Of a stretch of DNA of 34,446 nucleotides, positions 1 through 34,446 are shown one piece after another. Position 1 is the stretch's first letter, and every line of letters begins with the position of its first letter. Origin of the DNA: Victivallales bacterium (GTDB lineage: Bacteria; Verrucomicrobiota; Lentisphaeria; Oligosphaerales; Oligosphaeraceae). Made by a program: the position numbers and the translations under genes. The notes under the pieces were generated by a model, which was not told the DNA's origin, searched no databases, and saw nothing but the letters and a program-made list of their open reading frames with translations. The stretch spans positions 1 through 34,446 of the forward strand of contig JAFZWH010000108.1 in assembly GCA_017617415.1 (NCBI GenBank), given 5' to 3'.

Positions 1-149
1 AATTGCGCACTTGCGGCGACAGGCTGGCATCTGCGCCTTTCAGGGAAATTCACGGGCGAAAGCCCGCTCATTTCCCCTCAAGCCACATTTGCTTCGCCTC
101 TCACTCGCAATTGCACAATTATTTCCTCAATTAAACACTAGCATATTAT
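1..149. other. Gene-free left edge with a hairpin
   Basis: No coding signal is visible. Positions 43-76 can fold: GGGAAAT (43-49) pairs with ATTTCCC (70-76), and inside it GGGC-GAAA-GCCC (54-65) forms a GNRA-type tetraloop hairpin. There is no T run after it, so it is not a clear terminator. It could be the end of an element or gene lying left of the window. An AT-rich stretch (about 121-149) leads into the first gene and may hold its promoter, but I cannot fix -35/-10 boxes. Confidence 0.4.
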
Positions 150-950
150 ATGAATAATACAAAAGTCATAACCTTTAATGTGCGTTGCGCGGGACCGTGG
201 GACTTATCGCCAAACTCCTGGGCGGAGCGGCTTCCGCGCATCCGGCAGTTCCTGAATGCGGAACGGCCCGTGCTCTTTGGAGTCCAGGAAGCTTCTCATG
301 TGCAGATGGTTGGGCTTCTTGATGGGACGGCGTACCGCTTTGTCGGTGGTGGACGCGATGATTTCCATCAGATGGGCGAGTACTCCGGCATTTTCTATGA
401 CCCGCGGCGCCTGGAGGTTCTGGATTGGGGGAATTTCTCTCTTAGTGACAATCCGGCGGTGGCGGGCGTGTGCTCCTGGGGCGCGGCATACCCCCGCATG
501 GCGACTTGGGGATTTTTCCGCGAACTTCGCACAGGGCAGCGTTTCAGCTGCTACAATACGCATCTCGACCACATCAGCGCCGAGGCGCAAATCAATGGCT
601 TGAAGTTAATTCTTCAGCAAATGCAGTCACGCTATCCGGAGTTCCCGCAAATGCTGATGGGGGACTTCAATGTCACGCCCGACAACGAGGTCTGGACGCT
701 GGCTAACACCGTCCTGGAAGACGCGCGAGGAGTCGCGTTGCAGGAGGTCTCCGGTCCGCAGGACGCCACGTTCCACAACTGGGGACAGTGCGCAAAGGTC
801 ATCGACTACATCTTCGTTTCACGGGGAATCACTGTTTTGAACTACCGCGTGGATGACCGAATGGTGGATGGCGGCTACCTCTCCGACCACTATCCGGTCA
901 TCGTGGAGCTGATGTTCGGCGCGACCCGCCGTCCGCTGGTGCTGGCGTGA
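150..950 (+). CDS. Endonuclease/exonuclease/phosphatase (EEP) family hydrolase
   Basis: This is a 266-residue metal-dependent phosphoesterase of the EEP superfamily, the fold of exonuclease III and sphingomyelinases. The active-site series is complete: TFNVR (Asn10), GVQEA (Glu47, the Mg ligand), NTHLDH (Asn136, His138), GDFN (Asp172, Asn174), IDYIF (Asp219) and SDHYPV (Asp246-His247). Similar stand-alone proteins of 250-280 residues cleave phosphodiester or phosphomonoester bonds in nucleic acids, lipids or small molecules, so the substrate cannot be named. No signal peptide or membrane segment is seen, so it is probably cytoplasmic. The ATG at 150 has no Shine-Dalgarno sequence and sits just after TATTAT. 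It is followed by the SRP RNA gene on the same strand, with no obvious functional link. Confidence 0.85.
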   Translation: MNNTKVITFNVRCAGPWDLSPNSWAERLPRIRQFLNAERPVLFGVQEASHVQMVGLLDGTAYRFVGGGRDDFHQMGEYSGIFYDPRRLEVLDWGNFSLSDNPAVAGVCSWGAAYPRMATWGFFRELRTGQRFSCYNTHLDHISAEAQINGLKLILQQMQSRYPEFPQMLMGDFNVTPDNEVWTLANTVLEDARGVALQEVSGPQDATFHNWGQCAKVIDYIFVSRGITVLNYRVDDRMVDGGYLSDHYPVIVELMFGATRRPLVLA

Positions 951-1006
951 AAACATTAACCCCCTTGCAAACAGATGGATTTTTCGGCGATTTTGCAGGC
1001 TGCTGG

Positions 1007-1035
1007 TTGCAAACCGGAAAATACCATTATATTAT
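1007..1035 (+). promoter_or_regulatory. Predicted sigma-70 promoter of ffs
   Basis: TTGCAA (1007-1012) and TATTAT (1030-1035) are separated by 17 bases. The first base of the SRP RNA terminal stem (1041) falls six bases after the -10 box, as expected for a transcription start. The fit between promoter spacing and RNA end supports both calls. Confidence 0.65.
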
Positions 1036-1040
1036 GCCGT

Positions 1041-1159
1041 GTCACGTCGCTGGTTTCGGAACCTGTCGGCAAGGTGGTTGTGAACCGGGTCAGATGGGGA
1101 ACCAAGCAGCCCTAAGCAAGCAACTTGGGTGCCAGTCATTCCGGGGTCGGCGACGTGAC
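1041..1159 (+). ncRNA. ffs: Signal recognition particle RNA (small bacterial 4.5S type)
   Basis: The RNA core of the signal recognition particle binds Ffh (SRP54) and targets nascent inner-membrane and secreted proteins to FtsY. The conserved domain IV is visible: GGTCAG (around 1089) and the GGGGAACCAAGCAGCC segment (around 1096-1111), which correspond to the symmetric and asymmetric loops that bind Ffh, with the matching GGGTGCCAG return strand. The ends form a perfect 10-bp terminal helix: GTCACGTCGC at 1041-1050 pairs with GCGACGTGAC at 1150-1159. It is a short hairpin without the Alu domain of Bacillus-type 6S-L SRP RNAs. It lies directly upstream of dnaX and recR, a recurring order in bacteria. 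Confidence 0.9.
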
Positions 1160-1166
1160 TTTTTTG
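1150..1166 (+). terminator. Intrinsic terminator of ffs
   Basis: The closing strand of the SRP RNA terminal helix (1150-1159) is followed at once by a run of six T (1160-1165), so the terminal stem can double as the termination hairpin. dnaX then has its own promoter. Confidence 0.6.
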
Positions 1167-1189
1167 TTTTGAAGTTGCGGGGAGTTTGA

Positions 1190-1227
1190 TTGATAAATCC
1201 TGTAACTAATTGATAATAAATAAGTTA
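1190..1227 (+). promoter_or_regulatory. Predicted dnaX promoter, with a 15-mer shared with the debranching gene
   Basis: TTGATA (1190-1195) and GATAAT (1212-1217) are spaced by 16 bases; each matches five of six consensus positions. Transcription would start near 1224, giving a leader of about 22 bases that has no Shine-Dalgarno site. The 15-mer ATAATAAATAAGTTA (1213-1227), covering most of the -10 box and the start region, recurs exactly on the minus strand upstream of the gene at 24497-28765. Confidence 0.55.
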
Positions 1228-1245
1228 ATAATTAAATAATTACCC

Positions 1246-2832
1246 ATGGCCTATCAAGTGCTTGCCCGCAAATGGCGTCCGCAGACTTTTGCCGAGGTAG
1301 TCGGTCAGGAGCATATTGCGCGTACCCTGAAGAACGCCATCAATGCGAACCGTATCGGCCATGCGTATCTCTTCGTTGGTTCCCGTGGAATCGGCAAGAC
1401 CACTTCTGCACGTATTTTCGCAAAGGCGCTCAACTGTCTGAATCTCCAAAACGGCGAGCCGTGCTGTGAATGCGAAAACTGCCGTGAAATCGCGGCAGGG
1501 AACTCGCTGGATGTGCTGGAAATTGACGGTGCTTCGCACAATGGCGTGGACGACATGCGCGCCATCCGCGACCAGGTGCAATATCCTCCGACCAAATGCC
1601 GGTATAAAATCTACATCATCGACGAAGTACACATGCTCTCGGCGGGTGCCTGGAATGCCCTGCTTAAGACGCTGGAAGAGCCGCCGTCATACGTGAAGTT
1701 CCTCTTTGCGACGACCGAACCGCACAAGGTGCTGCCAACCATCATCTCGCGGTGCCAGCGCTTTGATTTGCGACGCATTCCGGTGCCGCTGATTGCGGAA
1801 CGTCTGCGCCAGATTGCTGATGCGGAGAAAATCTTTGTGGAAGACGCCGCACTGGCGGCAATCGCCCGGGCGGCGGATGGCGGGATGCGCGATGCACAGT
1901 CCATCTTCGATCAGATGATTGCCTTCTGCGGTGGGAACTCTGCGGACGAGATCATTCGCGAGGCGGATGTCATCAACGCCTTTGGGTTGGCTTCCGATAC
2001 GGAACTGCGGACGCTGGTGGCTAGTATTTTTGCCAATCAGCTTGGCGGGGCAATGGATGTCATTTCACGTCTGGCGGAGTCTGGCCGCGATCTCAGTCGG
2101 GTTTTCGAGGACTTGGTGGAATATGTTCGCAATCTGATGTTGGCTGGGACCTGCAAGGATGCGGCGAAGTTCCTGGAGGTCAGCCGCGAGGCGCTTTCGA
2201 GTCTGGTGGAACTGGCGAATTCCGTTCATCCAACAATGGTTCGGCGAGTGCTGGCGGGCTTTGTCGCGCAGGAGCGGACTTTCCGCGATGCCCTCAACAA
2301 GCGTATTGCACTGGAAGTCATTGTCGCACAGGTGATGACTGATGCCCACAGCGCACAACTTGATGATGTGCTTACCCATTTGAATGTCCTCGCTGGGCTG
2401 ATTCCCAAGGAGCAATTGCAGAATTTGACTCCGGTAATTCCAGCGGTTCCGGTGGCACCTGCTGTTCCGACGGTCCCCGAGGTTCCAGCGGTTCCGGCTG
2501 CCCCAGCGGTTCCTGAAGTCCCTTCGGTTTCGGATACCCCAGCGGTTCCGGCTATTACATCGGTTCCAGCTGCTCCGGCGGTTCCTGAAGTCCCTTCGGT
2601 TCCAGCTGCTCCGGCGACGGTTGACGCCGAGGGCGTTGCGATCCGGATGAGTGATGGAGCGCTTGGCACAGGAAGTCCTGCGTCGCCGGCAGTGACTGTC
2701 GAGCCAGTAAAGAATGGTTACCGGAAAGCGACGAAGGAGGAACTTCTGGAAATGCAGCAGATTCCTGGTGTGCAGGAAATCGCCCGACGCTTCAATGCCG
2801 ATGTCTTTGATGCCCGCATCAAGGAAGGTTAG
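1246..2832 (+). CDS. dnaX: DNA polymerase III subunit gamma/tau
   Basis: This is the 528-residue clamp-loader ATPase of the replisome. The N-terminal AAA+ module is complete: Walker A GSRGIGKT (45-52), the zinc module Cys64, Cys73, Cys76 and Cys79, Walker B DEVH (126-129) and the SRC arginine-finger motif (168-170). Domain III extends to about residue 390. A linker of about 65 residues (396-460) then consists almost only of Pro, Val, Ala and Glu, followed by a short conserved tail with NGYRKATKEELL. No slippery A-run for a gamma/tau frameshift was seen. The start ATG gives the family-typical N-terminus MAYQVLARKWRP; there is no Shine-Dalgarno site. The stop codon TAG lies inside a GGTTAGAGG repeat. 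recR follows after 168 bases of repeats. Confidence 0.95.
   Translation: MAYQVLARKWRPQTFAEVVGQEHIARTLKNAINANRIGHAYLFVGSRGIGKTTSARIFAKALNCLNLQNGEPCCECENCREIAAGNSLDVLEIDGASHNGVDDMRAIRDQVQYPPTKCRYKIYIIDEVHMLSAGAWNALLKTLEEPPSYVKFLFATTEPHKVLPTIISRCQRFDLRRIPVPLIAERLRQIADAEKIFVEDAALAAIARAADGGMRDAQSIFDQMIAFCGGNSADEIIREADVINAFGLASDTELRTLVASIFANQLGGAMDVISRLAESGRDLSRVFEDLVEYVRNLMLAGTCKDAAKFLEVSREALSSLVELANSVHPTMVRRVLAGFVAQERTFRDALNKRIALEVIVAQVMTDAHSAQLDDVLTHLNVLAGLIPKEQLQNLTPVIPAVPVAPAVPTVPEVPAVPAAPAVPEVPSVSDTPAVPAITSVPAAPAVPEVPSVPAAPATVDAEGVAIRMSDGALGTGSPASPAVTVEPVKNGYRKATKEELLEMQQIPGVQEIARRFNADVFDARIKEG
2506..2601 (+). repeat. Direct repeat in the dnaX Pro-Val linker
   Basis: A 24-base block starting GCGGTTCCTGAAGTCC occurs at 2506-2529 and again at 2578-2601, 72 bases apart and in frame. 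The surrounding 2431-2625 is built of degenerate GCGGTTCCG-like units that encode PAVP/EVP steps. The linker has evidently grown by unequal copying; the reading frame is kept. Confidence 0.7.
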
Positions 2833-2998
2833 AGGTTAGAAGTTAGGTTAAAGACTAGTTTCTCATCTCTGATCTCTGACCTCGAAGGTCGCGCAGGCGC
2901 ACGTCCCTCCCGTTCTCGCCTCCAATCGCCTCGCACCTTTCATCTCTCACCTCGCTGCTGGCGGGGCGCCAGCAGAACTCTCACCTCTCACCTTTTAT
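2827..2998. repeat. Composite intergenic repeat between dnaX and recR
   Basis: The gap is made of repeats. GGTTAGAGG-type units run from 2827 to about 2849 and supply the dnaX stop codon. At 2891-2911 lies a GGGAGGGACG-type element in reverse orientation. At 2955-2975 there is a perfect palindrome, CTGCTGGCG (2955-2963), GGG, CGCCAGCAG (2967-2975). CTCTCACC-type pyrimidine units flank it (2943-2952 and 2979-2992) and run up to the recR start. The same palindrome with similar flanks follows ligA. Confidence 0.75.
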
Positions 2999-3000
2999 CC

Positions 3001-3600
3001 GTGGAAGTCAAGTTTCCTCCAGCGTTAGAGCACCTGATCGCCCATCTTGGGCGACTTCCAGGCGTGGGGCGGCGCACCGCTCAGCGTTTGGCGTTCTCAA
3101 TGTTGGGCTGGAAGGACGCGGATCTGAATTCGCTGGCGGATGACCTGGCGCATTTGCATGAGCGCGTGAAGAACTGTCCCTCTTGCGGCAACTACACCGA
3201 AGGCGGCGAGTGCGTGGTCTGTGCTTCGTCTCGCCGGGACCGTCGTCAGATTTGCGTGGTGGAGCAGGCGAGCCAGATTGCGGTCTTTGAGCAGACTGGC
3301 TATAATGGACTTTACCATGTGCTTGGAGGGCGCCTTTCTCCACTCTCCGGCGTTGGTCCTGAGGCACTTCGAATTCAAGAATTGCGTGAGCGACTGGCTG
3401 GCGGCGAGGTCACGGAACTCATTCTTGCGACCAGCCCGGATGTCGAGGGAGAGGCAACCGCGAACTATCTGGCTGAACTCTGCCGGAACTCAGGGCTTGC
3501 CATCACTCGCATCGCCTCAGGCATTCCTGCCGGAGCGGACGTAGGTTATGCAGATCCCGCCACGCTCTCACGTGCCATGGGCGGACGCCAAAAGATTTGA
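3001..3600 (+). CDS. recR: Recombination mediator protein RecR
   Basis: This is a 199-residue protein of the usual RecR length. It works with RecF and RecO to load RecA at single-strand gaps. Order of parts: helix-hairpin-helix with LPGVGRRTAQRLAF (19-32), a four-cysteine zinc site (Cys59, Cys62, Cys71, Cys74), then the Toprim domain with ICVVE (84-88), an ATSPDVEGEAT segment carrying the acidic residues, and the conserved tail RIASGIPAGADVGYADPATL. The start is a GTG at 3001, and no better in-frame ATG exists before the conserved HhH. No clear Shine-Dalgarno sequence is present; the gene follows pyrimidine-rich repeats. It pairs with dnaX as in many genomes. Confidence 0.95.
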   Translation: MEVKFPPALEHLIAHLGRLPGVGRRTAQRLAFSMLGWKDADLNSLADDLAHLHERVKNCPSCGNYTEGGECVVCASSRRDRRQICVVEQASQIAVFEQTGYNGLYHVLGGRLSPLSGVGPEALRIQELRERLAGGEVTELILATSPDVEGEATANYLAELCRNSGLAITRIASGIPAGADVGYADPATLSRAMGGRQKI

Positions 3601-3644
3601 TTTTAACGTGGGGATGGAACCCCGTTCCCTAATCCATAAGAGCT

Positions 3645-3650
3645 AGGAGA
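3645..3650 (+). promoter_or_regulatory. Ribosome binding site AGGAGA of the epimerase
   Basis: AGGAGA lies seven bases before the ATG at 3658. It fixes the start and contrasts with dnaX and recR, which have no such site. Confidence 0.7.
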
Positions 3651-3657
3651 CAATACC

Positions 3658-4578
3658 ATGCGAATTCTTGTCACAGGCGGCGCCGGTTTCATCGGCAGTC
3701 ACATCGTTCAGCACTTCCAGGGCAAGGCCGAAATTCGGGTCCTGGACAATCTGCGTACCGGCTACAAGAAAAATCTCGATGGCTTGGAATGCGAGTTCAT
3801 CGAAGGTTCGATTTTGGATAAACCGTTGTTGGCTAAGGCAATGGAAGGGGTGGACTATGTCTTTCACTTGGCCGCGCTGATTTCGGTGCCAGAGTCGATG
3901 GCCAAGCCTGTCGAATGCGTGGAACTCAACGCCATCGGCACGCTGAATGTCCTGGAAGCCGCCGCGCAGGCTGGCGCGAAGAAACTCTGTCTCTCCACCT
4001 CTGCCGCCATCTACGGGGACAACCCCACTGTGCCGAAGGTCGAGACGATGGTCCCCGAACCCAAGAGCCCCTACGCGGTCACCAAACTGGACGCGGAGTA
4101 CTATTGTCAGATGTACACCCGCGAGCGCAATCTCCCCACCGCGTGCTTGCGCTATTTCAATGTCTTCGGACCACGTCAGGACCCGCATAGTGCATACGCG
4201 GCGGCGGTGCCAATCTTCATCGCGAAGGCACTGGCCAACGAACCCCTGACCATTTTCGGCGACGGCGAGCAGACACGCGATTTCATTTTTGTGAAGGACA
4301 TCGTCAAGGCGAATGCGTTCTTTGCGACCGAATGCCCCGCCACTGGTGTCCACAACATCGCGTATGGCGGCGTCATCACCATCAATGATTTGGCCGAGAA
4401 GATTGTCCGGCTGACCGGCTCGAAATCCGAAATCATCCATCAGGGTGTGCGCGCCGGCGACGTGAAGCACTCCTACGCCGCCATCGGGAAACTCCAGGCG
4501 ACTGGATTCAAGCCGTCCTTCAATTTCGAGGAAGGGCTGGCGCAGACCATCGAATTCTTTAAAAAGGTTAGAGGTTAG
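3658..4578 (+). CDS. NAD-dependent nucleotide-sugar epimerase (GalE/WbpP-like extended SDR)
   Basis: This 306-residue extended short-chain dehydrogenase/reductase probably interconverts UDP-hexoses, supplying sugars for envelope polysaccharides. The NAD-binding GGAGFIG (7-13) follows the first beta strand. The catalytic set is Ser113/Ser115 with Tyr139-xxx-Lys143 in the SPYAVTK segment. RYFNVFGPRQDP is the substrate-domain signature, and GDGEQTRDFIFVKD is typical of UDP-glucose or UDP-GlcNAc 4-epimerase-like members. Which sugar it acts on cannot be told from the sequence. It starts behind a good Shine-Dalgarno site. Its last codons (Val-Arg-Gly-stop) are written by a GGTTAGAGG repeat, which suggests that a repeat replaced the original 3' end. 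Confidence 0.88.
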   Translation: MRILVTGGAGFIGSHIVQHFQGKAEIRVLDNLRTGYKKNLDGLECEFIEGSILDKPLLAKAMEGVDYVFHLAALISVPESMAKPVECVELNAIGTLNVLEAAAQAGAKKLCLSTSAAIYGDNPTVPKVETMVPEPKSPYAVTKLDAEYYCQMYTRERNLPTACLRYFNVFGPRQDPHSAYAAAVPIFIAKALANEPLTIFGDGEQTRDFIFVKDIVKANAFFATECPATGVHNIAYGGVITINDLAEKIVRLTGSKSEIIHQGVRAGDVKHSYAAIGKLQATGFKPSFNFEEGLAQTIEFFKKVRG

Positions 4579-4588
4579 AGGTTAGAGG
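4566..4588 (+). repeat. GGTTAGAG tandem repeat over the epimerase stop codon
   Basis: Three GGTTAGAG units in tandem begin inside the coding sequence. They encode the last residues and the TAG stop (4576-4578) and continue into the spacer. Similar units lie at the ends of dnaX (2827) and ligA (14792 and 14824-14841). Confidence 0.75.
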
Positions 4589-4637
4589 TGGTTCTGGGTT
4601 GGCTCCAGAATGGCAAGTGTCTGTTTGGCGAATTTCA

Positions 4638-5084
4638 ATGCTGACGTTGTTGTTTGTCTGTAGTTCTAACCGCACCCGCAGTCCGCTGGCCGCCGCGCTC
4701 TTCAATCAGTTCGCCAAGGAAGGCGGGCTGTCGGGGTGGCAGGTGGACTCGGCCGGACTTCATGCCCAGCATGGCGCGGCGATTGCCGAGCCGGTACGTA
4801 CTATACTGGGCGAGCGCGGGCTGGAGCCGTTGCGCGTGGGCGTGCAGGAGCTCAATGCGAAACTCGTCAAGTCCGCCGAATTGATCCTGTGCATGACGCG
4901 TGACCAAGAGCGCGAGATTAAGAAGAAATTCGTGGCCGCCCGAAACAAGACCAAGACACTGATGTCAATCTTGCGGGAGGAGAAAGATGTCTTTGATCCC
5001 AACAAGCAGGACATCGAACGCTACCGCGCATGTGCGCAGATGATGGAACCTGCGTTGCGGGCATTGGTGGAACGACTGAAATAA
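4638..5084 (+). CDS. Low-molecular-weight protein phosphatase family protein
   Basis: This is a 148-residue LMW phosphotyrosine/phosphoarginine phosphatase-like protein, close to the family length. The N-terminal P-loop CSSNRTRSP gives the CX5R motif with nucleophile Cys8 and Arg14. The general acid is Asp120 in VFDPNK, the equivalent of the DPD/DP loop. The ATG at 4638 puts the P-loop at residue 8, as in the family; an upstream ATG at 4599 would add 13 unconserved residues, so I reject it. The P-loop differs from both CLGNICRS (LMW-PTP) and CTGNTCRS (YwlE) types: Ser replaces Gly and Arg-Thr replaces Ile-Cys, so specificity is uncertain. Partners could be envelope-polysaccharide kinases, in line with the epimerase next door, but this is inference. 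Confidence 0.82.
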   Translation: MLTLLFVCSSNRTRSPLAAALFNQFAKEGGLSGWQVDSAGLHAQHGAAIAEPVRTILGERGLEPLRVGVQELNAKLVKSAELILCMTRDQEREIKKKFVAARNKTKTLMSILREEKDVFDPNKQDIERYRACAQMMEPALRALVERLK

Positions 5085-5215
5085 GGGTTGGTTCTGTGCC
5101 CGTGCATTCTTGCGCGGGTTGGTTCTGTGCCCGTGCATTCTTGCGCGCGGGTTGGTTCTGTGCCCGCGCATTCTTGCGCGCGGGTTGGTTCTGTGCCCGT
5201 GCATTTTTGCGCGGG
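5085..5215 (+). repeat. Four tandem 31-33 bp units, each a stem-loop
   Basis: Units begin at 5085, 5116, 5149 and 5182, each opening with GGGTTGGTTCTGTG. The array starts on the base after the phosphatase stop codon and ends about 16 bases before the trmO ATG, so it fills the intergenic space. Each unit holds CCCGYGCA, a TTCT or TTTT loop, then TGCGC plus Gs, giving an 8-bp stem. In unit 3 the T of a G-T wobble is C, which keeps the pairing. There are no unique spacers, so it is not a CRISPR array. Confidence 0.85.
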
Positions 5216-5230
5216 AAAAATGTACTTTCA

Positions 5231-6028
5231 ATGGAAGGCGCTGCCAGTTACCATTTTTCACCGGTCGGGGTAGTGCACAGCTGCTATCGGACGAAATTCG
5301 GCATCCCCCGTCAAAGTGGGCTGATTGAACAGGCGGAAGGCACCATCGAATTGCTTCCGCCATATAATCAGCCAAATATTATTCGGGGATTGGAAACATT
5401 TTCGCATATTTGGATTATATTCTTATTTCATCAGAATTTACGTGATGGCTGGAAGGCTACGGTCCGCCCACCGCGGCTTGGCGGAGACCGCCGTCTCGGC
5501 GTCTTTGCCACGCGGTCATCTTTCCGTCCCGTTCCCATTGGTCTCTCCGCCGTGAAGTTGGAGGGCATTGAGCAGCGTCCTCATGGCAAGTTGTTGCTCA
5601 AGGTCAGGGGACTGGACTTGGTGGATGGCACTCCAGTGCTGGACATCAAGCCGTATCTTCCATACGCCGATGCAATTACTGGGGCGACTGGCGGCTTTGC
5701 GCCAGAAGCGCCGGAAAGCGTGCTGAAAGTCACCGTTGCCCCGGAGGCCGCCGCCGTGCTGGAACGTCGCGGTTCTCGGTTTCGCGAATTGTGCCTGCGG
5801 GTGGTGGCAGGCGATCCGCGCCCTGCCTACCAGCGCATCCCCGGCCGGGAGTACCAGTGCTACTTGGAGGATTGCGAGGTCGTCTGGGAGGCCGGAGAAC
5901 GGCCGGACGAGGCGCATATCCTGCGGGTGAATGAGCATGTTACCCCATCACCTTTGCCATCGGACGATTTTTCTTCATTTGTTTTTAAGGTTTCCTCAAG
6001 TTCATCCACCCCTAACATCAAGGAGTAA
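5231..6028 (+). CDS. trmO: tRNA (N6-threonylcarbamoyladenosine(37)-N6)-methyltransferase TrmO
   Basis: The enzyme (TsaA/YaeB family) methylates t6A37 in tRNA to m6t6A, using S-adenosylmethionine, and improves decoding of ACY codons. Family blocks in order: PVGVVHSCYRTKFGIPRQ near the N-terminus, PYNQPNIIRGLETFSHIWI, RPPRLGGDRRLGVFATRS, FRPVPIGLS, LDLVDGTPVLDIKPYLPYAD, and the C-terminal DPRPAYQR of the second subdomain. The length is 265 residues, slightly longer than E. coli TrmO because of a Ser-rich tail. The frame stays open upstream through the tandem hairpins, but homology begins at the ATG at 5231, so that is the start. The next gene's ribosome site overlaps its stop codon. Confidence 0.93.
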   Translation: MEGAASYHFSPVGVVHSCYRTKFGIPRQSGLIEQAEGTIELLPPYNQPNIIRGLETFSHIWIIFLFHQNLRDGWKATVRPPRLGGDRRLGVFATRSSFRPVPIGLSAVKLEGIEQRPHGKLLLKVRGLDLVDGTPVLDIKPYLPYADAITGATGGFAPEAPESVLKVTVAPEAAAVLERRGSRFRELCLRVVAGDPRPAYQRIPGREYQCYLEDCEVVWEAGERPDEAHILRVNEHVTPSPLPSDDFSSFVFKVSSSSSTPNIKE

Positions 6029-6033
6029 ACACC

Positions 6034-6717
6034 ATGGCTGAAAACACCCCCAAAGCGGAAGAACCGAAAGTCACCAAGACCGAAGAACCGAAAGTCACCA
6101 AAGCGAACCTGATCAAGAACCTCATCTTCGCGCTTTTCATCATCGTTGCCATTTTCTTCTGCTTTAGCCAGTTTAATAAGAGTCAGAAACTCAAGGACCT
6201 CAATCGCGCCATCGAGTTGTTGAACCAGGCGCGCGAGGCGAACCCCGTGGACTTCGGCACGGCGAGAGAGGTACTCGCGATTTTGGATGAGTACCAGGAG
6301 GCGGATTTCAGCAACAACGAGGCCGCCATTGCCGAGTATGTCAAAACCAAGAGCCTCTGCTACTCCACCATCGCTGAGGCTCCGGACTTGGATGCCAAGG
6401 AGTCCGAGCAGTATATGATGAAAGCATACGCCCTGGACGAGACGAATCCCGATGTCCCCGATGCGCTTCGTGCGCAGTTCCAAGGGCTGACTCAGGAGGA
6501 ACGCATGCGCCGTGCTGATATTAAGCAGTTTGCTCAGCAGGCTGCAGAAGAAGGCGCCAAGGCGCTTGAAAGGGCGGAGAAGGGGTTGCCTCCCGAGGTG
6601 AAGGAGACCGCCGAAGAGGCCAAAGAGGCGGTGTCTGAGGCTGCCAAAGAGATCAAAGAGGCCGCGTCCGAGGCCGTCGAAGAGGTCAAAGAGGCGGTTG
6701 AGAAGGTGGCGGAGTAA
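6034..6717 (+). CDS. Membrane-anchored helical protein of unknown function
   Basis: This 227-residue protein is not one I recognise. It has a duplicated N-terminal EEPKVTKT/EEPKVTKA segment (9-24), one hydrophobic helix (about 29-46), a helical middle with alternating charged and Ala residues that could be TPR-like, and a C-terminal 50 residues of EEAKEAVSEAAKEIKEA type that resemble LEA-like or amphipathic coiled helices. The short N-terminus is positive near the helix and there is no cleavage site, so the bulk probably lies in the periplasm. AAGGAG (6020-6025) sits eight bases before the ATG and overlaps the trmO stop codon, so translation of the two is likely coupled. The following permease starts 21 bases after its stop. 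Confidence 0.7.
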   Translation: MAENTPKAEEPKVTKTEEPKVTKANLIKNLIFALFIIVAIFFCFSQFNKSQKLKDLNRAIELLNQAREANPVDFGTAREVLAILDEYQEADFSNNEAAIAEYVKTKSLCYSTIAEAPDLDAKESEQYMMKAYALDETNPDVPDALRAQFQGLTQEERMRRADIKQFAQQAAEEGAKALERAEKGLPPEVKETAEEAKEAVSEAAKEIKEAASEAVEEVKEAVEKVAE

Positions 6718-6738
6718 TCCTCTATCGTTTCCGCCTTG

Positions 6739-7797
6739 ATGGAACGTCTGGATTACTTCATCCGACGGCTTTTGCTGTTGATCCCCACCTTTCTGGGGAT
6801 TACGTTGCTCTGTTTCCTCATCACGCAGTTTGTGCCGGGGGGACCGGTGGAGCAGCTGATGCTCCAACTGCGTGGCATGGGGGCTGGCGGCGAGGTCTCG
6901 CTGGCAGCGGGCACTTTAGGTGGCTCGTCTGCCAGCGACCAGAGTGCGGAAGCCGAACGCCAGGCGTTCGTGAAGCACTTTGGTTTTGATCAGCCAGTGC
7001 TGGTGCGCTACTGGCGCTGGCTGTGGCATGACCGTTGCGGGATGCTCGCGCGTTCCTACAAGTTCTCGAACAAGACCGCATGGGAGATGATTTCGCAGCG
7101 GTTCCCTGTGTCGCTGGCCTTCGGGCTGACCAGTTTTGTTTTCACCTATTTGGTGTGTATCCCCCTCGGCGTAGGCAAGGCACTGCGTCACGGCGAACCC
7201 TTTGACTTGTTCTCCAGTGTGCTGGTGTTTGTGGGATACGCGATTCCTGTCTTTGCGCTGGGGATGCTTTTTAAGATGCTCTTTTGCGGCACGGTTGAAG
7301 GGCTATGGGATATCTTTCCCGCCGCCGGTTTTCATGCCCCGAACTACGCCGAGCTGAGCTTTTGGGGCAAGGCAAAGGATGTCGTGTTTCACATGTTCCT
7401 GCCCATCCTCTGCTATATGGCGGGGGCCTTTGCCATGCTTACTTTGCTGATGAAAAACTCATTGCTGGAGCAAATCAACAGCGACTACATTCGGACAGTC
7501 TATGCGAAAGGCGGCAGCACTGCCCGTGCACTGTGGGGACATGCCCTGCGCAACGCACTGGTGCCAGTGGCCACCGGATTTGGCGGCATTCTTACGGTGA
7601 TGTTCGCGGGGTCCGTAATTATCGAGCGCGTCTTTGAGATTCCAGGCATGGGCAATCTCAGTCTGGAGGCGATTGTCGGGCGCGACTATCCCGTGTTCAT
7701 GGGCATTTTGGCTCTGACCTCCATCCTTGGACTGCTTGGCAACATCCTCTCCGATTTCTGCTATGTTCTCATCGACCCTCGCATCAATTTCAACTGA
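6739..7797 (+). CDS. ABC transporter permease, YejB/DppB (peptide/microcin C) type
   Basis: This is a 352-residue inner-membrane subunit of a peptide-type importer. It begins with the family N-terminus RRLLLLIPTFLGITLLCFLI (first membrane helix) followed by FVPGGP. A periplasmic loop ends in FGFDQPVLVRYWRWL, and five more helices follow. The EAA loop that contacts the ATPase is present (YAKGGSTARALWGHALRNAL), as is the C-terminal ERVFEIPGMG. The insertion of about 35 residues after FVPGGP resembles YejB rather than DppB. I use the ATG at 6739; the TTG before it adds only one residue. No second permease, ATPase or binding protein is adjacent, which is unusual for this family. Confidence 0.88.
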   Translation: MERLDYFIRRLLLLIPTFLGITLLCFLITQFVPGGPVEQLMLQLRGMGAGGEVSLAAGTLGGSSASDQSAEAERQAFVKHFGFDQPVLVRYWRWLWHDRCGMLARSYKFSNKTAWEMISQRFPVSLAFGLTSFVFTYLVCIPLGVGKALRHGEPFDLFSSVLVFVGYAIPVFALGMLFKMLFCGTVEGLWDIFPAAGFHAPNYAELSFWGKAKDVVFHMFLPILCYMAGAFAMLTLLMKNSLLEQINSDYIRTVYAKGGSTARALWGHALRNALVPVATGFGGILTVMFAGSVIIERVFEIPGMGNLSLEAIVGRDYPVFMGILALTSILGLLGNILSDFCYVLIDPRINFN

Positions 7798-7849
7798 GGC
7801 GACTTTTTCATATTTCTCATACCAACCCATCAAAAAAGAAGGACACACG

Positions 7850-8929
7850 ATGACCAAGAAACTCTCTTTCCTTGCCCTGTTTGTCGCCACCGCAATGCTT
7901 TGCGCGGCTCCCGCACTCTCCGTGAAGAACGCCTTCCTGCCGGATGCGGGTTTTGCGCTCTCTATGAATATTGAGGCCCTCAACAAAAGCTTCCTGGGTG
8001 AATATGTGAATCATGACGCACTCAAGGAATTCGCCAAGTTTGCGGAGTTTGAGTTCAATCCCAATGATCCCAGTCAAGCGATGTTCAAGGCGTTGCTGGA
8101 AAAGTCAACCATCACCGTGGTGACTGCTATCACGGTCCCGGAGATGTTCGAAATCAATGACAAGCCGGAGGCGGCGGCCCAGAAGGCGATGGCATGCATC
8201 CAGCTCCCGCAACCACTTGGACCGATGGTGGACACTGCCGTTGTCGCACTCACCAACATCAAAGAGGAGGGCGTTACCGTTGTTCCGAATATCATTAACG
8301 AATGCAAAGGTGTGTTGGTGACTAAAGAGGATGGCACCCGTCTTGCGCTGAATTTCTCCGCCGACGGCAGACTGCTGTTCGTGGGCTTGCCGGAACTGCT
8401 CAAGAAGCAACTGACGGATGAGGCGGCCGCCGCTGCTCCTGCGAAACTGGTCGATGCAAATGCGAGTGGTTTGCCGGGCGCATTTGTTTCCCTGAGCATT
8501 CTGGTGACCGAGACCCTGAAGGCCGCAATTTCCGCAGAAAGTCCCGAGTCCGCTGCCTTTGCCTCTACGGTCGAGACGCTCAATCTCTCTGCGGCACCGG
8601 CGGGGGGGGATGCTGTTAATCTCAAACTGGCCGGCAACTTCATTACCCCGGAGATCGCTGGTTCCGTCAAATCGATGGCGGACGAGTATGTGCCCCAGGT
8701 GAAGGCAATGGCGCCAGTGCTGGCCAACGGCCAGGAGGTGCCGTTCCTTGACACCCTCAATGCGATCCAGAACGGCAATGCCGTCAGCCTCTCCTGCACT
8801 TTGATCCAGAAGGACATCGAAATTATCGGACAGGTCGCCAAAGCAGCTTTCATGAGCGCGGCGGTCGACAACGATGATGATGCCGATGATGATGACGATG
8901 ACGACGGCGTGGAAGTCGAGGAACTGTAG
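7850..8929 (+). CDS. Exported protein with acidic Asp-rich tail, function unknown
   Basis: This 359-residue protein starts at ATG 7850, six bases after GAAGGA (7838-7843); an in-frame upstream ATG at 7727 lies inside the permease gene and is rejected. Residues 1-23 form a signal peptide (MTKKLSFLALFVATAML, then a small-residue cleavage region). The body is a mixed alpha/beta sequence without cysteines in pairs or catalytic motifs I can name. The general pattern of repeated self-similar halves recalls secreted DUF3352-like proteins, but I do not claim this. The C-terminus is a run of about 11 Asp with few breaks before GVEVEEL, suited to binding cations. It ends the transcript that begins upstream, before a strong terminator. 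Confidence 0.75.
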   Translation: MTKKLSFLALFVATAMLCAAPALSVKNAFLPDAGFALSMNIEALNKSFLGEYVNHDALKEFAKFAEFEFNPNDPSQAMFKALLEKSTITVVTAITVPEMFEINDKPEAAAQKAMACIQLPQPLGPMVDTAVVALTNIKEEGVTVVPNIINECKGVLVTKEDGTRLALNFSADGRLLFVGLPELLKKQLTDEAAAAAPAKLVDANASGLPGAFVSLSILVTETLKAAISAESPESAAFASTVETLNLSAAPAGGDAVNLKLAGNFITPEIAGSVKSMADEYVPQVKAMAPVLANGQEVPFLDTLNAIQNGNAVSLSCTLIQKDIEIIGQVAKAAFMSAAVDNDDDADDDDDDDGVEVEEL

Positions 8930-8951
8930 TTTGTAATCATTCCGAAACGCC

Positions 8952-9007
8952 AATTGCCCCGTTTGTTCGCGGTCGGGCAACGGGGCAATTTCTGTCTTTG
9001 CCTTTTT
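8952..9007 (+). terminator. Rho-independent terminator after the exported acidic-tail gene
   Basis: AATTGCCCCGTT (8952-8963) and AACGGGGCAATT (8979-8990) form a perfect 12-bp stem with a 15-base loop, followed by T-rich sequence ending in TTTTT (9003-9007). Confidence 0.8.
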
Positions 9008-9101
9008 ACAATTCTACGGGGGCTTAGCCCCCGCACCCCTGCTGTTCCCTTCCTGCGCACCGGCCCTACAATTCTACGGGGGCTTAGCCCCCGCACCCCT
9101 G
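9007..9101 (+). repeat. Two direct copies of a CGGGGGCTTAGCCCCCG hairpin element
   Basis: A 35-base element with TACAATTCTACGGGGG at its left end occurs identically at 9007-9041 and 9067-9101, exactly 60 bases apart. Each has the hairpin GGGGGCT/AGCCCCC. A related inverted copy lies upstream of rarA at 24430-24466. CTCATTC heptamer units (9112-9125) fill the space to the xseA start. Confidence 0.85.
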
Positions 9102-9129
9102 ACGTTTTCTCCTCATTCCTCATTCCTCC

Positions 9130-10401
9130 ATGATGCCCCATGACCCCAATTTTGCCTGGACGGTCGGTGAATTGAACCGATATGCCCAGAGTGTGGTCAA
9201 AGAGCATCTGGGCGATACAATCTGGCTGTGCGGCGAGTTGGGACGCATCCAGCCGAATGCCAGCGGGCATGTCTATGGCGTGCTCAAGGACGAGCAGGGG
9301 AATTCCATCAACATCGCCTTTTTCGGAGGCGCGAGGAAAGTTGCTCCATTGCAGCTGGCGCCAGGTTCCTGTGTGCTGGTAAAGGGGAACCTGGATCTCT
9401 ATGTGGCTGGCGGCTCATACCAGTTCATCGTGCGGGAACTCGTGCCGGCGAATACCCAGGGCGGTTTGATGCAGCGTTACCTGGAGACGCGGAAACGACT
9501 GGCAGACGAGGGGCTTTTTGCCCCGGAACGCAAAAAGGCGTTGCCGCTGTGGCCAAAGTGCGTGGCGGTCATTACCAGTCCCTCCGGCGCGGCATTGCAG
9601 GACTTTCTAAAAACCGCATATTCGCGGGTGCCAAATCTGCATCTGCGCATTGTGGCATCTCCGATGCAGGGGCAGGGGACTGCCACGAAAGTCGCATCTG
9701 CCGTACAGTGTCTGAATGCGTGGAATGCCTGTGATGTCATCGTGATCACGCGTGGCGGCGGTTCGATGGAGGACCTCTGGGAGTTCAACGACGAGGCACT
9801 GGCGCGCGTCGTCGCTACTTCGGAGATTCCCGTGGTCAGTGCGGTCGGACATCAGATTGACGTCACGATGCTGGACTATGTGGCGGACGTCTCGGTCATC
9901 ACCCCGACACAGGCCGCCAACGCGGTTACCGAGGGCGTGCTTCAATTGGCGACTGCGGTGGACCAGGTTGCCCAGCGGTTGCCACGCGCGATGCGTCATC
10001 TGTTGGACACTGCACGACTGCACTTTACCCGCGTAGCCAGTTGCGCCTATCTTCAGCATCCACAGGACCTCTACCACCAGCAGGCGCAGCGGCTCGACAA
10101 TGCACAGTTGCGGCTGGCAAACGCACTGCCCGGTCGTGCCCGCGAACTGCGGTTGCGGCTGGACGAATTGCGGCGGCGTCTCCCCGAGGCCATTACGCAT
10201 ACCATGGCGGAACGTCAGGCGCGCCTGAAGAATCTTGCATTGCCATTGGGGGCGCTGGATCCCAAAGGCGTGCTGAAACGAGGTTACAGCATCTTGCTGG
10301 ATGGCGACCAGAAAGCCATCCGCAAACCGCAGGACACCCGTCCTGGTCAGGAAGTCACCGCATTGCTTTCGCAGGGGAAACTCAAACTGGAGGTTAAGTA
10401 A
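9130..10401 (+). CDS. xseA: Exodeoxyribonuclease VII large subunit
   Basis: This 423-residue protein is the catalytic subunit of exonuclease VII, which degrades single-stranded DNA from both ends and acts in repair. An OB-fold domain comes first (WLCGELGRIQPNASGHVYGVLKD). The catalytic domain follows, with the hallmark RGGGSMEDLWEFNDE, the SAVGHQIDVTMLDYVAD segment and TPTQAA. A long Arg-rich coiled-coil region then ends with the conserved LDPKGVLKRGYSI block. The start may be either of two adjacent ATGs (9130 or 9133); neither has a Shine-Dalgarno site, only CTCATTC heptamers. xseB starts two bases after its stop, so the two subunits are co-transcribed and probably coupled. Confidence 0.95.
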   Translation: MMPHDPNFAWTVGELNRYAQSVVKEHLGDTIWLCGELGRIQPNASGHVYGVLKDEQGNSINIAFFGGARKVAPLQLAPGSCVLVKGNLDLYVAGGSYQFIVRELVPANTQGGLMQRYLETRKRLADEGLFAPERKKALPLWPKCVAVITSPSGAALQDFLKTAYSRVPNLHLRIVASPMQGQGTATKVASAVQCLNAWNACDVIVITRGGGSMEDLWEFNDEALARVVATSEIPVVSAVGHQIDVTMLDYVADVSVITPTQAANAVTEGVLQLATAVDQVAQRLPRAMRHLLDTARLHFTRVASCAYLQHPQDLYHQQAQRLDNAQLRLANALPGRARELRLRLDELRRRLPEAITHTMAERQARLKNLALPLGALDPKGVLKRGYSILLDGDQKAIRKPQDTRPGQEVTALLSQGKLKLEVK

Positions 10402-10403
10402 TT

Positions 10404-10637
10404 ATGGCAGAAGAACTCAAATTTGAAGAAGCGTTGAAGAAGTTGGAGGAGATCGTCGCGAAGTTGGAAAGTGGCGAGTTGTCCTTGGAGGAAAGCATGG
10501 CAGCCTTTGAACAGGGAACCAAATTGTGCAAGCAGTGTAATGCCAAACTTACCGAAGCCGAGAAGAAGATTGAACAACTTGCCAAGGTCACGGACGGACA
10601 GCCCGAATGGACCGATGTTACTCCGCCAACTGAATAG
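10404..10637 (+). CDS. xseB: Exodeoxyribonuclease VII small subunit
   Basis: This 77-residue helical-hairpin protein partners XseA; several small subunits coat the large subunit's coiled coil. The family core is evident: FEEALKKLEEIVAKLESGEL, then SLEESMAAFEQGTKLCKQCNAKL, then AEKKIEQL. The length is typical (about 75-80). GGAGG (10389-10393) inside the end of xseA is ten bases before the ATG, consistent with translational coupling. Confidence 0.95.
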   Translation: MAEELKFEEALKKLEEIVAKLESGELSLEESMAAFEQGTKLCKQCNAKLTEAEKKIEQLAKVTDGQPEWTDVTPPTE

Positions 10638-10681
10638 TCAGATGCTGACGGAATGGTATTGCAGGGGAAGATTATACAAAT

Positions 10682-12865
10682 ATGTCCAAAATTGTCCAGA
10701 ATTGTCGATATTTTATCCGTCGTCATTGGCGTGGAATCGCCTGGTGCGGAGGTAGTGCAGTTGCAGGGGGCCTACTTGCCGTGGGCTGCATTTACTGGTG
10801 GATGCTTCAGCAGCGAGTTCCGCCGGACGCGTTAGCGGCGTATCGCCATAGTACCTATTATTATGACGGCCATGGCGAACTTTTCCACATTGAACGTGGC
10901 AGCGACTACCGCTGGAGTTTTCCGGTGCCGTTGCGTGAAGTCCCTGCCACAATGGTGGAGGATGTGATTGCGGTGGAGGACCGCCATTTCCGCACGCATC
11001 ATGGCGTGGATTACCGGGCGATGCTTCGGGCGACCTGGCAGATGATTACTTCACGTCGAGTGATTTCCGGCGGTTCGACCATCTCGATGCAAATCGGCAA
11101 CCAGTATTGCGGACGCGGCAAAGGCGTCCTCTACAAATTGCGTCAGATTGGTCGTGCTTGGAACTGGGAGAAGGAACACACCAAGGACGAAATTCTGGAG
11201 GAGTACTTCAATCTGCTCCCCTACGGCGGGATGATCTATGGCGTGGAGGCGGCCGCGCGCTTCTATTTCGGCCGTCCCGCCCGCGACCTTAATCGTGCGG
11301 AGCAACTGGTGCTGGTGGGAATGCCTCAGGGACCGAATTACTATCGCCCGGACCGCCATCCTGACCGCGCGATTTGGCGCCGCGATGTCGTGCTGGCGAT
11401 TCTCCAGCGCGCAGGGCGCGTCACTGCGGAAGAGGTCGAAGAAATCAAACGCCAGCCGTTGCGCTATCGGGATTTTGAGGTGCCAGCGTGGCCAGTCTCT
11501 GAGGAATTGCAGTTCCTGACCTATGTCCATCAACAGTATCCCAATCGGCGTGAATATCATACGACAATATATCCTGAACTTCAGCAGATGGTGGAAGTGC
11601 AACTGGCTAAAGGACGACTTGTTGCTCCTGGAGTAAAGGACGGGGCGGCGGTAGTGATTGAGACCGCGACCGGAAAGGTGCGGGCAATGGTTGGAACCTT
11701 GCCGGATGGCGATGTCACCGCCGAGGCGGTCAATGCCGCGCTGGCCTGGCGGTCGCCCGGTTCGGCGCTCAAGCCCTTCCTCTATGGCGAGGCAATCCAG
11801 GGCGGTCTAATTACTGCCGATACCGTCTTGCAGGATACACCGTTAGCGCTGGCGGACTATCGGCCCGCGAATTTCGATGGTAGTTACCGCGGGGAGGTTT
11901 CCGCTGCAGTTGCGCTGGCGGAGTCCCTGAACACGCCAGCCGTACGGTTATTGCGGCAGTTGGGGTTGCCGCGCGTACTCCAGGAAATGGCACCACTGGA
12001 ACTCTTCAAAGACGAGCAGGTGTCCACCGAGGAGGCGCGAAAACAGACCGCCGCCCGAACCGGTCTGAGTCTGGCGATTGGCGGACTGGAGACGCGTCTG
12101 CTTCAACTCACGGCGGTCTACTCCGCATTGGGACGGTATCGTCCGCCACGTTTTCTGGAGGATGAACCAGAGGTGGAACCGCAGGAGTATTGGTCTTCCG
12201 CCACTGCCATGTTGCTCCTGAAGATGCTGCGCACGCGGCGATTGCCCGGCGCGGGAAATCTCGATGTTGCCTGGAAGACGGGGACCTCCAATGGCAACCG
12301 CGACGCCTGGTGTTTCGCGGTCACGCCGGAATGGACGGTCGGGGTGTGGTTTGGAAACAAGTCGGGTGCGCCGAATTCTGGATTGGTCGGCGCCGCCATT
12401 GCCGCGCCGGTGGCGGGCGCATTGCAGTATTATCTCCACCACGGCTTACCCGCCGATTGGCCGGAACCGGACGAGGCCGGGCTGGCCATGCGACCACTTT
12501 GCCGCGCCAGCGGTCTGACACCCTCGCCATTCTGCCGGGATACCCAGCCGGGGCTGGTGGTGGAGGCAATCCCACTCCGACGCTGTGACCAATGTCGGAA
12601 TGAGGCGACGATGGAACAGACCGTCGTCGGGCAGACCGCGAAACTGCTGACGCCTGCCCCTGGGACCTATCGTGCGGACCGCACGGGGAAGATTTCCTTC
12701 ACTTTGGCTATGGAACCCGCCGAGGCGCATGTCTATCTGGACGGCGAATATCTTGGCCGGCTGAACTCTGGCGAGCCGATGAGCCTGGAGCCTGGCCCGC
12801 ATCGCATCCTCGTGTGGCCAGGCGAGGACTGGGAGCCCGCCCAAGCCACCATTGTGGTGCAGTGA
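10682..12865 (+). CDS. pbpC: Penicillin-binding protein 1C
   Basis: This 727-residue bifunctional peptidoglycan synthase has one membrane helix (about 19-41). The glycosyltransferase 51 domain carries AVEDRHFRTHHGVD (catalytic Glu99), GGSTISMQ (130-137) and the FNLLPYGG motif. The transpeptidase domain carries SALK (Ser361 nucleophile, Lys364), SLN (415-417) and KTG (532-534). A C-terminal BiPBP_C domain (about 610-727) with a Cys-rich start marks the 1C class, as in E. coli PbpC. No alpha-2-macroglobulin gene (yfhM partner) is adjacent here. The ATG at 10682 lies 11 bases after AGGGGAAG, a weak ribosome site. Confidence 0.93.
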   Translation: MSKIVQNCRYFIRRHWRGIAWCGGSAVAGGLLAVGCIYWWMLQQRVPPDALAAYRHSTYYYDGHGELFHIERGSDYRWSFPVPLREVPATMVEDVIAVEDRHFRTHHGVDYRAMLRATWQMITSRRVISGGSTISMQIGNQYCGRGKGVLYKLRQIGRAWNWEKEHTKDEILEEYFNLLPYGGMIYGVEAAARFYFGRPARDLNRAEQLVLVGMPQGPNYYRPDRHPDRAIWRRDVVLAILQRAGRVTAEEVEEIKRQPLRYRDFEVPAWPVSEELQFLTYVHQQYPNRREYHTTIYPELQQMVEVQLAKGRLVAPGVKDGAAVVIETATGKVRAMVGTLPDGDVTAEAVNAALAWRSPGSALKPFLYGEAIQGGLITADTVLQDTPLALADYRPANFDGSYRGEVSAAVALAESLNTPAVRLLRQLGLPRVLQEMAPLELFKDEQVSTEEARKQTAARTGLSLAIGGLETRLLQLTAVYSALGRYRPPRFLEDEPEVEPQEYWSSATAMLLLKMLRTRRLPGAGNLDVAWKTGTSNGNRDAWCFAVTPEWTVGVWFGNKSGAPNSGLVGAAIAAPVAGALQYYLHHGLPADWPEPDEAGLAMRPLCRASGLTPSPFCRDTQPGLVVEAIPLRRCDQCRNEATMEQTVVGQTAKLLTPAPGTYRADRTGKISFTLAMEPAEAHVYLDGEYLGRLNSGEPMSLEPGPHRILVWPGEDWEPAQATIVVQ

Positions 12866-12915
12866 AAAGTTGCCATTAGACCGACAGTTTGCCCAAGACG
12901 GGACATATTATCCGC

Positions 12916-14790
12916 ATGGACCTCTTTGATTTTGCCAACCAGAATAGCCAGAGCCGGATTGCGGAACTGGAAGCGGCAATTCGCCGTGCGAACGACCTCT
13001 ATTGGAACCAGAATGCGCCGGAAATCTCCGATCCGGAATATGACGCGCTGGTCGAGGAGCTCAAGCGCCTGGACCCCGCGAACCCACTGGTCACGCAGAT
13101 CGCGTCGGTGGAACTGAAGGGGCCGAAGGTCACGCACTCGAAGCCAATGCTCAGTCTGGACAAGGCGTATAGCCTCGCCGAAATCATGAAGTGGGTGACC
13201 AAATACGCCCGCACGCCACAGGAGAAAATCTACATCCAGCCAAAATTCGACGGCATCAGCGGTCTTCTTGAACACGGCGTACTCTCCAGCCGCGGGGACG
13301 GCGTGACCGGCGAGGATTATACCGCGAAACTCCCCATCATCCGATTCGTCACGGACAAGCCGGTCGATATACGCACCTCGGAATTGCTGGGCGAAATCGT
13401 GATCGGCAACGAGGCATTCGCGACGGTTTACCGCAAGGTTCTCGGCAAGAGCGGTCAGCCGCTCAAGAACCAGCGCAACGGCGTGGCTGGCATCATCGGC
13501 ACCGATGACATCGAGTTCTACCGCAAGCAGGGCGCATACTTGGAATTCGTGGACTACGACTACATCCGCTTCGAGGTCCAGGCCAACGAAATCGAACGCG
13601 ATTGGGAGAAGATCAAGGAGCGCATTGCCACGACCGTCCCGTATCCGATGGACGGCATTGTGCTGAAACTGGTGGATGCGCAATATGCGGAATCGCTGGG
13701 GGCGACCGACCACCATCCCCGCGGCGCCATCGCCTACAAGTTCACCAACCGTAGCAAGAAGACCACGCTCAAAGACATCGAGTGGACGATGGGCAAGCGC
13801 CAACTCTCGGCGGTCGGTCTGCTGGAGCCGGTGGAACTCGGCGGGGTCACAATCTCCCGCGTGAAACTTCCGCTCACCATGCCGGTGGTCGGCGAAATGA
13901 ACAAATGCCTGCTGGACGGCTCGCTGAGCGTGGGGGACGAGATCACCGTGGAGCGCGCCGGCGATGTGATTCCGCATCTGATTGATGCCGTGCATACAGC
14001 GACCAGCCGTCCCGTGAAGTTGGAATCGTGTCCCTTCTGCGGCGGAGCGCTGGCAGTCGGCGAGACAACGGTGGAATGCGTGAATCCCTCCTGCAGTGAG
14101 AAGCAGGTGCAGAAACTCTACGCGTCCATTGTGAGTCTGGGCTTTCTGGGCATCGCCGAGGCGTTCATTCGCAAACTCTACGAAAACAATGGCATCCGCA
14201 CGCTGGGGCAACTCGTGAATCTCCAACCCGGCGACTTGGACAAGAAAATCTACGGCGACAAGACGACCGACCTCTTCTTCAGCGAACTGGAGAAGGCGAA
14301 GAAGGCATCGTTATCGGCGTTTCTGGCTGCCTTGAACATTCCGATGGTGGGCAGCAATGTCGCAGGCCTGCTCACGGCAAACTGCGATGCGGAGGAACTG
14401 CTCGCCGGCCAAATTCCCGCCGAAAAACTCCAGGGCATTAAGGGGATTGGCGAGGTGGTCGCGCAGAATGTCGTCACCGAAATCCGCAATTTGCTGGAAA
14501 GTGGTGAGATGGCATTGCTGCGGAAGGCCTTCCCGAGTTTTGCGGTGGCACCTGCGGCGGCTCCATCTGGCGAGACGATTTGCTTCACAGGCGCGATGAG
14601 CCGTCCGCGTGGTGAGTTGCAGAAAATCGCTGCCGAACACGGCTTCGTGCCAGTGGACTCGGTGACGCGGAATACGAAAATACTGGTGTGCGCCGACCCG
14701 AACAGCGGTTCCTCCAAACTCAAGAACGCCGCCAAACTTGGCGTGCGCATCATCTCCGAGGCGGAATTCTGGAAACTCGTGGAGAAATGA
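12916..14790 (+). CDS. ligA: NAD-dependent DNA ligase
   Basis: This 624-residue enzyme seals nicks in replication and repair using NAD. Domain Ia comes first, with NDLYWNQNAPEISDPEYDAL contacting NAD. The adenylation domain has the KFDG motif (Lys110, the AMP-accepting lysine) and SRGDGVTGED. An OB fold follows, then a zinc finger with Cys372, Cys375, Cys388 and Cys393, then helix-hairpin-helix repeats and a C-terminal BRCT domain from about 550 (CFTGAMSRPRGELQ). It is somewhat shorter than the usual 660-680 residues but no core motif is missing. I use the ATG at 12916; an upstream TTG (12889) only adds nine unconserved residues. It ends in repeat sequence facing comEC. Confidence 0.94.
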   Translation: MDLFDFANQNSQSRIAELEAAIRRANDLYWNQNAPEISDPEYDALVEELKRLDPANPLVTQIASVELKGPKVTHSKPMLSLDKAYSLAEIMKWVTKYARTPQEKIYIQPKFDGISGLLEHGVLSSRGDGVTGEDYTAKLPIIRFVTDKPVDIRTSELLGEIVIGNEAFATVYRKVLGKSGQPLKNQRNGVAGIIGTDDIEFYRKQGAYLEFVDYDYIRFEVQANEIERDWEKIKERIATTVPYPMDGIVLKLVDAQYAESLGATDHHPRGAIAYKFTNRSKKTTLKDIEWTMGKRQLSAVGLLEPVELGGVTISRVKLPLTMPVVGEMNKCLLDGSLSVGDEITVERAGDVIPHLIDAVHTATSRPVKLESCPFCGGALAVGETTVECVNPSCSEKQVQKLYASIVSLGFLGIAEAFIRKLYENNGIRTLGQLVNLQPGDLDKKIYGDKTTDLFFSELEKAKKASLSAFLAALNIPMVGSNVAGLLTANCDAEELLAGQIPAEKLQGIKGIGEVVAQNVVTEIRNLLESGEMALLRKAFPSFAVAPAAAPSGETICFTGAMSRPRGELQKIAAEHGFVPVDSVTRNTKILVCADPNSGSSKLKNAAKLGVRIISEAEFWKLVEK

Positions 14791-14896
14791 AGGTTAGAGT
14801 ACTGCTGGCGCCTCGCCAGCAGAGAGGTTAGAGGTTAGAGGTGAATCGGGAGGGACGCGCTCCAGCGCGTCCTGCGCGGAAAGCGCCAAATGGCGC
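14791..14896. repeat. Composite intergenic repeat after ligA
   Basis: AGGTTAGAG abuts the ligA stop. A palindrome CTGCTGGCG (14802-14810), CCT, CGCCAGCAG (14814-14822) follows and has the same arms as the one at 2955-2975. More GGTTAGAG units run over 14824-14841. A GGGAGGGACGCGC element (14848-14872) can fold on GACGCGC/GCGCGTC, and GCGCCA-AA-TGGCGC (14883-14896) is a third hairpin. The tail 14897-14947 is AT-rich. The block separates convergent genes and may act as a two-way terminator. Confidence 0.75.
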
Positions 14897-14947
14897 ACCA
14901 CCCGCTCTACAAATAGGATCTGCATCCCTAAAATATCTTTAATATTG

Positions 14948-16555
14948 TCATAACTTATTTATATTTAACGACTTATAAATATATATAAAAATAGTGAAGA
15001 AGCCAACATAATAGAGCACCACCGCCCAGGTAGGAAGTAACGGATGCGTGTATGCGAAAGCAGAGCGATAGCCGCTTTCCGCCACGGTCTCGGTAAGCCG
15101 CAGCACCAGTTCCAGGACGGCTGCCCACAGACGGTCGTAATGCGGGAGAAGCCCCCCCAAGAGTAGTCGCATCGGGCAGAGCGCCAATGCCAGAGCAACG
15201 AGGAGACCCAGAGGGAGGTTCAGAAGTGGCGCACCCCAGGAAAGCTGCGGGGCGAGATGCATTGCCAAGCCAAGATTGCCCAGCCAGGCGATGAACGAGG
15301 TCTCCAGACCGCAGACGAACCACTGAAGCACCTTGACGCGATGACGTGGGCGAAGTTCACGAGGAAGCCATGCGTTACGCTCGGCAAGCAGTTGGCTATG
15401 ACGTTGCACGAGTGGTGCACCCAGCAAAAGAACCAAGACTGTCAGATGGGAATATTGAAAACCTAGGTCAAGCAGTTGCCAGGGATTCAACAGGAGCGCC
15501 AGGAGACCTGCGCAGCCAAGTGTGTTGAGCCAGGCGGTGCGTCGGAAGCGATATGTGGCATAGAGTGCCAGCCAGACCATCCAGAGCGCACGGAGACTGG
15601 AGATGGAGGAACCCGTGAGCAGAACGTAGCCGGTGGCACAGATTGCCAGACCGCTCCATTGCCAGCCTAGTGGCAGACCACTCCAGCGCAGAAGCAACGA
15701 TAGCAGCAGCGTGACCATCCCGATGTGCATCCCGGAAATCGCGAAGACGTGGATGGTGCCGGAGACCACCTGTCGCTGACGGTTCTCGCGCGGCGTGAAT
15801 TCGCTCATCCCCAATCCCAGCGCCAGCGCCAGACACGCCGCTTCGGGTGAACGGATGTTGCGGATGAGTCGCTCCGCCAGCGTCACCCGAAGGCGACGCA
15901 ATGCTTGTCGTAGCCGTTGCGTTGGACTGGTGGCCGCCGAATGATTGGAAGGTTCAAAATCCAGAACCTCGAACTGATGCAGAATGCCCCTTGAGCGCAG
16001 AAAATTGCCATAGAAAGCACTTCGCGTGTCATCTGCCCGAATGGGAACCAGGGCGCCTTGGGTGTGAAGAACATCCCCTGGATGCAGATTTCTAAGATGT
16101 TGTCGCAATTCCGAATCGGCTGCAGTCAGGGCGACGCGTCCGGTGGCGTGATGTGGTGCGTCATCGAGGAGAGTCCGAATGGTCAGGATATCAGCGGTAA
16201 TCAGACCTCGGCCGACATCCAATTCTGCAAGAGCGCCCTCCAGCAACGGCGTTTCGCGGATTATCAATTGGAGTTCGGCGGAGGCGAGGTCACGGGGTAA
16301 AAATTGTCGATAATTGTCAAAAGTTGGCATTTCTGCCACTGCCATTCGAAGAAAGCCTGTCAGTCCGCATACGGATAGGGCAATTGCCCAGCCAGGGCGA
16401 TGTTGGCTCCATGGCAATGCGATGCAGAGGAATTCGAGGACGAGTAACCAGCCCAATGCGAGATGGTGGAGCCGAATGGCGATTCCTGCGGCAAAAACTG
16501 CTGTCAGACAGAGTGCCGGGGCAGTCGTAAGGAAGAGGTCGGGAGACTTGCGCAT
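14948..16555 (-). CDS. comEC: ComEC/Rec2-type membrane protein lacking the metallo-beta-lactamase domain
   Basis: This 535-residue protein is the DNA-uptake channel of competence, seen here in a short form. An N-terminal pair of membrane helices is followed by a soluble DUF4131-like/OB region (about 80-200), then the Competence domain with HVFAISGMHIGMV and GSSISSLRALWM, and FQYSHLTVLVLLLGAPL. The C-terminus ends in hydrophobic residues with KSLNINKL and has no beta-lactamase-like HxHxDH, so the usual C-terminal nuclease-like domain is absent. Short ComEC forms occur in several phyla. It lies downstream of the SGNH gene on the same strand, after 152 bases without a terminator I can see. The ATG is preceded by GGGGG, not a good site. 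Confidence 0.85.
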   Translation of the reverse strand: MRKSPDLFLTTAPALCLTAVFAAGIAIRLHHLALGWLLVLEFLCIALPWSQHRPGWAIALSVCGLTGFLRMAVAEMPTFDNYRQFLPRDLASAELQLIIRETPLLEGALAELDVGRGLITADILTIRTLLDDAPHHATGRVALTAADSELRQHLRNLHPGDVLHTQGALVPIRADDTRSAFYGNFLRSRGILHQFEVLDFEPSNHSAATSPTQRLRQALRRLRVTLAERLIRNIRSPEAACLALALGLGMSEFTPRENRQRQVVSGTIHVFAISGMHIGMVTLLLSLLLRWSGLPLGWQWSGLAICATGYVLLTGSSISSLRALWMVWLALYATYRFRRTAWLNTLGCAGLLALLLNPWQLLDLGFQYSHLTVLVLLLGAPLVQRHSQLLAERNAWLPRELRPRHRVKVLQWFVCGLETSFIAWLGNLGLAMHLAPQLSWGAPLLNLPLGLLVALALALCPMRLLLGGLLPHYDRLWAAVLELVLRLTETVAESGYRSAFAYTHPLLPTWAVVLYYVGFFTIFIYIYKSLNINKL

Positions 16556-16707
16556 GCCCCCAGCATACTCTGGAAATAGGAAACCGCAAGTCGTTTCTCA
16601 GATTTTCCTAACGATATATAATCGCAATATAATTTCTTGGGAATAAATGAGATATGTGAATTTTGTGCTTGGGGCGAATCGGCAAGGTGCCAGGCGTCCT
16701 TCGCGTA

Positions 16708-17310
16708 CTATTTCAAAACCTCGAGGATTTTGGGTGCCAGGAAATCCGCGATGCAGTTGTAGCCCTCGGCACGATAGTGGTAGCCATCGGGCACACGGTA
16801 CTCCGGATGGTTGAGCAACAGCGGATAGACGTCCAGGACGGGGATGCCTTGCTCTTTCATCACTTCGACGGCGATGCGATTGCGGCGTTCGACCAAGTCA
16901 TTCACGACGGGATCCAGCGTCGTCGGATCGCCGTCCACGGTGACTGGCGTGGAGGAGCGCCAGAGCAATTTGGCGTGCGGGCATTTCGCCTGGATGCGCT
17001 CGATGGCGACGACCAAGCCATCGCGGTAGAATGCATCGTCGTAGTCGCGGCCGTGGAGACCGTTGTTGAAGACAATCACCTGCGGGAGATAGTCCGAGAA
17101 GGCCATTTCCAGTTCCAAAAGAAAGCCGGGGTCGCCGACAATCTTCGAGGTCGCCATCATGCCAATCGTCGCCTTGCCGGAGAGTCGTTCTGCCACAGCG
17201 CCATGGGAGCCCACGACGATGGAGTCGCCAATCAGCAGCACGCGCGGCAGTTCCGGATGGTCGGTCGCATACCAGTAGAACTGAGACCACTCAATCGGTT
17301 CGCGGATCAT
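16708..17310 (-). CDS. SGNH/GDSL-type esterase
   Basis: This 200-residue SGNH hydrolase probably deacylates or deacetylates a carbohydrate or lipid ester. Catalytic residues: Ser30 in the GDSIVVGS block, the Asn of NNGLHG (82-83, block III), and Asp174/His177 in PDGYHY (block V). The family core fits its length. There is no signal peptide, so it is presumably cytoplasmic. I start it at 17310 because GAGGGG lies just before that ATG and homology begins there; the frame extends 15 codons upstream into the rpsD terminator. The substrate is not predictable. It follows rpsD on the same strand but is separated by a terminator. Confidence 0.85.
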   Translation of the reverse strand: MIREPIEWSQFYWYATDHPELPRVLLIGDSIVVGSHGAVAERLSGKATIGMMATSKIVGDPGFLLELEMAFSDYLPQVIVFNNGLHGRDYDDAFYRDGLVVAIERIQAKCPHAKLLWRSSTPVTVDGDPTTLDPVVNDLVERRNRIAVEVMKEQGIPVLDVYPLLLNHPEYRVPDGYHYRAEGYNCIADFLAPKILEVLK

Positions 17311-17346
17311 TTTCCCCCTCACTTGCAGTATGGATTTAAACACACA

Positions 17347-17382
17347 AAGAGCCAAACCAATACGAAAATTGGTCTGGCTCTT
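17347..17382 (-). terminator. Terminator of rpsD
   Basis: On the minus strand AAGAGCCAGACCAAT (17382-17368) pairs with ATTGGTTTGGCTCTT (17361-17347), a 15-bp stem with one G-T pair and a six-base loop, followed by T/G-rich sequence. It lies 24 bases beyond the rpsD stop codon. Confidence 0.8.
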
Positions 17383-17405
17383 GTGACAAACACCTGAACT
17401 GAAAA

Positions 17406-18077
17406 TTAGTGCAGGTTATAGTATTCAACGACCTTGATGATGGAGACGTCCACGCGGATCTCTGCGGTGAGCGGCTCGCGCACGACGGTGACCTTGCACT
17501 TGTCGTTGGCGTCCTTCTCGAGGTAGGGCGGCAGTTCGACGGTGCTGGCCTTTGCGATCTGGGCGATCATCGGGGAGTGTTGGTCGTTGATGGTGAGGAC
17601 GTCACCGGCCTTCAGACGACGGCTGGCGCGGTCGCAGACCTTGCCATTGACCAGGACATGGCGATGGGAGACAATCTGGCGGGCCGCGAAGATCGTCGGG
17701 GCCAGACCGCTGCGGTAAACCACGCTGCACAGACGCATCTCGAGGTTCGCGAGCAGTTTGTCACCGGGGTTGCCTGCACCGTGCTTGGCACTGCGATACA
17801 TGAACAGCAGCTGGTGGTCGGTCAGATAGTAGAAAGTCTTGAGCTTCTGCTTTTCCAGCAGCATTTCGCCGTAGGTGGAGAGCTTGGCGCGGCGCTTGGT
17901 GGGGCCGTGCTGGCCGGGCGGATAGGCTTTGGCGGTGGAAGTCGCGTCGCTGCCACCACGGGTCTTGATGACGCGGCTGTTGGTCGGGCAATTCGGCATG
18001 CCCCACAGGCAGAAACCGATACGACGGCACAGGGTGTGCTTGGGACCATGCGTGCCGCTCTGGTTGGTCTTGGACAT
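17406..18077 (-). CDS. rpsD: Small ribosomal subunit protein uS4
   Basis: This 223-residue protein nucleates 30S assembly by binding 16S rRNA. Conserved parts: the N-terminal CRRIGFCLWG region, PPGQHGPTKRRAKLSTYGEML, the LEMRLCSVVYRSG block (the family LE.RLD..V.R.G) and the S4 RNA-binding domain with ARQIVSHRHVLVNGKV. It is slightly longer than the 200-209 usual, because of N-terminal and C-terminal extra segments. The N-terminal cysteines (17, 23, 30) do not match a regular zinc-type S4 quartet. AGGAGA with a short spacer precedes the ATG. The gene stands alone, outside the alpha ribosomal operon, with its own promoter and terminator. In several bacteria S4 represses its own operon; whether that applies here is inference. 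Confidence 0.95.
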   Translation of the reverse strand: MSKTNQSGTHGPKHTLCRRIGFCLWGMPNCPTNSRVIKTRGGSDATSTAKAYPPGQHGPTKRRAKLSTYGEMLLEKQKLKTFYYLTDHQLLFMYRSAKHGAGNPGDKLLANLEMRLCSVVYRSGLAPTIFAARQIVSHRHVLVNGKVCDRASRRLKAGDVLTINDQHSPMIAQIAKASTVELPPYLEKDANDKCKVTVVREPLTAEIRVDVSIIKVVEYYNLH

Positions 18078-18233
18078 AGATGTCTCCTATCTTCTCTCCG
18101 CGGCCTACAGTTGTTCACGGGCGCCGCCGATCAGGGTGATTTCGTTTCCGCTACCCGGACATCTGGTCCGGACGGAGGCGGCTGAACTGCGCGGAAAAGT
18201 CTCTTACTATAAACCGCAAACCGCGATTTTCAA
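18078..18233 (-). promoter_or_regulatory. rpsD promoter and about 120-base leader
   Basis: On the minus strand TTGAAA (18233-18228) and TATAGT (18211-18206) are spaced by 16 bases, close to consensus. Transcription would start near 18199 and leave a leader of about 120 bases before rpsD. The leader holds a perfect hairpin, CCGGAC (18171-18166), a five-base loop, GTCCGG (18160-18155). Further C/G-rich arms surround it. Leaders of this size on ribosomal-protein genes often carry autoregulatory structures; that role is inferred. Confidence 0.6.
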
Positions 18234-18263
18234 ATTGTTTTAGTGAATTTGAGGAGGCGTGCC

Positions 18264-18365
18264 ATGCCCGAATGGTGTTTTCCGCTTATATTAATCCGCC
18301 ATTTCTTGTCTTCATGTTCTATTTCTCCGGTAAGGCCATGCGTAAATTTGTCGTTTTTCTTTTGA
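18264..18365 (+). CDS. Small upstream ORF overlapping the start of the secreted hydrolase
   Basis: ATG 18264 has the best ribosome site in this part of the window: GAGGAGG (18251-18257) with six bases of spacing. It opens a 33-codon frame (MPEWCFPLILIRHF...), which stops with TGA at 18363-18365, 27 bases inside the downstream gene and in another frame. No match to a known leader peptide. The overlap could couple translation of the two, or the uORF could restrain the big gene. A chance frame is also possible, as could be a mis-set start of the big gene. Confidence 0.4.
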   Translation: MPEWCFPLILIRHFLSSCSISPVRPCVNLSFFF

Positions 18366-21300
18366 CTGCACTGTCTTTCATGGGTGCTGTGTCGAGTCAA
18401 ATCCCGCTGGATTCGTCAACATGGGAAGGCCAGACAGGAATTTCGGAAGGAATGCTGGTGGTAGCGGACGACTCCGCCACAAGTGGCGTGTACGCCATCA
18501 CCCGCGACTTCATCCCTCTGCCGGAGGGCGACTTCCATTTTGGGGCATGGTGCGGAACCAAGAATGTCACCACCGAGAGCAAGGTCTATCTTCGGCTATT
18601 CGATGCGCAGGGCAATCAAGTCGGGCACTTGGGCACAGACGGAACGACCGCTGCCGCCGATGAGGGCTTGGTTCTGCTTGAGAAACTGGTGACGGCCACA
18701 GAGCGTCCTGCGGGCGCGGTTCAGGCGAAATTGCTCCTGCAGGCCGCGACGGGCCCTGCCGAGGCGACCGGCACGGCGACTTTCCGTGGAGTTTTTCTGG
18801 AGCCATTCGCCCTGCCGGAAACCCCTGAAGATACTGTGGACTGGTCGGATGTGACCTATTTCAAGACGAGAGCCATCGAGTTGCAGGCGGTGAGAAAGCA
18901 CGGCGGCTTTGCCAGAAAAGAAGGGGAATCGGCTTTGGAACTCTCGTGGGCGGTCCCGAAGTATCCCGCAGCCTTGACTTTTTTGACTTCGCAGCAACTC
19001 CAGACGCCAGTTCTTGTCGAAGCGTGGAATGATGAAAAGCAGGAATACATTGGCGGGGTAGAGCTTATGCCGAGTGGCGATGGCACTGCGAAGACACTGG
19101 ATTTGAGGTCATTGCCGGCCACCCGCAAAATCCTCATCCATTTCCCTGCACCCCTGCGGATGAATGCCGCGCGCTTCTACATTCGCAAGGCAGTGGAAGA
19201 AAACTGGACCGCCCGCTGGATCTGGTTTACGGCAGAACGCGTCGATCATGTCAATTGCTGGCTACGGAAGGAATTCGAGTTGTCAGAGCCGCCCGTGGAG
19301 GCGTGGATCCAGAGTTGCGCGGACGACAACGGCGAGATTTTCATCAACGGCAAGTCCGTCGGCTATGCGGGAAATTGGAAGAACCCGCCGGTCCGCGAGG
19401 TGTCGAAATTTTTCCAGGTGGGCAGGAATGTCATTTCGGCGGAGGTCAAGCAGAACCGCTACGCCGCAGGGCTTCTGGCGGAACTGGACTGCCGGTTCGC
19501 GGATGGCACGGAGACCAAAGTCTGCTCGGACGCCAGTTGGCAGTGGTCGCGCGAGGAGCCGGAGGACGATGCCTGGAAGCGGCCCGGCTTTGCGGCAGAC
19601 GGCTGGCAGAGTGCGCAGGAACTCTTTCGTCCTCCGCAGGGCGACTGGGGCGCGGTGCCTTATACGATGAAGGCGCACCGCATCCCCGTCGAACTGGCTG
19701 CGAATCCAGTGCCGGAACGGCTGGAGTGCGGGAGCACCTACGACTGGGCTTTCGATCTGACATGTGAGCAACCCATGGTGGGCTTCCGCCCCATCGAGCT
19801 AGTCCTGAGCAAAGGCGGCGTGGAGTTCCTTCGCATCCCGCTTGGCACCTTTGAGGGTGGTGCAGTGGAGGCGTCGCTGAAGTGCGTCTGGAACCTCGGG
19901 GAGTTTCTCTATCCCGGAACCTACCATCTGACGCTTCAAGTTCCAGGTTGCGAGGTCCTTGCTGACGGCGTCCCCTTTGAACGGGACATCGAAGTCGTGA
20001 ACGAGCGCCGTCCAGAACCAGTGGCAAGCCAGGTCGCACCCGGACCCTTTGGTCAACCGACGCTTTTTGTGAATGGCGAGCCGACGATGCCGTATCTCTC
20101 CATTCTCTATCCCGGCGAAGTGAACTACCCCGAGGCACGCCAGAGCGGCCGGGCGGGTATCAAGCTCATCCACGTCTATGGACGGCTGGTCAACGCCCCT
20201 GATGGGAACTATGATTTCAGCTTCGTGGACAATGTCATCTACACCGCTCTGCGCGGGAATCCCACCGCGCATCTCTTCCTGCGCATTACCCTGCGCGATT
20301 CCGTGAATCCGGAGTTCTACTGGGAACATCCCGATGAACTGGTGATGCTGGACGACGGCACGCGCATGCGCCACCCAAGCCTCGCCTCGAAAGTCTGGCG
20401 TGACGAGGTTCGGAAGATGTATGTCGCGCTGGTGAAGCACATCCAGGAGGGACCCTACGCCGACCGCGTGGCGGGATTCCTTCCCAGCGATGGCGAGGAG
20501 GGTCAGTGGATGCACTACTGGGGCGGCGATGATCCCGCAAAGGACGGTACCTTGACCGATTACAGCCACCCAATGCAGGAGTATTTCCGCGAATGGCTAA
20601 CCCGTAAATATGGTACGGACGAAGCGCTGCAGGCGGTCTGGGGCCAGCCCGACGTCACGCTGGCGACGGCGCAGCCTCCCTCGCGGGCGGCTCGCGCAGG
20701 CGAGGCCGAGGAGGGCGTCTTCCGGAAACTGCCACGCGACCGCGCGGTCATCGACTACGCAGAGGTGCTCTCGGATGTGGTTGACGACGGGATTGAGGAA
20801 TACTGCCGTGTCGTCAAGGAGGCCTCTGGTGGAAAACTGCTTACGGGAATCCTCTATGGTCACATCATGGACTTGGGCGGAACCTTCATGGCGGAACAGG
20901 TCGGCTACCTCAAATTGCGCCGTGTGATCGAGTGCCCCGACCTGGATTTCATCGCCGGTCCCATCAGCTACTGGTCGCAGTTCCGCGACATGGGCGGTCC
21001 AGGTGCCTTCGACTATCCCACGCCCGCCGCGTTGCGCCTCCACAACAAGCTCTGGATCAACGAGGTGGATTTGCGCACACATCTCCTGGACTCGACGGAC
21101 CACGTCAGCGATGTCACCACTGCGCACAAGACGGACGAGGCCATCGGCCGCGAATTCGCGCTGTCTCTTTGCAGCAATGCGGGGCTGTGGCTCTGTAATC
21201 TCGCCGGTGGTCAGCGCCCCTGGTTTGACGACATCGAGACGGGAGACACGATGGGCAGGCTTCAGAAAATCGCCGATGTTGCTCCCACCCAGGAACTGCG

Positions 21301-22129
21301 TTCCGTTGCCGAGGTCGCCGTGGTCTTCTGCGACCGCTCGCTGGCCTATTTGCGTCCGTTGGCAACCAGCGCTCCCCGCACGCAGGACGGCATCATGGAG
21401 TCCCTGATGGTCTGGCAACGCCTCGCGCTACGACGCCTCGGCGTGCCCTTCGATGCCTATCTGGCGGATGACTTCCTCAATCCCGCGATGCCACGCTACA
21501 AACTCTACATCTTCATGGACACCTTCTTCCTTACTGAGGAGGAGCGTCAGGCCATCCAGACGAAACTGGCCGCCGAGGAGGCAACCGCGCTGTGGTTCTA
21601 CACGCCAGGCATCGTGACCACCGAGGGCTTTGAACCGGATAAAATCGCGGAACTCACAGGCATACCCGTCACTCTGGAGAACCGCCGCGAGACGGCCGCA
21701 ATGAAACTGGCTTCCACCGGCGAGGACATGGGTCTGCCCAATTACTTCTTCTTGCCAGCCGTGACGCCGCAGGTGGATGCGGAAACTACCGTCCTGGCCT
21801 ACAAGACGGATAACACGACGCCCGCCGTGGTCCGCAAGGGCAAAAACTACTACTCAGCCTACGCAGGCCTGACGCCCGCCTTCCTGCGCGAAATCGCCCG
21901 CGAGGCCGGAGTCTTCATCTACAGCGAGGACGACGATGCCATCTACGCGAACGCCAGCTACCTTGCCGTACACACCAGCAAGCGTCCAGGTCCGCGCACC
22001 ATCCATCTGCCACCGGGCGTGCGCGCACAGCAGTTGTGGCCGGAATATGCTCCGAAAACGCAGCCTGGGGCGGTGTTGAACTTCGAATCTCCTGAGCCTC
22101 ACACCCGCATCTATCGGCTGCTGAAATAA
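18338..22129 (+). CDS. Very large exported GH42-like (clan GH-A) glycoside hydrolase
   Basis: The 1263-residue product begins MRKFVVFLLTALSFMG, a good signal peptide. The N-terminal ~550 residues hold beta-sandwich modules; one with WIWFTAERVDHVNCWLRKEF and a DNGEIFINGKSVG step resembles the carbohydrate-binding N-domains of rhamnosidases. A TIM-barrel part starts near residue 580. FLPSDGEEGQW (Glu720, Glu721) is followed by a FREWLTRKYGTDEALQAVWG helix that matches the segment after the acid/base Glu of GH42 beta-galactosidases. LWINEVD (Glu909) fits the nucleophile strand. A glutamine-amidotransferase-like trimerisation domain (about 1010-1200) and a small C-terminal sandwich follow. Residue assignment is by pattern, not structure. 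It likely cleaves a galactoside or related plant/mucin polysaccharide outside the cell; substrate unknown. The only ribosome site near this ATG (GTAAGG) is weak. Confidence 0.75.
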   Translation: MRKFVVFLLTALSFMGAVSSQIPLDSSTWEGQTGISEGMLVVADDSATSGVYAITRDFIPLPEGDFHFGAWCGTKNVTTESKVYLRLFDAQGNQVGHLGTDGTTAAADEGLVLLEKLVTATERPAGAVQAKLLLQAATGPAEATGTATFRGVFLEPFALPETPEDTVDWSDVTYFKTRAIELQAVRKHGGFARKEGESALELSWAVPKYPAALTFLTSQQLQTPVLVEAWNDEKQEYIGGVELMPSGDGTAKTLDLRSLPATRKILIHFPAPLRMNAARFYIRKAVEENWTARWIWFTAERVDHVNCWLRKEFELSEPPVEAWIQSCADDNGEIFINGKSVGYAGNWKNPPVREVSKFFQVGRNVISAEVKQNRYAAGLLAELDCRFADGTETKVCSDASWQWSREEPEDDAWKRPGFAADGWQSAQELFRPPQGDWGAVPYTMKAHRIPVELAANPVPERLECGSTYDWAFDLTCEQPMVGFRPIELVLSKGGVEFLRIPLGTFEGGAVEASLKCVWNLGEFLYPGTYHLTLQVPGCEVLADGVPFERDIEVVNERRPEPVASQVAPGPFGQPTLFVNGEPTMPYLSILYPGEVNYPEARQSGRAGIKLIHVYGRLVNAPDGNYDFSFVDNVIYTALRGNPTAHLFLRITLRDSVNPEFYWEHPDELVMLDDGTRMRHPSLASKVWRDEVRKMYVALVKHIQEGPYADRVAGFLPSDGEEGQWMHYWGGDDPAKDGTLTDYSHPMQEYFREWLTRKYGTDEALQAVWGQPDVTLATAQPPSRAARAGEAEEGVFRKLPRDRAVIDYAEVLSDVVDDGIEEYCRVVKEASGGKLLTGILYGHIMDLGGTFMAEQVGYLKLRRVIECPDLDFIAGPISYWSQFRDMGGPGAFDYPTPAALRLHNKLWINEVDLRTHLLDSTDHVSDVTTAHKTDEAIGREFALSLCSNAGLWLCNLAGGQRPWFDDIETGDTMGRLQKIADVAPTQELRSVAEVAVVFCDRSLAYLRPLATSAPRTQDGIMESLMVWQRLALRRLGVPFDAYLADDFLNPAMPRYKLYIFMDTFFLTEEERQAIQTKLAAEEATALWFYTPGIVTTEGFEPDKIAELTGIPVTLENRRETAAMKLASTGEDMGLPNYFFLPAVTPQVDAETTVLAYKTDNTTPAVVRKGKNYYSAYAGLTPAFLREIAREAGVFIYSEDDDAIYANASYLAVHTSKRPGPRTIHLPPGVRAQQLWPEYAPKTQPGAVLNFESPEPHTRIYRLLK

Positions 22130-22133
22130 TAGC

Positions 22134-22158
22134 GGGAGGGACGCGCGCCTGCGCATCC
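22134..22158 (+). repeat. GGGAGGGACGCGC palindromic element
   Basis: A 25-base element, GGGAGGGACGCGCGCC followed by TGCGCATCC, lies five bases after the hydrolase stop. Near copies are at 14848-14872 (same strand) and 2891-2911 (reverse). All three lie at gene 3' ends. Confidence 0.7.
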
Positions 22159-22187
22159 TTCATGGGCTTTGAAGAAATGTGTAGGCG

Positions 22188-24410
22188 TCAAGCAATATGT
22201 GTGCCCGCAAGAATGGCAGTGCGGCTGGCGAAGACGACGGTGCGATTCGCCAGCGGGCGCAATGCGGCGGCAAGTTGCGCGAGGTGTTCCTGGGAGAGTC
22301 CCGCCGAAAGCAACCTTGCTGCATAACTATGTGGCTGAGAGGTATCCAGCCAGCGGTTGAGGGTGGCGGCGGGAAGAACCTGCGCTCGTTTTAAATCCAA
22401 TATTGTGGGATTTGAGGCGGCGAGGCCCGCCTCCTGCAGATGGCGGCACAGGTCTGGCACGTCCCAGTTCACCAGCGGGTCGTCGGGATTCGTGTAGATT
22501 TTCTCCTCGGCGATGGCAATTTCGGGGGAAAGTGGCGCATCTGCGAACCGCGAGAGTCGTTGTCCGTGGCGTGGGAGATTTTCGGCAAGGGCGAGGGTTC
22601 CGTTTGGCGCGAGGAGGCCCGTGAGCAGCCGTAGCAGCGCGGCGCGGTCTTCGGCAGGGCCAAGCAGATTTCGTCCGATGATGAAATCGAAGCGCAGGTC
22701 GGGGAGGTCAGCCAAGAGTTCGGGCAGTTGCTCGGCGGTGCCGACGAGCATCTGGGGACGGCGCAGGTCGGGGAGGTTGTCCGCCTGTTCCAGCAGAATG
22801 CGTTCGGCCTCGGCGTTTTGCACCAATGCCCATACACCGCCTTCGGGAGTCTTTCGCACAGCCTCCCAGGTGAAAAGGCCAGTGTCGGCGGTGAGGTCGA
22901 GGACCAACTCGTGGCGCTGGAGGTTTCTGGTGCGGAAGAGTTCCGTGCGGATTTGCGCAAGGCTTCCGGAGAGAGAGTCCACGGCGCGTGCAAGCCACTG
23001 TTCGGTGGTTCGGTCGGCAGGGGAGAAACTGAGGATTTCGGGTGGCGCAAGGACGCTCTCGTTTTCGCGCAACGCGGCCAGTTGGAGTTCGCGCCGTTCG
23101 CGAATCTGGGCGGCCAATTGCGCCTCGTAGCCGAGTTCGCCGGGTTCATAGAAGATGCGTCCCTGAAGGGAAGACGGAAGATACTGCTGGGCGACCCAAT
23201 GCTGGCGGTATTCGTGGGGGTATTTGTAACCGACGCCGTGACCGAAGCCCTCCTTGTCCCGCGAGGCGTCCCGCAGATGGTTGGGGACCTCGCCCTCGCG
23301 TTCCTTCTCCACCAGTTTGAGGGCGTCAAAGAAGCCCAGCACGGAGTTGGACTTCGGAGCGGTCGCGCAGTAGAGCGCGGCGTGTGCGAGCGGGAAGTGT
23401 CCTTCGGGGAGGCCGACGCGGTCGAAGGCCTCGGCGCAGGCGGTTACGAAAGGCACGGCGTGCGGGTCGGCCATACCGATGTCCTCCGACGCGAAGATAA
23501 TCATCCTGCGGAAGATGAAGCGCGGGTCCTCGCCGGCATAGACCATCTTGGAGAGCCAGTAGAAGACCGCATCGGGGTCGGAGCCGCGCATGGACTTGAT
23601 GAAAGCGGAGATGGTGTCGAAGTGGTAGTCGCCCTCGCGGTCGTAGAGCACCGCGCGGTGCTGGATGGACTCCTCGGCCACTGAAAGCGTGAGGTGAATC
23701 ACCCCGTCCTCATCCGGCTCCGTGGTTTCGACAGCCAGTTCCAAGGCGTTGAGCGCGGCGCGGGCGTCGCCGTTGGCGACATTGGCCAGGTGCGCGAGCG
23801 CGTCTTCGTCCAAGGTGATTTTGAGGTTCCCAAAGCCTCGGATGGGGTCCTCGATGGCCTGGCGGATGACCTCTCGGATGTCGTCATTTCCCAGTGGCTT
23901 GAGCTGGAAGATGCGGCTGCGGGAGACCAATGCGCGGTTCACCGTGAAGTATGGATTCTCGGTGGTGGCGCCAATCAGGATGACGGTGCCGTTTTCGACC
24001 CACGGCAGCAAAGCGTCCTGCTGTGCTTTGTTCCAGCGGTGGACTTCGTCAATAAATAAGATAGTGCGCTGGCCGTATTCGCCGAGCCGACGCTGTGCCT
24101 CGGCGGTGACCGCCTTGAGGTCCGCGATGCCCGCCATCACGGCGTTCAGGGTCACGAAGGCGGACTTGGTGGTGTTCGCAATCACGCTGGCCAGCGTGGT
24201 CTTTCCGGTGCCTGGCGGGCCGTAGAAAATCAGCGAGGCAAGCTGGTCGGCCTGGATGGCGCGCCGCAGGAGCCGTCCAGGGGCGAGGATATGTTTTTGG
24301 CCGATGTACTCCTCCAACGTGCGCGGGCGCATTCGCGCCGCCAGTGGCGACTCCTTGCGAAGCCGTTCCTGACGCGCGTGCTCGAACAATGATGGGGGGG
24401 ACATGGACAT
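22188..24410 (-). CDS. rarA: RarA (MgsA) recombination factor fused to a methyltransferase-like domain
   Basis: This 740-residue protein joins two parts. Residues about 25-440 are the AAA+ ATPase RarA, which acts at stalled replication forks: Walker A GPPGTGKT (64-71), Walker B/sensor DEVHRWNKAQQDALLP (121-136), TTENPYFTVN, and the tetramerisation region with MRGSDPDAVFYWLSKM and GYKYPHEY. The C-terminal ~300 residues contain a Rossmann methyltransferase-like core: LDLTADTGLFTWEA (about 500) takes the place of motif I, and FDFIIGRNLL resembles motif IV. The glycines of motif I are degenerate, so catalysis is doubtful. Such RarA/unknown-domain fusions are known, mainly in cyanobacteria, but the second half is unassigned. 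Start either 24410 or 24404; neither has a ribosome site. Confidence 0.88.
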   Translation of the reverse strand: MSMSPPSLFEHARQERLRKESPLAARMRPRTLEEYIGQKHILAPGRLLRRAIQADQLASLIFYGPPGTGKTTLASVIANTTKSAFVTLNAVMAGIADLKAVTAEAQRRLGEYGQRTILFIDEVHRWNKAQQDALLPWVENGTVILIGATTENPYFTVNRALVSRSRIFQLKPLGNDDIREVIRQAIEDPIRGFGNLKITLDEDALAHLANVANGDARAALNALELAVETTEPDEDGVIHLTLSVAEESIQHRAVLYDREGDYHFDTISAFIKSMRGSDPDAVFYWLSKMVYAGEDPRFIFRRMIIFASEDIGMADPHAVPFVTACAEAFDRVGLPEGHFPLAHAALYCATAPKSNSVLGFFDALKLVEKEREGEVPNHLRDASRDKEGFGHGVGYKYPHEYRQHWVAQQYLPSSLQGRIFYEPGELGYEAQLAAQIRERRELQLAALRENESVLAPPEILSFSPADRTTEQWLARAVDSLSGSLAQIRTELFRTRNLQRHELVLDLTADTGLFTWEAVRKTPEGGVWALVQNAEAERILLEQADNLPDLRRPQMLVGTAEQLPELLADLPDLRFDFIIGRNLLGPAEDRAALLRLLTGLLAPNGTLALAENLPRHGQRLSRFADAPLSPEIAIAEEKIYTNPDDPLVNWDVPDLCRHLQEAGLAASNPTILDLKRAQVLPAATLNRWLDTSQPHSYAARLLSAGLSQEHLAQLAAALRPLANRTVVFASRTAILAGTHIA

Positions 24411-24429
24411 TGGTAATGAGGAATGAGCC

Positions 24430-24466
24430 TACGGGGGTTCGGGGGCGCAGCCCCCGTAGAATTGTA
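24430..24466 (-). repeat. Inverted copy of the TACAATTCTACGGGGG hairpin element
   Basis: Read on the minus strand this segment begins TACAATTCTACGGGGG and then diverges: the loop is TGC instead of TTA and a second G-run follows. It lies upstream of rarA, and CTCATTC heptamers separate it from the start codon, as at xseA (9007-9125). Confidence 0.7.
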
Positions 24467-24496
24467 GGGTCGCATCTCGGTCGGGCAACCGCCTGG

Positions 24497-27400
24497 TTAA
24501 TGCCGCTTCGCCAAATTTACCAGAACTCGCAGAGTTTCGGCGACGCTCCAGGCCTGTGCGCAACAGCCGCGTGGCGTGTGTGGAAAATCACCGTCTTGGA
24601 CTTCAGGGAGTTGTCCGAGGCAGCCTTGGGTCATCAGCGGGGCGGCGGAACCCAGAAGCGCGGTGGCTGCCTGACGAGCGGAGTCGCCATAGGTGTTTAC
24701 GAGCGCCTCGCAGTATCTTGGAAGGAGGAAGCCCCAAGCGGTGCCATTGTGATAGGCGGGTTTGCGTCGGGTATCCTCGTCGCCTTCGTAACGTCCCCAG
24801 TAGGGATTTGCGGGGTCGTTGAGTAGCCGTCCTTCCCGCATGACTGGCAATTCGAAGTTCACATGCTGGCAGGCGAGCGAACGCATTGCGCCAGGGACAA
24901 CGAGTGGGGCACAGGCATCAAGGATACGCTGGCAGATCTTGGTGTCGGTGACCACTCCGAGAGTGATTGCCAGGAGCTGGTTAGGGCGACAGGCGTCATC
25001 GGCTTTTGCCTGAAAGGCACTTTGGCCCGGCACGGCGTGGAGGCAGTCGCTGAGACCGACGTGTTCGGCGGCGGGGAAGAGTTTTGCGACGGAGTCACGT
25101 GCCTGGCTGGCCAAAGTGGCGTATTCTTCACCCAGACCATGGTTGGCGAGGAACTGCAGGGCGAAGTGCCAGAGTGCCTGGATGTCAATGGGATATCCCT
25201 CGCGCGGAGTGGCGGCGGGGTAGTTGGTGTCCATCCAGGTGAAGTGCGAGGGGCTGAAGACCAGCGCGCTCTCTTTGTCCATGTAGATGCCATTGGGCGT
25301 GCCGGCGCGATAATGGTCCACGATGGACTTCAGGATATCGGCGAGCGTGCGGTCACCGCAGTTCGTGGCGAGGATATCGGCGGTGTGGGAGGAACCAGTG
25401 GCTTCAAGGTAATCTTGGATAGCGGGGAAGAGCAGCAGCGGCGCGTCGGAGGTGTCGCGGTTGGCGAGGTTGTCGCCACTGATCATATTGGGGAGCGTTC
25501 CGTTTTCTTCGAAGGAGGCGAATTGTCGGATGATGTCGAAGGCTTCCTCGTGGCATCCGGCGGCGATGAGTCCCCGCAGACAGATAAGCGTATCCCGTCC
25601 CCAGTCAAGGAACCATGGATAGCCTGCGATGATGGTCTTGTAGGGATTACGACGAACCACAAAGGCATCGAGCGCAAGGCGTAGCGCCTCCTCCAAGGAG
25701 AGATCCAATGGTTCGGCTGTGGCGGGTGGTGTCGGGAAGGTGGCGGGGAGTTTTTCGCCAGGCGTGACCACGGTGGCTGCCAGAGTCACAGATTCTCCGC
25801 GCCTGAGAGCGGTCTTGAAGAAGCCCGGACTGAAGAGGTCGTTCTCGGCGCGGAGACCGCGCTCGGCCTCCAGCGAGCGATGCTGCGAGTAGGACCACTC
25901 CGGCTGGGCGACGAAGGCTCCCGCGGAAGTTCGCATCTCCAGCGTATTGCCGCTGCCGAGCGTGAAGCCAAAGCCGTCAGGGACGGGATGCACACGGGCG
26001 GGGAAATCGTGTTCAGGACCGGCGGCTGCGATGGTGACGCCATGATTGCAGCGGTCATCCACGTCTGGTCGCACCAGTAGAGTAACAGGGTCGTTGGCGG
26101 CCAGCGCCATCAGTTCCTCTTCGTCGGGGGCAGGAAGACAGCGTTGGAAGTTCAGGCTGCATGCGTTACGCCGTTCGTCCAGACAATAAGTGACTTTCAG
26201 GTGGACATTTCCACCCATCCCGGAGGGCACTGTGAAATGCCAGACGAAGGTATTCCTGGCGGTGACGGCAAAGGACTGCTGGCAATGTGGACCGATCTCC
26301 TGCGAGAAGTCGCGATAGATGAGCCAGGCACGGCATCGTGGGAGAACGACGGTTCGGTCGATAGGGAAGTCGTCGTTCTGGTTGGCGACCAGCAAACCCT
26401 CGTATTGGCTGCGCGTGACGCCCCAGGCAACCTGAAGCAGCCCGTATCCACCCAAATTGTTGGTGGCCAGCGCACTGTGGCGTTCGGTTGCGGCGTCGCG
26501 GGTAAGCGCCAAGCGCACATGTTCACGACGGAGCGAAGGCAACACGAGGAGTCGGCCGGTGAGCCGCCGTAGCGTTCCGCCCTGGTCAAAGACATTGATA
26601 TGAATTTCTGCGATGCGCGGGACAGCAGGCTTGGGCAAGGGGCGGAAGAGCGCGAAGTGCCGTCCGTCGAAACGCGGCATGGCGTGGATTTGCTCGTGAC
26701 ACCGCCCATCGAGCAGCAATTGCGCGGTAAAAGGAGCAGTGTGATTGATGAGGATGTGATGATCGGGTGGTAGGCAGACGAGCCGTTGCTGGTCGCGTTC
26801 GGGAGACCACTCCACGACCGGGAGGTACTTGCCCACGCCATTGAGCTGGCGGAGATATCCGGCTGGGTTGCGGTAGAACGCCTTGGCCTCGGCATCCAGA
26901 TCCACACCACGGAGGTCGGCTACGGGATTGCTGTGATTTCGGAAGCGCAATGCCGTTGCCTTGAGGTGTTGCCACTGCACGGCGGAGATTCGCTGCCTTG
27001 GAAGGCGCGGTGCGGAAGGAAGTGCCAGGCAGAGGACCTCGGCGGGATTGAGAGGGATGCGGAATTGGCACTGGTCGAGTTTGAGGGGAATGTGACGACC
27101 GCTTAGCAGATCGATTGCGATGCTGCCGGGATTGAACTCCTGAAAATTCCATTCGTAGGTGGCGGAGGTGTTCGGCTCGGGATTCGCAATTGCCAGGAGA
27201 GTCCACTCTGGATGATGGCGGGGGATGCGCAGGAGTCCCACGGCGGTGCCGGCGGCTCCAACGGGCACCCGGCATGTCGCATCGGCCCGGAAGGCCGGGT
27301 GGGTCTTCAGCAGGCCGGTGAGCTGGGAGATTTCGGCGACGAGGTTTTCCTCGGCACCCCAGTTCAGCGAGGCGGCACCATGGACATCGATTCGTTCAGT

Positions 27401-28765
27401 GGCAAGCCATTCCACACCGTTGGCGATGCCGAAGCATCCGGCTGGCGCGAAGAGCGCATTGAGGCTCACGCGGAGGCGCGCCCAGGCGGCGCCTTGTTTG
27501 GCAAGGCGGTCATTGTCGTGGGTTTCGGCAAAATTCACCAGCGGACCGGCGGTCTTCGAGTAGCGGGTGGAGAACTCAAGGTATCTGGCGATGTCATTGG
27601 CAGAGTAGTTCTGGAACAGTTCGGAATAGGCCCAGTCCATGCCCGCTTCCTCTAGAAGCCGCGTGGTGGCCTCCTGCCCGCCGCCAAGACCTTCCAAGAA
27701 GAAAATCGTGGCGGGGAATTGCTGGCGCACGCGGGCGATGACGTATTCCCAGACCGGCGGCGGAACCATGTAGCCGGCGTCGCAGCGGAAGCCGTCCACG
27801 CCGTGTCGGCACCAATGCAGAAAGACTTCGGCAAGGCGTTGCCAAAGTGCCTTTTGGTTGAAATCCAATTTACAGAGATCCTCCCAGACGACGCCCCAGG
27901 CGCCCGGACTTTGGAAAGAGCCGTCGGGATTGCGTGCGAACCACTCTGGATGGTGGCTTTGGAATTCGCTGGCCCAGCCGGTGTGGTCGATGGGGAGGTC
28001 AAGGAAAACCATCGCCCCGCGACTGTGGATCTGGTCGATGACCTCGCGGAACTGTTCGAGCGGGGTGGTTACGCGGTCGAACTCGGCCATCGATGCGTCC
28101 ACGTCGAAGAAATCCAGGGGTGCGAAGGGGCTGCCATAACGTCCCATGCGTGCGAAGATTGTGGGTGCGGGGTGGACCGGAAGGAACTGGATGATGCGGA
28201 AGCCGAGTTGCCCGATGATGAAGTCCAGATGTCGGGCGAACTCACGGAAGGTGCCGGAGGGGGGGACGACGGTGCAGTTTACCGCATCCAATTGTCCTGC
28301 CGCTGACTGGAGTGCGTCGTTCCAGGAGTTTGTCGTGAGGTTGGGACCGAATTGACGCACGAAAGCGTTATAGATGGTGTTGTCCGCGACAGCCAGTGCG
28401 GTGACGACCTTCACGCGGGCATTTTCGCCTCGTGGCCAGTGGCTTTGGGCAGTGCCATCCTCGGTGAAGAAGGCCTTGAAATCGAATAGTCCGATTTCGA
28501 CGAGGGGAAGAATGGCCTCGTAGGTGGTCTCGTCAACCTGCCGCATTGGGAGGTCGTGCCAGTCACGCCCCAGCCGTGCCAGTCCTTTTTCATAGTAGTC
28601 GATAATTTCCTGGCGATGGATGGCGGCGTTGCCCAGGTTGGTGCGTAGCCATGCCGCTCCCTGCATTGGCTGGCTCAGACGCAGAGTGACGCGCAAAGCA
28701 TCGCCGGTATGGCGCACGAGACGCGCGTGCGGGGCGGGGTGTTGTTCCAGGACCAATGCAGACAT
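24497..28765 (-). CDS. Bifunctional glycogen debranching enzyme: GH13 transferase plus GDE_C glucosidase
   Basis: At 1422 residues this has the architecture of eukaryotic-type debranching enzymes: a GH13 half with oligoglucan-transferase or related activity and a C-terminal amylo-alpha-1,6-glucosidase half. The GH13 half shows GFRCDAGY (nucleophile Asp329), FFLEGLGG (acid/base Glu358) and ETHDND (His416-Asp417). The middle (about 600-1000) is a beta-rich linker region. The C-terminal half carries the GDE signature YPWFLDWGRDTL (near 1055), FEENGTLPNMISGDNLANRDTSDA and HNGTAWGFLLPRY. The protein is cytoplasmic, as there is no signal peptide. It would take glycogen branch stubs apart after phosphorylase. 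Whether the transferase works is not shown by sequence. The 15-mer before it is also found before dnaX. Confidence 0.88.
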   Translation of the reverse strand: MSALVLEQHPAPHARLVRHTGDALRVTLRLSQPMQGAAWLRTNLGNAAIHRQEIIDYYEKGLARLGRDWHDLPMRQVDETTYEAILPLVEIGLFDFKAFFTEDGTAQSHWPRGENARVKVVTALAVADNTIYNAFVRQFGPNLTTNSWNDALQSAAGQLDAVNCTVVPPSGTFREFARHLDFIIGQLGFRIIQFLPVHPAPTIFARMGRYGSPFAPLDFFDVDASMAEFDRVTTPLEQFREVIDQIHSRGAMVFLDLPIDHTGWASEFQSHHPEWFARNPDGSFQSPGAWGVVWEDLCKLDFNQKALWQRLAEVFLHWCRHGVDGFRCDAGYMVPPPVWEYVIARVRQQFPATIFFLEGLGGGQEATTRLLEEAGMDWAYSELFQNYSANDIARYLEFSTRYSKTAGPLVNFAETHDNDRLAKQGAAWARLRVSLNALFAPAGCFGIANGVEWLATERIDVHGAASLNWGAEENLVAEISQLTGLLKTHPAFRADATCRVPVGAAGTAVGLLRIPRHHPEWTLLAIANPEPNTSATYEWNFQEFNPGSIAIDLLSGRHIPLKLDQCQFRIPLNPAEVLCLALPSAPRLPRQRISAVQWQHLKATALRFRNHSNPVADLRGVDLDAEAKAFYRNPAGYLRQLNGVGKYLPVVEWSPERDQQRLVCLPPDHHILINHTAPFTAQLLLDGRCHEQIHAMPRFDGRHFALFRPLPKPAVPRIAEIHINVFDQGGTLRRLTGRLLVLPSLRREHVRLALTRDAATERHSALATNNLGGYGLLQVAWGVTRSQYEGLLVANQNDDFPIDRTVVLPRCRAWLIYRDFSQEIGPHCQQSFAVTARNTFVWHFTVPSGMGGNVHLKVTYCLDERRNACSLNFQRCLPAPDEEELMALAANDPVTLLVRPDVDDRCNHGVTIAAAGPEHDFPARVHPVPDGFGFTLGSGNTLEMRTSAGAFVAQPEWSYSQHRSLEAERGLRAENDLFSPGFFKTALRRGESVTLAATVVTPGEKLPATFPTPPATAEPLDLSLEEALRLALDAFVVRRNPYKTIIAGYPWFLDWGRDTLICLRGLIAAGCHEEAFDIIRQFASFEENGTLPNMISGDNLANRDTSDAPLLLFPAIQDYLEATGSSHTADILATNCGDRTLADILKSIVDHYRAGTPNGIYMDKESALVFSPSHFTWMDTNYPAATPREGYPIDIQALWHFALQFLANHGLGEEYATLASQARDSVAKLFPAAEHVGLSDCLHAVPGQSAFQAKADDACRPNQLLAITLGVVTDTKICQRILDACAPLVVPGAMRSLACQHVNFELPVMREGRLLNDPANPYWGRYEGDEDTRRKPAYHNGTAWGFLLPRYCEALVNTYGDSARQAATALLGSAAPLMTQGCLGQLPEVQDGDFPHTPRGCCAQAWSVAETLRVLVNLAKRH

Positions 28766-28778
28766 GGTATTTATTATC

Positions 28779-28794
28779 TAACTTATTTATTATA
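28779..28794 (-). promoter_or_regulatory. Predicted -10 region of the debranching gene
   Basis: On the minus strand TATAAT (28794-28789) is a perfect -10 box, with an AT-rich but unclear -35. It lies 23 bases before the ATG at 28765, so the leader would be short and lacks a Shine-Dalgarno site. It contains the 15-mer ATAATAAATAAGTTA (28793-28779), identical to 1213-1227 upstream of dnaX. Confidence 0.55.
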
Positions 28795-28814
28795 AGTCAT
28801 TTATAATATAAAAT

Positions 28815-28848
28815 AAGCGGACGGGCGGGGACTCCCGCACATCCGCTT
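28815..28848 (-). terminator. Terminator of the zinc-ribbon gene
   Basis: On the minus strand AAGCGGA (28848-28842) pairs with TCCGCTT (28821-28815), with a GC-rich inner part including GCGGG/CCCGC, then ATTTTAT. It separates the zinc-ribbon gene from the debranching gene. Confidence 0.65.
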
Positions 28849-28861
28849 GAGAGGGCTTCAT

Positions 28862-29506
28862 CTAGCGTTTGATGGTGATTTTGCCCTTTTCGATCGTGAC
28901 CTCTGAGACACTCTTGCTGTCGCGAACCTTGGTCCAGGCGCTGGCGTAGTTTGACCATGGGTTCATGACGTTTGGATCCTGTTGCAGGCTTTCCAGCATC
29001 GGGAAGAGCCCGACCTTGTAGGATTCTGCCTGCCCGACCGAGACGCCTTTTCCGGCGGAAAGCGAATGGACGATGGAGACCCGCACGGGCATGCCCCAGA
29101 GTTTGGAGGGGAAGACAACCTTTGCCTTCCCGTCGCCAAGGAAGTGCACGGTGCAGGGGGTGTCGTCCATATAGGCGTTGAGGAATGCCGTGGCGGCCTT
29201 TTCGTCCATTTCCAGGGAGCCTCCTTTTTCGATTTTGGCGGCTTTGCCTTTCCACTCGCTCTGCTCATCTTCGCTGGTCGTGATCATCCCGCCGGCAGGG
29301 AACATCCAGCCGATGAGGAAGATCACCGCGATTGCTCCGATGATGGATCCGCCGATGATGTTCTGCATCGTGTTGTCTTGCTTCTTCGTACCGATATTGG
29401 CGAAGTCGTCGGGGCGGATTTCATCCAAGTTGAGGCGTTCGCCGCAGCCGCGGCAGAAGATGGCGGTCAGCATATTGTCGGTACCGCACTTGGGGCATCG
29501 AAGCAT
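28862..29506 (-). CDS. Zinc-ribbon membrane protein, function unknown
   Basis: This 214-residue protein opens with a four-cysteine zinc ribbon (Cys4, Cys7, Cys18, Cys21) in the MLRCPKCGTDN...CRGCGERL pattern, then a hydrophobic helix at about 50-72. The rest (about 75-214) is soluble, mixed alpha/beta, with no motif I recognise. Zinc-ribbon plus one membrane helix is common in small proteins of many bacteria and gives no clear function. AAGGAG (29520-29515) with eight bases of spacing fixes the ATG at 29506. It starts 127 bases after the nadB stop on the same strand and could share its transcript. The tail repeats Lys/Ser-rich strands (SKSVSEVTIEKGKITIKR). Confidence 0.75.
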   Translation of the reverse strand: MLRCPKCGTDNMLTAIFCRGCGERLNLDEIRPDDFANIGTKKQDNTMQNIIGGSIIGAIAVIFLIGWMFPAGGMITTSEDEQSEWKGKAAKIEKGGSLEMDEKAATAFLNAYMDDTPCTVHFLGDGKAKVVFPSKLWGMPVRVSIVHSLSAGKGVSVGQAESYKVGLFPMLESLQQDPNVMNPWSNYASAWTKVRDSKSVSEVTIEKGKITIKR

Positions 29507-29632
29507 GGTAGAATCTCCTTGAAATCAAGTGGATGTTGATGAAAAAAGGGAAAACCTCGTGCAATTTGCGCGAACACTGAACTGATGCCGGGCATGGAAC
29601 CGGCGCAGGCACGGGTTCGCGTGGGCGCAAAA

Positions 29633-31306
29633 CTACTCGAAGCGTAGTTCGGATTTAAGGGGTTGACGGAGGATGGAGTCCTTGCCATGTGAGGCGGGGT
29701 CAGCGGCGGGGAGGTAGTCCAGGTTGTAATGGAGTCCGCGGGATTCTTGGCGTGCGGTGGCAGAGTCGATGATCATCTCGGCGACGCTGGCCAGGTTGCG
29801 AAGCTCCATCAGGTCGGGAGTCAGCAGGAAGTTCCAGTAGTACTTCTCGATCTCCTTGCGGATCATCTTGATGCGTGCTTTCGCACGCTCCAGGCGCTTG
29901 TTGGAGCGCACGATTCCGACATAGTCCCACATCAGGCGCCGAATTTCGTCCCAGTTGTGGGAGATGACAATCTGTTCATCGGAATCCACGGCGTTTCCGG
30001 CGGACCAGTCGGGAATCATGTCCGGCGTGATTTCGGAGTGTGGATTGGGCTGTCGGATGGCGTGCTGAACGGCGAAATTCGCGACCACCACCGCCTCAAG
30101 CAACGAGTTGGAAGCCAGGCGGTTGGCGCCGTGCAAGCCGGTGCAGCCGCATTCGCCGATGGCGTAGAGGTTCTTGACGCTGGTGACCCCGTTGACGTCG
30201 GTTCGCACGCCGCCGCAGCAGTAATGCGCCGCAGGCACGACGGGAATCAGGTCCTTCGCCATGTTGATGCCGAATTTCAGGCACTCGGAGAAGATGTTCG
30301 GGAAACGCTTGCGCAGGAACTCTTCCGATTTGTGGCGGATGTCCAGCCAGGCGCACTCCTGACCAGTACGCTTGAGTTCGTTGTCGATGGCGCGCGCCAC
30401 AATGTCACGCGGTGCCAGCGAGGCGAGCTTGTGGTAATTCTCCATAAAGGAGACATATTCGTTGCCTTTGCGAATCTTGAGGACTGCGCCTTCGCCGCGC
30501 ACCGCCTCGGAAATCAGGAAGGACTTGGCGTGCGGATGGTAGAGGATGGTTGGGTGGAACTGATAGAACTCCATGTTGGAGATTTCCGCGCTGGCGCGGT
30601 AGGCCATCGCCACGCCGTCCCCGCAGGCGACATCAGGATTGCAGGTGCATAGATAGACTTTGCCTGCGCCGCCAGTTGCCAGGAAGGTGAACTTGGCGAT
30701 AATGGTGTCGATCTCGTGAGTGGCGGTGTCAATCACGTAGGCGCCCAGACAGGCGTTGTCGCCTTGCCAGTCGATGTGGCGGGTGGAAATGAGGTCAACG
30801 GCGAGGTGATGTTCCCAGATGGTGATGTTCGGGTTCTCCTTGCAGCGGGCCAGCAGGACATCTGCGACTTCGCGTCCAGTGATGTCGCCGGCGTGCAGAA
30901 TGCGGCGTGCGGAATGCCCCCCCTCGCGTCCAAGATGATACTCGTTTCCTTGCGCCGACGGAAGGTCAGGAGTGACCTCCTTTTGCAAGGTGAAGTGGCA
31001 GCCCAGCGCCTGGAGGTTCCGGATGCGCTCCGGTCCCGCCTTCACAATCGCCCTGACCACCTCCGGCTTGCATAGCCCCGCGCCCGCCACCAGAGTGTCC
31101 TGCACATGCGCTTCGAAGGAGTCATGGTCTTCGGACATCACGCAGGCGATGCCACCCTGCGCGTAGTGCGTGTTGCAGTCCTCCGCGCGAGCCTTGGTGA
31201 CCATCAGCACCTTGCCATGCTTGGCCGCTTCCAGTGCGGCGGTCATGCCTGCCAGGCCGGAACCGATGACCAGATAGTCGATGGTGATGCGTTTGCTGGA
31301 TGACAT
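29633..31306 (-). CDS. nadB: L-aspartate oxidase
   Basis: This 557-residue flavoenzyme oxidises L-aspartate to iminoaspartate, which quinolinate synthase NadA uses for NAD. FAD-binding GSGLAGM is at residues 15-21. THYAQGGIACVM and the DTLVAGAGLC segment follow, then REGGHSARRILHAGDITGREV, FHPT and APRDIVARAID in the active-site domain, and the C-terminal AHYCCGGVRTD, YAIGECGCTGLHGANRLASNSLLEA. The helical C-terminal domain has WDYVGIVR and ESRGLHYNLDYP-like blocks, all as in E. coli NadB. I start at the ATG at 31306, where homology begins; the frame continues 55 codons upstream into the MITE-like element. No ribosome site is evident. nadA and nadC are not in the window. Confidence 0.94.
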   Translation of the reverse strand: MSSSKRITIDYLVIGSGLAGMTAALEAAKHGKVLMVTKARAEDCNTHYAQGGIACVMSEDHDSFEAHVQDTLVAGAGLCKPEVVRAIVKAGPERIRNLQALGCHFTLQKEVTPDLPSAQGNEYHLGREGGHSARRILHAGDITGREVADVLLARCKENPNITIWEHHLAVDLISTRHIDWQGDNACLGAYVIDTATHEIDTIIAKFTFLATGGAGKVYLCTCNPDVACGDGVAMAYRASAEISNMEFYQFHPTILYHPHAKSFLISEAVRGEGAVLKIRKGNEYVSFMENYHKLASLAPRDIVARAIDNELKRTGQECAWLDIRHKSEEFLRKRFPNIFSECLKFGINMAKDLIPVVPAAHYCCGGVRTDVNGVTSVKNLYAIGECGCTGLHGANRLASNSLLEAVVVANFAVQHAIRQPNPHSEITPDMIPDWSAGNAVDSDEQIVISHNWDEIRRLMWDYVGIVRSNKRLERAKARIKMIRKEIEKYYWNFLLTPDLMELRNLASVAEMIIDSATARQESRGLHYNLDYLPAADPASHGKDSILRQPLKSELRFE

Positions 31307-31411
31307 CGAAGTTCGAGAGCGAAACTTTGGAAATGCAAAATGAAAACCAATGTATATCCTTATAATGTAATCATTGTTCCTAATCTTGACTTGCCAAGAT
31401 AATAAGAATTT

Positions 31412-31702
31412 GGGATATTGCACTGCTGTCCCGTAAAAAACTGTGCCTTGCGTAAAATGCGACGGAAGCAAGGCAAGTTTGCCAGAAGGGCGATTTTAAC
31501 CAGTCAGTATCGGTAGCGCTTTTTGCGTATATGCGCATGCGCGATCAGATAGGGAGGCATGCCCCCACCCCCTACGATAGTAATGTAATGCGGTTTTCGT
31601 CCAGTTGCAAGTCCGATGGCGGGAAAGGAAACGGAATCGTAGTTTTCCTATGATTTTTGCCTTGAGACGGTAGTTTCACTGGACAGCAGTGGGGGGATAT
31701 TG
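31412..31702. mobile_element. MITE-like insertion with inverted repeats and 9-bp duplication
   Basis: CACTGCTGTCC (31421-31431) and its inverse GGACAGCAGTG (31681-31691) are perfect 11-bp terminal repeats, extending imperfectly to about 18 bp (CGTAAAA vs AGTGAAA). The nine bases GGGATATTG lie directly left (31412-31420) and again at 31694-31702 on the right, after two extra G bases. The 271-base interior is not a transposase; it contains palindromes such as GCGCATGCGC (31533-31542) and GCCTTGC/GCAAGGC. A 9-base duplication is typical of IS4-like transposition. The source transposase is not in the window. Confidence 0.75.
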
Positions 31703-31960
31703 TATCCTTCAAGGCAGTTTTGAATCCTTTTGCGGTGGCGTTTCCAGGGGTGCTTGTTGTGGACCACCGAAACAATTTTCATGTCGTCATGTCGCTGAAA
31801 GCGGTCAAAAAAAGATATTGAATAAAAAATGCTCATTGGATAAATTTTGTTCAATCATGGGGTTTTTGTGTTCCATGGCGAGAAATTTCTTCAAGAGGGG
31901 TTATTTTTGAGGAACTTGTAGGCTTGATGGTGGTCTAAGTTGCCATCGAGATGGAATTTC

Positions 31961-31976
31961 TGGCACGCCCTTTGCT
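31961..31976 (+). promoter_or_regulatory. Sigma-54 (RpoN) promoter of the exported protein at 32049
   Basis: TGGCACG-CCCT-TTGCT fits the -24/-12 consensus TGGCACG-N4-TTGCW exactly. GG (31962-31963) and GC (31974-31975) are separated by the required 10 bases. Transcription would start near 31987, giving a leader of about 62 bases with GGGAG (32035-32039) before the ATG. Such promoters depend on an NtrC-type activator that would bind upstream. Confidence 0.75.
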
Positions 31977-32048
31977 CTATGCTTGCATAAAGTTTCCTCG
32001 GGGCTAAAATCCGTTTTATGTGTGTGAACTGTTTGGGAGTTCGCAATA

Positions 32049-33008
32049 ATGAGAAAACTCTTACTTTCGTTATTGACGGCGTTTTTGTGTGTGGCCTCAT
32101 GCGTCGTTTACGCGCAGAACTGGGGCAAAGTGACAGTGTATGCCTCGTGGGAGCTTATCACGGATTTCGGCATGGGGGGAGCAAGCCGTGTTGCATACAT
32201 GGCGATTGGCGACGCCAATCAGCAATGGGATCCCTATCCGCCAGGCACCCCTGACAATGCCAGTAACATACTGGCGCTTGAAGTCGGTGACAAGAATTAC
32301 AAGCAAGTGTCGAACCATGTGAAAATTGACCTGAATTCCCCGGCGAGTTTCGAGACGGATTGGCTGCTTCAGTTCTCCACCACGACCGGCGTCCCCGCGA
32401 AAGTGACCATCCGGTGCCTGTCCAACCAGTTGCCGAATCCGGCATCGCTGAAGCTCCGGCTGCTGGCGGTGGATGGCAGCGAAGTGGAGATCACGGCGGT
32501 CACGGCGGGTTCGTCCCAGGAGGTGGAGGTGCTTTCCGAAGCGGCGCCGAATACTCTGATGGCGACCTACGAGGTGCCGCTGGTGAACGGCGTGGAGTAT
32601 GCCCTGAACCTGGCTCCCGGCTGGAATTTGGTTGGCATTCCCTTGCTGGAGGTCACCGACGATGGTGGACTCTTGCATCATGCGGTGTTGCACTTGAACA
32701 GCGTGATTACACATGTTTCCGAACTGCGGCAAGGTGCAGCATATTGGGTGTACAACAATGCAAACGCAGTTGCAATAGTGACACTTAAGGGAACGGCCTA
32801 CATTGGCGAGAAAAGCGCTCTCGCCAATGACCTGACGACGGGTTGGAACTATGTCAGTCTGGCAGGCACCGTCAAAGACTCTACTACCAAGGAGTTCGCT
32901 CCTGCGGAGTCGCCCTCCAATCAGATTTGGCGCTGGGATGCATCGAGGCAGAGTTTTGTCCAGGATTCCGTGCTGGAACTTGGCGCGGGTTATGTGATCA
33001 AGAATTAG
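32049..33008 (+). CDS. Exported protein with paired GWN...GY domains, sigma-54 controlled
   Basis: This 319-residue protein has a signal peptide (MRKLLLSLLTAFLCVASC, cleavage near residue 22 after VYA). The first part (about 23-190) is beta-rich. The second part has two copies of a pattern found in secreted proteins of Planctomycetes-like groups: APGWNLVGIPL...AYWVYNNAN and TTGWNYVSLAG...GAGYVIKN. No catalytic motif is visible; it may bind or display something at the cell surface. Because it lies behind a sigma-54 promoter, its expression is probably conditional. It ends before the duplicated promoters of the next exported protein. GGGAG nine bases before the ATG fits the start. Confidence 0.78.
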   Translation: MRKLLLSLLTAFLCVASCVVYAQNWGKVTVYASWELITDFGMGGASRVAYMAIGDANQQWDPYPPGTPDNASNILALEVGDKNYKQVSNHVKIDLNSPASFETDWLLQFSTTTGVPAKVTIRCLSNQLPNPASLKLRLLAVDGSEVEITAVTAGSSQEVEVLSEAAPNTLMATYEVPLVNGVEYALNLAPGWNLVGIPLLEVTDDGGLLHHAVLHLNSVITHVSELRQGAAYWVYNNANAVAIVTLKGTAYIGEKSALANDLTTGWNYVSLAGTVKDSTTKEFAPAESPSNQIWRWDASRQSFVQDSVLELGAGYVIKN

Positions 33009-33077
33009 TCGGAGAGTGAACTCGCTTTCCCTTGTGATAAAATCTTTTTTGATTTGCAAAACCTTTTTTTCTGGCTG

Positions 33078-33142
33078 CTGGTAATTTTCTTTGCGCTACT
33101 ATAGTCCTGTCCATTGGTAAATTTTCTTTTTGCTACTATAGT
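33078..33142 (+). promoter_or_regulatory. Duplicated sigma-70 promoter before the surface protein
   Basis: Two near-identical promoters lie 36 bases apart. The first has CTGGTA (33078-33083), 16 bases, TATAGT (33100-33105). The second has TTGGTA (33114-33119), 17 bases, TATAGT (33137-33142). Both share TTTTCTTT in the spacer and CTACTATAGT at the -10. This reads as a tandem duplication of one promoter. The ATG at 33191 follows AGGA with seven bases of spacing. Confidence 0.75.
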
Positions 33143-33190
33143 AAATATGTGTGCATTTCTTGTGTAATTCTTTTAAAATAGGAAAAAAAG

Positions 33191-34446
33191 ATGAAAAACA
33201 AATTCTCCGTCGTTCTGACGACTTTGGTGTTGATTGGTCTCACCGCCACCACCTTCGCCGCTTTCACGGTGGATGTGAAGATCGGCTCTGCCGATGCCGG
33301 CGTTTCCCTGACTTTCGGGGCAGGTACTTCTCAGGAGCAGCCATTTCCGCCCGTCTCCCTGATGTTCGGTGTCAAGGACGTCTTCCTGGCCAATCCTGCC
33401 AATTTCACTGCCGCCGCCGATGTCTCTGGCGACCTCTCCCGCCTCTCCGTGGATGTGCGCTCAGGCGCCACCCAGTGGGTCATCGTCGCCAACTCGGACG
33501 CCACGCTCCACTTCGCCAAGTCCTCCGGGACCCCAAAGCTCTACTACGGTGCGCTTGTTCCGAATCCTGAGATGACCAGCTATGAGAATGGTCTCATCTA
33601 TGAAGCAGGCGGCGTGCTGGGCGACAGCCTGAGCGTCACTGCCGGCGGTTTCTACACCATCAGCACCGCCAGTGTCACCGAGGCCAATGTGGCGAAAGTC
33701 TCCGATGACGAGGCGAACATCACCATCTACGCCGTGGACCTCGACGGCTCCGGGGCCTTCACCAACGACTGGACACCCGCTCCGGGCACGGCCTCTGACG
33801 CCGACACTCTCCACATCGCTGCCACCTCCACCGGCATCTACTTCACGGACGGCGCCAAATACTGGAGTCTGGACGACGGCACCTCCAGCACCACCGCCCC
33901 TGAAAGCTACTCCGCCCTCATCACCGTGGACGGCGCGACCATCAGCGCGCTTTCCAACTACGCCTTGAGCCTCTCAGGCACGCCATCCGAACTGAGCCTC
34001 TCCGCTGGCTCCACCGCGCAGCCGCTGACTACCACCCTCGCCAATGGTGCCGGAAAGATTTCCGCCATCACCTGGATCATCAAGACCTTCGGCACTCTCG
34101 ACTTCGACCAGAACGGCGTGGTGGACTTCAACGACACCATCTTCTTCTACAACTTCGTGACGCAGGGCGGTTCCGCCGCCGAACTCTCCGCCGCCGACCT
34201 GATGCTCTTTGCGGAGGAAACCGCCAACCTTGAGGCCGAGGCCCAGACCGCTTTGGACTATCTGAATGCCAAAGAGGCCAGCCTGGCTCTGGACGGTACC
34301 GTGTTCGAGTCTATCGACGACCTCTACGACAGCGCCATCTATTTCTACAACTACATCACCCAGGGCGGTGCCGCCGCCGAACTGACGCCTGCGGACATCT
34401 CGCTGTTCACGGTGGATCCGGATGACACGGACAAGGCGCAGGTCGC
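33191..34446 (+). CDS. Secreted protein with dockerin-like repeats, runs off the window
   Basis: The frame is open from 33191 to the window end (418 residues seen). A signal peptide (MKNKFSVVLTTLVLIGL, cleavage near residue 25) is followed by about 270 residues of beta-rich, Ser/Thr-rich sequence. At 304-315 lies a dockerin/EF-hand loop, DFDQNGVVDFND, with calcium ligands Asp304, Asp306, Asn308, Asp312 and Asp315. The helix after it, TIFFYNFVTQGGSAAEL, recurs about 66 residues later as AIYFYNYITQGGAAAEL, without an intact loop before it. This looks like an extended dockerin-like repeat protein displayed or assembled outside the cell. The end, and any further repeats, lie outside the window. 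Confidence 0.82.
   Translation, partial: MKNKFSVVLTTLVLIGLTATTFAAFTVDVKIGSADAGVSLTFGAGTSQEQPFPPVSLMFGVKDVFLANPANFTAAADVSGDLSRLSVDVRSGATQWVIVANSDATLHFAKSSGTPKLYYGALVPNPEMTSYENGLIYEAGGVLGDSLSVTAGGFYTISTASVTEANVAKVSDDEANITIYAVDLDGSGAFTNDWTPAPGTASDADTLHIAATSTGIYFTDGAKYWSLDDGTSSTTAPESYSALITVDGATISALSNYALSLSGTPSELSLSAGSTAQPLTTTLANGAGKISAITWIIKTFGTLDFDQNGVVDFNDTIFFYNFVTQGGSAAELSAADLMLFAEETANLEAEAQTALDYLNAKEASLALDGTVFESIDDLYDSAIYFYNYITQGGAAAELTPADISLFTVDPDDTDKAQV

Follow-up and report, generated by a model that had tools for sequence, protein, structure and literature searches.

MITEs, IS4 elements, and MITEs bearing promoters are already known (PMC10969869, PMC5896051, PMC4596501). Bacterial MITEs derived from insertion sequences (ISs) are shorter than 500 bp, structured, and mostly intergenic; they carry inverted repeats as well as target duplications, and their ends match an IS of the same genome (PMC10969869). 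The Correia elements of Neisseria are MITEs with a sigma-70-type promoter or a small RNA, and a promoter or small RNA is likewise carried by QMITE1/2 of Coxiella (PMC5896051) and BrickBuilt of Porphyromonas (PMC4596501). The IS4Sa subgroup has been described as comprising elements of 1150-1750 bp with ends CA------T and repeats of 8-10 bp (De Palmenaer 2008, Table 1, PMC2266710). The element described here, which lies upstream of nadB in a Victivallales bacterium, shares all the listed properties of the IS-derived MITEs, albeit with an interior unit that, unlike theirs, is also kept by the host genus without transposon ends. It resembles Correia, QMITE1/2, and BrickBuilt in kind but differs from each of them in ends, host, and interior; moreover, transcription has been shown for those three, whereas the promoter of the present element is a predicted one. 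It is a new MITE family, that is, a known kind of element with an unusual interior.

The window, meaning the whole stretch of 34,446 nucleotides that was analyzed, carries the element at positions 31421..31691 of the plus strand (271 bp). It is confirmed as a real multi-copy MITE of a rumen-type Victivallales bacterium; the closest named relatives of its nadB are from Victivallales MAGs of sheep rumen, water buffalo abomasum, and goat abomasum. The element has no transposase gene, and no long open frame was found inside its 271 bp. The left terminal inverted repeat (31421..31438, plus strand; consensus across copies CACTGCTGTCCGGTAAAA) is perfect over its first 11 bp and the right one (31674..31691, minus strand; likewise defined by a consensus across copies) over its last 11 bp. 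As described in the sequence-only reading, perfect 11-bp repeats (31421-31431 and 31681-31691) are followed by near-repeats, with 89% identity when extended to 18 bp. The nonamer GGGATATTG flanks the element at 31412..31420 and, as read in the sequence, at 31694..31702. Two extra G residues, attributed to later slippage within a G run, precede the right nonamer (31692..31693). The gene nadB, encoding L-aspartate oxidase (TIGR00551), is located on the minus strand at 29633..31306, with 105 bp between its start codon and the insertion. The "sigma-54 gene" that had been named as the other neighbor can be called so only for the sigma-54-type promoter motif in front of it, TGGCACG-N4-TTGCT. This motif, recognized by eye, is found at 31961-31976, about 70 bp ahead of the coding region of a 319-amino acid protein (32049-33008) for which no family was matched in Pfam and NCBIfam.

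A search of the own genome (3.2 Mb) with the 271-bp sequence, as had been proposed from the sequence, returned 40 matches at E < 1e-11, and 26 of these are nearly full length. The nearly full-length copies are 78-87% identical, with identity to the window copy peaking at 87% for full-length ones; this suggests an old family and sets it apart from the described IS-derived MITEs (PMC10969869). For the terminal 11-mer the genome has 24 occurrences, against none for the reversed control; with the 18-bp consensus end and up to three mismatches, 63 matches were obtained versus 2 in the control. For the 22 copies with both ends, the left flank was compared with the right flank at each length from 5 to 13 bp. 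Mean flank identity was 0.67 at 9 bp versus 0.22-0.32 at the other lengths, and at least seven of the nine positions were identical in 14 of the 22 copies. No clear 9-bp duplication is seen in this count for the other eight, which include the window copy, where the duplication is shifted by GG. The set of 22, on which the duplication length is based, includes some other families with equal ends but different interiors (C97:3373-3636, C42:4189-4627). These two and C101:6305-6567 are MITE-like, with MITE-type ends and unrelated interiors, and a perfect 9-bp duplication is present in two of the three. The insertion with a 9-bp duplication that had been read from the repeated nonamer is thus borne out by the roughly 40 copies and by the peak of flank identity at 9 bp.

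The distribution of the element was followed in three other species of the genus, referred to as G001, G002, and G003, with G000 denoting the host genome. In the sister species G001, whose nadB is 99% identical, an insertion is found at the identical place, and its nonamers CAATATCCT and CAATATCCC abut the inverted repeats directly, without the two G residues. The element therefore comprises exactly 31421-31691, and the GG of the window arose later; the extra bases noticed in the sequence-only reading are real, but the uncertainty about the ends which they had caused is removed. G002 and G003 have no insertion at nadB. The rest of their intergenic region differs, which precludes naming an exact empty site at this locus; a clean one was obtained for another copy, C38:12310-12582, whose duplication is GCCCAAAGA. 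When its flanks are joined, they match G002:C334 as one continuous stretch of 290 bp at 91% identity, in which GCCCAAAGA stands once. The proposed comparison with empty sites has accordingly succeeded for the C38 copy and not for nadB itself. That the repeats are coincidental, with no insertion at all, is contradicted by the copy number, the 9-bp peak, the empty site, and the orthologous insertion, and its probability is practically negligible. The MITE was found only within the genus, where G002 is almost devoid of it; 37 further genomes from the family and order yielded none. All four species share a promoter-like block, GTCARGATTAGGAA...TWMATTA, which is situated on the side of the insertion that faces nadB. 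The gene has thus probably been severed only from farther-upstream sequence and not, as had been supposed, from its original upstream region as a whole.

A source transposase, which had been reported as missing, is missing from the window only. Orphan ends elsewhere in the genome led to a transposase split over two contig ends. The segment C163:19366-19819, starting with CACTACTGTCCGATAAAA, codes for the beginning of the protein, and C33:25093-26053 for the remainder, with a terminal inverted repeat that begins CACTGCTGTCCGATTAAA. The two contigs share 108 identical bases, from which an element of 1307 bp with a single frame of 393 amino acids was pieced together. The nonamer CAGCAGCAA is identical on both outer flanks of the assembled IS and represents its own 9-bp duplication; C163 and C33 therefore very probably flank one insertion. 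The protein contains an N-terminal DUF4372 (PF14294) and DDE_Tnp_1 (PF01609), is assigned to the IS4 family by NCBIfam NF033592, and has the YREK motif YRRRWQIELFFKWIK, as read from the protein sequence. The ends of the IS begin CACT[A/G]CTGTCC, as expected of the transposase that had been sought, and they match those of the MITE in the common form CACT[G/A]CTGTCCG[G/A]TAAAA. Close relatives of the transposase, 88-90% identical and with matching ends, are present in G003. The helper IS is like IS4Sa in its YREK motif, ends CA------T, length of 1307 bp, and 9-bp repeats, but has the N-terminal DUF4372; the fit is judged by the published description (PMC2266710). From the shared ends and the shared 9-bp duplications we infer that this IS4-type transposase would move the MITE in trans. 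In size, inverted repeats, target duplication, copy number, empty site, and ends in common with an autonomous element, the sequence upstream of nadB corresponds to a bacterial MITE.

Common ends and a common duplication length would also be compatible with an origin of the MITE by internal deletion of the 1307-bp IS, the interior then being leftover IS sequence. The likeness between the two ends about 20 bp from either terminus, however, and only matches of chance length (8-11 bp) are found beyond; furthermore, the elements on C97, C101, and C42 mentioned above combine the same ends with other interiors. Such an origin is very unlikely. Judged by this comparison, the interior is not derived from the helper IS.

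The interior contains a conserved unit of about 115 bp (31541..31660, minus strand), which also exists elsewhere without transposon ends. In the column conservation over 57 matches, two blocks stand out (element positions 115-150 and 203-240). On the minus strand, the unit reads AAAAATCATAGGAAAACTAAGATTCCGTTTCC, TTGCAA, 17 variable bases, TTACATTA, 4-6 bases, and the hairpin GGGGGTGGGGG-nnnn-CCTCCC. In the window copy, the alignment of copies places an upstream box, GGAAAACTACGATTCC (family consensus GGAAAACTAAGATTCC), at 31633..31648, followed on the same strand by a -35-like hexamer TTGCAA (31605..31610) and, 17 bp farther in the direction of nadB, by a -10-like hexamer TACATT (31582..31587). 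Directly past the expected transcription start, a GC hairpin GGGGGTGGGGG-CATG-CCTCCC would form (31551..31573, minus strand). The sigma-70-type signature (TTG-N16/17-TAnnnT, ahead of the GC hairpin) shows a promoter-like pattern of conservation, and a promoter sequence in the interior is a trait of the promoter-bearing MITEs as well. TTG and TAnnnT are among the invariant positions in 23 diverged copies without terminal inverted repeats (TIRs), the spacer sequence varies, and the spacing of the hexamers is 16 or 17 wherever the pattern occurs. Each hexamer agrees with the E. coli consensus at just four of its six positions, and the conserved hexamers were not flagged by a generic promoter/terminator scan. 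In diverged copies the hairpin is still paired with other bases, for example, GGGTGGGGG-AA-CCCCCACCC and GGGTGGGG-CT-CCCCACCC. This conservation was judged by eye, because alignment-based consensus folding of the closer copies yielded zero pairs with both sides changed. At the far end of the element, a terminator-like stem TGCCTTGC / GCAAGGCA is read in the sequence, followed by a run of T residues that falls within the left inverted repeat (31435..31475, minus strand). Its loop exceeds what the generic scanner accepts, and a clear compensatory change was not found in this stem. In Rfam, no family reached the gathering score for either the MITE or the TIR-less copies.

About 20 TIR-less copies are found near divergent genes in the genus, approximately 15 of them in the host genome and several in G002 and G003, and for most the distance to the start of the divergent open frame is 30-110 bp. 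The host units are located at C96:27016, C76:56072, C42:23081, C104:26654/24390/9858, C74:28772, and C123:13273, and further ones at C56:4254/12991/49928, C36:3091, C3:11417, and C60:373/3918. Pairs or triples of them are orthologous across G000, G002, and G003, with the promoter and hairpin blocks kept and the remainder changed. A reading of the TIR-less copies as decayed MITEs that have lost their ends, rather than as the captured source, is favored by traces of both ends that persist in some diverged copies (C3:7923-8123 and its ortholog on C6 of G003). It is, however, difficult to reconcile with decay that promoter and hairpin blocks are kept at orthologous loci in three species, that TIR-less copies are present in the nearly MITE-free G002, and that another genus has two or three of them although its genomes yielded no MITE; we regard decay as rather doubtful. 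Capture is preferred because the TIR-less pattern is the one expected if a regulatory or RNA unit were under selection, and the interior seems to be a host unit that was captured and spread by the MITE. In its fullest form, this account would have a conserved unit of the family, regulatory or RNA in nature (GGAAAACTAAGATTCC box, promoter, and hairpin), maintained by selection at fixed positions near divergent genes, spread by the IS4-type MITE to about 35 further sites, and perhaps related to a CRISPR leader; as a whole it is plausible, but it is put forward tentatively.

The proposed course of events would be as follows. The IS4-family transposase would recognize the shared ends CACT[G/A]CTGTCCG[G/A]TAAAA and cut 9 bp apart in a staggered manner, giving rise to the 9-bp duplications. 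The insertion into the nadB upstream region predates the split of the host species from G001. The interior, most likely a captured host unit, would direct transcription towards nadB from its sigma-70-type promoter, with the GC hairpin heading the transcript, and the terminator-like stem plus T run at the far (left) end would stop the RNA inside the element. A MITE acting chiefly as a mobile promoter for nadB and other neighbors would agree with the orientation of the promoter-type signature, which points at nadB, and promoters have been documented in other MITEs (PMC4596501, PMC5896051, PMC10969869). On the other hand, the terminator-like stem intervenes between promoter and gene, nadB keeps its own promoter-like block, and the copies show no orientation bias: the next gene runs with the element in 18 cases and against it in 19. 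A general role as promoter of neighboring genes is unsupported by these directions, and a chiefly promoter-delivering element is improbable. Given the terminator-like stem and the lack of preference for a gene direction, the likeliest product would be a short structured RNA ending inside the element, rather than nadB mRNA. Taken as a whole, it is highly probable that a MITE was inserted upstream of nadB by the lineage's IS4-family transposase, with a most likely captured interior and a putative short RNA. For this MITE of an uncultured Victivallales (Lentisphaeria) lineage, the ends, the length of the duplication, an empty site, an orthologous insertion, and a likely helper IS are all shown, a level at which such cases usually stay open. 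Should the interior unit prove functional, it would exemplify how a transposon can multiply a host promoter-RNA unit genome-wide, and the approximately 20 TIR-less sites would be a defined set for expression tests.

Profile searches with the unit extended its range to another genus of the family, with two matches in G008 and one in G024, which are weak but conserve the architecture. One later model included both G008 sequences, so that its E-values for this genome are not independent; an earlier profile gave independent values of 1.8e-4 and 4.8e-4 per genome. At G008:C1:24278-24358, the relative of the unit forms the leader end and the first repeat of a CRISPR-like array of seven 28-bp repeats (GGACCACCCACACGCGCGAGGGGTCAAG) spaced by about 61 bp, with the hairpin running into the first of them. 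This array is located away from the cas1 locus, and the array beside cas1 has a different repeat. A search for Cas1 in G000-G003 gave no match. With a differing repeat at cas1 and no Cas1 match in these four genomes, the connection comes down to one locus; a relationship of the unit to a CRISPR leader is conceivable, but is to be taken as a lead only.

Repeats of another kind accompany the TIR-less units within the genus. At G003:C95:147620-147855, the unit is present twice in head-to-tail orientation, and the orthologous host unit, C104:26654, was matched once. Directly downstream of many TIR-less units, short sequences of 7-70 bp are repeated in tandem, with a different array at each locus. 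Tandem repeats occur downstream in 9 of 26 cases versus upstream in 2 of 26, and in 4 of 28 MITE flanks, which amounts to a weak enrichment.

Follow-up and report, generated by a model that had tools for sequence, protein, structure and literature searches.

The genome of a Victivallales bacterium carries, ahead of a gene for an exported protein, a stretch that reads as a complete −24/−12 box, and the question that we address here is whether this box is a genuine sigma-54 promoter and, if it is, which genes it would serve and through which upstream element it would be activated. The window, by which we mean the whole stretch of DNA that was analysed, is 34,446 nt long, and the features at the box are the following.

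31961–31976, plus strand: sigma-54 promoter box TGGCACG-N4-TTGCT (TGGCACGCCCTTTGCT), an exact consensus match that is conserved at gene A in genomes G001, G002, G003, and G015.
31987, plus strand: predicted transcription start, placed from the position of the box, approximately 12 nt past the GC of the −12 element.
32035–32039, plus strand: ribosome-binding site GGGAG, 9 nt before the ATG, read from the sequence.
32049–33008, plus strand: gene A, an open reading frame with orthologues that encodes a 319-aa exported protein, the signal peptide being recognized by eye.

A preliminary description of this DNA had reported a complete −24/−12 match with GG-N10-GC spacing before a start codon with a ribosome site, and this is what the window holds: the GG of TGGCACGCCCTTTGCT lies at 31962–31963 and the GC at 31974–31975 with 10 bases between them, the first T of the box is 88 bases from the ATG of gene A at 32049, and a transcription start near 31987 would give a leader of approximately 62 nt. 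To obtain a chance expectation we used a first-order Markov model of the window, which predicts 0.016 exact matches to TGGCACG-N4-TTGCW in the window, 8e-5 on the correct strand in the 300 bases upstream of gene A, and about 1.5 in the genome. Apart from TGGCACGCCCTTTGCT, the window holds no exact match. If two mismatches are allowed, the window has 12 matches versus 7.6 expected and, thus, only the exactness of the box is informative. In the genome to which the window belongs (G000; 3.2 Mb, 176 contigs, 91.5% complete), we found 10 exact boxes and no match to the reversed pattern. The looser pattern TGGCAYRN4TTGCW gave 15 sites versus 1 reversed in G000 and 55 versus 5 in five relatives, that is, 70 versus 6 in the six genomes pooled. 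A chance match at TGGCACGCCCTTTGCT, with transcription of gene A left to a different sigma factor, would accord with the roughly 1.5 exact matches expected per genome and with the exact box on contig C174, one of the 10, which is followed by no more than a short possible reading frame; however, the expectation of 8e-5 in 300 bases and the conservation of the box in four further genomes, another genus included, make this explanation highly improbable, and on these figures together with the counts against reversed patterns (10 vs. 0; 70 vs. 6) we reject it. Judged from sequence, TGGCACGCCCTTTGCT is a real site, beyond chance expectation.

The conservation of the box was assessed by a search for homologues of gene A in 148 genomes, all of which are fragmentary assemblies or drafts. 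Matches were found in 33 genomes and extend along most of the length of the protein in six, namely G000–G003, which belong to one genus, and G005 and G015, which belong to a second. The closest named relatives of gene A are in Victivallales assemblies from sheep rumen, water-buffalo abomasum, and goat abomasum. Five of the six genomes (G000–G003 and G015) have the box ahead of the full-length homologue: it reads TGGCACGCCCTTTGCT in both G000 and G001, TGGCATGCGCCTTGCT in G002, TGGCATGGTGTTTGCT in G003, and TGGCATACACCTTGCT in G015, the representative of the other genus, and G005 has only a degenerate version, TGGCACGTCCTATGCC. Its first base is 88, 89, 87, and 175 bases from the ATG in G000, G001, G002, and G003, respectively, and the corresponding distances are 97 bases in G015 and 144 bases in G005. 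Owing to its longer leader the G003 box was misplaced in the alignment of upstream regions and was positioned by direct scanning. When the coding strand of the gene A loci was scanned with a looser box, G001, G003, and G015 each gave the site ahead of A, the G003 locus gave an additional looser match in its interior, and the G005 locus gave no match.

The protein encoded by gene A had no significant match in Pfam and NCBIfam searches or in a profile search of solved structures (best E value 0.16), and AlphaFold models of it were unusable, with a mean pLDDT of 38.5 for the single sequence and 47.2 when four sequences were supplied. A lipobox reading V-A-S-C was considered and dropped because, as read from the alignment, it is not conserved in G001 or G003. 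Residues ~185–319 form a C-terminal domain with the signature GWN...GYW that is also present in large open reading frames of other genomes of the class. Five of the 31 loci examined for this domain are the full-length A homologues. For the remaining 26, the stop lies within 70 residues of the end of the match in 24, the match continues past the edge of the locus in one, and it lies away from the terminus in the last. This position suggests that GWN...GYW is a C-terminal module of surface proteins in the class, possibly one that has not been described before. The 26 loci and the features downstream of gene A in the window are as follows.

L029–L052, L097, and L098: loci with the GWN...GYW domain in relatives.
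33080–33142, plus strand: duplicated element GGTAATTTTCTTT...GCTACTATAGT (33080–33105 and 33116–33142), perhaps serving gene B as a sigma-70-type promoter or an operator.
33191–34444, plus strand: gene B, an open reading frame that the end of the window truncates; its exported product has EF-hand/dockerin-like repeats.

The EF-hand_8 match of B is weak (E value 4.9e-6) and lies below the Pfam cut-off. Contig C33 overlaps the end of contig C17 by exactly 141 bases and continues with the remaining part of B and then with three further genes, C (1,496 aa), D (320 aa), and E (1,203 aa), and all of these genes are co-directional. The product of gene C is a repeat protein of very large size. In G001, the protein from D has a match to an outer-membrane β-barrel family and that from E has matches of the Ig and β-propeller types. 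The order A-B-C-D-E is the same in G000, G001, G003, and G005, which are all four loci complete enough to check, with C of G003 split into two reading frames; G015 has A-B-C as far as its contig end, and the G002 contig ends soon after A. The earlier proposal of a sigma-54 promoter ahead of a gene for an exported protein is upheld in its promoter, and its one-gene scope gives way to a unit that is probably a five-gene locus. Because the 182-base gap between A and B contains, in addition to the duplicated element, a sigma-70-like pair (TTGGTA-17-TATAGT), B–E may have a promoter of their own that is separate from the sigma-54 box. At the place of the duplicated element G001 has CCACTAGTGG and CCACTATAGTGG.

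The promoter call had been tied in the preliminary description to the presence of rpoN and RpoN activators in the genome, and G000 encodes both. The rpoN gene is complete, as a single 553-aa open reading frame on contig C47 in which the activator-interacting, core-binding, and DNA-binding domains (PF00309, PF04963, and PF04552) all score above the cut-off, which attests to presence and not to activity. A PF00158 search of the genome gave 11 matches, five of which are strong sigma-54 activators; the activator loop is GAFTGA in four of these bEBPs and GAYTGA in one. Named after their contigs, the five are the following.

C72: REC-AAA-HTH activator with an adjoining PAS-HisKA kinase, in six of six genomes with gene A.
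C3: receiver-like-AAA-HTH activator, in six of six genomes with gene A.
C136: GAF-AAA-HTH_8 activator, NifA-like, among the six genomes in G000–G003 only.
C24: activator with an unusual N-terminus, in four of six genomes with gene A.
C92: CARF-AAA-HTH activator, among the six genomes in G000 only.

An activator of this kind would be expected to have a binding site upstream of the box, and two candidate sites were compared.

31943–31954, no strand assigned: inverted repeat CCATCGAGATGG, not conserved and of a type common in the window; judged incidental.
31819–31853, no strand assigned: 35-bp AT-rich dyad, candidate enhancer (UAS), conserved in four of four genus members.

The first of these had been put forward as the activator site. 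CCATCGAGATGG is an imperfect palindrome of two 5-base arms around the 2-base loop GA, and the window has 53 such inverted repeats, or about 0.65 per 420 bases; the 420 bases before gene A have two, the second being TATGCTTGCATA at 31978. The number of symmetric positions at this place is 10 of 12 in G000, 8 of 12 in G001, 6 of 12 in G002, and 4 of 12 in G003, and G001, the closest relative, reads TCGTAGCGATGA there. Because such repeats are common and the symmetry is lost in G001, G002, and G003, leaving no conserved dyad beside the box, we rejected CCATCGAGATGG as an activator site.

The second site, TGAATAAAAAATGCTCATTGGATAAATTTTGTTCA, was found by alignment of the upstream regions. Its symmetric positions number 22 of 35 in G000, 24 in G001, 30 in G002, and 26 in G003; this symmetry is matched by 243 of 1,000 shuffles in G000, where it is not unusual, and by none of 1,000 in G002. 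Since the G000 dyad alone is not unusually palindromic, the case for the element is built on its conservation across the four related genomes. In G002 the best 35-base window agrees with G000 and G003 at 56 of 70 positions, and the maximum among 300 shuffles was 43. With up to three mismatches the dyad pattern occurs at one place per genome in G000–G003 and nowhere in the other genomes of the set of 148, including G005 and G015, and a control with the reversed pattern in the same genome search gave no matches. The gene upstream, which we take from reading the protein sequences to be nadB in G000 and mnmG in G002 and G003, differs between these genomes, and dyad, box, and gene A stay together. 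The center of the dyad lies 126, 126, 106, and 104 bp from the −24 GG in G000, G001, G002, and G003, respectively, within the usual enhancer distance of 70–150 bp upstream given in PMC3844500. The difference of 20–22 bp would equal two helical turns, which with few independent events is only suggestive. We, therefore, regard the conserved dyad 104–126 bp upstream as a better candidate for the activator site than CCATCGAGATGG.

The dyad can also be read in another way. In G000 and G001 it contains a weak −35/−10 pair with a 17-base spacer (TTGAAT-N17-TAAATT), and it could be a sigma-70-type promoter, or the operator of an unrelated regulator that provides gene A with a second input. The box would then be genuine as a sigma-54 promoter and would serve gene A alone, and the separate sigma-70-like element of B fits with this. 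However, the hexamers change to ATGAAC/TAATTT in G002 and ATGAAT/TAATTA in G003 while the symmetry rises to 30 and 26 of 35, and the dyad falls in the usual enhancer range, once per genome, at gene A. We consider this reading unlikely and prefer the dyad as a candidate enhancer.

The other sigma-54 boxes of these genomes provide a frame of reference for the dyad. Some of the 70 boxes precede related genes in two or more genomes, among them gene A (five genomes), dnaK (four), carA (four), glutamine synthetase III (three), grpE (three), a C10-type peptidase (two), and clpB (two), with the identity of one member of each checked by Pfam. Boxes in several genomes therefore precede classic sigma-54 targets (carA, glutamine synthetase III [GSIII], and glutamate synthase) and also dnaK and grpE. 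Alignments revealed TTTTTACAAAAWTGTAC as common to the upstream regions of carA, GSIII, and gltB and GGTGCGACA-N4-TGTCGCAT as common to those of dnaK and clpB; the chaperone element did not show in the grpE promoters.

L009, L149, L115, and L143 (carA) and L004, L150, and L142 (GSIII/gltB): nitrogen-gene loci with TTTTTACAAAAWTGTAC.
L008, L130, L141, and L137 (dnaK), L136 and L112 (clpB), and L105, L151, and L140 (grpE): chaperone loci with boxes.

A matrix scan of up to 71 upstream stretches, those shorter than 60 bases being skipped, found the dyad at gene A only, the nitrogen element at nitrogen genes only, and the chaperone element at dnaK and clpB only, with no strong cross-matches among the three; because the matrices were built from the loci that they rank first, only the absence of cross-matches is informative. 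TTTTTACAAAAWTGTAC scores 30–33 at carA, GSIII, and gltB and 10.3 at its best listed match upstream of any gene A (G015), and GGTGCGACA-N4-TGTCGCAT scores 25.7–30 at dnaK and clpB and 6.2 at its best listed match upstream of any gene A (G001), which places gene A outside both classes, and a link of gene A to either element was rejected. TTTTTACAAAAWTGTAC is itself a candidate NtrC-type site in this order, and the chaperone boxes with the element shared by dnaK and clpB possibly mark a branch of sigma-54 heat-shock control in Victivallales. A cross-phylum regulon survey (PMC12316311) reports a sigma-54 link for heat-shock genes of Planctomycetota and Bacteroidota, grpE and dnaK among them, and here, similarly, boxes precede dnaK, grpE, and clpB; a word search of the main text of that survey gave no occurrence of "Lentisphaer."

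Three further sets of sites were seen in this survey. A C10-family peptidase gene (L139:722–1999 and L153) with an apparent signal peptide, whose box and upstream region are conserved in G002 and G003, is a second exported sigma-54 target. On contig C92 of G000 (L058; features at 6943–6958, 7045–11261, 11340–12983, 13151–14087, and 14323–14338) a prokaryotic viperin (NCBIfam NF038283, 268 bits vs. a cut-off of 180; PADLOC pVip) is preceded by an exact sigma-54 box at a distance of 94 bases from its start, and its neighbors are the CARF-AAA-HTH activator (PADLOC RtcR_PspF2) and a pair of genes encoding 820 aa and 586 aa with an exact box of their own. This is apparently a sigma-54-controlled defence locus, and our literature search found no paper joining viperin and sigma54. 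The C24 activator gene (L062:3524–5529) follows an exonuclease-like gene, and a similar RNase_T-type exonuclease gene on contig C157 (L010) has an exact sigma-54 box.

Which of the five activators would act at gene A can be narrowed in part. The preliminary description had suggested a two-component or NtrC-like signal, and a kinase and NtrC-type regulator pair does exist in C72, although nothing ties it to gene A and the nitrogen-gene element is absent there. A stricter version, in which the C72 pair, retained with its adjoining PAS-HisKA kinase in all six genomes with gene A, activates A along with the nitrogen genes, has the same TTTTTACAAAAWTGTAC scores (10.3 at best vs. 30–33) against it and appears to us quite improbable. 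Activation of the A promoter by C72 or C3, taken jointly, is in our judgement only a little short of an even chance, and a smaller share than that of C136 is left for something other than these three. C24, which was not found in G002 and is present in G015, a genome that has no dyad, and C92, found in G000 alone, are disfavored. C136 has the same presence pattern as the dyad among the six genomes (both in G000–G003, neither in G005 or G015); this argument is weak because it comprises a single evolutionary contrast and C136 orthologues are also found in other genera that have no full-length gene A, so that we dropped the view of C136 as genus limited. As a single activator C136 is, nevertheless, our weak favorite, held tentatively. 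Its best NCBIfam match is NifA (TIGR01817), with which it shares the GAF-AAA-HTH_8 architecture, and it differs in scoring below the NifA cut-off (480 vs. 528.85 bits). NifA-type sites have the motif TGT-N10-ACA, and none is present upstream of gene A; no nif genes were seen by eye in the 12.9-kb stretch around C136.

Taken together, we consider it likely that 31961–31976 is a functional sigma-54 promoter for gene A, probably for A-B-C-D-E, that would be activated by a bEBP on the dyad and yield surface proteins. Under this model sigma-54 RNA polymerase would wait in a closed complex at TGGCACGCCCTTTGCT, an activator of the bEBP class would bind the dyad at 31819–31853 and, looping over the ~126 bp between them, would open the complex with ATP, and transcription would run from the box through A and probably through A-B-C-D-E. 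The output would be a cell-surface set composed of A, B with its calcium-binding-type repeats, C, the predicted outer-membrane β-barrel D, and the Ig/β-propeller protein E. Counting against this model are the degenerate box of G005, the lack of the dyad in G005 and G015, and the distance of 175 nt between box and start in G003 compared with 87–89 nt in the rest of its genus.

The arrangement resembles known sigma-54 promoters with a bEBP enhancer: its box and spacing agree with those of the Salmonella sites in PMC3844500, the genome has a complete RpoN with bEBPs, and a dyad, the candidate enhancer, lies 104–126 bp upstream. It differs in that the dyad is ~35 bp, AT rich, and unlike both other upstream-element classes of these genomes. 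Control of the bacterial exterior by sigma-54 is the theme of Francke et al. (2011; PMC3162934), which an exported and probably surface-bound gene set fits, whereas the survey in that paper deals with polysaccharide, flagella, LPS, lipoproteins, and peptidoglycan and the target here is a repeat-protein locus in Victivallales. When the main text of the survey was searched by word, neither Lentisphaera nor Verrucomicrobia nor Planctomycetes turned up. Our literature search likewise found no paper joining Victivallales and sigma 54 or Victivallis and RpoN.

The close relatives found here are known solely from ruminant-gut metagenome assemblies. As far as its sequence tells, the locus adds a further case to an established type of gene switch, with a sigma-54 promoter, a candidate enhancer, and a surface-protein locus in ruminant Victivallales. 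A bolder proposal, which is possible although we hold it to be doubtful, is that the dyad is a previously undescribed type of enhancer with a dedicated activator, perhaps C136, through which one small-molecule or redox signal would govern a five-protein surface assembly apart from the nitrogen and chaperone branches. The target of the promoter is probably larger than was first thought, and the enhancer candidate is well defined and testable. The predicted regulon, with three separable classes of upstream elements for nitrogen genes, chaperones, and the surface locus, would offer entry points to sensing and surface building in these bacteria.
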